A stretch of 46,228 bases of DNA from the NCBI RefSeq assembly GCF_019923745.1, contig NZ_JAANOG010000014.1:1-46228 (forward strand). The letters run 5' to 3'. Below are positions 1-46,228 of this stretch, piece by piece. The translations under genes and the position numbers were made by a program. This DNA is from Aquirufa aurantiipilula. GTDB lineage: Bacteria; Bacteroidota; Bacteroidia; Cytophagales; Spirosomataceae. Numbering within the stretch: the first letter of the stretch is position 1; the number at the start of each line of letters is the position of its first letter. The notes under the pieces are model-generated. The model was not told the DNA's origin, searched no databases, and worked only from the letters and a program-made list of their open reading frames with translations.

Positions 1-104
1 ATTGCATTTGAAAAAAAACTACTAAATTTAAATCAAGCTATAAGCTAAATACCTAAAATACTTGAATATGAATCAAGTATAAGTGACACAAAACGGTCAA
101 CGTC

Positions 105-153
105 ATTCAGGCATTCACAATTTATAACCTATAATCTATAACCTATAATTTAT
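105..153. repeat. heptanucleotide tandem repeat array
   Basis: Seven degenerate 7-base units run without a gap (ATTCAGG, CATTCAC, AATTTAT, AACCTAT, AATCTAT, AACCTAT, AATTTAT). The last units enter the 3' end of the rhodanese-thioredoxin gene, so its final codons and stop (143-145 on the minus strand) are made of repeat sequence. The rest of bases 1-142 shows no gene. A short hairpin (arms 58-65 and 73-80) is present. Confidence 0.7.
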
Positions 154-847
154 TAAGTTCTTCTCTTCCAATCAAGCCTACGTTTTTCCAGATTAATTTC
201 CCGTCTTGGTATAATTCTAAATAAGGGATGGCTTCGATGTTCTTGGCTTTGGCTAATTCGGGATTTTCATCCACATCGATTTTAATCAATTCAACTGCTC
301 CTTTTTGATCTTTAACATAAGCTTCTAAGATGGGGCTCAATGTTTTGCAAGGTCCACACCAAGTAGCATTGTAATCAATAATAACCTTTTTCTTTCCCTT
401 AATTTGTGTTTCAAATGCAGCCAATGTCATTCCTGCTTGCTGGCTAGTAGCTCCCTCTTCCCTTGATAATGGTAAGCTGGCGGCATTCCAAGCTAAGATT
501 CCACCACCTAAATTATACACCTCTTTGAAACCCATGGAAACTAAAAGTTGGGCTGCTTGCGAAGATCTACCCCCAGACAGACAATAGACATATACTGCTT
601 TATCTTTATCTAAAGATCCAGCAACTTCTTGAAATGCCCCAGAACTAATATCGGCTGAAATAGCTCCTTGGATATGCCCACCTACAAATTCATCGGGAGT
701 TCTCACATCCAAAACTTGTTGGGATGCATTGCTTTGAATGGCCTTTTGGAATTCACTAGCACTCACATCTTGTAATCCATTTTCGGAAGGCTTGGAGCAT
801 GAAAAAATAGTTAGAGCGATTAGTAAAGAGAGGAGGAAAGCTTTCAT
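143..847 (-). CDS. rhodanese-thioredoxin fusion lipoprotein
   Basis: A 234-residue exported protein. The N-terminus is a hydrophobic signal followed by a lipobox-like IFSC with the acceptor Cys at residue 17, so it is probably membrane-anchored in the periplasm. Residues about 28-130 form a rhodanese domain with the active-site loop CLSGGRS (Cys89). Residues about 135-234 form a thioredoxin fold with WCGPC (163-167) and a later cis-proline segment AIPYLE. Rhodaneses carry sulfane sulfur on the loop Cys and thioredoxins reduce persulfides or disulfides, so a fusion can take up and release sulfur in one polypeptide (inference). It is the first of a minus-strand set with a free thioredoxin and a free rhodanese, next to SQR, SoxB and a TsdA-like cytochrome. 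A role in periplasmic sulfur transfer is likely. The substrate is not shown. Confidence 0.85.
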   Translation of the reverse strand: MKAFLLSLLIALTIFSCSKPSENGLQDVSASEFQKAIQSNASQQVLDVRTPDEFVGGHIQGAISADISSGAFQEVAGSLDKDKAVYVYCLSGGRSSQAAQLLVSMGFKEVYNLGGGILAWNAASLPLSREEGATSQQAGMTLAAFETQIKGKKKVIIDYNATWCGPCKTLSPILEAYVKDQKGAVELIKIDVDENPELAKAKNIEAIPYLELYQDGKLIWKNVGLIGREELNKL

Positions 848-878
848 ATATTAAATATTTTCTATGTGAAAAATATAA

Positions 879-943
879 GTTGTTAGTTGTTAGTGATTAG
901 TGATTAGCTTTTTCTTTATTTCTAAACACTAATAACTAATAAC
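879..943. repeat. paired heptanucleotide repeat arms
   Basis: Two arrays face each other in the gap between the thioredoxin and the rhodanese-thioredoxin genes. Bases 879-906 read GTTGTTA twice and GTGATTA twice. Bases 923-943 read TAAACAC, TAATAAC, TAATAAC. The second array is nearly the reverse complement of the first, so the transcript can fold into a hairpin with a 16-base loop. It may act as a weak terminator or attenuator between the genes. Confidence 0.65.
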
Positions 944-949
944 TGAAAA

Positions 950-1246
950 TTAGCTATACTGCTGTATAATTCCCACCAATGTATTTGCTGGAATAACACC
1001 CGATTGTCGCCAGACTGATTTCCCATTTTTGAATAAGATCATGGTGGGTACAGAACGAATCTGAAATTTCTCGGCTGTTTTTCGGTTTTTGTCTACATCC
1101 ACCTTAATGATTTTTGCACTATCCCCAATTTTGGCTTTAACTTGTTCCAAAATAGGCTTCAGCTGCTTGCAAGGGCCACACCATTCCGCTGAAAAGTCGA
1201 CCAACACAGGCTGTTCCGATTTCAATAATTCTGAAAAATTGCTCAT
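950..1246 (-). CDS. thioredoxin
   Basis: A 98-residue cytoplasmic thioredoxin without a signal peptide. The redox motif WCGPC lies at residues 22-26 and the cis-proline at residue 67 (SVPTM). Length and fold match a minimal thioredoxin. It starts 25 bases after the stop of the upstream rhodanese gene (1272-1574), so the two are probably one transcript from the promoter at 1595-1638. Within a sulfur locus, its likely job is to reduce protein or low-molecular-weight persulfides made by the rhodaneses and SQR. It could also be a general housekeeping thioredoxin; the motif alone does not decide. Confidence 0.9.
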   Translation of the reverse strand: MSNFSELLKSEQPVLVDFSAEWCGPCKQLKPILEQVKAKIGDSAKIIKVDVDKNRKTAEKFQIRSVPTMILFKNGKSVWRQSGVIPANTLVGIIQQYS

Positions 1247-1271
1247 AATTTTGACTTTTATAAAGACTAAA

Positions 1272-1574
1272 CTATTCTAATGACTTCCAAGTTCCACCAT
1301 TGTGTACATGTTGGAATCCATATGATTTCAACAAGCGTTTGGCGGCACCACTTCGCATACCTGAAGCACAGCAAGTGATAATAATATCTTCTTTTTTCAA
1401 TTTACTAAGATTGTTTGGCAATGTCTGTAAAGGTAAATTCAAAGAGCCTTTTACGTGGCCTTGTTGATATTCTGCCGGTGTTCGCACATCCACGATTTTT
1501 GCACCCGCTTTGATTAAAGTTGCTAAATCTACTTTTGGACCAAAACCCAATAAATTTTTAAGAAATTCTAACAT
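1272..1574 (-). CDS. single-domain rhodanese
   Basis: A 100-residue single rhodanese domain. The N-terminal part has the conserved VDVRTPAEYQQGH segment and the active-site loop is CASGMR, with Cys69 as catalytic residue and an extra Cys68 beside it. The six-residue loop is the usual sulfurtransferase size, which argues against an arsenate reductase or phosphatase. It has no signal peptide and should be cytoplasmic. It is the first gene of a probable two-gene operon with thioredoxin. The upstream region carries a Crp-like box and a perfect TAnnTTTG element, shared with SQR, the TsdA-like cytochrome and the TauE operon. It likely moves sulfane sulfur between persulfides and sulfite or thiols. 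Confidence 0.88.
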   Translation of the reverse strand: MLEFLKNLLGFGPKVDLATLIKAGAKIVDVRTPAEYQQGHVKGSLNLPLQTLPNNLSKLKKEDIIITCCASGMRSGAAKRLLKSYGFQHVHNGGTWKSLE

Positions 1575-1594
1575 ATTTTTGCTGATTTATAATA

Positions 1595-1638
1595 CAAAGG
1601 TAAGCTTGCTGTCAGCCATTTGGCGTGACAATTGTCTC
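1595..1638 (-). promoter_or_regulatory. promoter with Crp-like box, rhodanese-thioredoxin operon
   Basis: Read on the minus strand, an imperfect box GAGACAATTGTCAC (1625-1638) is followed after exactly 22 nt by TACCTTTG (1595-1602), a perfect match to the Bacteroidota -7 consensus TAnnTTTG. The ATG at 1574 lies 20 nt further on. The same box-22-TAnnTTTG layout occurs at 3997-4040 and 11810-11853, so this weaker box is accepted on positional grounds. Confidence 0.6.
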
Positions 1639-1649
1639 TTAAACTCAGA

Positions 1650-2252
1650 TTAAGCTATAGGCTTAGTTGCCACTAAATCAATAACAAAAGCTTTACCTTG
1701 GTGCAAGGGCCCTTCATTCAGGATACATTCTTTTTCCTCCATGGATTCAATTCTTAATCCTTCAAAATCTAGGCTTAATTCCTCCTTATCAAACAACATA
1801 TCTAGGATTTTAGGACCACCGGATGCTAGGCCTAATTGTTTTTTATGAAATCCTTCCAAAATAATTTTACCCCCTGGTTTTAACCATTTGATGCATTGCT
1901 GATGAAATTTATATCTTTCCATAGGCATTTGATGGAAATAGACCAATGCGATTACATCAAAGGATTCTAAAGGATAACGCACGCTAGCTGCATCGATGCA
2001 TTCATAATGCAAATTGACAGATCGTTCACCTGCTAGTTTATTAGCTTTTCCTTGTGCACTGTCACTACTATCAAAGGCATGAGTCTCCCAACCTAATTGC
2101 GCAGCAAATACTGCGTCTCGGCCTTCGCCTGCTGCTGGAACGAGCATTCGACCTGCCGCTAATAGTTGAATTTGCTTTTTAAAGAAATCATTGGGCTCTA
2201 GGCCATATTGATATTCTTTTGAATCATATCGATTATTCCAATTTGCTTTCAT
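1650..2252 (-). CDS. class I SAM-dependent methyltransferase (TehB/thiopurine-methyltransferase-like)
   Basis: A 200-residue soluble protein. The SAM-binding motif I is seen as LVPAAGEGRDAVFAAQLG (about residues 36-55), followed by an acidic residue at the end of strand 2 (HAFDSS) and a motif IV region DVIALVYFH. This fits the Methyltransf_25/TehB group. The acceptor is unknown; related enzymes methylate thiols, tellurite or selenite, which would suit a sulfur locus (inference). It is divergent from the DsrE-like gene, with only 35 nt between the two start codons, and its stop lies 75 nt before the rhodanese start. It has no Crp-like box of its own. Confidence 0.8.
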   Translation of the reverse strand: MKANWNNRYDSKEYQYGLEPNDFFKKQIQLLAAGRMLVPAAGEGRDAVFAAQLGWETHAFDSSDSAQGKANKLAGERSVNLHYECIDAASVRYPLESFDVIALVYFHQMPMERYKFHQQCIKWLKPGGKIILEGFHKKQLGLASGGPKILDMLFDKEELSLDFEGLRIESMEEKECILNEGPLHQGKAFVIDLVATKPIA

Positions 2253-2271
2253 GTATAGATTGCTTACTTTG
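2242..2271 (+). promoter_or_regulatory. candidate promoter for the DsrE-like gene
   Basis: TTTG (2242-2245) is followed after 19 nt by TACTTTG (2265-2271), close to the Bacteroidota -33/-7 arrangement TTTG-N19-21-TAnnTTTG but one base short in the -7 element. The ATG at 2288 follows after 16 nt. No Crp-like box was found here. Confidence 0.3.
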
Positions 2272-2287
2272 GGAAAAATTTAAAACT

Positions 2288-2698
2288 ATGAAAAAAATTG
2301 TTGTCACTTCTGTCTTTGCGCTATTACTGAGCTTTCATGCCCTAGCGCAGTCACCTGCTCATAAAATTGTGATTCAGGTGAATACTTCGGATACCACTGC
2401 ATGGCATGGTGTGGTACGTAATATCGGTAATCTACAAACTGCCTTGGGGCCAAATACTTCCATTGAAGTAGTGGCTCATGGTTCTGGTATTGGTTTGTTA
2501 ATAGACTCAAAAACGACTCAAAAAGCTAAAATCGCTGAATTAGCGGCTAAAGGAGTTTCATTTGTTGCTTGTGAAAATACCATCCGCATGAATAAAATTG
2601 ATAAAGCGACCCTATTGCCACAGTCGGGCTTTGTTCCTTCTGGTGTAGCTGAAGTTGTTTTAAAGCAAGAAGCAGGTTGGTCTTATTTAAAGCCCTAA
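2288..2698 (+). CDS. secreted DsrE/DsrF-like sulfur-carrier protein
   Basis: A 136-residue protein. The start at 2288 is preferred over an upstream in-frame ATG because it gives a clean signal peptide (MKKIVVTSVFALLLSFHALA). The mature part fits the DsrE-like fold: an opening strand HKIVIQVNTSD, then VEVVAHG-type and VSFVACENT segments. The Cys in ACENT is the only cysteine of the mature protein and sits where DsrE-family proteins carry their persulfide. Cytoplasmic DsrE proteins shuttle sulfur in reverse Dsr and TusA systems; this copy is exported, so it would work in the periplasm next to SoxB and the diheme cytochrome. It is convergent with SQR and separated from it by a terminator-like hairpin. 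Family assignment is good; the carrier role is inference. Confidence 0.75.
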   Translation: MKKIVVTSVFALLLSFHALAQSPAHKIVIQVNTSDTTAWHGVVRNIGNLQTALGPNTSIEVVAHGSGIGLLIDSKTTQKAKIAELAAKGVSFVACENTIRMNKIDKATLLPQSGFVPSGVAEVVLKQEAGWSYLKP

Positions 2699-2715
2699 TC
2701 ACCTAATTTGTTTGC

Positions 2716-2750
2716 AAAGAGCTGGGGGCATAAAAGGCTTCCAGCTTTTT
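2716..2750 (+). terminator. rho-independent terminator after the DsrE-like gene
   Basis: AAAGAGCTGG (2716-2725) can pair with CCAGCTTTTT (2741-2750), ten base pairs with one mismatch, around a 15-base loop; the right arm ends in a T run. It lies 18 bases after the DsrE-like stop and touches the 3' end of the convergent SQR gene. Confidence 0.6.
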
Positions 2751-3942
2751 ACATTTTACCCGGTAAAATTTCATTCCAATACAACCAAGGTAATATTTTG
2801 GTTTTCAATTGATACATTGACCACCTTTCTTTAGATTGATCAAATGGGAAAGTTTCTGTAGGTACATTGTTGTAATCAAATTCCGCTAAGACTAATTTCC
2901 CGTATCCTGTTATAATGGGACAAGATGAATATCCATTGTAAGAAGCTTTTAATGTTTCTCCTTTCATCATGGATAATAAGTTAGCTACCAAAACAGGCGC
3001 TTGTTTTCGTATAGCTGCTCCCGTTCTTGAGACTGGTATGCCGGCAACGTCACCGCAAGAAAATACATTGGGGAAACGAACATGTTGCAAGCTATGTTTG
3101 TCCACTTCTACCCAACCAGTCGCATTAGCTAAACTGCTTTTTTGGATAAAATCAGGTGCTGATTGATGTGGAGTCACATGGATCATGTCGTAATCTACCC
3201 AATATTCTTGGTTTTTATTTGTGTCACCTATTCCAACGAATTTGGCTTTTTGGGCTGGCCCATCTATCTCGACTAATTGGACAAAGAATTGAGTTTTGAT
3301 GCCATAGCGATGTATGACTTGCTTCAAGGTTTTTTCGTATTTCTCCACACCAAATACCCGAGTTCCTCCACTCCAAAATTGAACATCTGCATGTTTATGA
3401 TGCTTTTTGAAATAATCCGAAGAGAGGTACATGACCTTTTGGGGAGCACCACCGCATTTAGTGGGGGTAGGTGGATTAGTGAAAATTGCTTTTCCTCCTT
3501 TCGGTAGTGCTTGAACGCATTCCCAAGTATATGGAGCCGTTTCAAAGCTATAATTAGAACAAACCCCATTTTTACCTAGGCTTTCTTTCAGGCCTTTGAT
3601 GGCAGACCAATTTAACTGAATACCCGGACTCACCACCAGGTAATCGTAGTAAATGGATTCCCCACTGCTCAGTTCTAGTTTGTTTTTTTCAGCTTGAACC
3701 TCCGTTACCATGGCTTTGATCCAATGGACCTTATTGGGCATGACAGAAGCTTCATCACGAACCGTCTTTTGAATATCATACACACCACCGCCTACCAAAG
3801 TCCATGCAGGCTGGTAATAATGTTTTTCCGCAGCATCAATCAAGGCGATGTCTAATGAGGAATTCTGACGTAGTAGCTGACTGGCTACAGATATGCCTGC
3901 ATTACCTCCACCAATGATGATAATTTGATGGTGAATTCTCAT
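2749..3942 (-). CDS. sqr: sulfide:quinone oxidoreductase, type II (mitochondrial SQOR-like)
   Basis: A 397-residue FAD enzyme that oxidises sulfide at the membrane, passes electrons to quinone and releases the sulfur as a persulfide. The N-terminal FAD motif IIIIGGGNAGIS has glycines at 11, 13 and 16. A CGGAPQK segment (Cys163) and an SSCPIITGYGKLVLAEFDY segment (Cys341) match the two redox cysteines and surrounding sequence of mitochondrial SQOR. The C-terminal FPFDQSKERWSMY segment is also typical of that group. Type II enzymes hand sulfur to small acceptors such as sulfite, CoA or glutathione, which fits the persulfide dioxygenase and rhodaneses nearby. The gene is divergent from the TsdA-like cytochrome and shares one central Crp-like box with it. 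Confidence 0.92.
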   Translation of the reverse strand: MRIHHQIIIIGGGNAGISVASQLLRQNSSLDIALIDAAEKHYYQPAWTLVGGGVYDIQKTVRDEASVMPNKVHWIKAMVTEVQAEKNKLELSSGESIYYDYLVVSPGIQLNWSAIKGLKESLGKNGVCSNYSFETAPYTWECVQALPKGGKAIFTNPPTPTKCGGAPQKVMYLSSDYFKKHHKHADVQFWSGGTRVFGVEKYEKTLKQVIHRYGIKTQFFVQLVEIDGPAQKAKFVGIGDTNKNQEYWVDYDMIHVTPHQSAPDFIQKSSLANATGWVEVDKHSLQHVRFPNVFSCGDVAGIPVSRTGAAIRKQAPVLVANLLSMMKGETLKASYNGYSSCPIITGYGKLVLAEFDYNNVPTETFPFDQSKERWSMYQLKTKILPWLYWNEILPGKM

Positions 3943-3966
3943 GTGGTTTTTGTTTTAAATTATATG

Positions 3967-4040
3967 TAATATTATGAGATTCAAGCCTAGCAATTCGTGA
4001 TATTTGTCACTACATCAGGTAAATAGAGCGACTAAATTTG
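3967..4040. promoter_or_regulatory. divergent promoter with a central Crp-like box (SQR / TsdA-SoxB)
   Basis: The perfect box GTGATATTTGTCAC lies at 3997-4010. On the plus strand a perfect -7 element TAAATTTG (4033-4040) follows after 22 nt. On the minus strand TAATATTA (3967-3974), a weaker -7 match, also follows after 22 nt. The two ATG codons lie at almost equal distance from the box. A regulator bound here would sit near -41.5 of both promoters, the class II activation position. The flank AATTCGTGAT is identical to that of the box at 11840. Confidence 0.7.
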
Positions 4041-4064
4041 AATGATTTACCACCCTTATTCAAC

Positions 4065-5117
4065 ATGAAAACCAATACCCCAAAGAATACCCTGGATAAT
4101 TTTATTCGATTGTTGTATGTCTTGCTAGTCCTTTTACTCGGATTGATGGCATATTTGTTTTTTGGACAGTTAGATTCAAAGAAAAATGCCTTAGCTCAAT
4201 CGGATTCTAGCGCTGTATTTATTCAACCTGATTCCAATTTTACCCATGTGTGGACTGCTCCATCCGACTGGCGCATGATGTATTTAAGTCCTTCGCAAAA
4301 AGAATTGGTTGTTTATGGGCGGGAATTGATTGCACATACTTCCGATTATTTGGGCCCCAAAGGATCAGTAAAGGCTATGTCAAATGGCATGAATTGCCAA
4401 AATTGTCATTTGAAGGCGGGTTCTCAACCTTGGGGAAATAATTATTTTGCTGTGGAATCCACCTATCCTAAGTTTAGGGCACGCTCTGGGACAGTGGAAA
4501 ACCAAATCAAACGGGTTAATGATTGTTTTGAGAGAAGTTTAAATGGAATGAAGTTAGACTCGACAAGTAAAGAAATGCTGGCCATATTGGCTTATATTAC
4601 TTGGCTTGGTCAGGATATAGCCAAAGATGTTAAGCCCAAAGGTTCGGGAATATTCAAATTGAAATACCTGAAACGAGCTTCTGATCCAGATAAAGGTAAA
4701 TTAGTCTATGATGCCAAATGTCAATCTTGTCATCAGGCTAATGGGGAAGGAGTATTGGCTGAAGGTGGAAAATCCTATACTTATCCACCACTTTGGGGAG
4801 TTCATAGTTATAATCAAGGAGCGGGTTTATTTCGAATATCCAATTTAGCTGGTTTTGTGAAATACAATATGCCTTTGGGTACCACGTATGAAAAAGCTCA
4901 ATTGACGGATGAAGAGGCATGGGATGTGGCGGCATATATCAATTCCATGCCTAGACCAGAAAAAGATTTATCCAAAGATTGGCCAGAAATGGCAGCTAAG
5001 CCTTTTGATCATCCATTTGGTCCTTACGCGGATTCTTTCCCAGAATCCCAACATAAATTTGGACCATATAAACCTATTTCGGATTGGATCAAAAAACACA
5101 GAAAATCAAAAAGCTAA
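4065..5117 (+). CDS. TsdA-like diheme cytochrome c, membrane-anchored
   Basis: A 350-residue protein. The ATG at 4065 is chosen; an upstream TTG would lie inside the -7 region. Residues about 13-34 form an N-terminal membrane anchor. Two heme c sites are visible, CQNCH (111-115) and CQSCH (219-223). A Cys at 154 in RVNDCFERS sits about 40 residues after the first heme His, where TsdA and SoxA enzymes have their cysteine heme ligand. YNMPLG (Met259) can ligate the second heme. TsdA joins two thiosulfates to tetrathionate. The next gene, soxB, starts 4 bases downstream, so the pair is co-transcribed. A SoxA-like role, attaching thiosulfate to a carrier, is the alternative and would explain the linkage to SoxB. 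Confidence 0.78.
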   Translation: MKTNTPKNTLDNFIRLLYVLLVLLLGLMAYLFFGQLDSKKNALAQSDSSAVFIQPDSNFTHVWTAPSDWRMMYLSPSQKELVVYGRELIAHTSDYLGPKGSVKAMSNGMNCQNCHLKAGSQPWGNNYFAVESTYPKFRARSGTVENQIKRVNDCFERSLNGMKLDSTSKEMLAILAYITWLGQDIAKDVKPKGSGIFKLKYLKRASDPDKGKLVYDAKCQSCHQANGEGVLAEGGKSYTYPPLWGVHSYNQGAGLFRISNLAGFVKYNMPLGTTYEKAQLTDEEAWDVAAYINSMPRPEKDLSKDWPEMAAKPFDHPFGPYADSFPESQHKFGPYKPISDWIKKHRKSKS

Positions 5118-5121
5118 ACCT

Positions 5122-6792
5122 ATGAACTCTAGAAGGAAATTTTTACAAGGCGGTTTACTTGGTAGTGTGGCTGCCTTAACGCCTATAGCTTCCTCGGAAG
5201 TAAAAGGTGCATTTGCCCATTCCAATGCTGTCAAGCCGAGTTCAGGCCATATTACCATTTTACAAACAACGGATGTGCATTGTCAATTGCATGCCCATGA
5301 TGAGTTGTTTTGGGAGAAAGAAGAGCTTGTTTTTCGGAAAACAGGGGGATATGCACATATGGCTACGGCCTTAGATCGTATGAAGCAGGCGAATCCCGAG
5401 AATACGATTACTTTGGATACGGGGGATATGTTTCAAGGCTCCATGTTATCGGTGAAAACAACAGGCCAGGCTTTTGTTCCTTTATTGAATGCCATGGACT
5501 ATGATTTATACTTACCGGGTAACTGGGAAGTAGTGTATTACAAGAAAAACATGCAAAAGCTTTTGGGTGGACTTTTAGCTCCAAAAATTTGTGCTAATAT
5601 GTACCACGATGTAGCTGATGGTAAGAAAGGTGAATTGATCTTTCAACCCTATCAAATTATGCATCGTTTAGGGGTTAAAATTGGTTTCTTAGGTTACACG
5701 GATCCTTTGGTACCGCTTCGACAATCCCCTATGTATAGTAAGGGTATTTTATATACCAAACCAGAAGAAAATCTAAAAGAATACGTCGCAATTTTACGCG
5801 AACAAGAGCAATGTGATTTTGTCATCATTTTATCTCACTTAGGTCTCTCCCAGCAAATTGCCTTAGGAAATAACCCGCATTGTGAGGGTGTTGATTATAT
5901 TTTTGGGGCGGATACGCATGAGCGAGTACGAAAACCCATTCAAGCTGCTTATACGAAAATTGTGGAACCTGGAGCTTTTGGTTCTTTTATTGGAAAATTA
6001 GATATTCAGGTCAAAGATGGGAAAGTGACCGGTTCTACCTATGAATTAGTGGAAGTTGATCCTATGAAATATCCTGCTAAAAAGGAGATTTTAAACTTAG
6101 TAAAAGACTTAGAAGCACCGTGGAAATCCCAAATTGACCAAGTTTTAGGTTACAGTACCTTGCCATTGTATCGCAACTTTGTCGTTGAAAATACCATTGA
6201 TACACTGATTGTAGATGCATTGAAATGGAAAGTAAATGCGGATGTGGTTTTATCCAATGGTTTCCGTTTTTGTCCGCCACGCGTAGCTGGAAAGGATGGG
6301 AAAGTAGCAATTACCGAAGGCTATTTATTTGATATGTTACCTGTGGATTCCCCGATTCGGACGGCGAAAGCGACAGGTCAACAAATCATGAATTGGTTAG
6401 AAAAGGAATTGCAGAATGTCTTTGCTCAGGATGCGTCATTACGTTTTGGGGGATGGCTTATTCGTTTTAAGGGAATGCAGGTTGAGTTTAAAGCATTTGA
6501 GCGAGTAGGGCATCGGGTTCAAAAAGTTATTATTGGAGGGGCCCCCTTAGAGCTAGAGAAATCATATGTATTGTGTGCATGTGAACGCGACGGAGACCCT
6601 GAAGATATGCTTTGTCGCATGAAAGGGGTAAAAGAAGCCAAGAATACGGACTATACATTACATAGTATGATGAAAGAGTATCTAGCTAAATTCTCACCAG
6701 TGACGCCTAGTTTACGTCATGATGCTAAAATTCTGGATGGTCCACAGTCTTTGTTGAGTCAGGTTACAGGTGTGGATTATTCTTTTAGATAA
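5122..6792 (+). CDS. soxB: SoxB-like sulfur-thiol hydrolase (metallophosphatase/5'-nucleotidase fold)
   Basis: A 556-residue protein. The ATG at 5122 gives a Tat-type signal (NSRRKFLQGG), as in SoxB, which is exported folded with two manganese ions. Metal-site motifs are DVH (51-53), DTGD (99-102), GNWE (133-136), SHLG (238-241) and GADTHE (262-267). GNWE in place of the GNHE of ordinary 5'-nucleotidases is a SoxB mark. A 5'-nucleotidase C-terminal domain follows. SoxB hydrolyses the terminal sulfonate from a cysteine-bound sulfur chain on SoxYZ, releasing sulfate. SoxXA and SoxYZ are absent from the window, so either they lie elsewhere or another carrier is used. It is in an operon with the TsdA-like cytochrome. 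Confidence 0.85.
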   Translation: MNSRRKFLQGGLLGSVAALTPIASSEVKGAFAHSNAVKPSSGHITILQTTDVHCQLHAHDELFWEKEELVFRKTGGYAHMATALDRMKQANPENTITLDTGDMFQGSMLSVKTTGQAFVPLLNAMDYDLYLPGNWEVVYYKKNMQKLLGGLLAPKICANMYHDVADGKKGELIFQPYQIMHRLGVKIGFLGYTDPLVPLRQSPMYSKGILYTKPEENLKEYVAILREQEQCDFVIILSHLGLSQQIALGNNPHCEGVDYIFGADTHERVRKPIQAAYTKIVEPGAFGSFIGKLDIQVKDGKVTGSTYELVEVDPMKYPAKKEILNLVKDLEAPWKSQIDQVLGYSTLPLYRNFVVENTIDTLIVDALKWKVNADVVLSNGFRFCPPRVAGKDGKVAITEGYLFDMLPVDSPIRTAKATGQQIMNWLEKELQNVFAQDASLRFGGWLIRFKGMQVEFKAFERVGHRVQKVIIGGAPLELEKSYVLCACERDGDPEDMLCRMKGVKEAKNTDYTLHSMMKEYLAKFSPVTPSLRHDAKILDGPQSLLSQVTGVDYSFR

Positions 6793-6956
6793 TTGAAGAT
6801 TTAATATTAGTTGTTAGTTATTTGTTATTAGAATGAAATGCTCCAACATTTATAATTCATAATTTATCATTAACAATTCATCAAGCTGCGTTCCAACTAA
6901 CCGTTCAATGTAGAATTTTTATAGAAAACACCTTCGTGTAGCCCTGCGAAATGTGA

Positions 6957-7122
6957 TGAACGCAGCGGTAGACGAGGTTTTGACCTCAGCATAGGCAATG
7001 TGCGTCGGCGTCAAAAGTATAGGCGATAGCGGAGTGAATCACGGTTCCGCGAAGCGGAATTCGCCTTGGCTGAACGACAAAAAAGAAGTTTTTTTGTTTC
7101 TTTTTTTGTCCAAAAAAAGAAA
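6957..7122 (+). repeat. long non-coding repeat, copy A
   Basis: Contains GGCGTCAAAAGTATAGGCG, then a hairpin TTCCGC-GAA-GCGGAA (7045-7059), then TTCGCCTTGG, and ends in a perfect 12-bp palindrome TTTCTTTTTTTG-TC-CAAAAAAAGAAA (7097-7122). Copy B, in reverse orientation at 7211-7395, shows the same block order with many substitutions. It has no open frame and resembles the hairpin-rich, A/T-palindrome-tailed intergenic repeats seen in Bacteroidota. Confidence 0.6.
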
Positions 7123-7210
7123 ATCCCAAGTATTTGCTGAAACATCGTGTTATTGTTAAAACAACAAGAAATAGTCCTAAAAATAGCTTTGTCGAAGATT
7201 TAATTCATAT

Positions 7211-7395
7211 GGTCTTTCTTTTTTTATAAAATAAGAAACAAAAAAAACGGTAGGAATACGGTTAATCCTAAGACGAATTCTGCTACGCAGAACAGATTGT
7301 CTCTCCGCTTACGGCTTTAATCTTTGACGCCAACACACACGGCCTTTGCGCAATGTCAAATATCCGCCTTGCGCTTCGCTCAAGCTACGGTTCAA
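7211..7395 (-). repeat. long non-coding repeat, copy B (inverted)
   Basis: Read on the minus strand, it has GTTGGCGTCAAAGATTAAAG, the hairpin TTCTGC-GTA-GCAGAA (7278-7292), TTCGTCTTAGG, and a near-palindrome TTTCTTATTTT-AT-AAAAAAAGAAA with one mismatch. The hairpin has changed on both arms compared with copy A (TTCCGC to TTCTGC, GCGGAA to GCAGAA). This compensatory change suggests the folded form matters. Confidence 0.55.
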
Positions 7396-7500
7396 TCTTT
7401 CGTTGAGATTAACCTTTTTAGGTATTAGTTATTAGGATGAAAGGATTCAAAATTTATAATTCATCATTTACAATTTCCTTTCCGATTTTGATAAATGATA

Positions 7501-7534
7501 AAAAAAAGACCACCACCTTTCGGTAATGGTCTTT
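7501..7534 (-). terminator. rho-independent terminator for the YeeE/YedE pair
   Basis: On the minus strand, AAAGACCATTACC pairs with GGTGGTGGTCTTT around a GAAA tetraloop: 13 base pairs including two G-U pairs, followed by a run of T. It lies 25 bases after the stop of the gene at 7559-8068. Confidence 0.85.
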
Positions 7535-7558
7535 ATATCAATTTGAACTATATGGGTA

Positions 7559-8068
7559 TTAATGCGGTAGTTTATCGCGTAAGTATCCATAGGTCCACGT
7601 GCCAGCAATGGCGCTTAAGATCACCACAGATATGGATAATACTCCCGTGCCCAATTGAGCAAAAAGAGGACCAGGACAAGCCCCAGTGATAGCCCAGCCA
7701 AAGCCGAACATCAATCCTCCATAAATCTGGCCTTTATTGAATTTCTTGTCACTGAATGTAATGTCTTCTCCATGAATGGTTTTGATTTTCAATTGCTTAA
7801 TTAAAAACACTGAAATGGCTCCTACCACTACCGCAGTTCCAATGACACCATACATGTGAAAGCTTTGCAAACGAAACATTTCCTGAATTCTAAACCAAGA
7901 AATGATCTCCGCTTTGACGAATACTATTCCGAAAATCAATCCTACGGCTAAATACTTGAAATTATACCACCAAGGGTGCTTTAATTCGGATTCATTGATA
8001 CACATGGTATCCAATGATCTTACTTCATAATCCATTGGGTCGCTATGTACTAAATTTTTATTTTCCAT
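7559..8068 (-). CDS. YeeE/YedE-type sulfur transporter half (DUF6691-like)
   Basis: A 169-residue membrane protein. After a soluble N-terminal stretch of about 35 residues come four hydrophobic segments. The family motif GWAITGACPGPLFAQLGTG carries a cysteine in a Gly/Pro-rich turn. In full-length YeeE (TsuA) such cysteines line the thiosulfate path. This is one half of a split transporter; the other half is the next gene upstream, ending 5 bases before this start. Together they should move thiosulfate or another sulfur species across the inner membrane. The gene is followed by a strong terminator, so it ends its operon. Confidence 0.82.
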   Translation of the reverse strand: MENKNLVHSDPMDYEVRSLDTMCINESELKHPWWYNFKYLAVGLIFGIVFVKAEIISWFRIQEMFRLQSFHMYGVIGTAVVVGAISVFLIKQLKIKTIHGEDITFSDKKFNKGQIYGGLMFGFGWAITGACPGPLFAQLGTGVLSISVVILSAIAGTWTYGYLRDKLPH

Positions 8069-8073
8069 GATGA

Positions 8074-8637
8074 TTATAAGCTAAGAATGTAAGGTAAAAT
8101 GAAATTGGCCATGACGAATCCTCCTACCATGAAACAGATAGTGGCAACTAAAGAAGGCCATTGCAAATTGCTTAAGCCCATGATGGCATGACCCGATGTA
8201 CATCCTCCCGCATAACGCGTTCCGAAGCCCACTAAGAATCCTCCACCAATCATCATGATAATGCCTTTGGCTGTAAATAAGTTGTCAAAGGAAAATAACT
8301 GTACAGGAACTAAACCCGAATAATCATCTATCCCGTAAGTGGCTAATTCTTTTGCTAAATCTGGGTGGACAACCACAGGTTCATTGGAACCTAAATATTG
8401 AGCAGATAAAAATCCACCAATCAATATTCCTCCTACAAAAAATAAATTCCAAGATTCTTTTTTCCAATCGTATTTGAAAAAGGGAATATTACTTGGAAAA
8501 CAAGCCGCGCAAATATGCCTTAAGTTAGACGATATGCCAAAGTGTTTATTGCCCAATAGCAATAAAGCAGGTACGATTAAACCTATCAAGGCTCCCGCCA
8601 CGTACCAGGGCCATGGTTGTGAAATTGTTTCTATCAT
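8074..8637 (-). CDS. YeeE/YedE-type sulfur transporter half
   Basis: A 187-residue membrane protein with about five hydrophobic segments. The conserved GTRYAGGCTSGHAIMGLSNL motif contains the transport cysteine typical of YeeE/YedE proteins. It precedes the shorter half (7559-8068) by 5 bases, so the two are surely co-transcribed and probably assemble. It also contains a cytoplasmic or periplasmic CAACFP segment with two more cysteines. The 137-base gap upstream separates it from the small membrane protein genes and holds paired heptanucleotide repeats. No Crp-like box was found in front of it, so it may be read through from the TauE operon or have its own promoter. Confidence 0.85.
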   Translation of the reverse strand: MIETISQPWPWYVAGALIGLIVPALLLLGNKHFGISSNLRHICAACFPSNIPFFKYDWKKESWNLFFVGGILIGGFLSAQYLGSNEPVVVHPDLAKELATYGIDDYSGLVPVQLFSFDNLFTAKGIIMMIGGGFLVGFGTRYAGGCTSGHAIMGLSNLQWPSLVATICFMVGGFVMANFILPYILSL

Positions 8638-8659
8638 TGTTTGAGTATGGTAAGCAATT

Positions 8660-8777
8660 ATTAGCTATTCGTTATTAGTTGTTAGTTATTACTTATAAGT
8701 GGCTTGTCCTGAATTAATTTGAAGAATGTGTCTATTAATATTACTAATCCATAAACCCTAATCCCTAATCACTATTA
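8660..8777. repeat. paired heptanucleotide repeat arms
   Basis: Array one (8660-8694) has five units of the ATTAGTT type. Array two (8743-8777) has five units including CCTAATC twice, close to the reverse complement of array one. They bracket a 48-base spacer between the small membrane protein gene and the YeeE/YedE gene. Confidence 0.6.
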
Positions 8778-8981
8778 ACTGTTTGCTGTTTTTTTATTAC
8801 TGAAAAATCCACTAAAAATATAACCTAGAAAGGCAAAATACAAGGTACTATTCAATGGCTTGGAAGTCAGCGGACAAGTACCCGTACTGCATCCAATTTG
8901 TTGCCAATAAAAATATCCCGCAATTCCACCCAAAAAGGTGCCAATCAGAGCTAATTTATGGTTTTGAATGAACTTCTTCAT
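8775..8981 (-). CDS. small membrane protein, DUF6132-like
   Basis: A 68-residue protein with two hydrophobic segments (about residues 10-27 and 45-61). Between them is GCSTGTCPLTS, with two cysteines five apart, placed at a membrane face. This pattern fits the DUF6132 family, whose function is unknown. Its start overlaps the 3' end of the upstream small gene by 26 bases, so translation is probably coupled. Its position behind rhodanese and persulfide dioxygenase genes suggests a membrane thiol role, perhaps with the YeeE/YedE pair encoded next; this is inference. Confidence 0.65.
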   Translation of the reverse strand: MKKFIQNHKLALIGTFLGGIAGYFYWQQIGCSTGTCPLTSKPLNSTLYFAFLGYIFSGFFSNKKTANS

Positions 8982-9207
8982 ATGTTGTTTCTTCGTTATT
9001 TATGGAAGATGATTTCTTCGTTTTAGTAGGGATACCACATCCCTGAGCTCCACAACCTATATTAAATAAAGCCTGGATCAATAAAATTCCAGCTAACAAA
9101 CCTAAAAATAGTTCTTGCGTTTTAATGGCTTCAAACATGGCATAGCCACCCATTAAAAGGCGAGCCAAGCGCATAAGATCCCACGGTTGTCTGAGTGTGT
9201 TCCACAT
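8956..9207 (-). CDS. small two-helix membrane protein with C-terminal cysteines
   Basis: An 83-residue protein from the ATG at 9207, 4 bases after the rhodanese stop; a longer upstream frame would overlap that gene. The segment WDLMRLARLLMGGYAMFEA and a following helix place it near the DUF2892/YgaP-tail type of small inner-membrane proteins. After the second helix lies GCGAQGCG with two cysteines, then a polar tail. YgaP itself is a rhodanese fused to such a membrane tail, so here the two parts may be encoded separately. Function is otherwise unknown. Confidence 0.6.
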   Translation of the reverse strand: MWNTLRQPWDLMRLARLLMGGYAMFEAIKTQELFLGLLAGILLIQALFNIGCGAQGCGIPTKTKKSSSINNEETTYEEVHSKP

Positions 9208-9211
9208 AGGA

Positions 9212-9493
9212 TTAGTTGTTAGAATAAACCAACATATCTTGTAATGCACCTCCATTGTAGACTTCCTGATAACCCATCTGCTTAAGCATGGTTTGAGCTA
9301 ATCCAGAGCGGTTGCCACTGCGACAATACACAATGATGGGGCCGTCCATGGCTTTGAATTTTTCCAATTGGTTGGGAATAGTTCCTAATGGAATATTGAT
9401 GGCTCCTTCATAATGGCCTTGCATGAATTCCCCGACTTCACGCACATCCACTATACTAGTTTTCGGGTTGCTGATTAAATCTTGCATGTTCAT
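9212..9493 (-). CDS. single-domain rhodanese
   Basis: A 93-residue rhodanese. The ATG at 9493 is chosen over an upstream TTG, which would overlap the preceding gene; this leaves 2 bases after the dioxygenase stop. The domain has SIVDVREVGEFMQGH and the active-site loop CRSGNRSG with one catalytic cysteine, the standard thiosulfate-sulfurtransferase type loop. It lies between the persulfide dioxygenase-rhodanese fusion and the small membrane proteins on one tight operon. It could transfer sulfane sulfur to sulfite, giving thiosulfate, or feed the dioxygenase. Confidence 0.88.
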   Translation of the reverse strand: MNMQDLISNPKTSIVDVREVGEFMQGHYEGAINIPLGTIPNQLEKFKAMDGPIIVYCRSGNRSGLAQTMLKQMGYQEVYNGGALQDMLVYSNN

Positions 9494-9495
9494 GA

Positions 9496-10914
9496 TTACA
9501 ATAAAGTTGATGGACAAACATAGTCCGTGATATGAAATTTTTCCGATTCTTTGATGGATTTGAAACCACCATTGACATCAATTAAGTTGTGAAATCCACG
9601 TGCTCTTAAAGTAGAATTGAAAATCATAGAACGGTAACCTCCTGCACAATGCACAAAATAGGTTTTGTTCTTGTCAATTTTCAACATACTATCATTGATG
9701 AAGTCCAATGGGGCATTTTCAGCTTCCTTCACATGCTCACTTAAGAATTCTGAATTCTTACGTACGTCCAAGATTTCACCTTCACCTGCGGCAAAACGCT
9801 TGGCAACTTCCTCTGCTGAAATGGATTCAATACTATCTACTTCTTTACCAGCTGATTTCCAAGCCTCAAATCCACCCTTCAAGTATCCAATGGTGAAGTC
9901 GTAACCTACACGAGCTAACCGAGTAATCACTTCTTCCTCACGACCTTCATCTGTGATTAATAAAATTTCTTGTTTGATGTCAGGAATCATGGCACCTACC
10001 CAAGGAGCAAATGAACCATCGATTCCAATGTTGATGGAATTGGGTACAAATCCTTTCGTAAATGTTTGAGGATCACGTGTATCCAAAATTAGTGCTCCCG
10101 TTTCATTGGCAGCCACTTCAAAAGCTTCTGGCGATAAGGCGTGCTGACCTCTTTCTAATACTTTATCAATGCTGTCATAGCCTTGAATATTCATCAATAC
10201 GTTCAATGGGAAGTAGGATGGAGGGGCAACCAAACCTGTTAGAACTTCTTTTTTGAATTCTTCTCTAGTCAAATTGGGATTCAAAGCATAATTGGTTTTT
10301 TTCTGATTACCCAAGGTATCCGTGGTTTCCTTGCTCATGTTTTTACCACAGGCGGAGCCTGCTCCATGTGCTGGATACACGATGATATCGTCAGCTAATG
10401 GCATGATTTTGTTACGTAAGGAATCATATAAATGTCCAGCTAAAATATCTTCAGTTAATTCAGCTTTTACTTTTTGTGCCAAATCCGGACGACCAACATC
10501 TCCGATAAACAAGGTATCACCTGAGAATAAACTTGTTTCTTTACCATGCTCATCGATCAACAAGAAACAGGTACTTTCCATAGTATGACCAGGCGTGTGA
10601 ATGACACGGATGGTTGCTTTTCCTAATGGAAACTCTTGTCCGTCCGTAGCTGAAATGCAATCAAATGCACAAGCAGCATTGGGACCATAAACAATAGGGG
10701 CACCTGTTTTAGCTGATAAATCAATGTGTCCGGAAACGAAGTCAGCATGAAAGTGTGTCTCAAATACGTATTTGATTTTAGCTCCATTACGCTCCGCCTT
10801 TTGGATATAGGGTTCTACTTCGCGCAAAGGATCAATGATAGCTGCTTCGCCATTGTTTTCAATGTAATAGGCACCTTGTGCTAAACATCCAGTATAAATT
10901 TGTTCTACTTTCAT
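9496..10914 (-). CDS. metallo-beta-lactamase-fold persulfide dioxygenase fused to two rhodanese domains
   Basis: A 472-residue protein from the ATG at 10914 (a TTG lies 9 bases upstream). Residues 1 to about 240 form an ETHE1-like fold with THFHADFVSGH (His54, His56, Asp58, His63), PGH (His110), SGD (Asp133) and PAH (His183). ETHE1-type enzymes use one iron to oxidise persulfides to sulfite. A first rhodanese-like domain (about 265-360) has no cysteine in its loop (TDEGREEE) and should be inactive as a transferase. The last domain (about 370-470) has CAGGYRS with Cys423. The protein is in an operon after TauE and before a free rhodanese. It is the expected partner of type II SQR. The family also includes glyoxalase II-like proteins, but the fusion and context favour dioxygenase. 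Confidence 0.85.
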   Translation of the reverse strand: MKVEQIYTGCLAQGAYYIENNGEAAIIDPLREVEPYIQKAERNGAKIKYVFETHFHADFVSGHIDLSAKTGAPIVYGPNAACAFDCISATDGQEFPLGKATIRVIHTPGHTMESTCFLLIDEHGKETSLFSGDTLFIGDVGRPDLAQKVKAELTEDILAGHLYDSLRNKIMPLADDIIVYPAHGAGSACGKNMSKETTDTLGNQKKTNYALNPNLTREEFKKEVLTGLVAPPSYFPLNVLMNIQGYDSIDKVLERGQHALSPEAFEVAANETGALILDTRDPQTFTKGFVPNSINIGIDGSFAPWVGAMIPDIKQEILLITDEGREEEVITRLARVGYDFTIGYLKGGFEAWKSAGKEVDSIESISAEEVAKRFAAGEGEILDVRKNSEFLSEHVKEAENAPLDFINDSMLKIDKNKTYFVHCAGGYRSMIFNSTLRARGFHNLIDVNGGFKSIKESEKFHITDYVCPSTLL

Positions 10915-10962
10915 ATTCTTCAATAGTATGTTGTTAATGCGTTGTTTTAAGGTAGTTTGTGC

Positions 10963-11784
10963 TTATTTTAAAGGAAATGCTAATTGTTGAATTAAGATAT
11001 AAAGTCCCATTACGAGTACGAACCAGCCAAAACCTCTTTTTAATTTATCGTTATCTACGTTTTTGCTGAATTTATCTCCAATGAAAATTCCCGCCATAGC
11101 CAAAGCTGTAATGGTCATCAATAAGGTCCAATCAATGGTTTGATGCCCCAAATCTCCCGTGAAACCTATGAGCGATTTCATGGCTATGATAAGTAGTGAG
11201 GTACCTACGGCCTGTTTCATAGGTAATTTGGAAAGTACTACTAAAGCAGGAATGATTAAGAAACCACCGCCAGCACCTACTAATCCAGTTAATAATCCCA
11301 CGACAGAACCTTCCAACAATATAATTGGGTAATTGAATGCTTGTGCTTTGATTTCTTGGTCTTCAGCACCCTCTTTTCCACAGTTTTCACAGGTTCCACG
11401 AATCATCGAAATAGAAGCTGCAACCATCAATATGGCAAATAGGACCATCATTAAAATGGATTTGGTTATCATCAAATCTCCGATTTGGAATAAATCAGTA
11501 GGGATTAATGGTACAATGAATTTTCGTGTAGCATAAACAGAAATGATAGAAGGAATACCAAAAATAATGGCTGTTCTTAGATTAACTAAACCTTGTTGGT
11601 ATTTTGGGAAAGCCCCTACCAAACTACTTGCTCCTACTATAAAAAGGGAATATGCCGTAGCTAATATGGGATTGATGCCAAATAAATACACCAATACAGG
11701 TACGGTCAAAATGGATCCACCTCCACCTATGAGTCCCAAAGAGATTCCAATCAGCAAAGAGGCAAAGTATCCGATTATTTCCAT
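10963..11784 (-). CDS. TauE/SafE-family sulfite exporter
   Basis: A 273-residue membrane protein. The ATG at 11784 is used because the longer frame would run back towards the promoter. The two-fold repeat of the family shows as LIGGGGSILTVPVLVYL near the N-terminus and VGAGGGFLIIPALVVL in the second half, with about eight membrane segments. A hydrophilic loop between the halves carries CENCGKEG with two cysteines. TauE/SafE proteins export sulfite or related sulfonates, so it would remove sulfite made by the dioxygenase encoded next, 48 bases downstream. It is the first gene of the operon and has a Crp-like box with a -7 element upstream. Confidence 0.88.
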   Translation of the reverse strand: MEIIGYFASLLIGISLGLIGGGGSILTVPVLVYLFGINPILATAYSLFIVGASSLVGAFPKYQQGLVNLRTAIIFGIPSIISVYATRKFIVPLIPTDLFQIGDLMITKSILMMVLFAILMVAASISMIRGTCENCGKEGAEDQEIKAQAFNYPIILLEGSVVGLLTGLVGAGGGFLIIPALVVLSKLPMKQAVGTSLLIIAMKSLIGFTGDLGHQTIDWTLLMTITALAMAGIFIGDKFSKNVDNDKLKRGFGWFVLVMGLYILIQQLAFPLK

Positions 11785-11809
11785 GTTGTGCTTTTCATTT
11801 TTGTTGATA

Positions 11810-11853
11810 CAAATGTCTAGCATTTATTCTGCCTAATTCGTGATTTTTATCAC
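11810..11853 (-). promoter_or_regulatory. promoter with Crp-like box, TauE operon
   Basis: The perfect box GTGATTTTTATCAC (plus-strand reading) lies at 11840-11853. On the minus strand GACATTTG (11810-11817), one mismatch from TAnnTTTG, follows after 22 nt, and the tauE ATG 25 nt later. The flank AATTCGTGAT is shared with the box at 3997. Confidence 0.7.
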
Positions 11854-11873
11854 AAGAGAGAAAAATAGTTATT

Positions 11874-12012
11874 GGTGATTAGGAATTAGTTATTAGAGTT
11901 GTTAGAGATTAGTTAATAGTGTTTATTAAATGTTCTATTAAAGGCTATTTTGGTATCTATTTATACTTAAACTCTAATACCTAAACCCTAATACCTAACC
12001 CCTAACACCTAA
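11874..12012. repeat. paired heptanucleotide repeat arms
   Basis: Array one (11874-11915) has six units such as AGGAATT and AGTTATT. Array two (11971-12012) has six units ending in CTAA (ACTCTAA, TACCTAA, ACCCTAA, TACCTAA, CCCCTAA, CACCTAA). The arms are largely complementary and end one base before the stop of the crp-like gene, so they may also terminate its transcript. Confidence 0.7.
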
Positions 12013-12654
12013 TTACATTTTTAAATTTAGAATCTCCACTTCATTCTTATGTAATTTAACATGCCCTTTTTCGGCTAGTTTTTTCATTAAGCGAGATATG
12101 ACTTCACGAGAAGAATTTAGCTCCAATGCGATATCTGTAAAAGACGTTTTGATGAAATTGCTTTTTAAACTCTTCTGGTGCTGTTTTAGATACCAAAGTA
12201 GGCGTTCATCCAGATTTCGGAAGGCAATATGGTCCAGCGTATCCAATAATTCTTCAAAACGAGCACGATAGGTTTCTAAGACAAATTGATACCAAGAACG
12301 GTATTTTAGGGCCCATTCATCCATTAATTCTACCGGGATGACTAAAACTTCCGTATCGACTAAGGCCTTGGCCATGATTTGACTGGATAATTGTCGAGCA
12401 GCACAAGTCATGGAAATAGCACAAGCTTCTCCTGGGTGAAGGTTGTACATGAAGACTTCATTTCCGTCATCGTCTTCTCGAAATACTTTAACAACCCCAT
12501 CCAATACCAATACTGCCGAACGGATTTGTTGTCCGGTTTGCATTAAATATTCCTCCGCTTTAAACTTGCGTACCGCACCAACTTGCTGTACTTTTTTGAG
12601 TAATTCAGGCTCAAATTGTTGGAATAATCTCTGGGTATCGGAAGCAGTTGCCAT
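12013..12654 (-). CDS. Crp/Fnr-family transcriptional regulator with a CX5C effector domain
   Basis: A 213-residue regulator from the ATG at 12654, just after the stop of the upstream gene. Residues about 10-120 are a cyclic-nucleotide-binding-type domain. The segment GEACAISMTC puts cysteines at 78 and 84 in the effector pocket region. It has no four-cysteine iron-sulfur signature of Fnr. The C-terminal winged helix has the recognition segment SSREVISRLMKKL (181-193); Arg183, Glu184 and Arg188 align with Crp Arg180, Glu181 and Arg185, which read GTGA half-sites. The sulfur promoters in this window carry GTGA-N6-TCAC. It most likely controls them and may sense persulfide or redox state through the two cysteines (inference). 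It is co-transcribed with a Gfo/Idh gene. Confidence 0.85.
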   Translation of the reverse strand: MATASDTQRLFQQFEPELLKKVQQVGAVRKFKAEEYLMQTGQQIRSAVLVLDGVVKVFREDDDGNEVFMYNLHPGEACAISMTCAARQLSSQIMAKALVDTEVLVIPVELMDEWALKYRSWYQFVLETYRARFEELLDTLDHIAFRNLDERLLWYLKQHQKSLKSNFIKTSFTDIALELNSSREVISRLMKKLAEKGHVKLHKNEVEILNLKM

Positions 12655-12658
12655 AAGG

Positions 12659-13705
12659 TTATTGAATGGAGATGATAGCTTGTTGACGATTACTTTCATA
12701 GGCCGCATCTACAATGCGCATACTACGAATTCCATCCTCAACAGATACGGCTGGCTTTTCGTTCCCTAATAGGCTTTGGTAAACATTTTCAAAAAAGGCC
12801 ATGTAATTACCAGTTTCTGATGGAATGGCCCGTGGGCTTTCTTCTCCGTCTACCCAAATTTGGCCAAAATCCTTTTCTGAATCCTCACCCCAGTTAGGTG
12901 TATTAGGCAATATAGCTAGTTGTAAGTCAGCCTCTTGTCGATCAGATCTATTCTTTAAAAAACTACCTTGCTTCCCGTGTAATTGAAAAGAAGGCACCGG
13001 CAATTTGACGAAATAACCCGCCTTTAATCTTACCCGCAAATCTGGGTAATACAATAGAATTTCAAAGTAATCGTCGACTTGCGTGTTTTTTCTTGTTTTA
13101 CGCAAATCAGCAAATACGCGTTCTGGCATACCAAACAAGGAAATGGCTTGATCGATGATGTGCGGACCTAAATCGGTAACTACGCCAACACCAACTCCGG
13201 CAATTTCTTTATGGGCTTTGTAAGAAAGATTTCCGTCAAAACGATCGTAATGGAATTCTGCTTCCACCAATTCACCCAAAATACCTGATTCTTTCACTTT
13301 TTTAACGGTTAAGAAGTCAGAATCCCAGCGACGGTTTTGGAAGACAAATAATTGCTTTCCAGCTTTTTCCATGGCAGCTTTTAATAGAATTGCTTCCTCA
13401 GCCGTGCGGGTAAAACACTTTTCTACTAAGACATGTTTCCCAGCTTCTAGGCACTTTAAGGTATATTCAAAGTGTGTAGCAATGGGGGTATTGACAACCA
13501 CCAGTTGGATTTGATCATTGGCTAAGACCTCTTCCAAAGAATCATAGCTTGCCACTTCAGGATAACGAGCTTGTATGTTTTTTTGAGATCTTTCCAAGCA
13601 TCCTACTAAATGAAATCCAGGATGAGTCGCTAGAAATGGGGCATGAAAAACACGGCCAGACATTCCGTAAGAAAGTATGGCCGTGTGAAATATGTTCGAT
13701 TGCAT
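12659..13705 (-). CDS. Gfo/Idh/MocA-family oxidoreductase
   Basis: A 348-residue NAD(P)-dependent oxidoreductase. The Rossmann part has ILSYGMSGRVFHAPFL and the cofactor/substrate loop VLVEKCF, where most family members have EKP; Cys replaces Pro. The C-terminal alpha/beta domain follows with GVVTDLGPHIIDQA, typical of the YdgJ/YvaA-like branch that oxidises sugars or inositols. Its stop lies 4 bases before the start of the Crp/Fnr gene, so they share a transcript, which is unexpected for a sulfur regulator. The substrate cannot be read from sequence. Confidence 0.85.
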   Translation of the reverse strand: MQSNIFHTAILSYGMSGRVFHAPFLATHPGFHLVGCLERSQKNIQARYPEVASYDSLEEVLANDQIQLVVVNTPIATHFEYTLKCLEAGKHVLVEKCFTRTAEEAILLKAAMEKAGKQLFVFQNRRWDSDFLTVKKVKESGILGELVEAEFHYDRFDGNLSYKAHKEIAGVGVGVVTDLGPHIIDQAISLFGMPERVFADLRKTRKNTQVDDYFEILLYYPDLRVRLKAGYFVKLPVPSFQLHGKQGSFLKNRSDRQEADLQLAILPNTPNWGEDSEKDFGQIWVDGEESPRAIPSETGNYMAFFENVYQSLLGNEKPAVSVEDGIRSMRIVDAAYESNRQQAIISIQ

Positions 13706-13743
13706 GTGATAGGTTTACGTTAGATTAGGTAAAAATAAGCAAT

Positions 13744-15390
13744 TTATTTTTTACCTGAATCTTGATCTAAAAATTCATATCGGGCATCTTTTTCGCCACG
13801 AATAACTTTAGATTCTACGTCTAAAAGCATCAATTCTGGTTTAGCTTCAATTTTGGCAGCTGGCCAATTGGCTAAATTTCCTCCATTCGGGTTCCAGTTT
13901 TTAATGAAATTGGCAAAGTATTCCTGCATAACTTGAGATACTTTATAATCTTCTGGAGTCCAAGCATAGGTTAAATTTGTCGATAAATTACCTAAGGCAT
14001 ATTCAATTTCAGCAGAGTGTACAGCACCCTTGGGTTTTGGAGCTTTAGGGGCATTCGGGTCTCTTTTTACTACTCCACCCGCTAAAGCTGCTTCTACGTC
14101 TTTTTGAGCCATATCTGGTCTAGGACGAGCGAAATAATAACGAAATACGGGTTGTTGGCTATGTCTACGATGTAGATCAAACCATTTCCAAGTCGAGAAA
14201 CCCAAGAAACGATCTCCCGCTAAGTCGGTGGCAGATTGCTCCGCTTCTTCCGCTGAATTGGCAGGGTATAATTGTAAAATTTGATCAGCCTTGTCTTTGT
14301 ACAATTCTTTAACTACTTCTTTGAAAACTTCAGGAGTAGCGGCTTTTCCTTTGGTGATGGCACGATAATTCATTTCTTCTGAATTCCAACCAACCAATAA
14401 AGGCACTTGGGATTGCTCTCCAGCCTCAAAAATCTCACGTACGGTCTTTGGCATAAAATAGCCATCAATATTCCCAGGGAAGCTTAAGGTCTTAGAATCA
14501 ACCATTTTTTGATATAATTCATAGGTTGACATAGCTCTTAATTCTTTCAAGGAAGTGGCCCCAATTTTTTTCGCCCAATCAGCTCCAAATTTTTCAGAAT
14601 CTTGTAAGCTCATAGGTGCTAAGGTATTACTTAACCAACCCCCACTTTCACCGATGGCTCCTTGGAATAAACCTTTGGCTAAAGGTGAAGCCATTTGTGC
14701 AGAAACGGCAATAGAGCCTGCTGACTCACCTGCAATAGTCACATGATTAGGATCACCGCCAAATTGAGCAATGTTTGCTTTCACCCATTTTAATGCGGCG
14801 ACCATGTCCATATAGCCATAGTTACCCGATGCTTTATTAGGTGACTCTTTCGTTAATTCAGGATGGGAAAAGAATCCAAAAAGATTCAATCGGTAATTAA
14901 TGGTGACAGAAACCACCCCTTTTTTTGCCATGGATTCTCCATCATAGCGAGGCTCAGATCCATCACCAGCCATAAAACCACCACCATAAAAATAAACCAA
15001 TACAGGTAATTTGGCTCCTGATTCCACTTTAGGTGTCCAAACGTTTAGGTACAAACAGTCCTCGCTCATGCCATTGCTACGGAAACCCATATCACCAAAG
15101 ATCGGAGTTTGTACGGCTTTCGGGCCAAATTGCTTAGCTTGCAATACTCCATTCCAAGATTTAGGTTCTTGAGGAGCTTTCCAGCGTAAATCTCCAACTG
15201 GAGCTTGGGCAAATGGAATACCTTTGAAACTAACGATTTTAGATCGAGTGTCAAGTTCCCCTTCAACGGTTCCGTTTTTGGTTTTAACTTGTACATCGAT
15301 ACCATAAGTGTTTTTGGGTCCTTGTGCATGCATGGTCAACAGGGATAGGCTGAAAAGGCAGCCTGCAGCTAGTTGTAAGATTCTTTTCAT
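13744..15390 (-). CDS. secreted carboxylesterase, type B
   Basis: A 548-residue alpha/beta hydrolase with a signal peptide (MKRILQLAAGCLFSLSLLTM). Family marks are SEDCLYLNVWTP, YFYGGGFMAGDG (oxyanion hole) and the nucleophile elbow TIAGESAGSIAV. A late GAVHSAEIEYALGN segment supplies the catalytic His. The length matches para-nitrobenzyl esterase/cholinesterase-like enzymes. It should hydrolyse esters in the periplasm or outside the cell. It starts 38 bases upstream of the Gfo/Idh gene on the same strand, so partial co-transcription is possible. A candidate promoter lies at 15424-15455. Confidence 0.88.
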   Translation of the reverse strand: MKRILQLAAGCLFSLSLLTMHAQGPKNTYGIDVQVKTKNGTVEGELDTRSKIVSFKGIPFAQAPVGDLRWKAPQEPKSWNGVLQAKQFGPKAVQTPIFGDMGFRSNGMSEDCLYLNVWTPKVESGAKLPVLVYFYGGGFMAGDGSEPRYDGESMAKKGVVSVTINYRLNLFGFFSHPELTKESPNKASGNYGYMDMVAALKWVKANIAQFGGDPNHVTIAGESAGSIAVSAQMASPLAKGLFQGAIGESGGWLSNTLAPMSLQDSEKFGADWAKKIGATSLKELRAMSTYELYQKMVDSKTLSFPGNIDGYFMPKTVREIFEAGEQSQVPLLVGWNSEEMNYRAITKGKAATPEVFKEVVKELYKDKADQILQLYPANSAEEAEQSATDLAGDRFLGFSTWKWFDLHRRHSQQPVFRYYFARPRPDMAQKDVEAALAGGVVKRDPNAPKAPKPKGAVHSAEIEYALGNLSTNLTYAWTPEDYKVSQVMQEYFANFIKNWNPNGGNLANWPAAKIEAKPELMLLDVESKVIRGEKDARYEFLDQDSGKK

Positions 15391-15423
15391 GTGTATAAAA
15401 TTCTTTATTGTATCAGTTTGTTA

Positions 15424-15455
15424 CAATAGTACTTCTCGATTAGTAGAATTGCAAA
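15424..15455 (-). promoter_or_regulatory. candidate promoter for the carboxylesterase
   Basis: On the minus strand TTTG (15452-15455) is followed after 20 nt by TACTATTG (15424-15431), one mismatch from TAnnTTTG. The ATG at 15390 lies 33 nt further on. Confidence 0.35.
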
Positions 15456-15498
15456 TTTGGCTATAAATTTTATTATTTGACGATAAAATAGAATAAAA

Positions 15499-16332
15499 AT
15501 GGTAACAGTCCTGCAAGAAGATTGGGTGCAAAGTCACCGTAAGGAAAGAGCATTGGATGGTCACAAGCGAAGCTTTGGTCATGTTTGGGTCATTGCTGGA
15601 AGCGAAGGAACTTTAGGCGCCTCCATATTATGCTCCAGAGCAGCCTTACGGTCTGGTTGTGGTTTAGTTACGGCCATAATTCCAAAAGAAGGGCTAATTC
15701 CTCTTTTAGCCAATAGCCCAGAGTTGATGTATCAAATCAATGAAGGGAAGTCAATGTTGGAGAATTTGCCTTGGCAGGAAGAGAATTCGGCCATAGTTTT
15801 TGGTCCTGGTGTGGGTTTGAGTGAGTCTTCTGCAGAAGAGCTTCATTATTTATTGGAACATGTTAAAACCCCAATGGTGATTGATGCAGATGGTTTGACT
15901 TTACTAGCGCAACATCCTGAATGGTATGCTTTGCTAGGGGAGAGTCATATACTGACACCTCATTTAGGAGAATTAAGTCGGCTAGTAGGTAAAACAGTTG
16001 ATGCTGAATCGGCTTTGGAAGAGGCGAAAAAATTTGTCCAACATTATCCAGTTCAATTGGTAGTCAAAGGAAAGAATTCCCATGTGTTTACTTCAGATGG
16101 CAAAGTATGTATGAATAGTACGGGAAATGATGGTATGGCAACCGCCGGAAGTGGCGATGTATTGGCTGGTATCATTGCTGCATTAGTTGCACAATCTTAT
16201 CCGCCTAGTTTGGCAGCTTGCTTAGGAGTCTATTATCACGGCCTAGCTGGGGATTTATATACTAGTACTTATTCTAAATCCAGTTTGGTAGCAGGGGATT
16301 TGATTGAGATGCTGAAGCAAATTAAAATGTAA
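15499..16332 (+). CDS. nnrD: ADP-dependent (S)-NAD(P)H-hydrate dehydratase
   Basis: A 277-residue enzyme of the YjeF C-terminal/ribokinase-like fold that repairs hydrated NADH and NADPH. Visible motifs are HVWVIAGSEGTLGASILC near the N-terminus, FGPGVG, MVIDADGLTLL, ILTPHLGELSRL, and the nucleotide-site motif GNDGMATAGSGDVLAGII. The epimerase domain (NnrE) that is often fused at the N-terminus is absent here, so this is the stand-alone dehydratase. It is divergent from the esterase and followed by a repeat and hairpin region. It is probably monocistronic and housekeeping. Confidence 0.92.
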   Translation: MVTVLQEDWVQSHRKERALDGHKRSFGHVWVIAGSEGTLGASILCSRAALRSGCGLVTAIIPKEGLIPLLANSPELMYQINEGKSMLENLPWQEENSAIVFGPGVGLSESSAEELHYLLEHVKTPMVIDADGLTLLAQHPEWYALLGESHILTPHLGELSRLVGKTVDAESALEEAKKFVQHYPVQLVVKGKNSHVFTSDGKVCMNSTGNDGMATAGSGDVLAGIIAALVAQSYPPSLAACLGVYYHGLAGDLYTSTYSKSSLVAGDLIEMLKQIKM

Positions 16333-16528
16333 TTGTAAGTTGTAAATGGTAAATGGTGAATTGTAGAAGGTGAATTGACGATAATCAGCTAGGTTAAAGT
16401 GATTTTCACTAATTTTAAATTAAAAAAATAGGTGAACAAAACTTTCGCTTTATCCACCTATTTAATTCAATGATTGTTAATAATAGCGAAATGAAATAGT
16501 ATAATTTACCATTCACCATTTATAATTT
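16333..16528. repeat. heptanucleotide arms around an AT-rich spacer
   Basis: Array one (16333-16374) has six units (TTGTAAG, TTGTAAA, TGGTAAA, TGGTGAA, TTGTAGA, AGGTGAA). Array two (16501-16528) has ATAATTT, ACCATTC, ACCATTT, ATAATTT, close to its reverse complement. Between them a 9-bp inverted repeat, AAATAGGTG (16426-16434) and CACCTATTT (16455-16463), is also seen. The element lies between convergent genes. Confidence 0.65.
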
Positions 16529-16565
16529 AATAATCTGGCATTTTTTATGCCAGATTATTAAATTA
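16523..16565. terminator. bidirectional terminator hairpin between convergent genes
   Basis: Perfect 19-bp arms at 16523-16541 and 16547-16565 with a five-T loop. The right arm includes the stop codon of the minus-strand gene at 16563. The arms start and end in A/T, so either transcript gives a stem with flanking U residues. Confidence 0.75.
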
Positions 16566-17591
16566 TCCTACCAAAATGTTTTTTGCATAAGCAACACATT
16601 TCTTAACTTCTGATACGGGATCAGAACCTGTAGGGATATCATATTCTAATTCGATAGTAGCAGGGAATTTGTATTTTTTCTCCTTCATCAAAGTAAGAAT
16701 TTCTTTCAAAGGAGTATTTCCTTGGCCCCAAACTTGGTTTTGACCTCCATTCTCCTTATTCTTTCTGTCCTTAATGTGCATGGAAGTAATACGGTCCGCT
16801 TTTGATTCGATTAATTTCAAAAGACTAGCCGTAGTGTTATTTCCACCTGCTGCAATGTAGTGACCACAATCTAAGTTCATGGAGTTGTATGGCGACTGAG
16901 CCAAAGCAACATCCCAAGCTGTATCCGTAGCTGTCAAATGTAGGTGATATCCAATGTACATTTTATGTTTGGCACCCAAATCACCTAAACGCTGCGATTG
17001 AGCAGGATCAGTTGGTAATTCTATCGTTACTGATTTTGCACCTAAAGCTTTACCCGCTTTTAATGCATATTCTACCTCAGCATCGGTATTGTTTGCTCCT
17101 AAAGCATTTGGTTTGAATGCATAAATGCTAATTCCAGCCTTATCAAACATTTGTTTCACTTCCTTGAACTTGTCCATTGAAACAGATGCTCTCCATTCTG
17201 CTACCTCTTTTTGATAAGCAGCCATTTTAGCTCTTTGCTCATCCGTCATTTGTGGACGTGGTTGGCCAGGAGCTGGAGGACCCATCATTGGTCTTGGATT
17301 TGGATTTTTAGGCTTTCCAGCAAAATCCTCAGCAGCATCGCCCATCAATTCAATGGCAGAAATATTACTGTCGATGCAATATTGCAATACTTGCTCAATG
17401 CTACCTGGTAAACTGCGGTATGAATAAGTAATAGCTCCGATTTGTACACCAGCAAATTTTGAATCTGGTTTAGCGGCTAAAAGTAAAGAAGAAGCATTCG
17501 CTTTTCCTGCCAAAAATAGGCCCATCGTGGCCAAGGATCCCGAAAGTAAAAATTGACGACGAGATGAGTTTTTTGGTAAATGAGTTGACAT
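16563..17591 (-). CDS. Tat-exported sugar phosphate isomerase/epimerase-like TIM-barrel protein
   Basis: A 342-residue protein. The N-terminus has a Tat signal (NSSRRQFLLSG then a hydrophobic stretch). The mature part is an AP-endonuclease-2-like TIM barrel: VQIGAITYSYRS, AIELMGDAAEDF, MNLDCGHY, SMHIKDRK and ATIELEYD supply the metal-binding Glu, Asp and His positions. Residues about 95-145 form a Pro/Met-rich and then charged insertion (PRPMMGPPAPGQPRPQMTDE) of low complexity. Exported members of this family occur widely in Bacteroidota, and some relatives act on 3-keto-glycosides as lyases or isomerases. The substrate here is unknown. It ends in a strong hairpin and stands alone. Confidence 0.82.
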   Translation of the reverse strand: MSTHLPKNSSRRQFLLSGSLATMGLFLAGKANASSLLLAAKPDSKFAGVQIGAITYSYRSLPGSIEQVLQYCIDSNISAIELMGDAAEDFAGKPKNPNPRPMMGPPAPGQPRPQMTDEQRAKMAAYQKEVAEWRASVSMDKFKEVKQMFDKAGISIYAFKPNALGANNTDAEVEYALKAGKALGAKSVTIELPTDPAQSQRLGDLGAKHKMYIGYHLHLTATDTAWDVALAQSPYNSMNLDCGHYIAAGGNNTTASLLKLIESKADRITSMHIKDRKNKENGGQNQVWGQGNTPLKEILTLMKEKKYKFPATIELEYDIPTGSDPVSEVKKCVAYAKNILVG

Positions 17592-17713
17592 AGATATATG
17601 ATTTAAATGAAATCTTAAGATGCAATATGTTTGCTATTGTACAATGTTAGAAAAAGTTTTCAATATTCTTATACGGCACTCCCTATTTTGCGACGAGTAG
17701 GGGATTACGTAGG

Positions 17714-19258
17714 TTAAAGTTTCACTTTACCGCTGACTTTGATTGTATTCAGTCGATCAAAGGAATTTTTAATCTCCATGTTTAATTGGCCATTTTCTAG
17801 CTGACAAATCCAAACCCAATGGTGTGGACTTTCAAAAAAGCGTAAGGATATTTCCATCGTATTTTGATTTATCCAACGGTAACTCGACGCTACTTTAAAG
17901 GGGGATTGACCTTCTAAATTGGCTTTAGCTGCTCGCAATAAATAGGGACCAGGCATTTCTGTACTGGTCATAGCCCATGTTCCATGCCCAGCTGGTAAAT
18001 AGTGCTTTTGTTGCTTATTGTCTGTTAATGTTAGGGTTAATTTTTCACCTTCAAACTGAAATCCAATTTGTTCTACATTCAGCGCATTTTTCTCTAAGTG
18101 TATTGTTGGATTATTCCAAATGGATGATGAAATGGCTTTTTCTTGAACAAGAGCTTTTAATTGTAATTGACTAAGCTTCGATTTTAACTGTTTCTGCGCA
18201 AGAGGATTAGGTGCCAAAGCTTTTTTCTCAAAGGCAGGAAGTAAATGTTTCCATACCATGTTTAAATCATCTTGCAATTCATGAGATTCGGAAGTGATGA
18301 CCACCACAGCATCCTGTTCAGGCATCATCACAATGTATTGTCCATAGGCTCCGTCGGCTCTAAAGGCCCCATTTCTGCAGCGCCAAAACTGATAACCATA
18401 GCCTTGTAGCCAGTCGGAATTGGCTTTTTTCTCGGCACTAGCTGAAGGATCTTGATCAATATGCTTGGAAGTAGCTTCTGTAACCCAGTCAGCAGGTAAA
18501 ATTTGTTTACCCTTCCATTTTCCATGTTGAAGATAAAGTTGACCTAACTTGGCCATATCTTCTGTTTTTACCCGAATTCCCCAGCCGCCGGTATTGATAC
18601 CTTTAGGGTCAACTTCCCAGTCCACTCCTTGTATTCCCAGTGGCTTGAAAAGCCGAGGGCCTAGGTAATCCACCACTTTCTGTCCGGTAACTTTTTGAAT
18701 AATAGCCGAAAGCATGTAGGTAGCTAAAGTATTGTACAGGAATTTTGTACCTGGTTGGTGAGCTATACTGGCAGAAAGAAAACCTTTGACCCAATCATTT
18801 TGCGTAGCCACTACGCCGCGTAAAGGTTCTACTTCATGTCCAACTGACATGGTTAATAGGTTTTGAATGCTTAAATCAGCGATATAGGGCTTATTGGCTA
18901 AGTCTTGGTATTCTGGAAAATACTTCATGACCTTATCACTCACTTGAATTCTTTTCTCGGCAACAGCAAAACCAATGGCAGTGGATGTCCAGCTTTTAGA
19001 CACCGAATACATACTGTGTTTCAAATTAGCTGCATAAGGTTTCCACCATCCTTCTGCAATGACTTTACCGTGACGAAGTATCATTACAGAATGCAATTCA
19101 TGCTTTTTGGCATCAAAGGAATCAATGAACTGTCCAATGGCCTCGGAAGAAACACCTTCAGCCTCTGGTGTACTTCTTAATAAATTTTGAGCTGTAATTT
19201 GATTTGTACTGAGAATGCATATCCCAATAAGGTAAAAGAGAAATATGATTTTTTTCAT
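17714..19258 (-). CDS. secreted serine hydrolase, beta-lactamase class C type
   Basis: A 514-residue protein with a signal peptide. The SxxK motif is SVSK (Ser85, Lys88) in MYSVSKSWTS, and a Tyr-containing second motif appears in FLYNTLATY. The first about 350 residues match the beta-lactamase/penicillin-binding-like esterase family. The last about 150 residues form a beta-rich C-terminal domain (QHYLPAGHGTWAM and later strands), as in many Bacteroidota members. Such proteins are usually esterases or D-amino peptidases and not resistance enzymes. It lies 122 bases upstream of the TIM-barrel gene on the same strand, with no clear functional tie. Confidence 0.85.
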   Translation of the reverse strand: MKKIIFLFYLIGICILSTNQITAQNLLRSTPEAEGVSSEAIGQFIDSFDAKKHELHSVMILRHGKVIAEGWWKPYAANLKHSMYSVSKSWTSTAIGFAVAEKRIQVSDKVMKYFPEYQDLANKPYIADLSIQNLLTMSVGHEVEPLRGVVATQNDWVKGFLSASIAHQPGTKFLYNTLATYMLSAIIQKVTGQKVVDYLGPRLFKPLGIQGVDWEVDPKGINTGGWGIRVKTEDMAKLGQLYLQHGKWKGKQILPADWVTEATSKHIDQDPSASAEKKANSDWLQGYGYQFWRCRNGAFRADGAYGQYIVMMPEQDAVVVITSESHELQDDLNMVWKHLLPAFEKKALAPNPLAQKQLKSKLSQLQLKALVQEKAISSSIWNNPTIHLEKNALNVEQIGFQFEGEKLTLTLTDNKQQKHYLPAGHGTWAMTSTEMPGPYLLRAAKANLEGQSPFKVASSYRWINQNTMEISLRFFESPHHWVWICQLENGQLNMEIKNSFDRLNTIKVSGKVKL

Positions 19259-19388
19259 GGCTAAATGGTATTGTGTGATTTTTTAAATTCTATTGTCTAA
19301 AGATTTCTAAAAATAATGAAATTATCAGTAATTTAGATTTTTGTGTCTGAAGAAGGAATGAGGAGAAGATAAGGCATGAATTTAACCT

Positions 19389-20981
19389 ATGAATACAACT
19401 ATGTTACAGAATGAAATAAGCGAAGGCTTTGATGGAAAGAAATTGCGTAAAGTGATTGCCGCCTCTTCCGTAGGGACATTGATTGAATGGTACGATTTCT
19501 ATATTTTTGGTAGTTTATCCGTCATTATTGCCACCAAATTTTTTCCTTCTGATAATCCCACAGCCGCCTTTTTATCTACTCTGGCCACCTTTGCTGCAGG
19601 TTTTGTTGTTCGTCCATTTGGCGCACTTTTCTTTGGTCGTTTAGGCGATTTATTAGGTAGGAAGTATACCTTTTTGGTAACCCTCTTAATTATGGGATTT
19701 TCCACTTTTGCCATTGGTTTAATTCCATCTTATTCAAGCATTGGCTTTTTAGCCCCCATTTTAGTCTTAACCTTACGTTTATTGCAAGGATTGGCATTAG
19801 GAGGTGAGTATGGTGGGGCTGCTACTTATGTAGCTGAACATGCTGAACCTAATAAAAGAGGATTAAGAACGGCTTGGATTCAAACCACGGCATCCTTGGG
19901 ATTATTCATATCCTTGTTGGTTATTTTAGCTACGAAAAAATCCATGAGTTTGGAAGCCTTCAATGATTGGGGCTGGCGTATACCATTTTTGATTTCCATT
20001 GTGATGGTTGGTATTTCTTATTTCATCCGTAAAAATATGGATGAATCTCCGTTGTTTGCTCAAGCGAAACATGAGGGCAAGATTGTAGCTAACCCTTTGA
20101 AAGAATCCTTTGGAAAGAAATTGAATTTTAAATTTGTCCTTTTAGCGCTTTTTGGTGCCACCATGGGGCAAGGAGTGGTGTGGTATACTGGTCAATTTTA
20201 TGCGCTTTCCTTTTTACAAAAAGTAGCGAATATTGAATTTGAACAAAGCAATTACATCATTGCTATTTCCTTAGCTGCTGGGACAGGATTCTTTATCTTT
20301 TTCGGATGGTTATCCGACAAGATTGGTCGTAAAGGCATAATGTTAGCCGGTATGTTAATCGCTATTTCTACCTACAGACCGATTTATCAGGCTATGTATG
20401 AATTAGCTGACGTCAATCAGAAAACAGAGAAACCTAATTCTCGTCAATCCAGAACAGATTACCATATGATGGATGGAACGGTTACTTTATCAAAAGTTAC
20501 TCGTACCATTTACAGTTATACGGATGGTTCACAATTATTGGAAGAAAGGACCGAGAAAGTATCTCATTTGCCATCAGTACAAAGAGAAAAGGCAGTAGTG
20601 AAAAAAACAGTTCATGTAGGCCAACAAGCATTTTGGTTGTTGATTTTATTGGTTTTTATACAAGTACTCTACGTTACCATGGTGTACGGACCTATTGCCG
20701 CCTTTTTGGTTGAAATGTTTCCAACGGCTATTCGCTATACATCAATGTCATTACCTTACCACATTGGTAATGGAATTTTCGGGGGATTACTTCCAGCGGT
20801 GGCTACTTATTTGGCTGCCAAGGCGAATACCGCGAATGAAGTTGCGGCAGCAGCAGGACAAAGCCTGCCTTATGCTAAACCCTATTTGGAGGGTTTATGG
20901 TATCCTATCATCATAGGTGGGGTCTGTTTTGTGATTGGATTATTATACATTAACGGTAAAGATCGGGAGATCAACGATTAA
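19389..20981 (+). CDS. MFS transporter, metabolite:H+ symporter type, with a large inserted loop
   Basis: A 530-residue membrane protein. The N-terminal half shows LIEWYDFYIFGSLS and the family motif GRLGDLLGRKYTF, and later GGEYGGAATYVAEH, all typical of the MHS branch that carries organic acids and betaines. About residues 328-408 form a hydrophilic insertion (from TYRPIYQAMYELADVNQ to VVKKTVHVGQQ) between membrane helices, which ordinary MHS transporters lack. The gene is followed after 1 base by a small membrane protein and then by acetyl-CoA synthetase. An acetate, propionate or similar carboxylate substrate is therefore likely. Confidence 0.85.
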   Translation: MNTTMLQNEISEGFDGKKLRKVIAASSVGTLIEWYDFYIFGSLSVIIATKFFPSDNPTAAFLSTLATFAAGFVVRPFGALFFGRLGDLLGRKYTFLVTLLIMGFSTFAIGLIPSYSSIGFLAPILVLTLRLLQGLALGGEYGGAATYVAEHAEPNKRGLRTAWIQTTASLGLFISLLVILATKKSMSLEAFNDWGWRIPFLISIVMVGISYFIRKNMDESPLFAQAKHEGKIVANPLKESFGKKLNFKFVLLALFGATMGQGVVWYTGQFYALSFLQKVANIEFEQSNYIIAISLAAGTGFFIFFGWLSDKIGRKGIMLAGMLIAISTYRPIYQAMYELADVNQKTEKPNSRQSRTDYHMMDGTVTLSKVTRTIYSYTDGSQLLEERTEKVSHLPSVQREKAVVKKTVHVGQQAFWLLILLVFIQVLYVTMVYGPIAAFLVEMFPTAIRYTSMSLPYHIGNGIFGGLLPAVATYLAAKANTANEVAAAAGQSLPYAKPYLEGLWYPIIIGGVCFVIGLLYINGKDREIND

Positions 20982-20982
20982 G

Positions 20983-21201
20983 ATGAATAACATTAGACGT
21001 ATAGCAGGAGCCATTTGGATTCTTTTGGGTATTGCTGCAGCTTATTTTTTGATTGTTGAACAAGCTATTCCTTTGTTTGCGAAAGGAGACATGGAGAGTT
21101 TAGTTCCAGCAATTATTTACACGTTTATATTGTCCCCAATCATCACAGGGGGGATGTGTGTATTTGGACTTTATGCCTTACAAAGCGAGTATGAATTATA
21201 G
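20983..21201 (+). CDS. small two-helix membrane protein
   Basis: A 72-residue protein from the ATG at 20983, directly after the MFS stop; a longer upstream frame would overlap that gene. Two hydrophobic segments (about 5-25 and 40-62) are separated by a short charged loop (FAKGDMES). It resembles the small uncharacterised proteins often found behind MHS transporters in Bacteroidota (possibly the DUF6814 family, from memory). It may be an accessory subunit of the transporter. It lies 18 bases before acs in the same operon. Confidence 0.65.
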   Translation: MNNIRRIAGAIWILLGIAAAYFLIVEQAIPLFAKGDMESLVPAIIYTFILSPIITGGMCVFGLYALQSEYEL

Positions 21202-21219
21202 ATTAAAAACAAAATCCGC

Positions 21220-23127
21220 ATGAAACTACAAGTAGAAAATTTTGAAGAATACGAAAAAGCGTACCAATATAGTGTCGAAAATCCAGAGGGTTTTTGGGGT
21301 GAAATTGCCGAGAATTTTGTTTGGAAGAAAAAATGGAATAAAGTACTGGATTGGAATTTCAAAGAGCCTAAAATAGAGTGGTATCAAGGGGCTACATTGA
21401 ACATTACTGAAAACTGCTTAGATCGCCATTTGCTTGATAAAGCAGATCAACCTGCCATTGTTTGGGAGTCAAACGATCCCAATGAGGCGAATAAAACATA
21501 TACTTACCGCCAACTGCACCAAGAAGTATGCACCTTTGCCCATGTTTTGAAACAAAATGGAGCGAAGAAAGGGGATAGGATTTGTTTATACATGCCTATG
21601 GTGCCTGAATTGGCCATTGCTGTTTTAGCTTGTGCGCGTATTGGGGCTATACATTCTGTGGTTTTTGGTGGATTTTCTGCCCAATCCATTGCGGACCGTA
21701 TTCAAGATGCTCAGTGCTCCATGGTTGTTACTGCAGATGGTTCACACAGAGGAAATAAAGAGATATTCTTGAAACACATCATGGATGAAGCTATTATCTC
21801 TTGTCCATGCGTGAAAAAAGTCATTGTACTAGAGCGGTCTAAGTCGGCTGTTAGTATGATTAAGGGTCGTGACCTTTTTTGGCACTCAGAGATGGATCGT
21901 ATGCGCAGTTTAGGCTTGACGGATTGTCCTGCCGAGGAGATGGATGCGGAGGACCCATTATTTATTCTATATACTTCTGGTTCAACGGGTAAGCCCAAGG
22001 GCGTGGTACATACCTGTGGAGGCTACATGGTATTTACAGCTTATACTTTCCAAAATATATTTCAATATCAACCGGGGGAAATGTATTTCTGTACGGCGGA
22101 TATTGGCTGGATTACAGGACATTCTTACATTGTGTATGGCCCATTGATTCAAGGAGCCACTAGTTTGATTTTTGAAGGGATACCCACTTTCCCAGATGCA
22201 GGTCGTTTTTGGGATATTGTTGATAAACATGATGTCAATATTCTGTACACAGCACCTACGGCCATACGTTCTTTGATGCAATTTGGTTTAGACTATGTCA
22301 AAGACAAGAATTTGAGTAGTTTAAGGGTATTGGGATCTGTGGGAGAACCCATTAATGAGGAGGCTTGGAATTGGTACAATGAACACATAGGAAAAGGAAA
22401 ATGTCCGATTGTTGATACTTGGTGGCAAACAGAAACTGGGGGTATTTTGATATCTCCATTGGCTAATATAACCCCAACTAAACCTTGTTATGCGACGCTT
22501 CCTTTACCAGGAGTTCAGCCTATTTTGGTGGATGAAAAAGGGGATGAAATTACAGGAAATGGCGTTTCAGGAAATTTATGCATTAAATTTCCTTGGCCTG
22601 GAATCTTGAGAACTACTTATGGTGACCATGAGCGTTGTCGGACTAACTATTTTGCCACCTACGAAAATCTGTATTTTACAGGAGATGGATGTATGCGCGA
22701 TGAGGATGGTTATTACCGTATTACAGGCCGTGTAGATGATGTAATGAACATTTCAGGACATCGTATTGGAACGGCTGAAGTAGAAAATGCCATCAATATG
22801 TTTACTGATGTGATTGAATCTGCCGTAGTGGGATATCCGCATGATATCAAAGGGCAAGGTATATATGCCTATGTCATCATGGCTTCGACACCCATGGATC
22901 CTGTTATGGCCAGAAAGGATATAGCGGCTACGGTAAGTCAAATTATTGGAGCTATTGCTAGACCTGATAAAATTCAATTTGTAACAGGCTTACCTAAGAC
23001 ACGTTCAGGGAAAATCATGCGCCGGATTTTGCGAAAAATAGCAGAAGGCGATATCAATAATTTAGGAGATACTTCCACATTATTGGACCCTTCAGTTGTG
23101 GACAAAATCAAGGAGGAGAGATTGTAA
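21220..23127 (+). CDS. acs: acetyl-CoA synthetase
   Basis: A 635-residue AMP-forming ligase that activates acetate to acetyl-CoA. Visible motifs are the ATP loop YTSGSTGKPKGVVH, the acyl-pocket TWWQTETGG, the hinge and CoA-site ISGHRIGTAEVE, and the C-terminal catalytic lysine in PKTRSGKIMRR, which is the usual acetylation site. The length and the N-terminal ACAS region (about residues 15-70) match Acs proper and not the shorter acyl-CoA synthetases. It is third in an operon with an MFS transporter and a small membrane protein, and an ABC ATPase follows after 1 base. The operon points to uptake and use of acetate or a related short-chain acid. Confidence 0.95.
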   Translation: MKLQVENFEEYEKAYQYSVENPEGFWGEIAENFVWKKKWNKVLDWNFKEPKIEWYQGATLNITENCLDRHLLDKADQPAIVWESNDPNEANKTYTYRQLHQEVCTFAHVLKQNGAKKGDRICLYMPMVPELAIAVLACARIGAIHSVVFGGFSAQSIADRIQDAQCSMVVTADGSHRGNKEIFLKHIMDEAIISCPCVKKVIVLERSKSAVSMIKGRDLFWHSEMDRMRSLGLTDCPAEEMDAEDPLFILYTSGSTGKPKGVVHTCGGYMVFTAYTFQNIFQYQPGEMYFCTADIGWITGHSYIVYGPLIQGATSLIFEGIPTFPDAGRFWDIVDKHDVNILYTAPTAIRSLMQFGLDYVKDKNLSSLRVLGSVGEPINEEAWNWYNEHIGKGKCPIVDTWWQTETGGILISPLANITPTKPCYATLPLPGVQPILVDEKGDEITGNGVSGNLCIKFPWPGILRTTYGDHERCRTNYFATYENLYFTGDGCMRDEDGYYRITGRVDDVMNISGHRIGTAEVENAINMFTDVIESAVVGYPHDIKGQGIYAYVIMASTPMDPVMARKDIAATVSQIIGAIARPDKIQFVTGLPKTRSGKIMRRILRKIAEGDINNLGDTSTLLDPSVVDKIKEERL

Positions 23128-23128
23128 T

Positions 23129-24556
23129 ATGTCGAAAATATTGGCAGATATCCAGCATTTGAGTGCTTCTTATGGAAGTGCTCAAGTGCTAAGTGATATT
23201 AATTTTCAAGTGCTAGAGGGGCAAAATTGGGCCATAGTGGGCTCAATGGGTTCAGGAAAAACAACTTTAGCTAAAGCCTTAACAGGGCGATTGTTTAGGA
23301 AAGGCGATGTTAGCTTTTTCCAAGAAGGCATATCTACCTCAAAAGTATATTGGATAGAGCAACAGCATCGATTTAAAAATAGGAGCAATGTTTCCGACTT
23401 TTATCTTCAACAACGCTTTAATTCACAAGACTCTGAGGATGCTTACACCATTTTAGAGGAGTTAGCAGAGGAAGATGCTGATGCCATGTATGCCTGGTTA
23501 GATGTCTTTCATTTAACAGAATTGGCTCATAAGCCCTTGATTCAATTGTCCAATGGTGAAAATAAGCGTTTACAATTAGTTAAGGCCTTATTGAAACAAC
23601 CAGATTGGTTAATATTGGATAATCCATTTTTAGGATTGGACGTACAGGGTCGAGAAATTTTGAGTCAATGTTTGGCTAAATTATCCCAATTAAACATCCA
23701 TTTCATTTTGATCAGTTCAGCCATGGAATTGCCTGATACGGTGACGCATGTGATGGTTTTGGAGCATGGACAATCCGTTTGGCAAGGAGAGAAACAAGCT
23801 TATGAGCAGCAAAAGAAGCATTTGGTCAAATTCAATGTAACTGGTTGGAAAAGTAAATTGAATGAATTAATTCGTACCAAAGAAGATTTTGCTTCATTTG
23901 AATGGGCAATCCGAATGAAAGATGTTCAAGTAAAATATGGGGATAAAGTGGTTTTGACTGGATTTAATTGGGAAGTAAGACAAGGCGATAAATGGCTGAT
24001 ACATGGACCCAATGGAGCCGGTAAATCAACTATGTTGAGTTTAATTTCAGCGGATAATCCTCAAGCGTATGCCCAAAATTTAGTTTTATTTGATCGTAAA
24101 AGAGGTAGTGGAGAAAGTATATGGGATATCAAAAAACGAATGGGTTATGTAAGTCCTGAAATGCATTTGTATTTCAGAGCAACGGGTACTGTGAGAGAAG
24201 TGATTTCATCAGGATTATTTGATATCATGGGATTAGGTAAAAGAATGAGTATGGATCAAAGTGGCAGGGTAGAGGCTTGGATGGAAGTAATGGGATTGGA
24301 ACATTTATCTGATAGGAATTTCCAACAAATATCTACTGGTGAGCAGAGAATGGTCTTATTAACCCGAGCTTTGGTTAAGAATCCACCTTTATTGATATTG
24401 GATGAACCTTGTCAAGGTTTAGATGAAAATCAAATCCAACATGTAAAAGACTTGTTGGACTATATGTCCAATCAATATGAGTTTACCTTACTATATGTAT
24501 CTCATTATGAGAGTGATGTCCCTAGTTGTGTCACTCAAAGAAAGAGTATGGTTTAG
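23129..24556 (+). CDS. tandem ABC-domain ATPase, ModF-like
   Basis: A 475-residue protein from the ATG at 23129, preceded by the purine-rich site AGGAGGAG. It has two ABC cassettes. The first has Walker A GSMGSGKTT, signature LSNGE and Walker B LILDNPFLGLD. The second has Walker A GPNGAGKST, signature ISTGE and Walker B LILDEPCQGLD. There is no membrane domain. The layout matches ModF (PhrA), described as a molybdate-related ATPase of unclear function. The Asn in place of Glu after the first Walker B Asp suggests that the first site hydrolyses ATP poorly. It is co-transcribed with acs, with no evident link. Confidence 0.82.
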   Translation: MSKILADIQHLSASYGSAQVLSDINFQVLEGQNWAIVGSMGSGKTTLAKALTGRLFRKGDVSFFQEGISTSKVYWIEQQHRFKNRSNVSDFYLQQRFNSQDSEDAYTILEELAEEDADAMYAWLDVFHLTELAHKPLIQLSNGENKRLQLVKALLKQPDWLILDNPFLGLDVQGREILSQCLAKLSQLNIHFILISSAMELPDTVTHVMVLEHGQSVWQGEKQAYEQQKKHLVKFNVTGWKSKLNELIRTKEDFASFEWAIRMKDVQVKYGDKVVLTGFNWEVRQGDKWLIHGPNGAGKSTMLSLISADNPQAYAQNLVLFDRKRGSGESIWDIKKRMGYVSPEMHLYFRATGTVREVISSGLFDIMGLGKRMSMDQSGRVEAWMEVMGLEHLSDRNFQQISTGEQRMVLLTRALVKNPPLLILDEPCQGLDENQIQHVKDLLDYMSNQYEFTLLYVSHYESDVPSCVTQRKSMV

Positions 24557-24646
24557 TCAATTATCTGTTTATTGATTAAGAATATCAATATGTTTTGGGC
24601 AAAAATAGGTCGAGCTGATTAGTTTTGGTAGATAGATTTGTTACTT

Positions 24647-24679
24647 AGATTTGACAACTTTTAAAAAGTTGTCAAATCT
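24647..24679. terminator. long perfect hairpin between convergent genes
   Basis: 16-bp perfect arms, AGATTTGACAACTTTT (24647-24662) and its complement (24664-24679), with a 1-base centre. It lies between the convergent ABC ATPase and M24 peptidase genes and is a likely bidirectional terminator. A 16-bp palindrome GAGCTGAGCTCAGCTC follows at 24686-24701. Confidence 0.6.
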
Positions 24680-24685
24680 TCAGCT

Positions 24686-24701
24686 GAGCTGAGCTCAGCT
24701 C
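24686..24701. repeat. GAGCT-based palindrome
   Basis: GAGCTGAGCTCAGCTC is a perfect 16-bp palindrome inside a run of AGCTG/AGCTC repeats (24682-24711). Its G+C content is well above that of the surrounding gap. No known site type is recognised. Confidence 0.5.
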
Positions 24702-24794
24702 GGTTCAGCTCACTTAGTTTTTATTTAGTTGGTAAATAGCACTAAATCCCACACAAATATAAGCTGCAAATTTATTTATTAGAAAGTTGTCTAA

Positions 24795-26024
24795 TTATTG
24801 AAATGGCTTATTGATCGATGGGCTAGGTTGTGAAAACCACCGTGGGCCATCTTCTGTCATATATACACAATCTTCTAGTCGAATTCCAAATTCACCAGGT
24901 ATGGCAATGGTCGGTTCAATACTGAAACACATCCCAACCTGAAGTGGATCTTTATTCCCTTTTACCATATTGCCCCACTCATGTCCATTCATGCCAATCC
25001 CGTGCCCTGTCCGATGAGGTAAACCCGGTAATCGATACCCAGGTCCAAACCCTGCATCCTCTAATACCTTTCTAGAAGCTCGATCAACCTCTTCACAAGG
25101 TCGACCTAATTGAGCAGCAGCAAAACCTGCAGCCTGGGATTTTTTTTCCAAATCCCATATTTTCTTCTGTTGATCATTTGCTTGTCCAAATACAATAGTC
25201 CGGGTAATATCAGAACTATATCCGCCCACAACGCAACCCACATCCAGTAATACGACTTCGCCTTGCTTTAAAATTTGAGGTTTATTACTACCATGTGGAA
25301 ACGACGTAGCCACCCCCATGTTTACCAATGCAAAATCATGAACAGCACCTAGACTTCGATGAACTTGAGCAATCTTGGAAGAAACATCAGCAGGTGTCAT
25401 CCCTTCTTTCAAACTTGCTATTCCTGCTTTGATAGCTTCCACCGTTATATCATTGGCTCTTTGCATCAATGCTATTTCTGTAGGTGATTTAATCATTCGA
25501 CAAGGAATACTGATAGGGTCGCCGCTCACTAATTGGAAAGAAGGACCGGCTTTTCTTAATCCATCAAAAATAAAAAAACGGGTTCTTTCTTCGATAGCCA
25601 ATTTTCCTGTTCGAATTCCTTGATCTTTCAACAACTGAATCGTCATGGCAAATGGGTTTTCATGCTCCTCCCATGTACGAACTTGTTGGCTGATTACATT
25701 GATTTCACTGAATCTATCTTCCTCAAAAGCCGGACAAATAAAACTTAAATCTCCCTTGTCTGGAATGATGGCTAATAAAGACCTCTCACTAGGATACCAT
25801 TTTACCCCAGTAAAATATTCCATGCTTGTTCCGGCATCCAATATCAAAGCCCGCATGTTATTTTTAACTAATAAACGCTGAGCTTTAGCTATCCTTTGTT
25901 TTCTTTCTTCGACACTTATTGGAATAACTGTTGGTGGTAGTATCGCATTACTCGTTTGGGTCATTAGGCTAGGGGCCAAGAATGCCAATGATGAAGATTG
26001 TAGGAATTGTCGTCGATGAATCAT
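24795..26024 (-). CDS. exported M24-family Xaa-Pro peptidase
   Basis: A 409-residue protein with a Tat-like N-terminus (HRRQFLQSSSLAFLAPSL). An N-terminal creatinase-type domain (about 50-175) precedes the pita-bread catalytic domain. Metal ligands are visible as VLLDVGCVVGGYSSDITRT (two Asp), the His in RTGHGIG, CFSIEPT (Glu) and RLEDC (Glu). All five ligand positions are kept, so it should be an active dimetal aminopeptidase of the Xaa-Pro (PepQ/PepP) type, acting in the periplasm. It is divergent from susC across a 350-base gap and probably unrelated to it. Confidence 0.87.
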   Translation of the reverse strand: MIHRRQFLQSSSLAFLAPSLMTQTSNAILPPTVIPISVEERKQRIAKAQRLLVKNNMRALILDAGTSMEYFTGVKWYPSERSLLAIIPDKGDLSFICPAFEEDRFSEINVISQQVRTWEEHENPFAMTIQLLKDQGIRTGKLAIEERTRFFIFDGLRKAGPSFQLVSGDPISIPCRMIKSPTEIALMQRANDITVEAIKAGIASLKEGMTPADVSSKIAQVHRSLGAVHDFALVNMGVATSFPHGSNKPQILKQGEVVLLDVGCVVGGYSSDITRTIVFGQANDQQKKIWDLEKKSQAAGFAAAQLGRPCEEVDRASRKVLEDAGFGPGYRLPGLPHRTGHGIGMNGHEWGNMVKGNKDPLQVGMCFSIEPTIAIPGEFGIRLEDCVYMTEDGPRWFSQPSPSINKPFQ

Positions 26025-26374
26025 GTTATTTAAAGGATATGTAATTCAATTTCTTTCTTTTTTCTGAAAATTCAGCATTTATGTATGATTTTCATCAGCT
26101 ATTCAGGTCAAGTCAGTTTAAAAATTGACGAGTCGGAATTTTTCAAAATAATGCTGTTAAAGTACTATTTAATGCATTTTTATATACCACTTAATACACG
26201 AAATAGTACTTTTTTGATGAAATCTAGAAATTTTTTATTTTTTTCATAAGGATAGATAAGGACGGTTAGGGTAGTGCTATATTCTAAATTTCGACAGTTA
26301 TTAATCATGTTGCTTTAAAACTCGGCTTCTGAATTAAACAAATTCACACATTTTTAACCTTTAATTTTTTCTCT
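26025..26374. other. 350-base divergent intergenic region upstream of susC
   Basis: AT-rich and without a coding frame. It must hold the promoters of the M24 peptidase and susC. No clear TTTG/TAnnTTTG pair is seen; TAAATTTC near 26288 is a weak -7 candidate for susC. A 12-bp inverted repeat at 26159-26212 is the only marked structure. Confidence 0.6.
26159..26212. promoter_or_regulatory. candidate operator: 12-bp inverted repeat
   Basis: AAAGTACTATTT (26159-26170) and its exact reverse complement AAATAGTACTTT (26201-26212) are separated by 30 bases, giving 42 bases centre to centre, four helical turns. Each half contains AGTACT. This could be a two-site operator for susC control or a hairpin in a leader. 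It is 163 bases before the susC start. Confidence 0.4.
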
Positions 26375-29300
26375 ATGAAAAACAAATTTTACGACCTACG
26401 AATGGGAAATCGGACTGGAGGCTTGCTTCTAGCGCTGATTTTCTTTTTGTCCTCGGTAGCAATGGCACAGGCCCAGAATCTTCGAGGTAAAGTAAGTGGT
26501 TCCGACGGGGAACCTTTGATTGGTGCTGCCGTTACTATTGTTGGTACCACTCGTGGAGCATCAACTGATGGTTCAGGTAACTTTGCCATCGATGTTAAAA
26601 ACAACGAAACTTTACGTTTTAGTTCAGTTGGTTTTATATCTAAAGATGTAGTTTATTCAGGTCAAAAGACTTTGAATATTTCTTTAGCTGCGGATAACAA
26701 GACTTTGAACGAAATCGTAGTAGTAGGTTACGGTAGCCAAGTGAAAAAAGAAATCACGGGTGCTGTACAAACGATTGGGTACAAAGAATTGAAAGATTTA
26801 CCGGTAACTCAAATTGGCCAAAAATTACAAGGTCAATTAGCTGGTGTTCAAATCAACCAAACCACTGGTCAGCCAGGTAAAGGCATGAACGTACGTATTC
26901 GTGGTCAATTATCTGTTTCTGCAGGTTCTGATCCCTTATACGTAGTAGATGGTTTCCCTATCACTGGTACAATCGGTGCTATGAACCCAGATGAGATTGA
27001 AGATATTTCAGTATTAAAAGATGCGGCTTCAACTTCATTGTACGGTTCTCGTGCTGCGAATGGTGTGGTTTTGATCACAACGAAAAAAGGAAAAGGAAGT
27101 GGAACCAATGTAAGCTTTAACGTATATACTGGTATTCAGCAAGTACCTATGAAAGGTCGCGTTGATATGATGGATGCGGTAGAATTTGCTACATTCAAAA
27201 AAGAATCTTACGAAGATGCGAAACAACCAGTTCCTGCTGAATTCCAGAATCCTTCTCAGTATGCAGGTAAAAACAACGACTGGTATGATGCTTTGATTCA
27301 GAAAAATGCTCCTATTACAAGTTATAACTTGTCAATTACTTCAAATAAAGAAAAATCAAGAACTTCTTTGGTTGCGGGTATTTTAGATCAAAAAGGTGTG
27401 GTATTAAATACAGACTATAAGCGTTATTCATTACGTTTGAACTCTGCATACGATATCTCAGATAAAGTAACTATTGGTTTTAATGTAGCTCCACAGTTGA
27501 CATACGATAATACACCAAGAACAGACGGTGATCGTGGAACTGGTATTTTGTTCAATGCTTTACACACTTGGCCAATCATGCCAATATATGAAGCAGACGG
27601 AAAGACCTTAACTAAGTTTAACCGTTTCCCTGCTAGTACAGGTAATATTTTCGCCTATCCAAACTGGGTTAGATCAGCTCAAGAGTTGATTAATGAGACG
27701 ACTACAACGAATTTATTAACCAATGCGTTTATTGAGTTCGAACCCATCAAAGGTTTGAAATTCAGATCTAGTATGAATGGTGAGATTTTGAGAACGAAAT
27801 TCTTCTTCTTCAATCCATCTACAGCTACATCCGCAATCAACGTAGCTATTCCTACTACGGCAGTTTCTATTCGTCAGAATATTGAAAACCTATCTTGGTT
27901 GAATGAAAATACAGTGACTTACAGCAAGACTTTATGGGATGATCATAAATTCGAAATTTTAGGAGGTTACACAAGTCAATATTTCCGTCAAGAGTCTAGC
28001 CAAATTCAAGCAGATACTTATGCAGATGATCGTCTTCCAACGATCCAAGGTGCCATTAATATCAACCGTGGTGCTACTGTATCAGGTGTACAAGAGTGGG
28101 GATTGATTTCTTATTTGGCACGTTTGAATTACAACTACAAAGGCAAATACTTATTAAATGCTGCTATTCGTAGTGATGGTTCTTCTCGTTTCGGTTCAAA
28201 TAACCGCTGGGGTATTTTCCCTTCTATTGGTGCAGGTTGGGTAGTGTCTGATGAAGAATTCATGAAAGACATGCCAGCAGTATCCTTCATGAAAATTCGT
28301 GCAAGTTTAGGAGAAATTGGAAATAATAACATTGGTAACTACACTCACTATGCCTTGATTAACAATACGGTTAATGGTGTATTTGGGAACACGGTAGCTC
28401 CAGGTGCTTCTGTAAGTTCATTGGCTAACCCGAACTTAGGTTGGGAAAAAACACGTCAATTTGATTTAGGTTTAGATTTAAACTTATGGAATGATCGTGT
28501 AAACTTTACCTATGATTATTACGTAAAGAATACCACAAATTTATTGTATTCAGTTCAAATTGCTCAGGCTTCTGGTTTTGGTAATTTCAATGATAACATT
28601 GGAGAGATTAAGTTCTGGGGTCATGAATTTGCTGTTAATACTAAAAATACAACTGGTGCGGTTAAATGGACTACCAACGCTAACATCTCGTTCAACCGTA
28701 ACGTAGTAGTAGCTTTAGCTCCGGGTATTGACCGTGTTTATGGATCTTTCCACATCACTAAAGTAGGACAACCTTTCGGTCAGTTCTATGGTGTGATTGC
28801 TGACGGTGTTTACAAAAATGCTGCAGATTTGGCTAATTCGCCACAAGTTCCAGGTCGTTCAACTGTAGGAAGTATCAAGCTGAAGGATTTCAATGGTAAT
28901 GGTATAATTGATTACGGTGGAAACGCTGATGATAGAACTATCATGGGTAATCCTTTCCCTGACTTCGTTTATGGTATCACAAACAACGTTACTTACAAGA
29001 ACTGGGATTTCAACATCATTGGTTCTGGATCTTATGGAAACCAATTATTAGTTCGTCACATTTATTCAACAGCTAACTTAGATGGTGTATTCAATATGGT
29101 GGATGGAGCTAAATATCGTTTCCGTTCAGAGGCTAATCCAGGAATGGGAATGTATGGAACTACTGTTGGTGGTGGTAACGTAACAGGTATCGAGCGTGAC
29201 TGGATGAATAGTCGTTTCGTAGCTGATGCATCTTATTTTACTATTCGTAACATCACTTTGGGTTATACCTTCACTAAGCCTTCAAAAGTATACAAGTCAT

Positions 29301-29482
29301 TACGTGTATATGCTTCTTGTCAACAAGCCTATGTTTTCACCAATTATTGGGGTGGACCTAATCCAGAAACATCGGCACAAGGAAATGGTCAGGGCGATGG
29401 TGGTAACTTAAGCCCAGGTGTGGATTTATCTAACTATCCTGTTCCGCGTACTTTTACAATTGGTGCGAACTTTAACTTTTAA
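26375..29482 (+). CDS. SusC/RagA-type TonB-linked outer membrane transporter
   Basis: A 1035-residue outer membrane transporter. After a signal peptide comes a carboxypeptidase-regulatory-like domain (LRGKVSGSDGEPLIGAAVT), then the plug with the SusC signature region (DPLYVVDGFPI, then ANGVVLITTKKG), then the beta-barrel to the C-terminal aromatic-ending strand (FTIGANFNF). There is no N-terminal STN signalling domain, so anti-sigma control through this protein is not expected. With the SusD partner encoded 41 bases downstream it should bind and import an oligosaccharide or glycoside. The substrate may be a uronic-acid-bearing glycan if the CE15 gene at the end of the locus belongs to the same system (inference). 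Confidence 0.93.
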   Translation: MKNKFYDLRMGNRTGGLLLALIFFLSSVAMAQAQNLRGKVSGSDGEPLIGAAVTIVGTTRGASTDGSGNFAIDVKNNETLRFSSVGFISKDVVYSGQKTLNISLAADNKTLNEIVVVGYGSQVKKEITGAVQTIGYKELKDLPVTQIGQKLQGQLAGVQINQTTGQPGKGMNVRIRGQLSVSAGSDPLYVVDGFPITGTIGAMNPDEIEDISVLKDAASTSLYGSRAANGVVLITTKKGKGSGTNVSFNVYTGIQQVPMKGRVDMMDAVEFATFKKESYEDAKQPVPAEFQNPSQYAGKNNDWYDALIQKNAPITSYNLSITSNKEKSRTSLVAGILDQKGVVLNTDYKRYSLRLNSAYDISDKVTIGFNVAPQLTYDNTPRTDGDRGTGILFNALHTWPIMPIYEADGKTLTKFNRFPASTGNIFAYPNWVRSAQELINETTTTNLLTNAFIEFEPIKGLKFRSSMNGEILRTKFFFFNPSTATSAINVAIPTTAVSIRQNIENLSWLNENTVTYSKTLWDDHKFEILGGYTSQYFRQESSQIQADTYADDRLPTIQGAININRGATVSGVQEWGLISYLARLNYNYKGKYLLNAAIRSDGSSRFGSNNRWGIFPSIGAGWVVSDEEFMKDMPAVSFMKIRASLGEIGNNNIGNYTHYALINNTVNGVFGNTVAPGASVSSLANPNLGWEKTRQFDLGLDLNLWNDRVNFTYDYYVKNTTNLLYSVQIAQASGFGNFNDNIGEIKFWGHEFAVNTKNTTGAVKWTTNANISFNRNVVVALAPGIDRVYGSFHITKVGQPFGQFYGVIADGVYKNAADLANSPQVPGRSTVGSIKLKDFNGNGIIDYGGNADDRTIMGNPFPDFVYGITNNVTYKNWDFNIIGSGSYGNQLLVRHIYSTANLDGVFNMVDGAKYRFRSEANPGMGMYGTTVGGGNVTGIERDWMNSRFVADASYFTIRNITLGYTFTKPSKVYKSLRVYASCQQAYVFTNYWGGPNPETSAQGNGQGDGGNLSPGVDLSNYPVPRTFTIGANFNF

Positions 29483-29523
29483 TTAGGACGACGATAATCT
29501 TATCATATATTTAGATAGACAAA

Positions 29524-31035
29524 ATGAAAAATAAAATCATATTAAGCTGTTTGCTGGCCCTTGGTTTAACGGGCTGCTCAGAGAGTTTCTTGGAAATTAC
29601 TCCAGAAACCAATTTAAGTTCGGTGACCTTCTTTAAGACCCAATCGGATTTTGAACAAGCTGTCAATGCGTGCTATGTTCCTTTGAGAACTATTTATAAT
29701 GACCGTTCTTGGTTATTGTCTGAAATGCACTCTGATAATACATATTATTACAGAAATACGGCATTTGGAGCGACAGAGCAACAAGAGGACTTGGCGGATT
29801 TCTCCATTCCAGTTTCGAATGGATTAACGACCAATACACACGTGTTGAACCAGTATCGTCAGGATTATTTGATCATTGCTCGTGCTAATCAGGTTCTTGC
29901 ATTAATCGACAAGGCTGATTTCGATGCAGCTGCTAAGGCTAATTTAAAGGGTCAAGCTCAGTTTTTAAGAGCTTTTGCTTATTTTGAAATATACAGATAT
30001 TTCAACAAAGGGCCTTTGCACTTAACTCCTATTACAACTAGAGAAGAAGCTGCGGCTAAATTGGGTACGGCTGCTGATTTGGAGAAAATCATTACGGATG
30101 ATTTAGTAGGTGCAGCGGCTAACTTAAAGCCAAAGTCTACTCAAGAAGCTGGACGTGCTACTTCAGGTGCTGCTAAAACAGTATTGGCAAACTTGTACAT
30201 CATCCAGAAGAAATGGGCAGAAGCTGAAAAGTTATTGAAAGAAGTTGTAGCTGAAGGAAGCTATTCATTGATTCCTGATTACAACAACGTATTCTCTACT
30301 TCAACTGCGAACAAAAACAATGCAGAAAGTGTGTTTGAAGTACAATTCCAAGAGGGATCGAATGGTTATAACGGTACATTCATGTACAACTTCTTGCCTC
30401 GTCCAATGACTGCTGATGAATTGAAAACTTTGTCAGGAACTTCTAACCCTCAACCGCAAACAGGTGAAGGTAATAATGCTCCTACACCTAATATTATCGC
30501 GGCATATGAAGCAGGTGATTTACGTAAGGATGCTTCTATTGGTTACATCACTTGTTCTTCTACTTTGTGGGAGGGTAAAACATACCCAATCATTAAGAAG
30601 TACATGAAAACACACGCTTTGAATGGTAACCATGGAATGAACTGGCCAGTATACCGTTATGCTGAAGTTATATTGTTCTTAGCGGAAGCGTTGAATGAGC
30701 AAGGAAAAACGGCTGAAGCAGCTACTTACATGAACATGGTGCGTAAGCGTGCAGGTTTAGCGAATACTACGGCTACTTCTCAGGCTGATTTCCGTACTGC
30801 TTTGATGAAGGAGCGTCGCGTTGAGCTTGCATTCGAAAACAAGCGTTGGCATGACCTTGTTCGTACAGATACGTTCAAAGCAGTGATTACAGCTTATGGT
30901 GCTGAAATTAAAGCAAATCCATTCTCTTATTATTACCAAAAAGGATATACTCTACGTAGTAACTCTTTCACCGTAATTGAGAAATATTACCCAATGCCAG
31001 CTGATGAAGCAGCATTGAATCCTAATATTAAGTAA
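29524..31035 (+). CDS. SusD/RagB-type surface glycan-binding lipoprotein
   Basis: A 503-residue lipoprotein. The N-terminal signal ends in LGLTGC with the lipidated Cys at about residue 18, followed by ESFLEITPETNLS. The helical TPR-like core shows LKGQAQFLRAFAYFEIYRYF and the C-terminal SusD marks RYAEVILFLAEALNEQGK and KERRVELAFENKRWHDLVR. It forms the lid over the SusC barrel. It ends 12 bases before a strong terminator, so susC and susD form their own transcript. Confidence 0.93.
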   Translation: MKNKIILSCLLALGLTGCSESFLEITPETNLSSVTFFKTQSDFEQAVNACYVPLRTIYNDRSWLLSEMHSDNTYYYRNTAFGATEQQEDLADFSIPVSNGLTTNTHVLNQYRQDYLIIARANQVLALIDKADFDAAAKANLKGQAQFLRAFAYFEIYRYFNKGPLHLTPITTREEAAAKLGTAADLEKIITDDLVGAAANLKPKSTQEAGRATSGAAKTVLANLYIIQKKWAEAEKLLKEVVAEGSYSLIPDYNNVFSTSTANKNNAESVFEVQFQEGSNGYNGTFMYNFLPRPMTADELKTLSGTSNPQPQTGEGNNAPTPNIIAAYEAGDLRKDASIGYITCSSTLWEGKTYPIIKKYMKTHALNGNHGMNWPVYRYAEVILFLAEALNEQGKTAEAATYMNMVRKRAGLANTTATSQADFRTALMKERRVELAFENKRWHDLVRTDTFKAVITAYGAEIKANPFSYYYQKGYTLRSNSFTVIEKYYPMPADEAALNPNIK

Positions 31036-31047
31036 TATTTTAATTTT

Positions 31048-31083
31048 AAAATAGCTGTCCTAGATTAACAGGACAGCTATTTT
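31048..31083 (+). terminator. rho-independent terminator after susD
   Basis: 14-bp perfect arms AAAATAGCTGTCCT (31048-31061) and AGGACAGCTATTTT (31070-31083) around an 8-base loop, followed by more T. It separates susCD from the downstream catabolic genes. Confidence 0.9.
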
Positions 31084-31097
31084 TTTCTCCTTTTGTC

Positions 31098-32303
31098 ATG
31101 AAAACGTTTACATTGAATTCCAAGGTCGTTTTAATGTGCTTGATGTCTATCGGGCAAACCATGGCGGCTTCACATATCCCTGATTTTAAGAAAGTAACCT
31201 TGAGTTCCACTTTTCTTTCAGAAGGAGTATGCGTAGGGGATGTCAATCATGACGGGAAAAAAGATGTTTTAGCCGGAGCATTTTGGTTTGAAGCTCCTAC
31301 ATGGACAAAACATATAATCAGTGACGATGATATTCGTTACGATAAATCATTGAAAGCATTCCCGAAAGACCATGTATTTAAAGTGGATGAGGGTTATAGT
31401 AATTCATTTTTAAATTTTGCCCAAGATGTAAATCATGACGGTTGGGTAGATTTGATTAAAGTAGGATTGCCAGGTGAAGCAGTTTTTTGGTTTGAGAATC
31501 CCAAAAACAAGTCTGAGCTTTGGAAAAGACATTTTTTATATGCCTCTATCGGGAATGAATCACCTCTATTTGAAGATGTTAATGGAGATGGTTTTAAAGA
31601 TATCATTGGCAATGATTCCAAATCGAAACAAATGGTTTGGTTACAAGCACCCAGCACTAAAAAAGATACTATTTGGAAAGCACACGTGATTTCCTCTAAC
31701 CCTAACTTAGGGACTCATAAGTATACACACGGATTAGGTCATGGCGACATGAATGGTGATGGAAGAAAGGATATAGTCTTTAAAGAAGGCTGGTGGGAAT
31801 GTCCTCAAGATGTGTTAGCTAACGAATGGACATATCATCCTTTGTCCTTAAGTTTTGATAGCGCGCACATTATGGTATTGGATTTTGATGGAGATGGATT
31901 AGTTGATTTACTCAATTCCTCTGCGCATGATTATGGAATTTGGTGGCACCGTCGGACAGCCACTGGTGTTGAAACTCAAGTAATTCAAAAGGATTTATCT
32001 CAAACACATGCTATGGCTATGGCAGATTTGAATGGAGATAAGCATCCAGATTTTGTGGTGGGTAAGCGCTTCATGGCACATAACGGGAAAGATCCAGGTG
32101 AATTTGAGAAAGCACTATTACGTTGGTATGAATTTAAACCAGGCAAAACTCCTACTTGGATTAGCCACGACATAGATGAAGATTCTGGTGCGGGTATTCA
32201 TATCATAATAGAAGATATGAATCAAGATGGCCTTAAAGATATTGTCATTTCGAATAAAAAAGGAGTTTTTGTCTTTTTTCATTATTCTACCAAAAAGGCT
32301 TAA
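31098..32303 (+). CDS. secreted FG-GAP/VCBS repeat protein
   Basis: A 401-residue protein with a signal peptide-like N-terminus. At least seven calcium-loop motifs of the DxNxDGxxD type are seen (DVNHDGKKD, DVNHDGWVD, DVNGDGFKD, DMNGDGRKD, DFDGDGLVD, DLNGDKHPD, DMNQDGLKD). They indicate a seven-bladed beta-propeller. In Bacteroidota and Planctomycetota such proteins occur near PVC-type dehydrogenases and DUF1080 proteins. It probably binds a ligand or another secreted protein. No catalytic residues can be named. Confidence 0.82.
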   Translation: MKTFTLNSKVVLMCLMSIGQTMAASHIPDFKKVTLSSTFLSEGVCVGDVNHDGKKDVLAGAFWFEAPTWTKHIISDDDIRYDKSLKAFPKDHVFKVDEGYSNSFLNFAQDVNHDGWVDLIKVGLPGEAVFWFENPKNKSELWKRHFLYASIGNESPLFEDVNGDGFKDIIGNDSKSKQMVWLQAPSTKKDTIWKAHVISSNPNLGTHKYTHGLGHGDMNGDGRKDIVFKEGWWECPQDVLANEWTYHPLSLSFDSAHIMVLDFDGDGLVDLLNSSAHDYGIWWHRRTATGVETQVIQKDLSQTHAMAMADLNGDKHPDFVVGKRFMAHNGKDPGEFEKALLRWYEFKPGKTPTWISHDIDEDSGAGIHIIIEDMNQDGLKDIVISNKKGVFVFFHYSTKKA

Positions 32304-32369
32304 AACCCTATAAAACATTATATAAATGCGGAATTTTTCACTAATTTTTACATATAATCTATATTACCT

Positions 32370-33152
32370 ATGAAAAAACAATTATTGTACCTAGGCCTCG
32401 TGGGGCTAATGCTTCCGTTCTTTGCATTTCGCAACCCTTCGGCTGGCCAGCAGGACAAGCCTAAGGAAAAAGGATTCAAGAAAATCTTTGATGGTAAAAG
32501 CTTAAAAGGTTGGGAAGGGGATCCTGCTTATTGGCGGGTAGAAGATGGATCCATCATTGGAGAAATTACTCCAGCAACCGTATTGAAAAGAAATCATTTC
32601 TTAATTTGGAGAGGTGGACAACCCGCTGATTTTGAATTTAAGGCCGATGTTAAAATTACCAAAGCTGGAAATACAGGAGTAAACTACCGCTCAGAAGAAT
32701 TATTACCTGATTTACCATTTGCTTTAAAAGGATATCAAGCAGATATCGATGGAAATAACCGTTATACCGGTCAAAATTATGAAGAGCGTGCTCGCACAAC
32801 GTTGGCTTATCGAGGTGAAGTATCTGTGATTAACGAGCAGACAGATCCCGAATTAAAGAACAATTTGCGTACGTTAGCACAGAGAAATAACTGGACAGCT
32901 CGTCAGGTAAAAGGTTCATTAGGACATACTGATTCATTGAAAACTTCGATTAAATCAGAAGATTGGAATGAGCTTCATATTGTAGCTAAAGGAAATCATT
33001 TATTGCATTACATCAATGGTATTTTGATGAGTGATGTAACTGACTTAGATAAAATAAATGGAAAAGCTTCAGGTTGGTTAGGTATGCAAGTGCACGTTGG
33101 ACCTCCTATGAAAGTTGAGTACAAAAACATTCGATTGAAAACACTTAAATAA
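32370..33152 (+). CDS. secreted DUF1080 protein (3-keto-disaccharide hydrolase family)
   Basis: A 260-residue secreted protein with a signal peptide and the DUF1080 jelly-roll domain: FKKIFDGKSLKGWEGDPAYW, GSIIGEI, NTGVNYRSEE, GYQADIDGN, WNELHIVAKGNHLLHYING and a last strand WLGMQVHVGPPMKVEYKNI. These are the family's characteristic blocks. Members are annotated as 3-keto-disaccharide hydrolases and bind glycans. It starts 14 bases before the PVC-type dehydrogenase, which would make a 3-keto sugar by oxidation. The two are probably co-expressed and act in sequence (inference). Confidence 0.85.
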   Translation: MKKQLLYLGLVGLMLPFFAFRNPSAGQQDKPKEKGFKKIFDGKSLKGWEGDPAYWRVEDGSIIGEITPATVLKRNHFLIWRGGQPADFEFKADVKITKAGNTGVNYRSEELLPDLPFALKGYQADIDGNNRYTGQNYEERARTTLAYRGEVSVINEQTDPELKNNLRTLAQRNNWTARQVKGSLGHTDSLKTSIKSEDWNELHIVAKGNHLLHYINGILMSDVTDLDKINGKASGWLGMQVHVGPPMKVEYKNIRLKTLK

Positions 33153-33166
33153 ACACTGTTAATTAT

Positions 33167-35905
33167 ATGAAAATGAGACCTCTAGTTAAACTTGGAATGG
33201 TGTTTGCAGCGGTAATTGCTTTGGGCAGTTTTGGCTACAATTCACTCCACAAAGTACAACCCGCCCTGGCAGAAGGGGCAAATCCTAAAACGGATAAGAT
33301 TCGCTTACAACCAGGATTTAAAGTTGAACATTTATTTAGTCCTTCCGATGCCAAAATTGGTTCATGGGTAGCGATGTGTTTTGATGATAAGGGAAGAATG
33401 ATCGCTTCTGACCAATATGGTGGATTGTTCAGATTAACCATTCCAGCGATTGGTTCTAAAGATAATACTCCAAAAATTGAAAAATTAAAGTTTGGAAAAG
33501 GAGTAGATACATTGGGAATTGGTAATGCTCACGGTTTACTATATGCGTTCAATAGTTTGTACGTCATGGTGAATGCACGTGTTGCTCCAGTGAATCCTCC
33601 TGCTGCTCAACCAGGTCGTAATCCAAATTTTGCACCAAGCTACGCTCCACGTGGTAGTGGCTTGTACCGTATTCAGGATTTGGATGGTGATGATCAGTAT
33701 GACAAAATTACTTTGATGAAAGAATTCAAAGGAGAAGGAGAACATGGTCCTCACTCAATCATTTTATCCCCAGATAAAAAATCCATTTATTTAATCAATG
33801 GTAACCACACCGACGTGCCTCCAATGGATGCCTATCGTTTACCAAAAAACTGGCATGAGGATAACTTGTTCCCATTAATTAAAGACCCACGTGGACATGC
33901 TAATGATCGTTATGCTCCAGGTGGATATGTAGTAAACATTGATCCAGATGGTAAGAAATGGGAATTAATCAGTGCTGGTTATAGAAATGCATTTGATATC
34001 GCATTTAATGAAGTAGGTGATTTATTTGCTTATGATGCTGATATGGAGTGGGATTTCGGTTTACCTTGGTATCGCCCAACTCGTATCAACCACGTAACTT
34101 CAGGTTCTGAGCATGGATGGAGAACAGGTAACAGTAAATGGTCACCATCTTTACCAGATAACTTACCTCCAGTGTTGAATATCGGTCAAGGTTCACCTAC
34201 CAGCTTATTATCTTTGCGTGACGCTAAGTTCCCAGCGAAATACAAAAAATCTTTATTGGCTTTCGATTGGACATTTGGTATTGCTCACTTAATTAAGTTA
34301 AAGCCACAAGGTTCGTCATATTCTGCAGATCGTGAAGAATTCTTATCAGGTATTCCATTACCATTGACTGATGGTCAAATTGGTCCTGATGGTGCCTTGT
34401 ATTTCTTGATTGGTGGTCGTCGTTTGGAATCTGATTTATACCGTGTGTATTACACAGGTCCTGAAGAAGCCTCTACCAAGCCAGTAGTATCTCAGATTAC
34501 TCCATTGAATGAATTACGTCGTAAATTAGAGGTATTCCACAATGGTTCTAATCCTGCTGCTGTGGCAACAGTTTGGCCACATTTAAATAGCCCAGATCGC
34601 TTTGTTCGTTATGCAGCTCGTATAGCTCTAGAACATAATCCAGCTGATTCTTGGAAAGAGAAAGCATTGAATGAAAAAGATCCAGTATCGGCTATTAATG
34701 CTTTGATTGGATTGATTCGTATGGATAAGCCTGAAAACAAAGCTGCAATCAATGCTGCTTTATTAAAGATTGATAACAAAGGTTTCAATGAGGCATTACA
34801 AATTGATTACATCCGTGCATTTGAATTGAACATTTTAAGAAATGGTTTGCCAGATGCATCACAATCCTCTGCTATCGTAGCTAAGTTTGATGCTTTATAT
34901 CCTGCTAAACAAATGAACTTAACTCGTTCATTGAGCCGTATCTTGGTTACTTTGGAAGCACCTAACATTATTCCTCGTACTTTGAAATTGTTAGAGACAA
35001 AAGATACTGCTTCAGTTGCTGCATACCGTGCTGAAACTGCAACCTCTTCTGCTGACTTAATCATGCGTAACCCACAGTACGGTACAGATATCGCACGTAT
35101 GTTGGAGAAAATTCCACCAGCTCAACAGACCTATTTAGCTACTATGTTAAGTGCAGCTAAAAATAACTGGACTCCAGAATTACATGATCGTTATTTTGCT
35201 TGGTTCCGTAAAGGATTTGAGTATCAAGGTGGACGTAGCTATGTAGGTTTCATTGACCGTGCTCGTAAATTAGCATTGAAAAATGTAGCTGAATCTCAGC
35301 GTGCTAAATACGATAAATTATCAGGTGCAGATTTATTGACTGCCAATGGTAATGATTTAGTGAAAGTGAATGCTCCAAAAGGACCAGGAAGAAACTGGAA
35401 AGTAGATGATGCAGTTGCTCTTTTAGACGCTCCATTAACCAACAGAGATTTCCAAAATGGTAAATCGATGTTTGCTGCTACTACTTGTAGAAACTGTCAC
35501 GCTGTAGGTGCTGATGGAGGTGGAAACATTGGTCCAGACTTAACGAATTTAGGAACTCGTTTCTCTAAGAAAGATATTTTGGAAGCCATCATTGATCCTA
35601 ACAAGACCGTTTCTGATCAATATGCAGCTTCACAGTTGATGTTGAGAAATGGAACATCTGTAGTAGGACGTATCACCAACCAAGATAAAGTAGCTTTCTA
35701 TGTGTCTCAAAACCCATATGCTCCTGATCAATTGGAAAAAGTATTGAAGAAAAATGTAACTTCAGTGAAATACTCAGGTGTTTCTCCAATGCTTGCCGGT
35801 TTGGTGAACAGTTTGAATCCAGAAGAATTGAAAGATTTGATGGCTTATTTAATGTCAGGTGGAAGTGAGGCGAATGCTATGTTTGCTAAACCAGCTGCGA
35901 AATAA
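33167..35905 (+). CDS. PVC-type large dehydrogenase with C-terminal cytochrome c
   Basis: A 912-residue secreted protein. After a signal peptide, residues about 40-430 form a sorbosone-dehydrogenase-like beta-propeller (PGFKVEHLF, GSGLYRIQDLDGDDQYD, GYRNAFDIAFNEVGDLFAYD). A helical HEAT-like region follows (about 445-720). The last part is a cytochrome c with CRNCH (about 774-778), NIGPDLTNLG, and a likely Met ligand in SPMLAG. This three-part layout is the PVC-type heme-binding protein family common in Planctomycetota and Bacteroidota. The expected job is to oxidise a sugar in the periplasm and pass electrons to the respiratory chain. It sits 14 bases after the DUF1080 gene and 14 bases before the DUF4432 gene. 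Confidence 0.87.
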   Translation: MKMRPLVKLGMVFAAVIALGSFGYNSLHKVQPALAEGANPKTDKIRLQPGFKVEHLFSPSDAKIGSWVAMCFDDKGRMIASDQYGGLFRLTIPAIGSKDNTPKIEKLKFGKGVDTLGIGNAHGLLYAFNSLYVMVNARVAPVNPPAAQPGRNPNFAPSYAPRGSGLYRIQDLDGDDQYDKITLMKEFKGEGEHGPHSIILSPDKKSIYLINGNHTDVPPMDAYRLPKNWHEDNLFPLIKDPRGHANDRYAPGGYVVNIDPDGKKWELISAGYRNAFDIAFNEVGDLFAYDADMEWDFGLPWYRPTRINHVTSGSEHGWRTGNSKWSPSLPDNLPPVLNIGQGSPTSLLSLRDAKFPAKYKKSLLAFDWTFGIAHLIKLKPQGSSYSADREEFLSGIPLPLTDGQIGPDGALYFLIGGRRLESDLYRVYYTGPEEASTKPVVSQITPLNELRRKLEVFHNGSNPAAVATVWPHLNSPDRFVRYAARIALEHNPADSWKEKALNEKDPVSAINALIGLIRMDKPENKAAINAALLKIDNKGFNEALQIDYIRAFELNILRNGLPDASQSSAIVAKFDALYPAKQMNLTRSLSRILVTLEAPNIIPRTLKLLETKDTASVAAYRAETATSSADLIMRNPQYGTDIARMLEKIPPAQQTYLATMLSAAKNNWTPELHDRYFAWFRKGFEYQGGRSYVGFIDRARKLALKNVAESQRAKYDKLSGADLLTANGNDLVKVNAPKGPGRNWKVDDAVALLDAPLTNRDFQNGKSMFAATTCRNCHAVGADGGGNIGPDLTNLGTRFSKKDILEAIIDPNKTVSDQYAASQLMLRNGTSVVGRITNQDKVAFYVSQNPYAPDQLEKVLKKNVTSVKYSGVSPMLAGLVNSLNPEELKDLMAYLMSGGSEANAMFAKPAAK

Positions 35906-35919
35906 TTGAAAAGAAAAAG

Positions 35920-36981
35920 ATGACGTATCCTTGGAAAGATAAAATATCCAATCACAAGCAACTCGGAGGCATTGAAACCTCCACATTAGATAACGGAGCT
36001 GGTAGAGGCGTTCGAATTGCTTGGATGGATACGGGAGCGGGATTTCGCTACAAAATTGTACTAGATCGCGGCATGGATATTGCCGAGGCCTTTTACCAAG
36101 AAAAAAGTTTAGCATGGATTTCCCATGCAGGCATTACTAGTCCACAGCCCCTGTCAGATCAGGGGCTGCACTGGTTACGCACCTTTGGAGGAGGATTGCT
36201 CACAACTTGCGGTTTGGACCATGTAGGTGGCCCAGAAGAAGATGAGTTAGGCAGTCGTGGAATTCATGGTAAAATCAGTAATCAAATCGCTGAAATTACG
36301 TCCATTGTACAACCTGATATTCATGCTGGAAAACTAGACATGAGTATTTCAGGTATTATTCGTCAACATGTTATTTTCGGCCCATGTTTGACATTGAAAA
36401 GAACAATTTCTGGTAGATTAGGGGAAGCTTTTTTGAAAATTGAAGATGAAATCATCAATGAAGGCAATACTAATGCCCCTTTGATGTTATTATATCACTT
36501 TAATTTTGGCTGGCCTTTGGTAGACGAAGGAACAAAAATTGTGGCCAATGGAACTTGGAAATATCGTTTTGAGGGAACTCAAGATGCTCTTATTTTCAAA
36601 GAAGGAAATGATTATAAAACATGTCCTGCCCCTTTGGACATACATGTAGGTGGGGGAGAAGAAGTAGCCTTTATCGATGCAGCTACAGATGCACAGCATC
36701 AAGTAGTTTGCGGACTTTATAATGAAAAGCTAGGCTTAGGAGTTAAGATGTCTTACGACAAAAGAGAATTGCCTAGTTTAACCAATTGGCAGCATTGGGG
36801 TAAGGATGAATATGTGACTGGGATTGAACCAGGTACAAATCCTCCAATTGGCCAAAAAGCCGCTCGGGAAGAAGGCTCATTGCTTTTTTTAGCTCCTAGA
36901 GCGAGTAAACGTTTTTCGGTGACTTTAGAAGTCTTAGATCAACAAAAACAAACAGAGAAATTAACTAATTTTATACAATAA
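35920..36981 (+). CDS. DUF4432 aldose-epimerase-like protein
   Basis: A 353-residue protein of the galactose mutarotase fold (DUF4432). Seen are GRGVRIAWMDTGAGFRYKIV, LDRGMDIAEAFYQ, HWLRTFGGGLLTTCGLDHV and ALMLLYHFNFGWPL-like strands with His and Asp residues expected in the sugar site. It has no signal peptide and is cytoplasmic. Members act on or bind sugars, and true catalysis is not established for the family. It is 14 bases after the dehydrogenase gene and 16 bases before the cupin gene, so it belongs to the catabolic operon. Confidence 0.8.
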   Translation: MTYPWKDKISNHKQLGGIETSTLDNGAGRGVRIAWMDTGAGFRYKIVLDRGMDIAEAFYQEKSLAWISHAGITSPQPLSDQGLHWLRTFGGGLLTTCGLDHVGGPEEDELGSRGIHGKISNQIAEITSIVQPDIHAGKLDMSISGIIRQHVIFGPCLTLKRTISGRLGEAFLKIEDEIINEGNTNAPLMLLYHFNFGWPLVDEGTKIVANGTWKYRFEGTQDALIFKEGNDYKTCPAPLDIHVGGGEEVAFIDAATDAQHQVVCGLYNEKLGLGVKMSYDKRELPSLTNWQHWGKDEYVTGIEPGTNPPIGQKAAREEGSLLFLAPRASKRFSVTLEVLDQQKQTEKLTNFIQ

Positions 36982-36997
36982 AAGATTGCCTATTCTT

Positions 36998-38209
36998 ATG
37001 AAAAATAAAGCAGAAAAAGCCCTGGAGCAAGGAAAGGGCATATTGCGTTTAGCACCAACTTGGGTACCAAGATCATTTTGTGTTCCAGGTCGTCGTATTA
37101 AATTGCATCCAGATGATTATTATGTACTTGGTGGAGTACGAGGAGGAATTGATGAGCGTTGGTTATCATCTACAACCCCTGCTAAAAATGGTCCTTTAAC
37201 GGGAGAAAACGAAGGCCTAAGTGCTGTTGTTTACTCAGAAGGCGGAAAAGAAGAACAAATCCTATTAAAAGATGTCATTGAAGAATTAGGTGGCCAAATC
37301 ATTGGAGATCGTCTTTGGAATGAATATAAGTCTTGGCCTATGTATTCCAAGTTTTTTGATAACATGGGTCCTTTACCTCATCACATTCACCATAACGACG
37401 AGCACGCGGCAAAAATTGGTCAATTGGGTAAGCCTGAGGCCTATTATTTCCCGCCTCAATTGAATAACCATGGTGGAGATTTTCCTTATACTTTCTTCGG
37501 AATTGCTCCTGGTACTACCAAAGAGCAAATCAAAGAATGTTTGCAGAACTTTACCAAAGGTGATAACAAAATCACCATGTTCTCGCAAGCTTTCCCTTTA
37601 ATTCCAGGGACTGGATGGGATGTGCCTCCAGGAATGTTGCACGCTCCGGGTAGTCTTTGTACTTACGAGCCACAGAAAGCATCAGATGTTTTTGCTATGT
37701 ATCAGTCTTTAGTAAATGAAGCAATCATTCCAGAAGAATTGTTGTGGAATGGTACTCCCAAAGAAGAAATTGGTAATTATGACCAATTGATGGAAGTGAT
37801 AGATTGGGATTTGAATACCAATCCTAATTTATTAGAAACCCGTTTTATGGCTCCAATTCCAGTAAAGGATGAGGCTGAAATGGCGAAAGAAGGATATTCA
37901 GAAAAGTGGGTTTGCTACCGTTCAGAAGCTTTCTCCGCTAAAGAATTAACAGTTTTCCCAGGTCAAACTGTCACCATCAAAGATGCAGCCGCTTACGGTT
38001 TAATCATGATGCAAGGTCATGGAAAAATGGGTGTTTGGAATGTAGAAACTCCTGCCATGATTCGTTACGGACAATTGACAAACGATGAATTCTTTGTGAC
38101 TGAAAAAGCAGCTCAAGAAGGTGTGGTTATAACGAACCATTCATCTACAGACCCAATCGTCATGTTGAAGCACTTTGGTCCAAACAATCCTGATTTAAAA
38201 TTATCATAG
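36998..38209 (+). CDS. cupin-fold sugar isomerase-like protein
   Basis: A 403-residue protein from the ATG at 36998 (an upstream TTG is ignored). The metal-site motif LPHHIHHNDEHA has three His and a Glu in the order of a cupin site, followed by KPEAYYFPPQLN and a second block PGTGWDVPPGMLHAPG. This resembles type I phosphomannose isomerase-like or other two-cupin proteins more than any oxygenase. The exact reaction is not recognised. Its place between an epimerase-like and a TIM-barrel gene suggests isomerisation of the imported sugar or its keto form. Confidence 0.65.
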   Translation: MKNKAEKALEQGKGILRLAPTWVPRSFCVPGRRIKLHPDDYYVLGGVRGGIDERWLSSTTPAKNGPLTGENEGLSAVVYSEGGKEEQILLKDVIEELGGQIIGDRLWNEYKSWPMYSKFFDNMGPLPHHIHHNDEHAAKIGQLGKPEAYYFPPQLNNHGGDFPYTFFGIAPGTTKEQIKECLQNFTKGDNKITMFSQAFPLIPGTGWDVPPGMLHAPGSLCTYEPQKASDVFAMYQSLVNEAIIPEELLWNGTPKEEIGNYDQLMEVIDWDLNTNPNLLETRFMAPIPVKDEAEMAKEGYSEKWVCYRSEAFSAKELTVFPGQTVTIKDAAAYGLIMMQGHGKMGVWNVETPAMIRYGQLTNDEFFVTEKAAQEGVVITNHSSTDPIVMLKHFGPNNPDLKLS

Positions 38210-38228
38210 ACATAAACCATTTGAACAA

Positions 38229-39260
38229 ATGACACAAATAAATCATTATCCAAAATTGCACAATGCCACTTGGCCTGGCATCGTGGGTAAAGGTCCAGAT
38301 TCCGAACCCGTAATTTCTTTAGATCAAATGCTTGAAATGACTGCAGCGGCAGAAGTAGATGGCGTGAAATTTGATGGAGTTGATGTCGGATTATTTGATC
38401 CGCATTTTGATATAAATTCTGGTAAAGAAGGAGCGAAACGATTGGCTGACAAAGTAGCAGCTCATGGTTTAGAAATTGGTAGTTTGGTTGCTCCAATCTG
38501 GGGTGGTCCAGCTATTGGTTCCAAAGCTGATCAGGATACTTTTGTTGACATGGTTAAAAAATCCTGCGAAATTGGTCAAACATTACGTGAAATGGGTATT
38601 CGTCCGAATGGTATCGTTCGTATTGACTCAGCAAGTGGTGTGTCTGATTGGGCAAAAGACCCGGTAGCTAATTCCAAAAAAATCGTTGAGACATTCCAAC
38701 GTGCCTGTGATGTGGCAGCTGATTACGGCGAGCGCTTAGCGGCAGAAGGTGAGATTTGCTGGGGTGGAATGCACTCTTGGCGTCACATGGTAGCTACATT
38801 AGAAGCAGTAGACCGTAAAAATATTGGTTTTCAAGCTGATATGTCGCATACCTTGTTGTACACTATGGGTTATAATTCTCCTGAAGACCGTATTTTACCT
38901 GAAGGGTATGATTGGACTGATCGTGACGTGTTGAAAGATGCCTTACGTCAAATTACTGCAGCCCTTCGTCCTTGGACGATCGACTTCCACGTAGCACAAA
39001 ACGATGGTACAGTACATGGAACAGGTAGCCATGATAAAACAGGTAGACACTGTCAAGCTACAGATCCGAATGGAAAATTAGTAGTGGCTGAAGATGCTGG
39101 GTTTTGGCTTCGTGATGAAAAAGGTGAATTGACCAAAGCATTCAAACATATTTGTTGGGATGGTTGTATGTTCAGCAATGAAGTTATGTTACAACAAAAA
39201 ACTTGGAACGATATTTTAGCGACCATGATTAAGGTGCGTAATGCCCATGGTTGGTCTTAA
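38229..39260 (+). CDS. sugar phosphate isomerase/epimerase-like TIM-barrel protein
   Basis: A 343-residue cytoplasmic protein of the AP-endonuclease-2/xylose-isomerase-like TIM-barrel family. Metal ligand candidates are Glu in AAEGEICWGG, His in GGMHSWRH, Asp in GFQADMSH, and His in TIDFHVAQNDG. Relatives include inosose dehydratase, hydroxypyruvate isomerase, tagatose epimerases and 3-keto-glycoside lyases. It lies 19 bases after the cupin gene and 21 bases before a Gfo/Idh gene; TIM barrel plus Gfo/Idh is the usual pair for inositol-like or 3-keto-sugar catabolism. The substrate is open. Confidence 0.8.
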   Translation: MTQINHYPKLHNATWPGIVGKGPDSEPVISLDQMLEMTAAAEVDGVKFDGVDVGLFDPHFDINSGKEGAKRLADKVAAHGLEIGSLVAPIWGGPAIGSKADQDTFVDMVKKSCEIGQTLREMGIRPNGIVRIDSASGVSDWAKDPVANSKKIVETFQRACDVAADYGERLAAEGEICWGGMHSWRHMVATLEAVDRKNIGFQADMSHTLLYTMGYNSPEDRILPEGYDWTDRDVLKDALRQITAALRPWTIDFHVAQNDGTVHGTGSHDKTGRHCQATDPNGKLVVAEDAGFWLRDEKGELTKAFKHICWDGCMFSNEVMLQQKTWNDILATMIKVRNAHGWS

Positions 39261-39281
39261 GATTTTGAAATATATTTGACA

Positions 39282-40439
39282 ATGGAAAAGAAGAAATTAA
39301 GAATAGGATTAATAGGAACGGGCTTCATGGGAAGAACCCACTCCAATGGTTTTAACCGTATTACAAACTTTTTCCCGAATCTAGCTTATGAGCCTGTGAT
39401 GCAGGCCGTTTGTTCGCGTAATGAGGAAAAAGTAAAGGCATTTGCAGCACAATGGGGCTATGCTTCTTACGAAACAGATTGGCGTAAATTAATTGCTCGC
39501 GATGATATCGATGCAGTTGATATTTGTACACCAAACGACACCCATGCAGAAATCGCTATTGCTGCGGCTAAAGCAGGTAAAATGATTCTTTGTGAAAAAC
39601 CTTTGTCTAGAACATTAGCTGAAGGAGAAGAGATGGTGAAAGAAATTGAAGCAGCAGGTGTGAAAAACACAACTTGGTATAATTACCGCCGTTTGCCTGC
39701 TGTTACTTTAGCTAAACAAATTGTAGATTCAGGTAAATTAGGTCGTATTTTCCATTACCGTGCTAACTTCTTGCAAGACTGGACCATTAGTCCTGATTTA
39801 CCACAAGGTGGAGCAGGTACTTGGCGTTTGGATGTAGAAGCTGCTGGTTCAGGTGTTACGGGCGATTTGCTTGCTCACTGTATCGATACGGCGCTTTGGA
39901 TTAACGGTGGAATCACCGATGTGTCAGCTATGACAGAAACTTTCATTAAGGAGCGTGTACACACAGAATCTGGACAAGTTCAAAAAGTAGGTATTGATGA
40001 TGCTTGTTTGTTTCACTGCCATTTTGAAAACGGTTCTTTAGGTTTGTTTGAGTCTACTCGTTATGCACGCGGACACAAAGCTCTCTATACTTTTGAGATC
40101 AATGGAGAGCATGCTTCTCTTCGTTGGGATTTACATGATTTGAACCGTTTGGAAATGTATGACCATGCGGATGAATCAATCGTTCGTGGTTGGAAATCTA
40201 TTTTAGTAACGGATGGAGACCAACCTTACATGGATAAATGGTGGGTTCCAGGTTTATCTATTGGTTATGAGCATAGCTTTGTACACCAAGCTGCTGATTT
40301 CTTGAAATCATTGGAGACAGGAGAACCTTGTTCACCTACCTTCCGTGAAGCGTTGCAAACTCAAAAAGTATGTGAAGCTGTCATTGATTCAGCAAAACAA
40401 AAGCAGTGGAAGGACACCAACGTAGAGTGGCCTTGTTAA
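39282..40439 (+). CDS. Gfo/Idh/MocA-family dehydrogenase
   Basis: A 385-residue NAD(P)-dependent oxidoreductase from the ATG at 39282. The Rossmann motif is [17 protein letters not shown] and the catalytic loop is ILCEKPLS with the family's EKP lysine. The second domain has [16 protein letters not shown] with the conserved Asp and His of the active site. This sequence type is close to the myo-inositol 2-dehydrogenase/sugar-dehydrogenase branch. It should oxidise or reduce a sugar or keto-sugar made by the preceding isomerase. It ends 8 bases before the ABC transporter genes. Confidence 0.88.
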
Positions 40440-40447
40440 TATTTTAA

Positions 40448-41953
40448 ATGGAATGTAGGGTGGAAGGAGAGAAACCAGTTTTAGAACTCAATCAAGTATC
40501 TATCGCTTATTCGGGAACTCCCATTTTACATTCCATTGATTTATCTTTGTACCCTGGTGAAATCCACGCTTTAGTGGGTGAAAATGGAGCAGGTAAATCA
40601 ACTTTAATGAAGACTATTTTAGGAATCATCTCGCCTGATAAAGGGGAGGTGATTTTTTTTGGTCAAAAACGTCACCATCAAAGTTTGAAACAAATCATGG
40701 AAAGCGGTATTTCCATGATACATCAAGAACTGATGCTGATTCCAGAATTAAGCATTGCAGAAAATATTTTTTTAGGAAGAGAAAATGAATTGGGATTTTG
40801 GCCTTGGGAAAGGAAGAAAAATGCCCAATTAAAAACAGCGGAATTATTGAGAGACTGTGATATCCCTTTAGATCCAGCAACTTTAGTCAAGAATTTATCG
40901 ATTGCCGAACAACAATTAGTTGAAATTTTGCGGGCCATTTCTCAACGCGCCCACTTAATTTTGATGGATGAACCCACTTCTTCCTTATCAGAAAAGGAAA
41001 TTACTTTGTTTAGGCGTCTCATTCATAAATTAAAAAATGAAGGAGTTAGTATCTTGTTTACCTCCCACAAAATGGAGGAAATATTTGGCTTCTCCGATCG
41101 GATTTCTGTTTTACGCGATGGTTATTTGATTTCCTCCAGCAATAAGGAAAACTGTACAGAACAGGAAGTAGTTCAGCAAATGGTCGGTCGTGAAATGAAT
41201 CAGTTTTTTCCTCATCGTGAAGTACAAAGTGGGGATATATCTTTACAAGTTAAAGGTCTTGGTATTCCTGGCCTTTTCCAAGGTATTGAATTTGATTTGC
41301 ATCAAGGTGAAATTTTAGGTTTTGGTGGACTTGTAGGCGCAGGAAGGACAGATATTGGTAAGGCTTTAGCGGGATTGCTAATCCCTCAAGAGGGGGAAAT
41401 TAAATGGAAAAATCAGTTGGTTAAATTCAAAAATCCTCAAGAGGCAATTCTACAAGGGATAGGTTATGTGAGTGAGGATCGGAAAGAAATGGGTTTTATA
41501 CCGGAATTTTCGGTTCAGCACAATTTGACCTTGTCTTCTTTATTGGATTTTCAACGTTGGGGGATTTTGGATAAATCAAAAGAAAAAGAAACAGCCGAAG
41601 GGCATGTATCTCGAATGAAGATTAAGACGCAAGGAGTGAATCAGCAGGTGATGTATTTGAGTGGAGGTAACCAACAAAAAGTTGTTTTTGGACGAGTATT
41701 GCAACATCTTCCCGAGGTGTTAATTTTAGACGAACCTACGCGGGGGATTGATGTTCAGGCCAAATTTGAAATATATACCTTGATGGCAGAATTAAGTAAG
41801 CAAGGCAAATCCATTATTTTAATATCTTCAGACTTACCTGAGTTATTGCACATGAGTGACCGAATTTTGGTTATTTCAAAGGGAAAACAAACAGCTACTT
41901 TGAAAAAAGAAGAGACCAATCCAGCGGAGATTATGTCTTATGCCATGAAATAA
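40448..41953 (+). CDS. CUT2 sugar ABC transporter, double ATPase subunit (RbsA-like)
   Basis: A 501-residue protein with two ABC domains, the mark of the CUT2 (ribose/xylose/galactose/inositol) class. The first has Walker A GENGAGKST, signature LSIAEQQ and Walker B ILMDEPTSSLS. The second has a degenerate Walker A GLVGAGRTDIG, signature LSGGNQQK and Walker B LILDEPTRGID. A degenerate second Walker A is normal for RbsA-type subunits. The permease follows after 7 bases and the binding protein after that, so the importer is complete. Such importers are uncommon in Bacteroidota, which mostly use SusCD with symporters. Confidence 0.93.
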   Translation: MECRVEGEKPVLELNQVSIAYSGTPILHSIDLSLYPGEIHALVGENGAGKSTLMKTILGIISPDKGEVIFFGQKRHHQSLKQIMESGISMIHQELMLIPELSIAENIFLGRENELGFWPWERKKNAQLKTAELLRDCDIPLDPATLVKNLSIAEQQLVEILRAISQRAHLILMDEPTSSLSEKEITLFRRLIHKLKNEGVSILFTSHKMEEIFGFSDRISVLRDGYLISSSNKENCTEQEVVQQMVGREMNQFFPHREVQSGDISLQVKGLGIPGLFQGIEFDLHQGEILGFGGLVGAGRTDIGKALAGLLIPQEGEIKWKNQLVKFKNPQEAILQGIGYVSEDRKEMGFIPEFSVQHNLTLSSLLDFQRWGILDKSKEKETAEGHVSRMKIKTQGVNQQVMYLSGGNQQKVVFGRVLQHLPEVLILDEPTRGIDVQAKFEIYTLMAELSKQGKSIILISSDLPELLHMSDRILVISKGKQTATLKKEETNPAEIMSYAMK

Positions 41954-41960
41954 TAAGCAC

Positions 41961-42908
41961 ATGAATTTGAAAAAAATACTTATTGGGAGTCAATCAGGAG
42001 GAATCTTCTTGGCATTGATTTTGATGTGTGTGTTAATATCTAGTTTAACGCCTCGCTTTTTAACAGATACCAATTTGTTGGTCATCTTAAATCAAGTTTC
42101 TGTGAATGCCATTCTTGCCTTTGGTGTCACTTTTGTGATTATTTCCGGAGGAATAGATTTGTCTTTGGGTTCCATGTTAGCCGTAGCGGGAGTAGTGGCT
42201 GCCTTATTTGCCAAATCTGATGGAGGTAATGTATATATGGCCTTATTGATGGCCTTAGGTGTAGGTGCTTTAATGGGAGCAATGAATGGATTTACCGTCA
42301 TTTTATCCAAAGTTCCACCATTTATAGTGACTTTGGGTACTATGACCATCGCCCGTGGGGCGGCATTGATTATTTCTTCAGGTAGGCCCGTTTCAGATTT
42401 ATCGGAATCTTTTAATTACCTGGGTAATGGAGATTTACTGGGAGTGCCCATTCCAATTATATTTTTAGTTGGGACTTACCTTGTCTGTCATTTTGTATTA
42501 ACTCAAACGGTATTTGGACGCTATGTTACAGCAATTGGGGGAAACGAAACAGCTGCATGGGTGGCAGGTATACCAGTCGCTAAAGTTAAATGGTGGGTGT
42601 ATACATTAAGTGGAATATTCGCAGCTTTGGGTGGGATTTTATTATCTGCTAGAATCAATACAGGCCAGCCAAACGCTGGATTAGGTTTTGAGTTAGATGC
42701 CATTGCAGCAGTTATCATTGGAGGAACAAGCACACGAGGAGGGAAAGGAAGCATGACTGGGACACTTTTGGGTGTTCTGTTCATTGGCGTAATTAATAAT
42801 GGTTTGGATTTATTAAATGTTTCTGCTTATTGGCAACAAGTTGTGATGGGCGGAATCATTATATTAGCAGTAGTATTGGATAGTGTTTATCAAAAAATGA
42901 AACGTTAG
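41961..42908 (+). CDS. CUT2 sugar ABC transporter permease (RbsC-like)
   Basis: A 315-residue membrane protein with about eight to ten hydrophobic segments. The family blocks ISGGIDLSLGSMLAVAGVVA, PPFIVTLGTMTIARG, and the coupling region ISGRP plus IIGGTSTRGGKGSMTGTLLG are plain. It pairs with the RbsA-like ATPase upstream and the binding protein starting 1 base after its stop. Only one permease gene is present, so it probably forms a homodimer, as in the ribose system. Confidence 0.93.
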   Translation: MNLKKILIGSQSGGIFLALILMCVLISSLTPRFLTDTNLLVILNQVSVNAILAFGVTFVIISGGIDLSLGSMLAVAGVVAALFAKSDGGNVYMALLMALGVGALMGAMNGFTVILSKVPPFIVTLGTMTIARGAALIISSGRPVSDLSESFNYLGNGDLLGVPIPIIFLVGTYLVCHFVLTQTVFGRYVTAIGGNETAAWVAGIPVAKVKWWVYTLSGIFAALGGILLSARINTGQPNAGLGFELDAIAAVIIGGTSTRGGKGSMTGTLLGVLFIGVINNGLDLLNVSAYWQQVVMGGIIILAVVLDSVYQKMKR

Positions 42909-42909
42909 T

Positions 42910-43818
42910 ATGAAAATTAGTTTACGCATTTTATTGACTTGTTTGGTGTTGGCTTTAGCATGGGCTTGTGGTAGCAAGGAATCAGGAGAAAAGAAAAAAA
43001 TCGTCATAGGGGTATCTATGCTGAGTTTACAAAATGAGTTCATTCAACAAGTAAGTGCTTCACTAGAAAAGCATGCTAAAGAGGCTGATGTAGAATTAAT
43101 TGTGGTGGATGCTGAACGCTCAGCTTTGAAACAAGTGGAACAAGTAGAGAATTTTATCAGTCAACAAGTTGACGCAATCATATTAAATCCAGCAGAATTT
43201 GAGGCTAGTTCTCCCGCGATATTACGAGCAAAAAAAGCTGGTATTCCCATTGTCAATGTCAACTCATCTACCAAAGAAAAACCGGATGCTTGGGTAGGGT
43301 CAGATGATGCAGAATCAGCTAAAATGGCCATTGATTTTTTAGCGAAGAAATTAAATGGTCAAGGCAACATCTTGATAATTCAAGGATACATGGGTCAAGC
43401 AGCCCAGATAGATCGTGAACGTGGTGCTGTTGAGGCATTGAAAGCCTATCCCAATATGAAATTATTAGCGACCCAAACAGGAGAGTGGGATCGGGCTAAA
43501 TCCATGTCTTTAATGGAAAATTGGATACAGTCCTATGGGGATCAAATCCAAGGAGTGTTTGCTCATAACGATGAAATGGGATTGGGCGCTATGCAAGCAT
43601 TATTAGATGCCAAGAAAAAAGATAAAGTAGTGGTTGTTAGTGTGGATGGCATTGGAGATGCCTTAAAAGCGGTAGATGCCGGAACTTTAGATGCCACCAT
43701 TTTACAAAATGCGGAACAACAGGGAGCACAAGCTATAGCCTTGGCTTTGGATTTAATTCATAAAAAACCCATTAAAGAATCACAAGTGCTGATTCCTTTT
43801 CAGGTTAAAACAAAATAA
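42910..43818 (+). CDS. CUT2 sugar ABC transporter substrate-binding lipoprotein (RbsB-like)
   Basis: A 302-residue protein with a lipoprotein signal (ALAWAC, lipidated Cys20), fitting a membrane-anchored binding protein. The periplasmic-binding-protein type 1 fold shows KIVIGVSMLSLQNEF, VDAIILNPAE, AWVGSDDAESAKMA, GVFAHNDEMGLGAMQAL and VVVSVDGIGDALKA. It resembles ribose, xylose, allose or inositol binding proteins; the ligand cannot be assigned. It is the last subunit gene of the importer. Confidence 0.9.
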   Translation: MKISLRILLTCLVLALAWACGSKESGEKKKIVIGVSMLSLQNEFIQQVSASLEKHAKEADVELIVVDAERSALKQVEQVENFISQQVDAIILNPAEFEASSPAILRAKKAGIPIVNVNSSTKEKPDAWVGSDDAESAKMAIDFLAKKLNGQGNILIIQGYMGQAAQIDRERGAVEALKAYPNMKLLATQTGEWDRAKSMSLMENWIQSYGDQIQGVFAHNDEMGLGAMQALLDAKKKDKVVVVSVDGIGDALKAVDAGTLDATILQNAEQQGAQAIALALDLIHKKPIKESQVLIPFQVKTK

Positions 43819-43845
43819 TATTCTGCTTTAAAATAGAACGTTAAT

Positions 43846-45090
43846 ATGAAAAATTTTCTCTTTTTTTGTTTGATAAGTACTACGATCATGGCCCAACAAA
43901 AACCTTTTGTAGCGAATTACGATGAAAGTAAAGTCGGTCAATTTACTCTGCCTGATCCTTTACAAATTGGTTCTAAGCAAATTAGTAGCCAAGCAGATTG
44001 GGAAAAGAATAGAGCTACCTGGTTAACTCTGTTTGCTGACCACATGTATGGTCAAATGCCTAAAAAATCTATTAAGCAAAGCAATACCCTAATTTCTCAG
44101 AAAGAAATTTTGGGAGGAAAAGCGATACAATCGATTTGGAAAATGGATTTTGCCGGGAAAGTTCAAGCCACAGTGGTGGTGATTTTACCTAAATCAAGCA
44201 AGAAGGTTCCGGTATTTATGGGTTTGAATTTTTGTGGAAACCAAACCATCAGTACGGATGAAGGGATTCCTGTATTTGATAAATATGTGGTATGTAACAA
44301 CGAGCCAAAATTTATCAAGAATATTTCTCAAGCTGCTTCTCGAGGAGAGTGGGCTAGTCGCTGGCAGATTGAGAAAGTCATCGATGCGGGCTTCGGAACG
44401 ATTACGGCCGCTTGTGGTGATTTTGAAGAAGATTTTGCTACAGGGTATAAAAATGGAGTAAGAACAAAATTGGCAAGTGAATTGGGTTTAAAACCTGAAG
44501 CTTGGACGGCCAATGGAGCTTGGGCTTGGGGTTTGAGTCGCATGTTGGATTTGGCCCAAAGTATCAAGGAAATAGATGGGAAGAAAGTGATATTGCATGG
44601 ACATTCTCGATTAGGCAAGGCCGCTTTATGGTCAGGTGCCAATGACCGTCGATTTGCAGCCATCATTTCCAATGAATCCGGTGAAGGTGGAGCTGCTTTA
44701 AGTAGAAGAATTTATGGAGAAACTATTTGGAGGATTACCAATAGTTTCCCGCATTGGTTTATACCTACATATGCCACCTATGCTGACCGTGAGAATGAAT
44801 TACCTTTTGACCAACATATTTTGTTGAGTTTGATGGCACCTCGTCCCGTTTACGTTGCCTCTGCTTTTGGCGATCAATGGTCTGATCCTAAGGGAGAATT
44901 TTTGAGTGCTAAAGAAATGGAAAAAGTATATGCTTTGTATGGCAAAAAGGGATTAGGCAACATAGAAATGCCTGGTTTAAATCAACCAGTAGGCAAACTT
45001 ATTCGTTACCATATACGCGATGGTAAACATGATATCAATGAATATGATTGGGAACAGTATATTAAGTTTGGTAAAGAAGAAGTGAGGTAA
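43846..45090 (+). CDS. CE15-type glucuronoyl esterase
   Basis: A 414-residue secreted alpha/beta hydrolase with a signal peptide (ending TIMAQQ). The nucleophile elbow is HGHSRLGKAALW, matching the GxSRxGK pattern of glucuronoyl esterases (CE15), with the Arg that builds the oxyanion hole. SNESGEGGAALSRR follows and may supply the acid, and RDGKHDINEYDW gives the catalytic His near the C-terminus. CE15 enzymes cut the ester between lignin alcohols and 4-O-methyl-glucuronate on xylan. It is 27 bases after the binding-protein gene and ends the operon. Acetyl-xylan-type or other uronate esters are the alternative substrates. Confidence 0.82.
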   Translation: MKNFLFFCLISTTIMAQQKPFVANYDESKVGQFTLPDPLQIGSKQISSQADWEKNRATWLTLFADHMYGQMPKKSIKQSNTLISQKEILGGKAIQSIWKMDFAGKVQATVVVILPKSSKKVPVFMGLNFCGNQTISTDEGIPVFDKYVVCNNEPKFIKNISQAASRGEWASRWQIEKVIDAGFGTITAACGDFEEDFATGYKNGVRTKLASELGLKPEAWTANGAWAWGLSRMLDLAQSIKEIDGKKVILHGHSRLGKAALWSGANDRRFAAIISNESGEGGAALSRRIYGETIWRITNSFPHWFIPTYATYADRENELPFDQHILLSLMAPRPVYVASAFGDQWSDPKGEFLSAKEMEKVYALYGKKGLGNIEMPGLNQPVGKLIRYHIRDGKHDINEYDWEQYIKFGKEEVR

Positions 45091-45091
45091 T

Positions 45092-45147
45092 TTATAAATT
45101 ATAAATTATGAATTATAAATTATAAATTATAAATTATAAATTATAAA
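45092..45147. repeat. perfect heptanucleotide tandem array
   Basis: Eight 7-base units, seven TTATAAA and one TTATGAA (third), directly after the CE15 stop. It is the most regular heptad array of the window and probably the youngest or most recently slipped. Confidence 0.9.
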
Positions 45148-45187
45148 TGTTGGAATGTAAATGAAATTGATTTACCATCTTACATTT

Positions 45188-45222
45188 TTAATTCTTCATT
45201 CTACATTCTACATTCTTCATTC
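45188..45222. repeat. heptanucleotide array, left arm
   Basis: Five units: TTAATTC, TTCATTC, TACATTC twice, TTCATTC. It lies directly before the small secreted gene and has a partly complementary partner at 45603-45630 after that gene. Confidence 0.75.
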
Positions 45223-45235
45223 CCTACAAACTGCT

Positions 45236-45601
45236 TTGCTTCGACTAATTACACTTTTATGTTTAATGATTCCAAGTTTAGCCTTTGCACAACAGGCTAA
45301 GACTAAAAAGTCTTTGCCAGAAAAAAAGAATGCCCATTTGCCATATGCCTGTATTTTTGAGGATGGGGCATATCCGGCTACAGTTATTCAAAGAAATACA
45401 GTTACGAAAGATTCCACAGTATTTGCTCGCATTGCGGTTGAGATTGAAGGCTGTTTTGTGATTGGTATTCGTTTTCCCAAAGGCTCAAAGTTTAATCAAG
45501 ATAGCTTGCAAATCAATGATATTGATGACCTGGGAAATTCCATCATACAGGGTCAACATGGGAACTATTATATTATTCAGGCGAAATATGAACCATTCTA
45601 A
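45236..45601 (+). CDS. small secreted protein of unknown function
   Basis: A protein of about 121 residues not matched to any family. An in-frame ATG at 45161 would give 146 residues, but its first 20 codons are heptanucleotide repeat (HSTFYILHS), so a later start is preferred. TTG at 45236 gives an ordinary signal peptide ending IPSLAFAQQ; ATG at 45266 would leave too short a signal. The mature part is rich in charged residues (KTKKSLPEKKNAHLPYAC) and then beta-like strands (VFARIAVEIEGCFVIGIRF, GNYYIIQAKYEPF), with two cysteines. It lies between the repeat arms and may be an isolated gene. Start choice and reality are uncertain. Confidence 0.5.
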   Translation: MLRLITLLCLMIPSLAFAQQAKTKKSLPEKKNAHLPYACIFEDGAYPATVIQRNTVTKDSTVFARIAVEIEGCFVIGIRFPKGSKFNQDSLQINDIDDLGNSIIQGQHGNYYIIQAKYEPF

Positions 45602-45602
45602 A

Positions 45603-45630
45603 TTGTAAAAGGTAAATGGTGAATGGTGGA
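45603..45630. repeat. heptanucleotide array, right arm
   Basis: Four units: TTGTAAA, AGGTAAA, TGGTGAA, TGGTGGA, directly after the small secreted gene. They are of the same class as the arrays at 16333-16374. Confidence 0.75.
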
Positions 45631-45739
45631 TTTGACTTGGAGATTCTAACCAAAATGCCCTATATAATTCAGCTTTCACCCATATCCAACTCACTATGTA
45701 CCGTCCTGAAAAAAGTAGACAGTTATAAACTGAATACTT

Positions 45740-46138
45740 ATGCTTAAAATTAAGAGGATTTATCGTTACAGTGAAAGTTTCAAACAACAAGTTTTAGAAG
45801 AACTTTCTCAAGGAATTTATAGCACCCATGAATTACAGCGGCGCTATGGAATTAAAGGTTCGAACACTATTGCATATTGGGCGAGAAAAAGTGGTAATTT
45901 TAACCTGATACCAAAAACTATTCGTGTGGAAACTCCCCAAGAAAAAGATGAAATAGCCGCTTTGAAGCTTGAAATAAAGCGCTTAAAGATGTCCATAGCA
46001 GACATTGTCACTGACCGAGTGATTGCTGAAAGTACCTTAGAGGTTATTTGTGAACAACAAGGATTGGATATTGATGAAGTTAAAAAAAAAGCTGGTTCGA
46101 TATTAGCTTCAAAGCCGTCCAAAAAGGGCAGAAAGTAG
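45740..46138 (+). CDS. IS3-family transposase OrfA
   Basis: A 132-residue protein with an N-terminal helix-turn-helix (YSESFKQQVLEEL, then THELQRRYGIKGSNTIAYWAR), followed by a coiled-coil stretch (DEIAALKLEIKRLKMSIADI) for dimerisation, as in IS3 OrfA proteins. Near its 3' end is a run of nine A (46082-46090) at codons AAA AAA AAA. This is the expected -1 slippage site for making the OrfAB transposase. Confidence 0.9.
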   Translation: MLKIKRIYRYSESFKQQVLEELSQGIYSTHELQRRYGIKGSNTIAYWARKSGNFNLIPKTIRVETPQEKDEIAALKLEIKRLKMSIADIVTDRVIAESTLEVICEQQGLDIDEVKKKAGSILASKPSKKGRK

Positions 46139-46228
46139 CCCCTATTGTGCATAAACTAGGTAAAACAAGAGCTAGCTTTTATAAACATCGAAGACAGGTA
46201 TTTATTTCTAAGCATCTTCAAGACCCTA
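46090..46228 (+). CDS. IS3-family transposase OrfB, N-terminal fragment (by -1 frameshift)
   Basis: In the -1 frame after the A9 run an open frame reads SWFDISFKAVQKGQKVAPIV and then HKLGKTRASFYKHRRQ to the window end. This is the N-terminal helix-turn-helix region of IS3 OrfB, ahead of the DDE integrase domain, which lies outside. No ATG opens it, supporting fusion to OrfA by frameshifting. Confidence 0.8.

Follow-up and report, generated by a model that had tools for sequence, protein, structure and literature searches.

Within the Crp/Fnr superfamily, E. coli CRP reads GTGA through Arg180, Glu181 and Arg185 and contacts cAMP with E72 and R82, and FNR carries a [4Fe-4S] cluster that needs four cysteines. 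Regulators that respond to sulfane sulfur include SqrR/BigR, CstR, FisR, OxyR and MarR members, according to the accessible portions of two papers (PMC11211675, PMC7315123). No Crp-type member is named among them in those portions of either PMC11211675, where 'Crp' occurs 0 times, or PMC7315123. The accessible text of the second paper reports a Crp-like protein of Acinetobacter baumannii that is persulfidated in sulfide-exposed cells (PMC7315123). For Bacteroidota, we found no account of the control of sulfide or thiosulfate oxidation among the matches listed, in a search that the spelling 'CRP/FNR', with a slash, largely escaped.

The window analyzed here, a 46,228-nucleotide stretch of the genome of the freshwater bacterium Aquirufa aurantiipilula, encodes a 213-aa Crp/Fnr-family regulator (12013..12654, minus strand) next to a cluster of sulfur genes. 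Our results suggest that this protein is probably a dedicated class II activator of the adjoining sulfur genes, predicted to bind the sequence GTGAY-N4-RTCAC centered at -41.5. The first-pass annotation had claimed four promoters with a regulator box exactly 22 nt before a -7 element, and direct reading bears this out: all four promoters present a GTGA-N6-TCAC-type box, a gap of 22 nt and a TAnnTTTG-like element. One predicted box (GTGATATTTGTCAC, 3997..4010, no strand assigned) is common to two divergent promoters. On the plus strand, it lies 22 nt from the -7 element TAAATTTG (4033..4040) of TsdA-SoxB, the promoter of a TsdA-like dihaem thiosulfate dehydrogenase (4065..5117, from ATG 4065; 4wqc, 146.8 bits) and a SoxB-like 5'-nucleotidase-family protein (5122..6792; 2wdc, 100.1 bits; TIGR04486, 258.9 bits, under its cut-off of 550). 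On the minus strand, at the same distance, stands the element TAATATTA (3967..3974), a poor fit to the consensus, ahead of the sulfide:quinone oxidoreductase SQR (2749..3942; 384.8 bits to human-type SQR structures, residues 4-395).

The two remaining predicted boxes are both on the minus strand, as are the genes that follow them. The box GTGATAAAAATCAC (11840..11853) is found 22 nt from the -7 element GACATTTG (11810..11817) of the TauE operon, which is predicted to comprise a TauE/SafE-family transporter (10963..11784, 273 aa; PF01925, 151.5 bits), an MBL-fold protein with two rhodanese domains that resembles persulfide dioxygenases (9496..10923; 3tp9, 224 bits; 3r2u, 220 bits) and a rhodanese (9212..9517; PF00581, 63.3 bits). 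The first and second halves of a YeeE/YedE-type sulfur transport protein lie beyond them (8074..8637, PF04143, 67.2 bits; 7559..8068, PF04143, 40.6 bits). The box GAGACAATTGTCAC (1625..1638), with its -7 element TACCTTTG (1595..1602) again 22 nt away, precedes the rhodanese-thioredoxin genes: a rhodanese (1272..1574; PF00581, 64.3 bits), a thioredoxin (950..1246; TIGR01068, 112.5 bits, over its cut-off) and a rhodanese-thioredoxin fusion (143..847; PF00581 and PF00085).

Relative to the composite GTGA-N6-TCAC-N22-TAnnTTTG, which has 14 fixed bases, the TsdA-SoxB promoter presents 0 mismatches, TauE and rhodanese-thioredoxin 1 each and SQR 2. The SQR-side TAATATTA is the weakest item of the series; it is identical in all seven Aquirufa loci having the SQR-TsdA box, and it is kept in locus L124 although the spacer has diverged there. 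The window has only two exact GTGA-N6-TCAC words, and both belong to these promoters. The predicted 5' leaders of the four promoters measure 16, 20, 20 and 21 nt when TauE starts at ATG 11784, a start that agrees with its 273-aa relatives; the start of the longest TauE reading frame, ATG 11823, lies upstream of the gene's own -7 element. The flank AATTCGTGAT described as common to two boxes (3992-4001 and 11836-11845) is real but amounts to a weak genus-level feature, as G occupies the position adjoining the box (-34) in 74% of the unique genus sites vs 36% of sites in other Bacteroidota. We found no composite with up to two mismatches ahead of the regulator gene in the window, and autoregulation is therefore not seen here.

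The regulator itself, whose reading frame is also open from ATG 12708 (231 aa), combines a cNMP-type sensor domain with a Crp-type winged helix (PF00027, 42.7 bits against a cut-off of 27.5; PF13545, 31.3 bits against 27), and its predicted structure (pLDDT 88.4) matches Crp-family folds. Its recognition helix S-R-E-V-I-S-R presents Arg, Glu and Arg at the positions with which Crp reads GTGA, as had been proposed; across an alignment of 30 sequences (the window protein plus 29 of 41 regulators), R183 and R188 are invariant and E184 is found in 29, which is consistent with the predicted specificity GTGAY-N4-RTCAC. The protein does not belong to CRP proper (NF008732, 35.9 vs 266 bits): in the alignment, with CRP numbering from general knowledge, both cAMP contacts are lost, A79 standing at E72 and a leucine at R82. 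Nor does it belong to FNR (NF008365, 18.7 vs 228 bits; two cysteines) or to the ArsR, CsoR and sigma-54 sulfide regulators, its Pfam matches being Crp/Fnr domains only. Its NCBIfam matches are Crp/Fnr-type or encapsulin with a cNMP-like domain.

The only cysteines of the 213-aa protein are C78 and C84, in the sensor domain. Both are invariant in the 30 aligned sequences, as expected of a sulfane-sulfur sensor, and the spacing C-x5-C recurs in 80 of 80 further loci, which were partly selected by the retrieval pattern. We see a roughly even chance that sulfane sulfur is the signal and acts on these two cysteines, located where CRP holds cAMP. A less probable but serious alternative is that the same activator answers to another signal, such as disulfide stress, NO, a metal or a small ligand. 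Paired cysteines can respond to several oxidants, the fold search with the regulator also returns HcpR, DNR and FNR, and some relatives' sites lie before genes for HMA-domain proteins and peroxiredoxins. Against this, most of the recognized targets deal with sulfide, thiosulfate or sulfane sulfur, and the protein has no cysteines beyond the two.

We then compared the layout across relatives. In 38 genus genomes, the composite was found 135 times vs 17 for the backward pattern, and changing the gap to 24 nt yielded 24 vs 24. Counts over 38 gaps peaked at 22 nt in three sets of loci: 62 matches in the window plus 20 genus loci (the next gap, 21 nt, had 9), 24 in 20 family loci (next, 1) and 86 in 72 loci of other Bacteroidota (next, 10), although these counts are not independent events because of common ancestry. 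The genus or near-genus loci (19 of the genus and one of genus g31) and the family loci were both hand-picked from the same 158 regulator-positive genomes. The phylum set started from the best 80 of 580 relatives, retrieved with two peptide patterns, one of them containing the cysteine motif, and 8 loci with at least 79% identity were excluded. The same target genes retain the box and the 22-nt gap in these loci, so that the layout sought in related genomes is present, with a gap fixed across the phylum. In 19 of the 72 phylum loci, we found no composite within one mismatch, and 6 of the 20 family regulators have no recognized sulfur gene within about 10 kb. Across 171 unique sites, the free positions of the box resolve to GTGAY-N4-RTCAC, with Y at -44 in 96% and R at -39 in 100% of the sites, and the sequence of the spacer is free.

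Because the flavobacterial sigma-A box spans -12 to -5 in the accessible text of PMC9723704, a 22-nt gap centers the 14-nt box at -41.5, which supports the placement claimed earlier. A site at this position with a fixed distance to the core element is the arrangement of class II Crp-dependent promoters, here with predicted transcription starts. A dimer of the regulator would sit on GTGAY-N4-RTCAC and, at the TAnnTTTG-like element, touch RNA polymerase carrying the Bacteroidota sigma-A; such a contact would fix the gap at 22 nt while leaving the spacer sequence free. It is quite unlikely that the regulator is instead a repressor covering the -41.5 region, which would block RNA polymerase until freed by a sulfur signal, as with SqrR and CstR; the sulfide regulators SqrR (by a title cited in PMC11211675) and SoxR (PMC10451225) are repressors, and the fixed position is by itself compatible with repression. 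However, a gap fixed phylum-wide over a free spacer fits a contact with RNA polymerase, and the -7 element starts with a base other than T in 41% of the 171 sites (selected with one mismatch allowed), as expected for activator-dependent promoters. Repressor sites usually tolerate positional shifts.

The presence of the boxes depends on the presence of the regulator. We counted 4.50 composites per genome in the 158 regulator-positive genomes vs 1.88 in 64 regulator-negative ones (controls, 1.31 and 1.28), a difference that none of 5000 within-genus permutations equaled outside genus g1. Similarly, the MBL-rhodanese gene has a box in front of it in 27 of the 30 best copies taken from genomes with the regulator, the other three showing none, compared with 0 of 48 loci in genomes without the regulator and 0 of 20 hand-picked second copies. 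The 30 best copies come from two genera, in loci obtained for 52 genomes; the 48 loci combine 28 of 30 from one search with 20 more and represent 47 genomes (G184 twice). The other two loci of that search, from the Aquirufa MAGs G034 and G035, were tallied separately: neither presents a box before MBL-rhodanese, and in Aquirufa TauE precedes this gene. G035, one of three genus genomes without the regulator, retains a C-terminal fragment of it at a contig end.

These comparisons make it very unlikely that the boxes are real but read by another Crp/Fnr protein while the neighboring regulator does something else. Such a reader could be sought in the two other Crp-type proteins that a survey of HTH_Crp_2 proteins returned for this genome, and two genomes, G124 (320 contigs) and G128 (only 63% complete), have boxes before sulfur genes and no regulator that we could find. 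Yet both other HTH_Crp_2 proteins are without the first Arg of the GTGA-reading set, none of the other cNMP-domain proteins inspected among the matches listed for G124 and G128 presents a Crp-type S-R-E recognition helix, the MBL-rhodanese boxes track the neighboring regulator, and regulator and boxes remain together in many genera.

A scan of the 3.08-Mb genome found the composite with at most one mismatch in exactly three places, all inside the sulfur cluster, and not at chance frequency away from sulfur genes, the outcome named beforehand as refuting the reading. In the window, 3 matches were observed at a gap of 22 nt, 1 at 40 nt and 0 at the others of 38 gaps (8-45 nt), and 100 dinucleotide shuffles gave a mean of 0.01 and a maximum of 1. 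A chance likeness between a short palindrome and an AT-rich octamer is thus a negligible prospect: the box word alone is frequent in this genome at two mismatches (1353 forward, 864 backward) and the composite falls to background at up to three mismatches (158/138 vs 152/142 for the backward pattern), but genome counts, backward patterns, other gaps and gap spectra, the constrained -44 and -39, permutations, shuffles and the MBL-rhodanese comparison rule it out. At this relaxed threshold, we found no wider regulon in the genome, the counts beyond the local places equaling the control.

The proposal that one transcription factor switches on all four promoters therefore stands as to the boxes, which track the regulator, and the gap, which is fixed across the phylum; DNA binding, activation and the extents of the operons are predictions. 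By this model, the regulator would jointly switch on rhodanese-thioredoxin, SQR, TsdA-SoxB and TauE-(MBL-rhodanese)-rhodanese, with transcription on the TauE side perhaps extending through YeeE/YedE. Sulfide and thiosulfate would be oxidized and the resulting sulfane sulfur cleared. Naming a single transcription factor together with its targets and its DNA code (GTGAY-N4-RTCAC, 22 nt, TAnnTTTG) makes the regulon readable from sequence, and for the Bacteroidota sigma-A these promoters offer a clean natural series of the class II type.

The regulator resembles E. coli CRP in its fold, its recognition helix S-R-E-x-x-x-R, its GTGA/TCAC half-sites and a box at -41.5 (the promoter class taken from general knowledge). 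It differs from CRP in having two cysteines in place of the cAMP contacts, a Bacteroidota -7 element and a local sulfur regulon. FNR and HcpR have the same fold; two cysteines are too few for the four-cysteine cluster of FNR, and the likeness to HcpR, a haem NO sensor, is one of fold only. With SqrR/BigR, CstR, FisR, OxyR and MarR members, as described in the accessible text of PMC11211675 and PMC7315123, it shares SQR, persulfide dioxygenase, rhodanese or YeeE/YedE targets and cysteine-based sensing, both proposed here, but those regulators belong to different protein families. The A. baumannii protein is, in the available portion of PMC7315123, a Crp-family member with a cysteine modified by sulfane sulfur; it has 50% identity to E. 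coli Crp and is not tied there to a sulfur regulon. The best profile and fold match, PDB 3dv8, a putative Crp/Fnr regulator of Eubacterium rectale, also presents C-x5-C. Finally, plasmid Crp/Fnr regulators of Paracoccus aminophilus and Thioclava (27-30% identity, annotated by family only) share C-x5-C and R-E-V-I-S-R and adjoin MBL hydrolase and sulfurtransferase genes, and in Paracoccus also YeeE/YedE and DsrE. We found no GTGAY-N4-RTCAC in the Paracoccus stretch and one in the Thioclava stretch, inside another gene. We tentatively suggest, at somewhat less than even confidence, that a Crp/Fnr subfamily whose cyclic-nucleotide pocket turned into a cysteine sulfane-sulfur sensor acts as the main activator for the oxidation of sulfide, thiosulfate and persulfide in much of Bacteroidota, with relatives beside like genes in Alphaproteobacteria. 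The regulator is a candidate Crp protein that would sense sulfur through cysteines, and if this is true, the Crp family would include a branch that senses sulfur and uses a rigid class II promoter code.

The sulfur cluster occupies 143-11784 of the window, one entire contig (C5) of a 3.08-Mb genome, and a Crp/Fnr-family regulator gene lies at 12013-12654 on the minus strand. Within the cluster, domain or family profiles match a rhodanese, a thioredoxin and a rhodanese-thioredoxin fusion, and Pfam matches a YeeE/YedE pair, TauE and one rhodanese. SQR matches mitochondrial-type SQR structures over nearly its full length, and the persulfide-dioxygenase-like MBL-fold protein with two rhodanese domains (MBL-rhodanese; 9496-10923, minus strand) is near PDB 3tp9 and 3r2u. 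A TsdA-like thiosulfate dehydrogenase, assigned by a structure-sequence match, adjoins a SoxB-like gene (4065-6792 together) whose product scores 258.9, below the SoxB equivalog cut-off of 550; a scan of 15 window proteins recognised no further sox genes. SoxB is separated from the YeeE/YedE pair by ~750 nt (6800-7550) of repeat-rich appearance, with no ORF of at least 90 aa.

The first-pass annotation had claimed that four promoters of this cluster share a GTGA-N6-TCAC box before a TAnnTTTG-like -7 element; all four pairs are present, each with a gap of exactly 22 nt. TsdA-SoxB and SQR diverge from a common box (3997-4010), TauE has the box at 11840-11853 and rhodanese-thioredoxin that at 1625-1638. 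Over 14 fixed bases, this composite has no mismatch at TsdA, one each at TauE and rhodanese, and two at SQR. The predicted 5' leaders measure 16, 20, 20 and 21 nt for starts at ATG 1574, 3942, 4065 and 11784. The longest TauE ORF (10963-11823) begins at ATG 11823, upstream of its own -7 element, and this is unlikely to be the true start; ATG 11784 agrees with relatives and with the promoter. On the SQR side, TAATATTA is a poor match to the consensus, yet we take it as a functional -7 element because it is identical in 7/7 loci having the same box, including L124, which keeps it despite a diverged spacer.

Is the composite more frequent than expected by chance? The genome-wide scan proposed at first pass returned three places only with at most one mismatch, all in this cluster, whereas shuffled windows held a mean of 0.01. 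Allowing three mismatches brought the counts to background level (158/138 versus 152/142 for the backward control pattern). Across 38 Aquirufa genus genomes, 135 composites with at most one mismatch were found against 17 backward patterns; with a 24-nt gap, the same genomes gave 24 and 24.

Relatives present the same layout, as the first-pass annotation had suggested checking, with at least one site in each of 20 fetched genus or near-genus loci. The gene downstream of a site there is TauE, TsdA, SQR or the first rhodanese; some loci have sites before genes for a DUF2202 protein or an OprD-like porin as well. Spacer length is constant and spacer sequence variable in the genus loci. Composites were counted at every gap from 8 to 45 nt, and in all three sets of loci the peak fell at 22 nt. 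The genus set gave 62 there, with gap 21 second at 9; 20 family loci gave 24, no other gap exceeding 1; and 72 phylum loci, drawn from Chitinophagaceae, Flavobacterium, Pedobacter, Saprospiraceae, Pontibacter and other groups, gave 86, followed by 10 at gap 23. At least one site with at most one mismatch was found in 12/20 family and 53/72 phylum loci, and such a site was absent in 19/72 phylum loci. The 86 phylum sites precede MBL-rhodanese (33), TauE (16), the first rhodanese (7), SQR (3) and other cluster genes (6), while for 21 the downstream gene was not recognised by comparison with window proteins. At positions left free by the search, 171 unique sites carry Y at -44 in 96% and R at -39 in 100%. 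Their mismatches number 89 in the -7 element, 44 in the distal half-site and 10 in the proximal one, a fourfold difference between half-sites; GTAAC is common in Flavobacterium, and GAGAC is found at the Aquirufa rhodanese promoter.

Several Aquirufa relatives hold an outer-membrane porin gene with its own composite box between regulator and TauE (L086:1563-2957, of the OprD family by Pfam; L114:2998-4392; L120:15712-17106); none lies in the 160 nt there in the window. A lipoprotein-like DUF2202 gene with its own exact composite box diverges from SQR in L095 (Pfam), L112 and L121. Unlinked composites precede an 87-aa heavy-metal-associated-domain protein (L083, by Pfam, L099, L105, L109 and L111) and an AhpC/1-Cys peroxiredoxin (L084, by Pfam, and L100), both possible extra regulon members in genus relatives.

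Box presence follows regulator presence. Family genomes with the regulator (n=158) hold a mean of 4.50 composites against 1.88 without it (n=64), for 1.31 and 1.28 backward controls, and 0/5000 within-genus permutations outside Aquirufa reach the observed difference; inside Aquirufa there is no contrast (35 genomes with, three without, all three incomplete). With MBL-rhodanese present in 63/64 regulator-negative genomes, its promoters can be compared fairly between genomes with and without the regulator. Within 350 nt upstream, a box of no more than two mismatches was found before 27/30 best copies from regulator-positive genomes, which through common ancestry of linked copies represent fewer than 30 independent events, before 0/48 in loci of regulator-negative genomes, and before 0/20 second copies in regulator-positive genomes. 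Counting against the link, two family genomes, G124 and G128 (L350, L351, L356, L365), have composites before SQR, TauE and rhodanese genes, and protein and profile searches found no regulator there, the other cNMP proteins listed for them being unlike it. No sulfur gene was recognised within about 10 kb of 6/20 family regulators.

The 213-aa regulator carries the recognition helix S-R-E-V-I-S-R, matching S-R-E-T-V-G-R of CRP. The Crp-type GTGA-reading residues noted at first pass are borne out by an alignment of 30, in which every sequence has R183 and R188, and 29/30 have E184; the first Arg is missing from both other Crp-type HTH_Crp_2 proteins of the genome. Upstream of another Crp-type gene's ORF, by ~70 nt, lies a near-palindrome GTGATTTTAATCAT (G000:C6:11890-11903; L020:964-977), with no -7 element match 22 nt downstream. 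CRP and FNR were ruled out by score as identities of the regulator. Its predicted structure (pLDDT 88.4, pTM 0.67) has 3dv8 as top fold match. Its two cysteines, C78 and C84, fall where CRP holds cAMP and are invariant in 30/30 aligned relatives. C-x5-C recurs in 80/80 further loci, partly selected for by the way of fetching, in PDB 3dv8, and in all three Pseudomonadota relatives compared, from Thiothrix and from Paracoccus and Thioclava plasmids. The Paracoccus and Thioclava genes have an MBL hydrolase and a sulfurtransferase encoded next to them, with YeeE/YedE as a further neighbour in Paracoccus; the Thiothrix gene lacks such neighbours.

Plasmid-borne copies of the regulator with TauE/MBL/YeeE-type genes in Pontibacter akesuensis, Spirosoma linguale and, in part, Paracoccus and Thioclava (L235, L236, L233, L234) suggest a mobile module. 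The Pontibacter and Spirosoma plasmids carry four and one composite sites, respectively, and the Spirosoma copy adjoins a Tn3-family transposase.

TAnnTTTG is placed at -12 to -5 in the consulted part of a flavobacterial study (PMC9723704). A 14-nt box 22 nt upstream of it centres at -41.5, in agreement with the first-pass placement. This is the class II position. Bound there, the regulator would contact RNA polymerase as a class II activator, and a spacer rigid in length but free in sequence is consistent with an activator touching the polymerase. Overall, the original finding is correct and reaches further than first claimed: Bacteroidota are predicted to control sulfide, thiosulfate and persulfide metabolism through a dedicated Crp/Fnr activator whose class II promoter code is rigid. 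Given the cysteine pair and the nature of the target genes, sulfane sulfur appears the likeliest signal, and the regulator is probably a cysteine-based sulfur sensor. Persulfidation of a Crp-like protein of A. baumannii is reported, without known effect, in the consulted part of PMC7315123. The sulfane-sulfur responders named in the consulted part of a 2024 review (PMC11211675) are FisR, SqrR, CstR, OxyR, CsoR, AdpA, LasR and MarR-family members, none of them Crp-type, unlike the window regulator.
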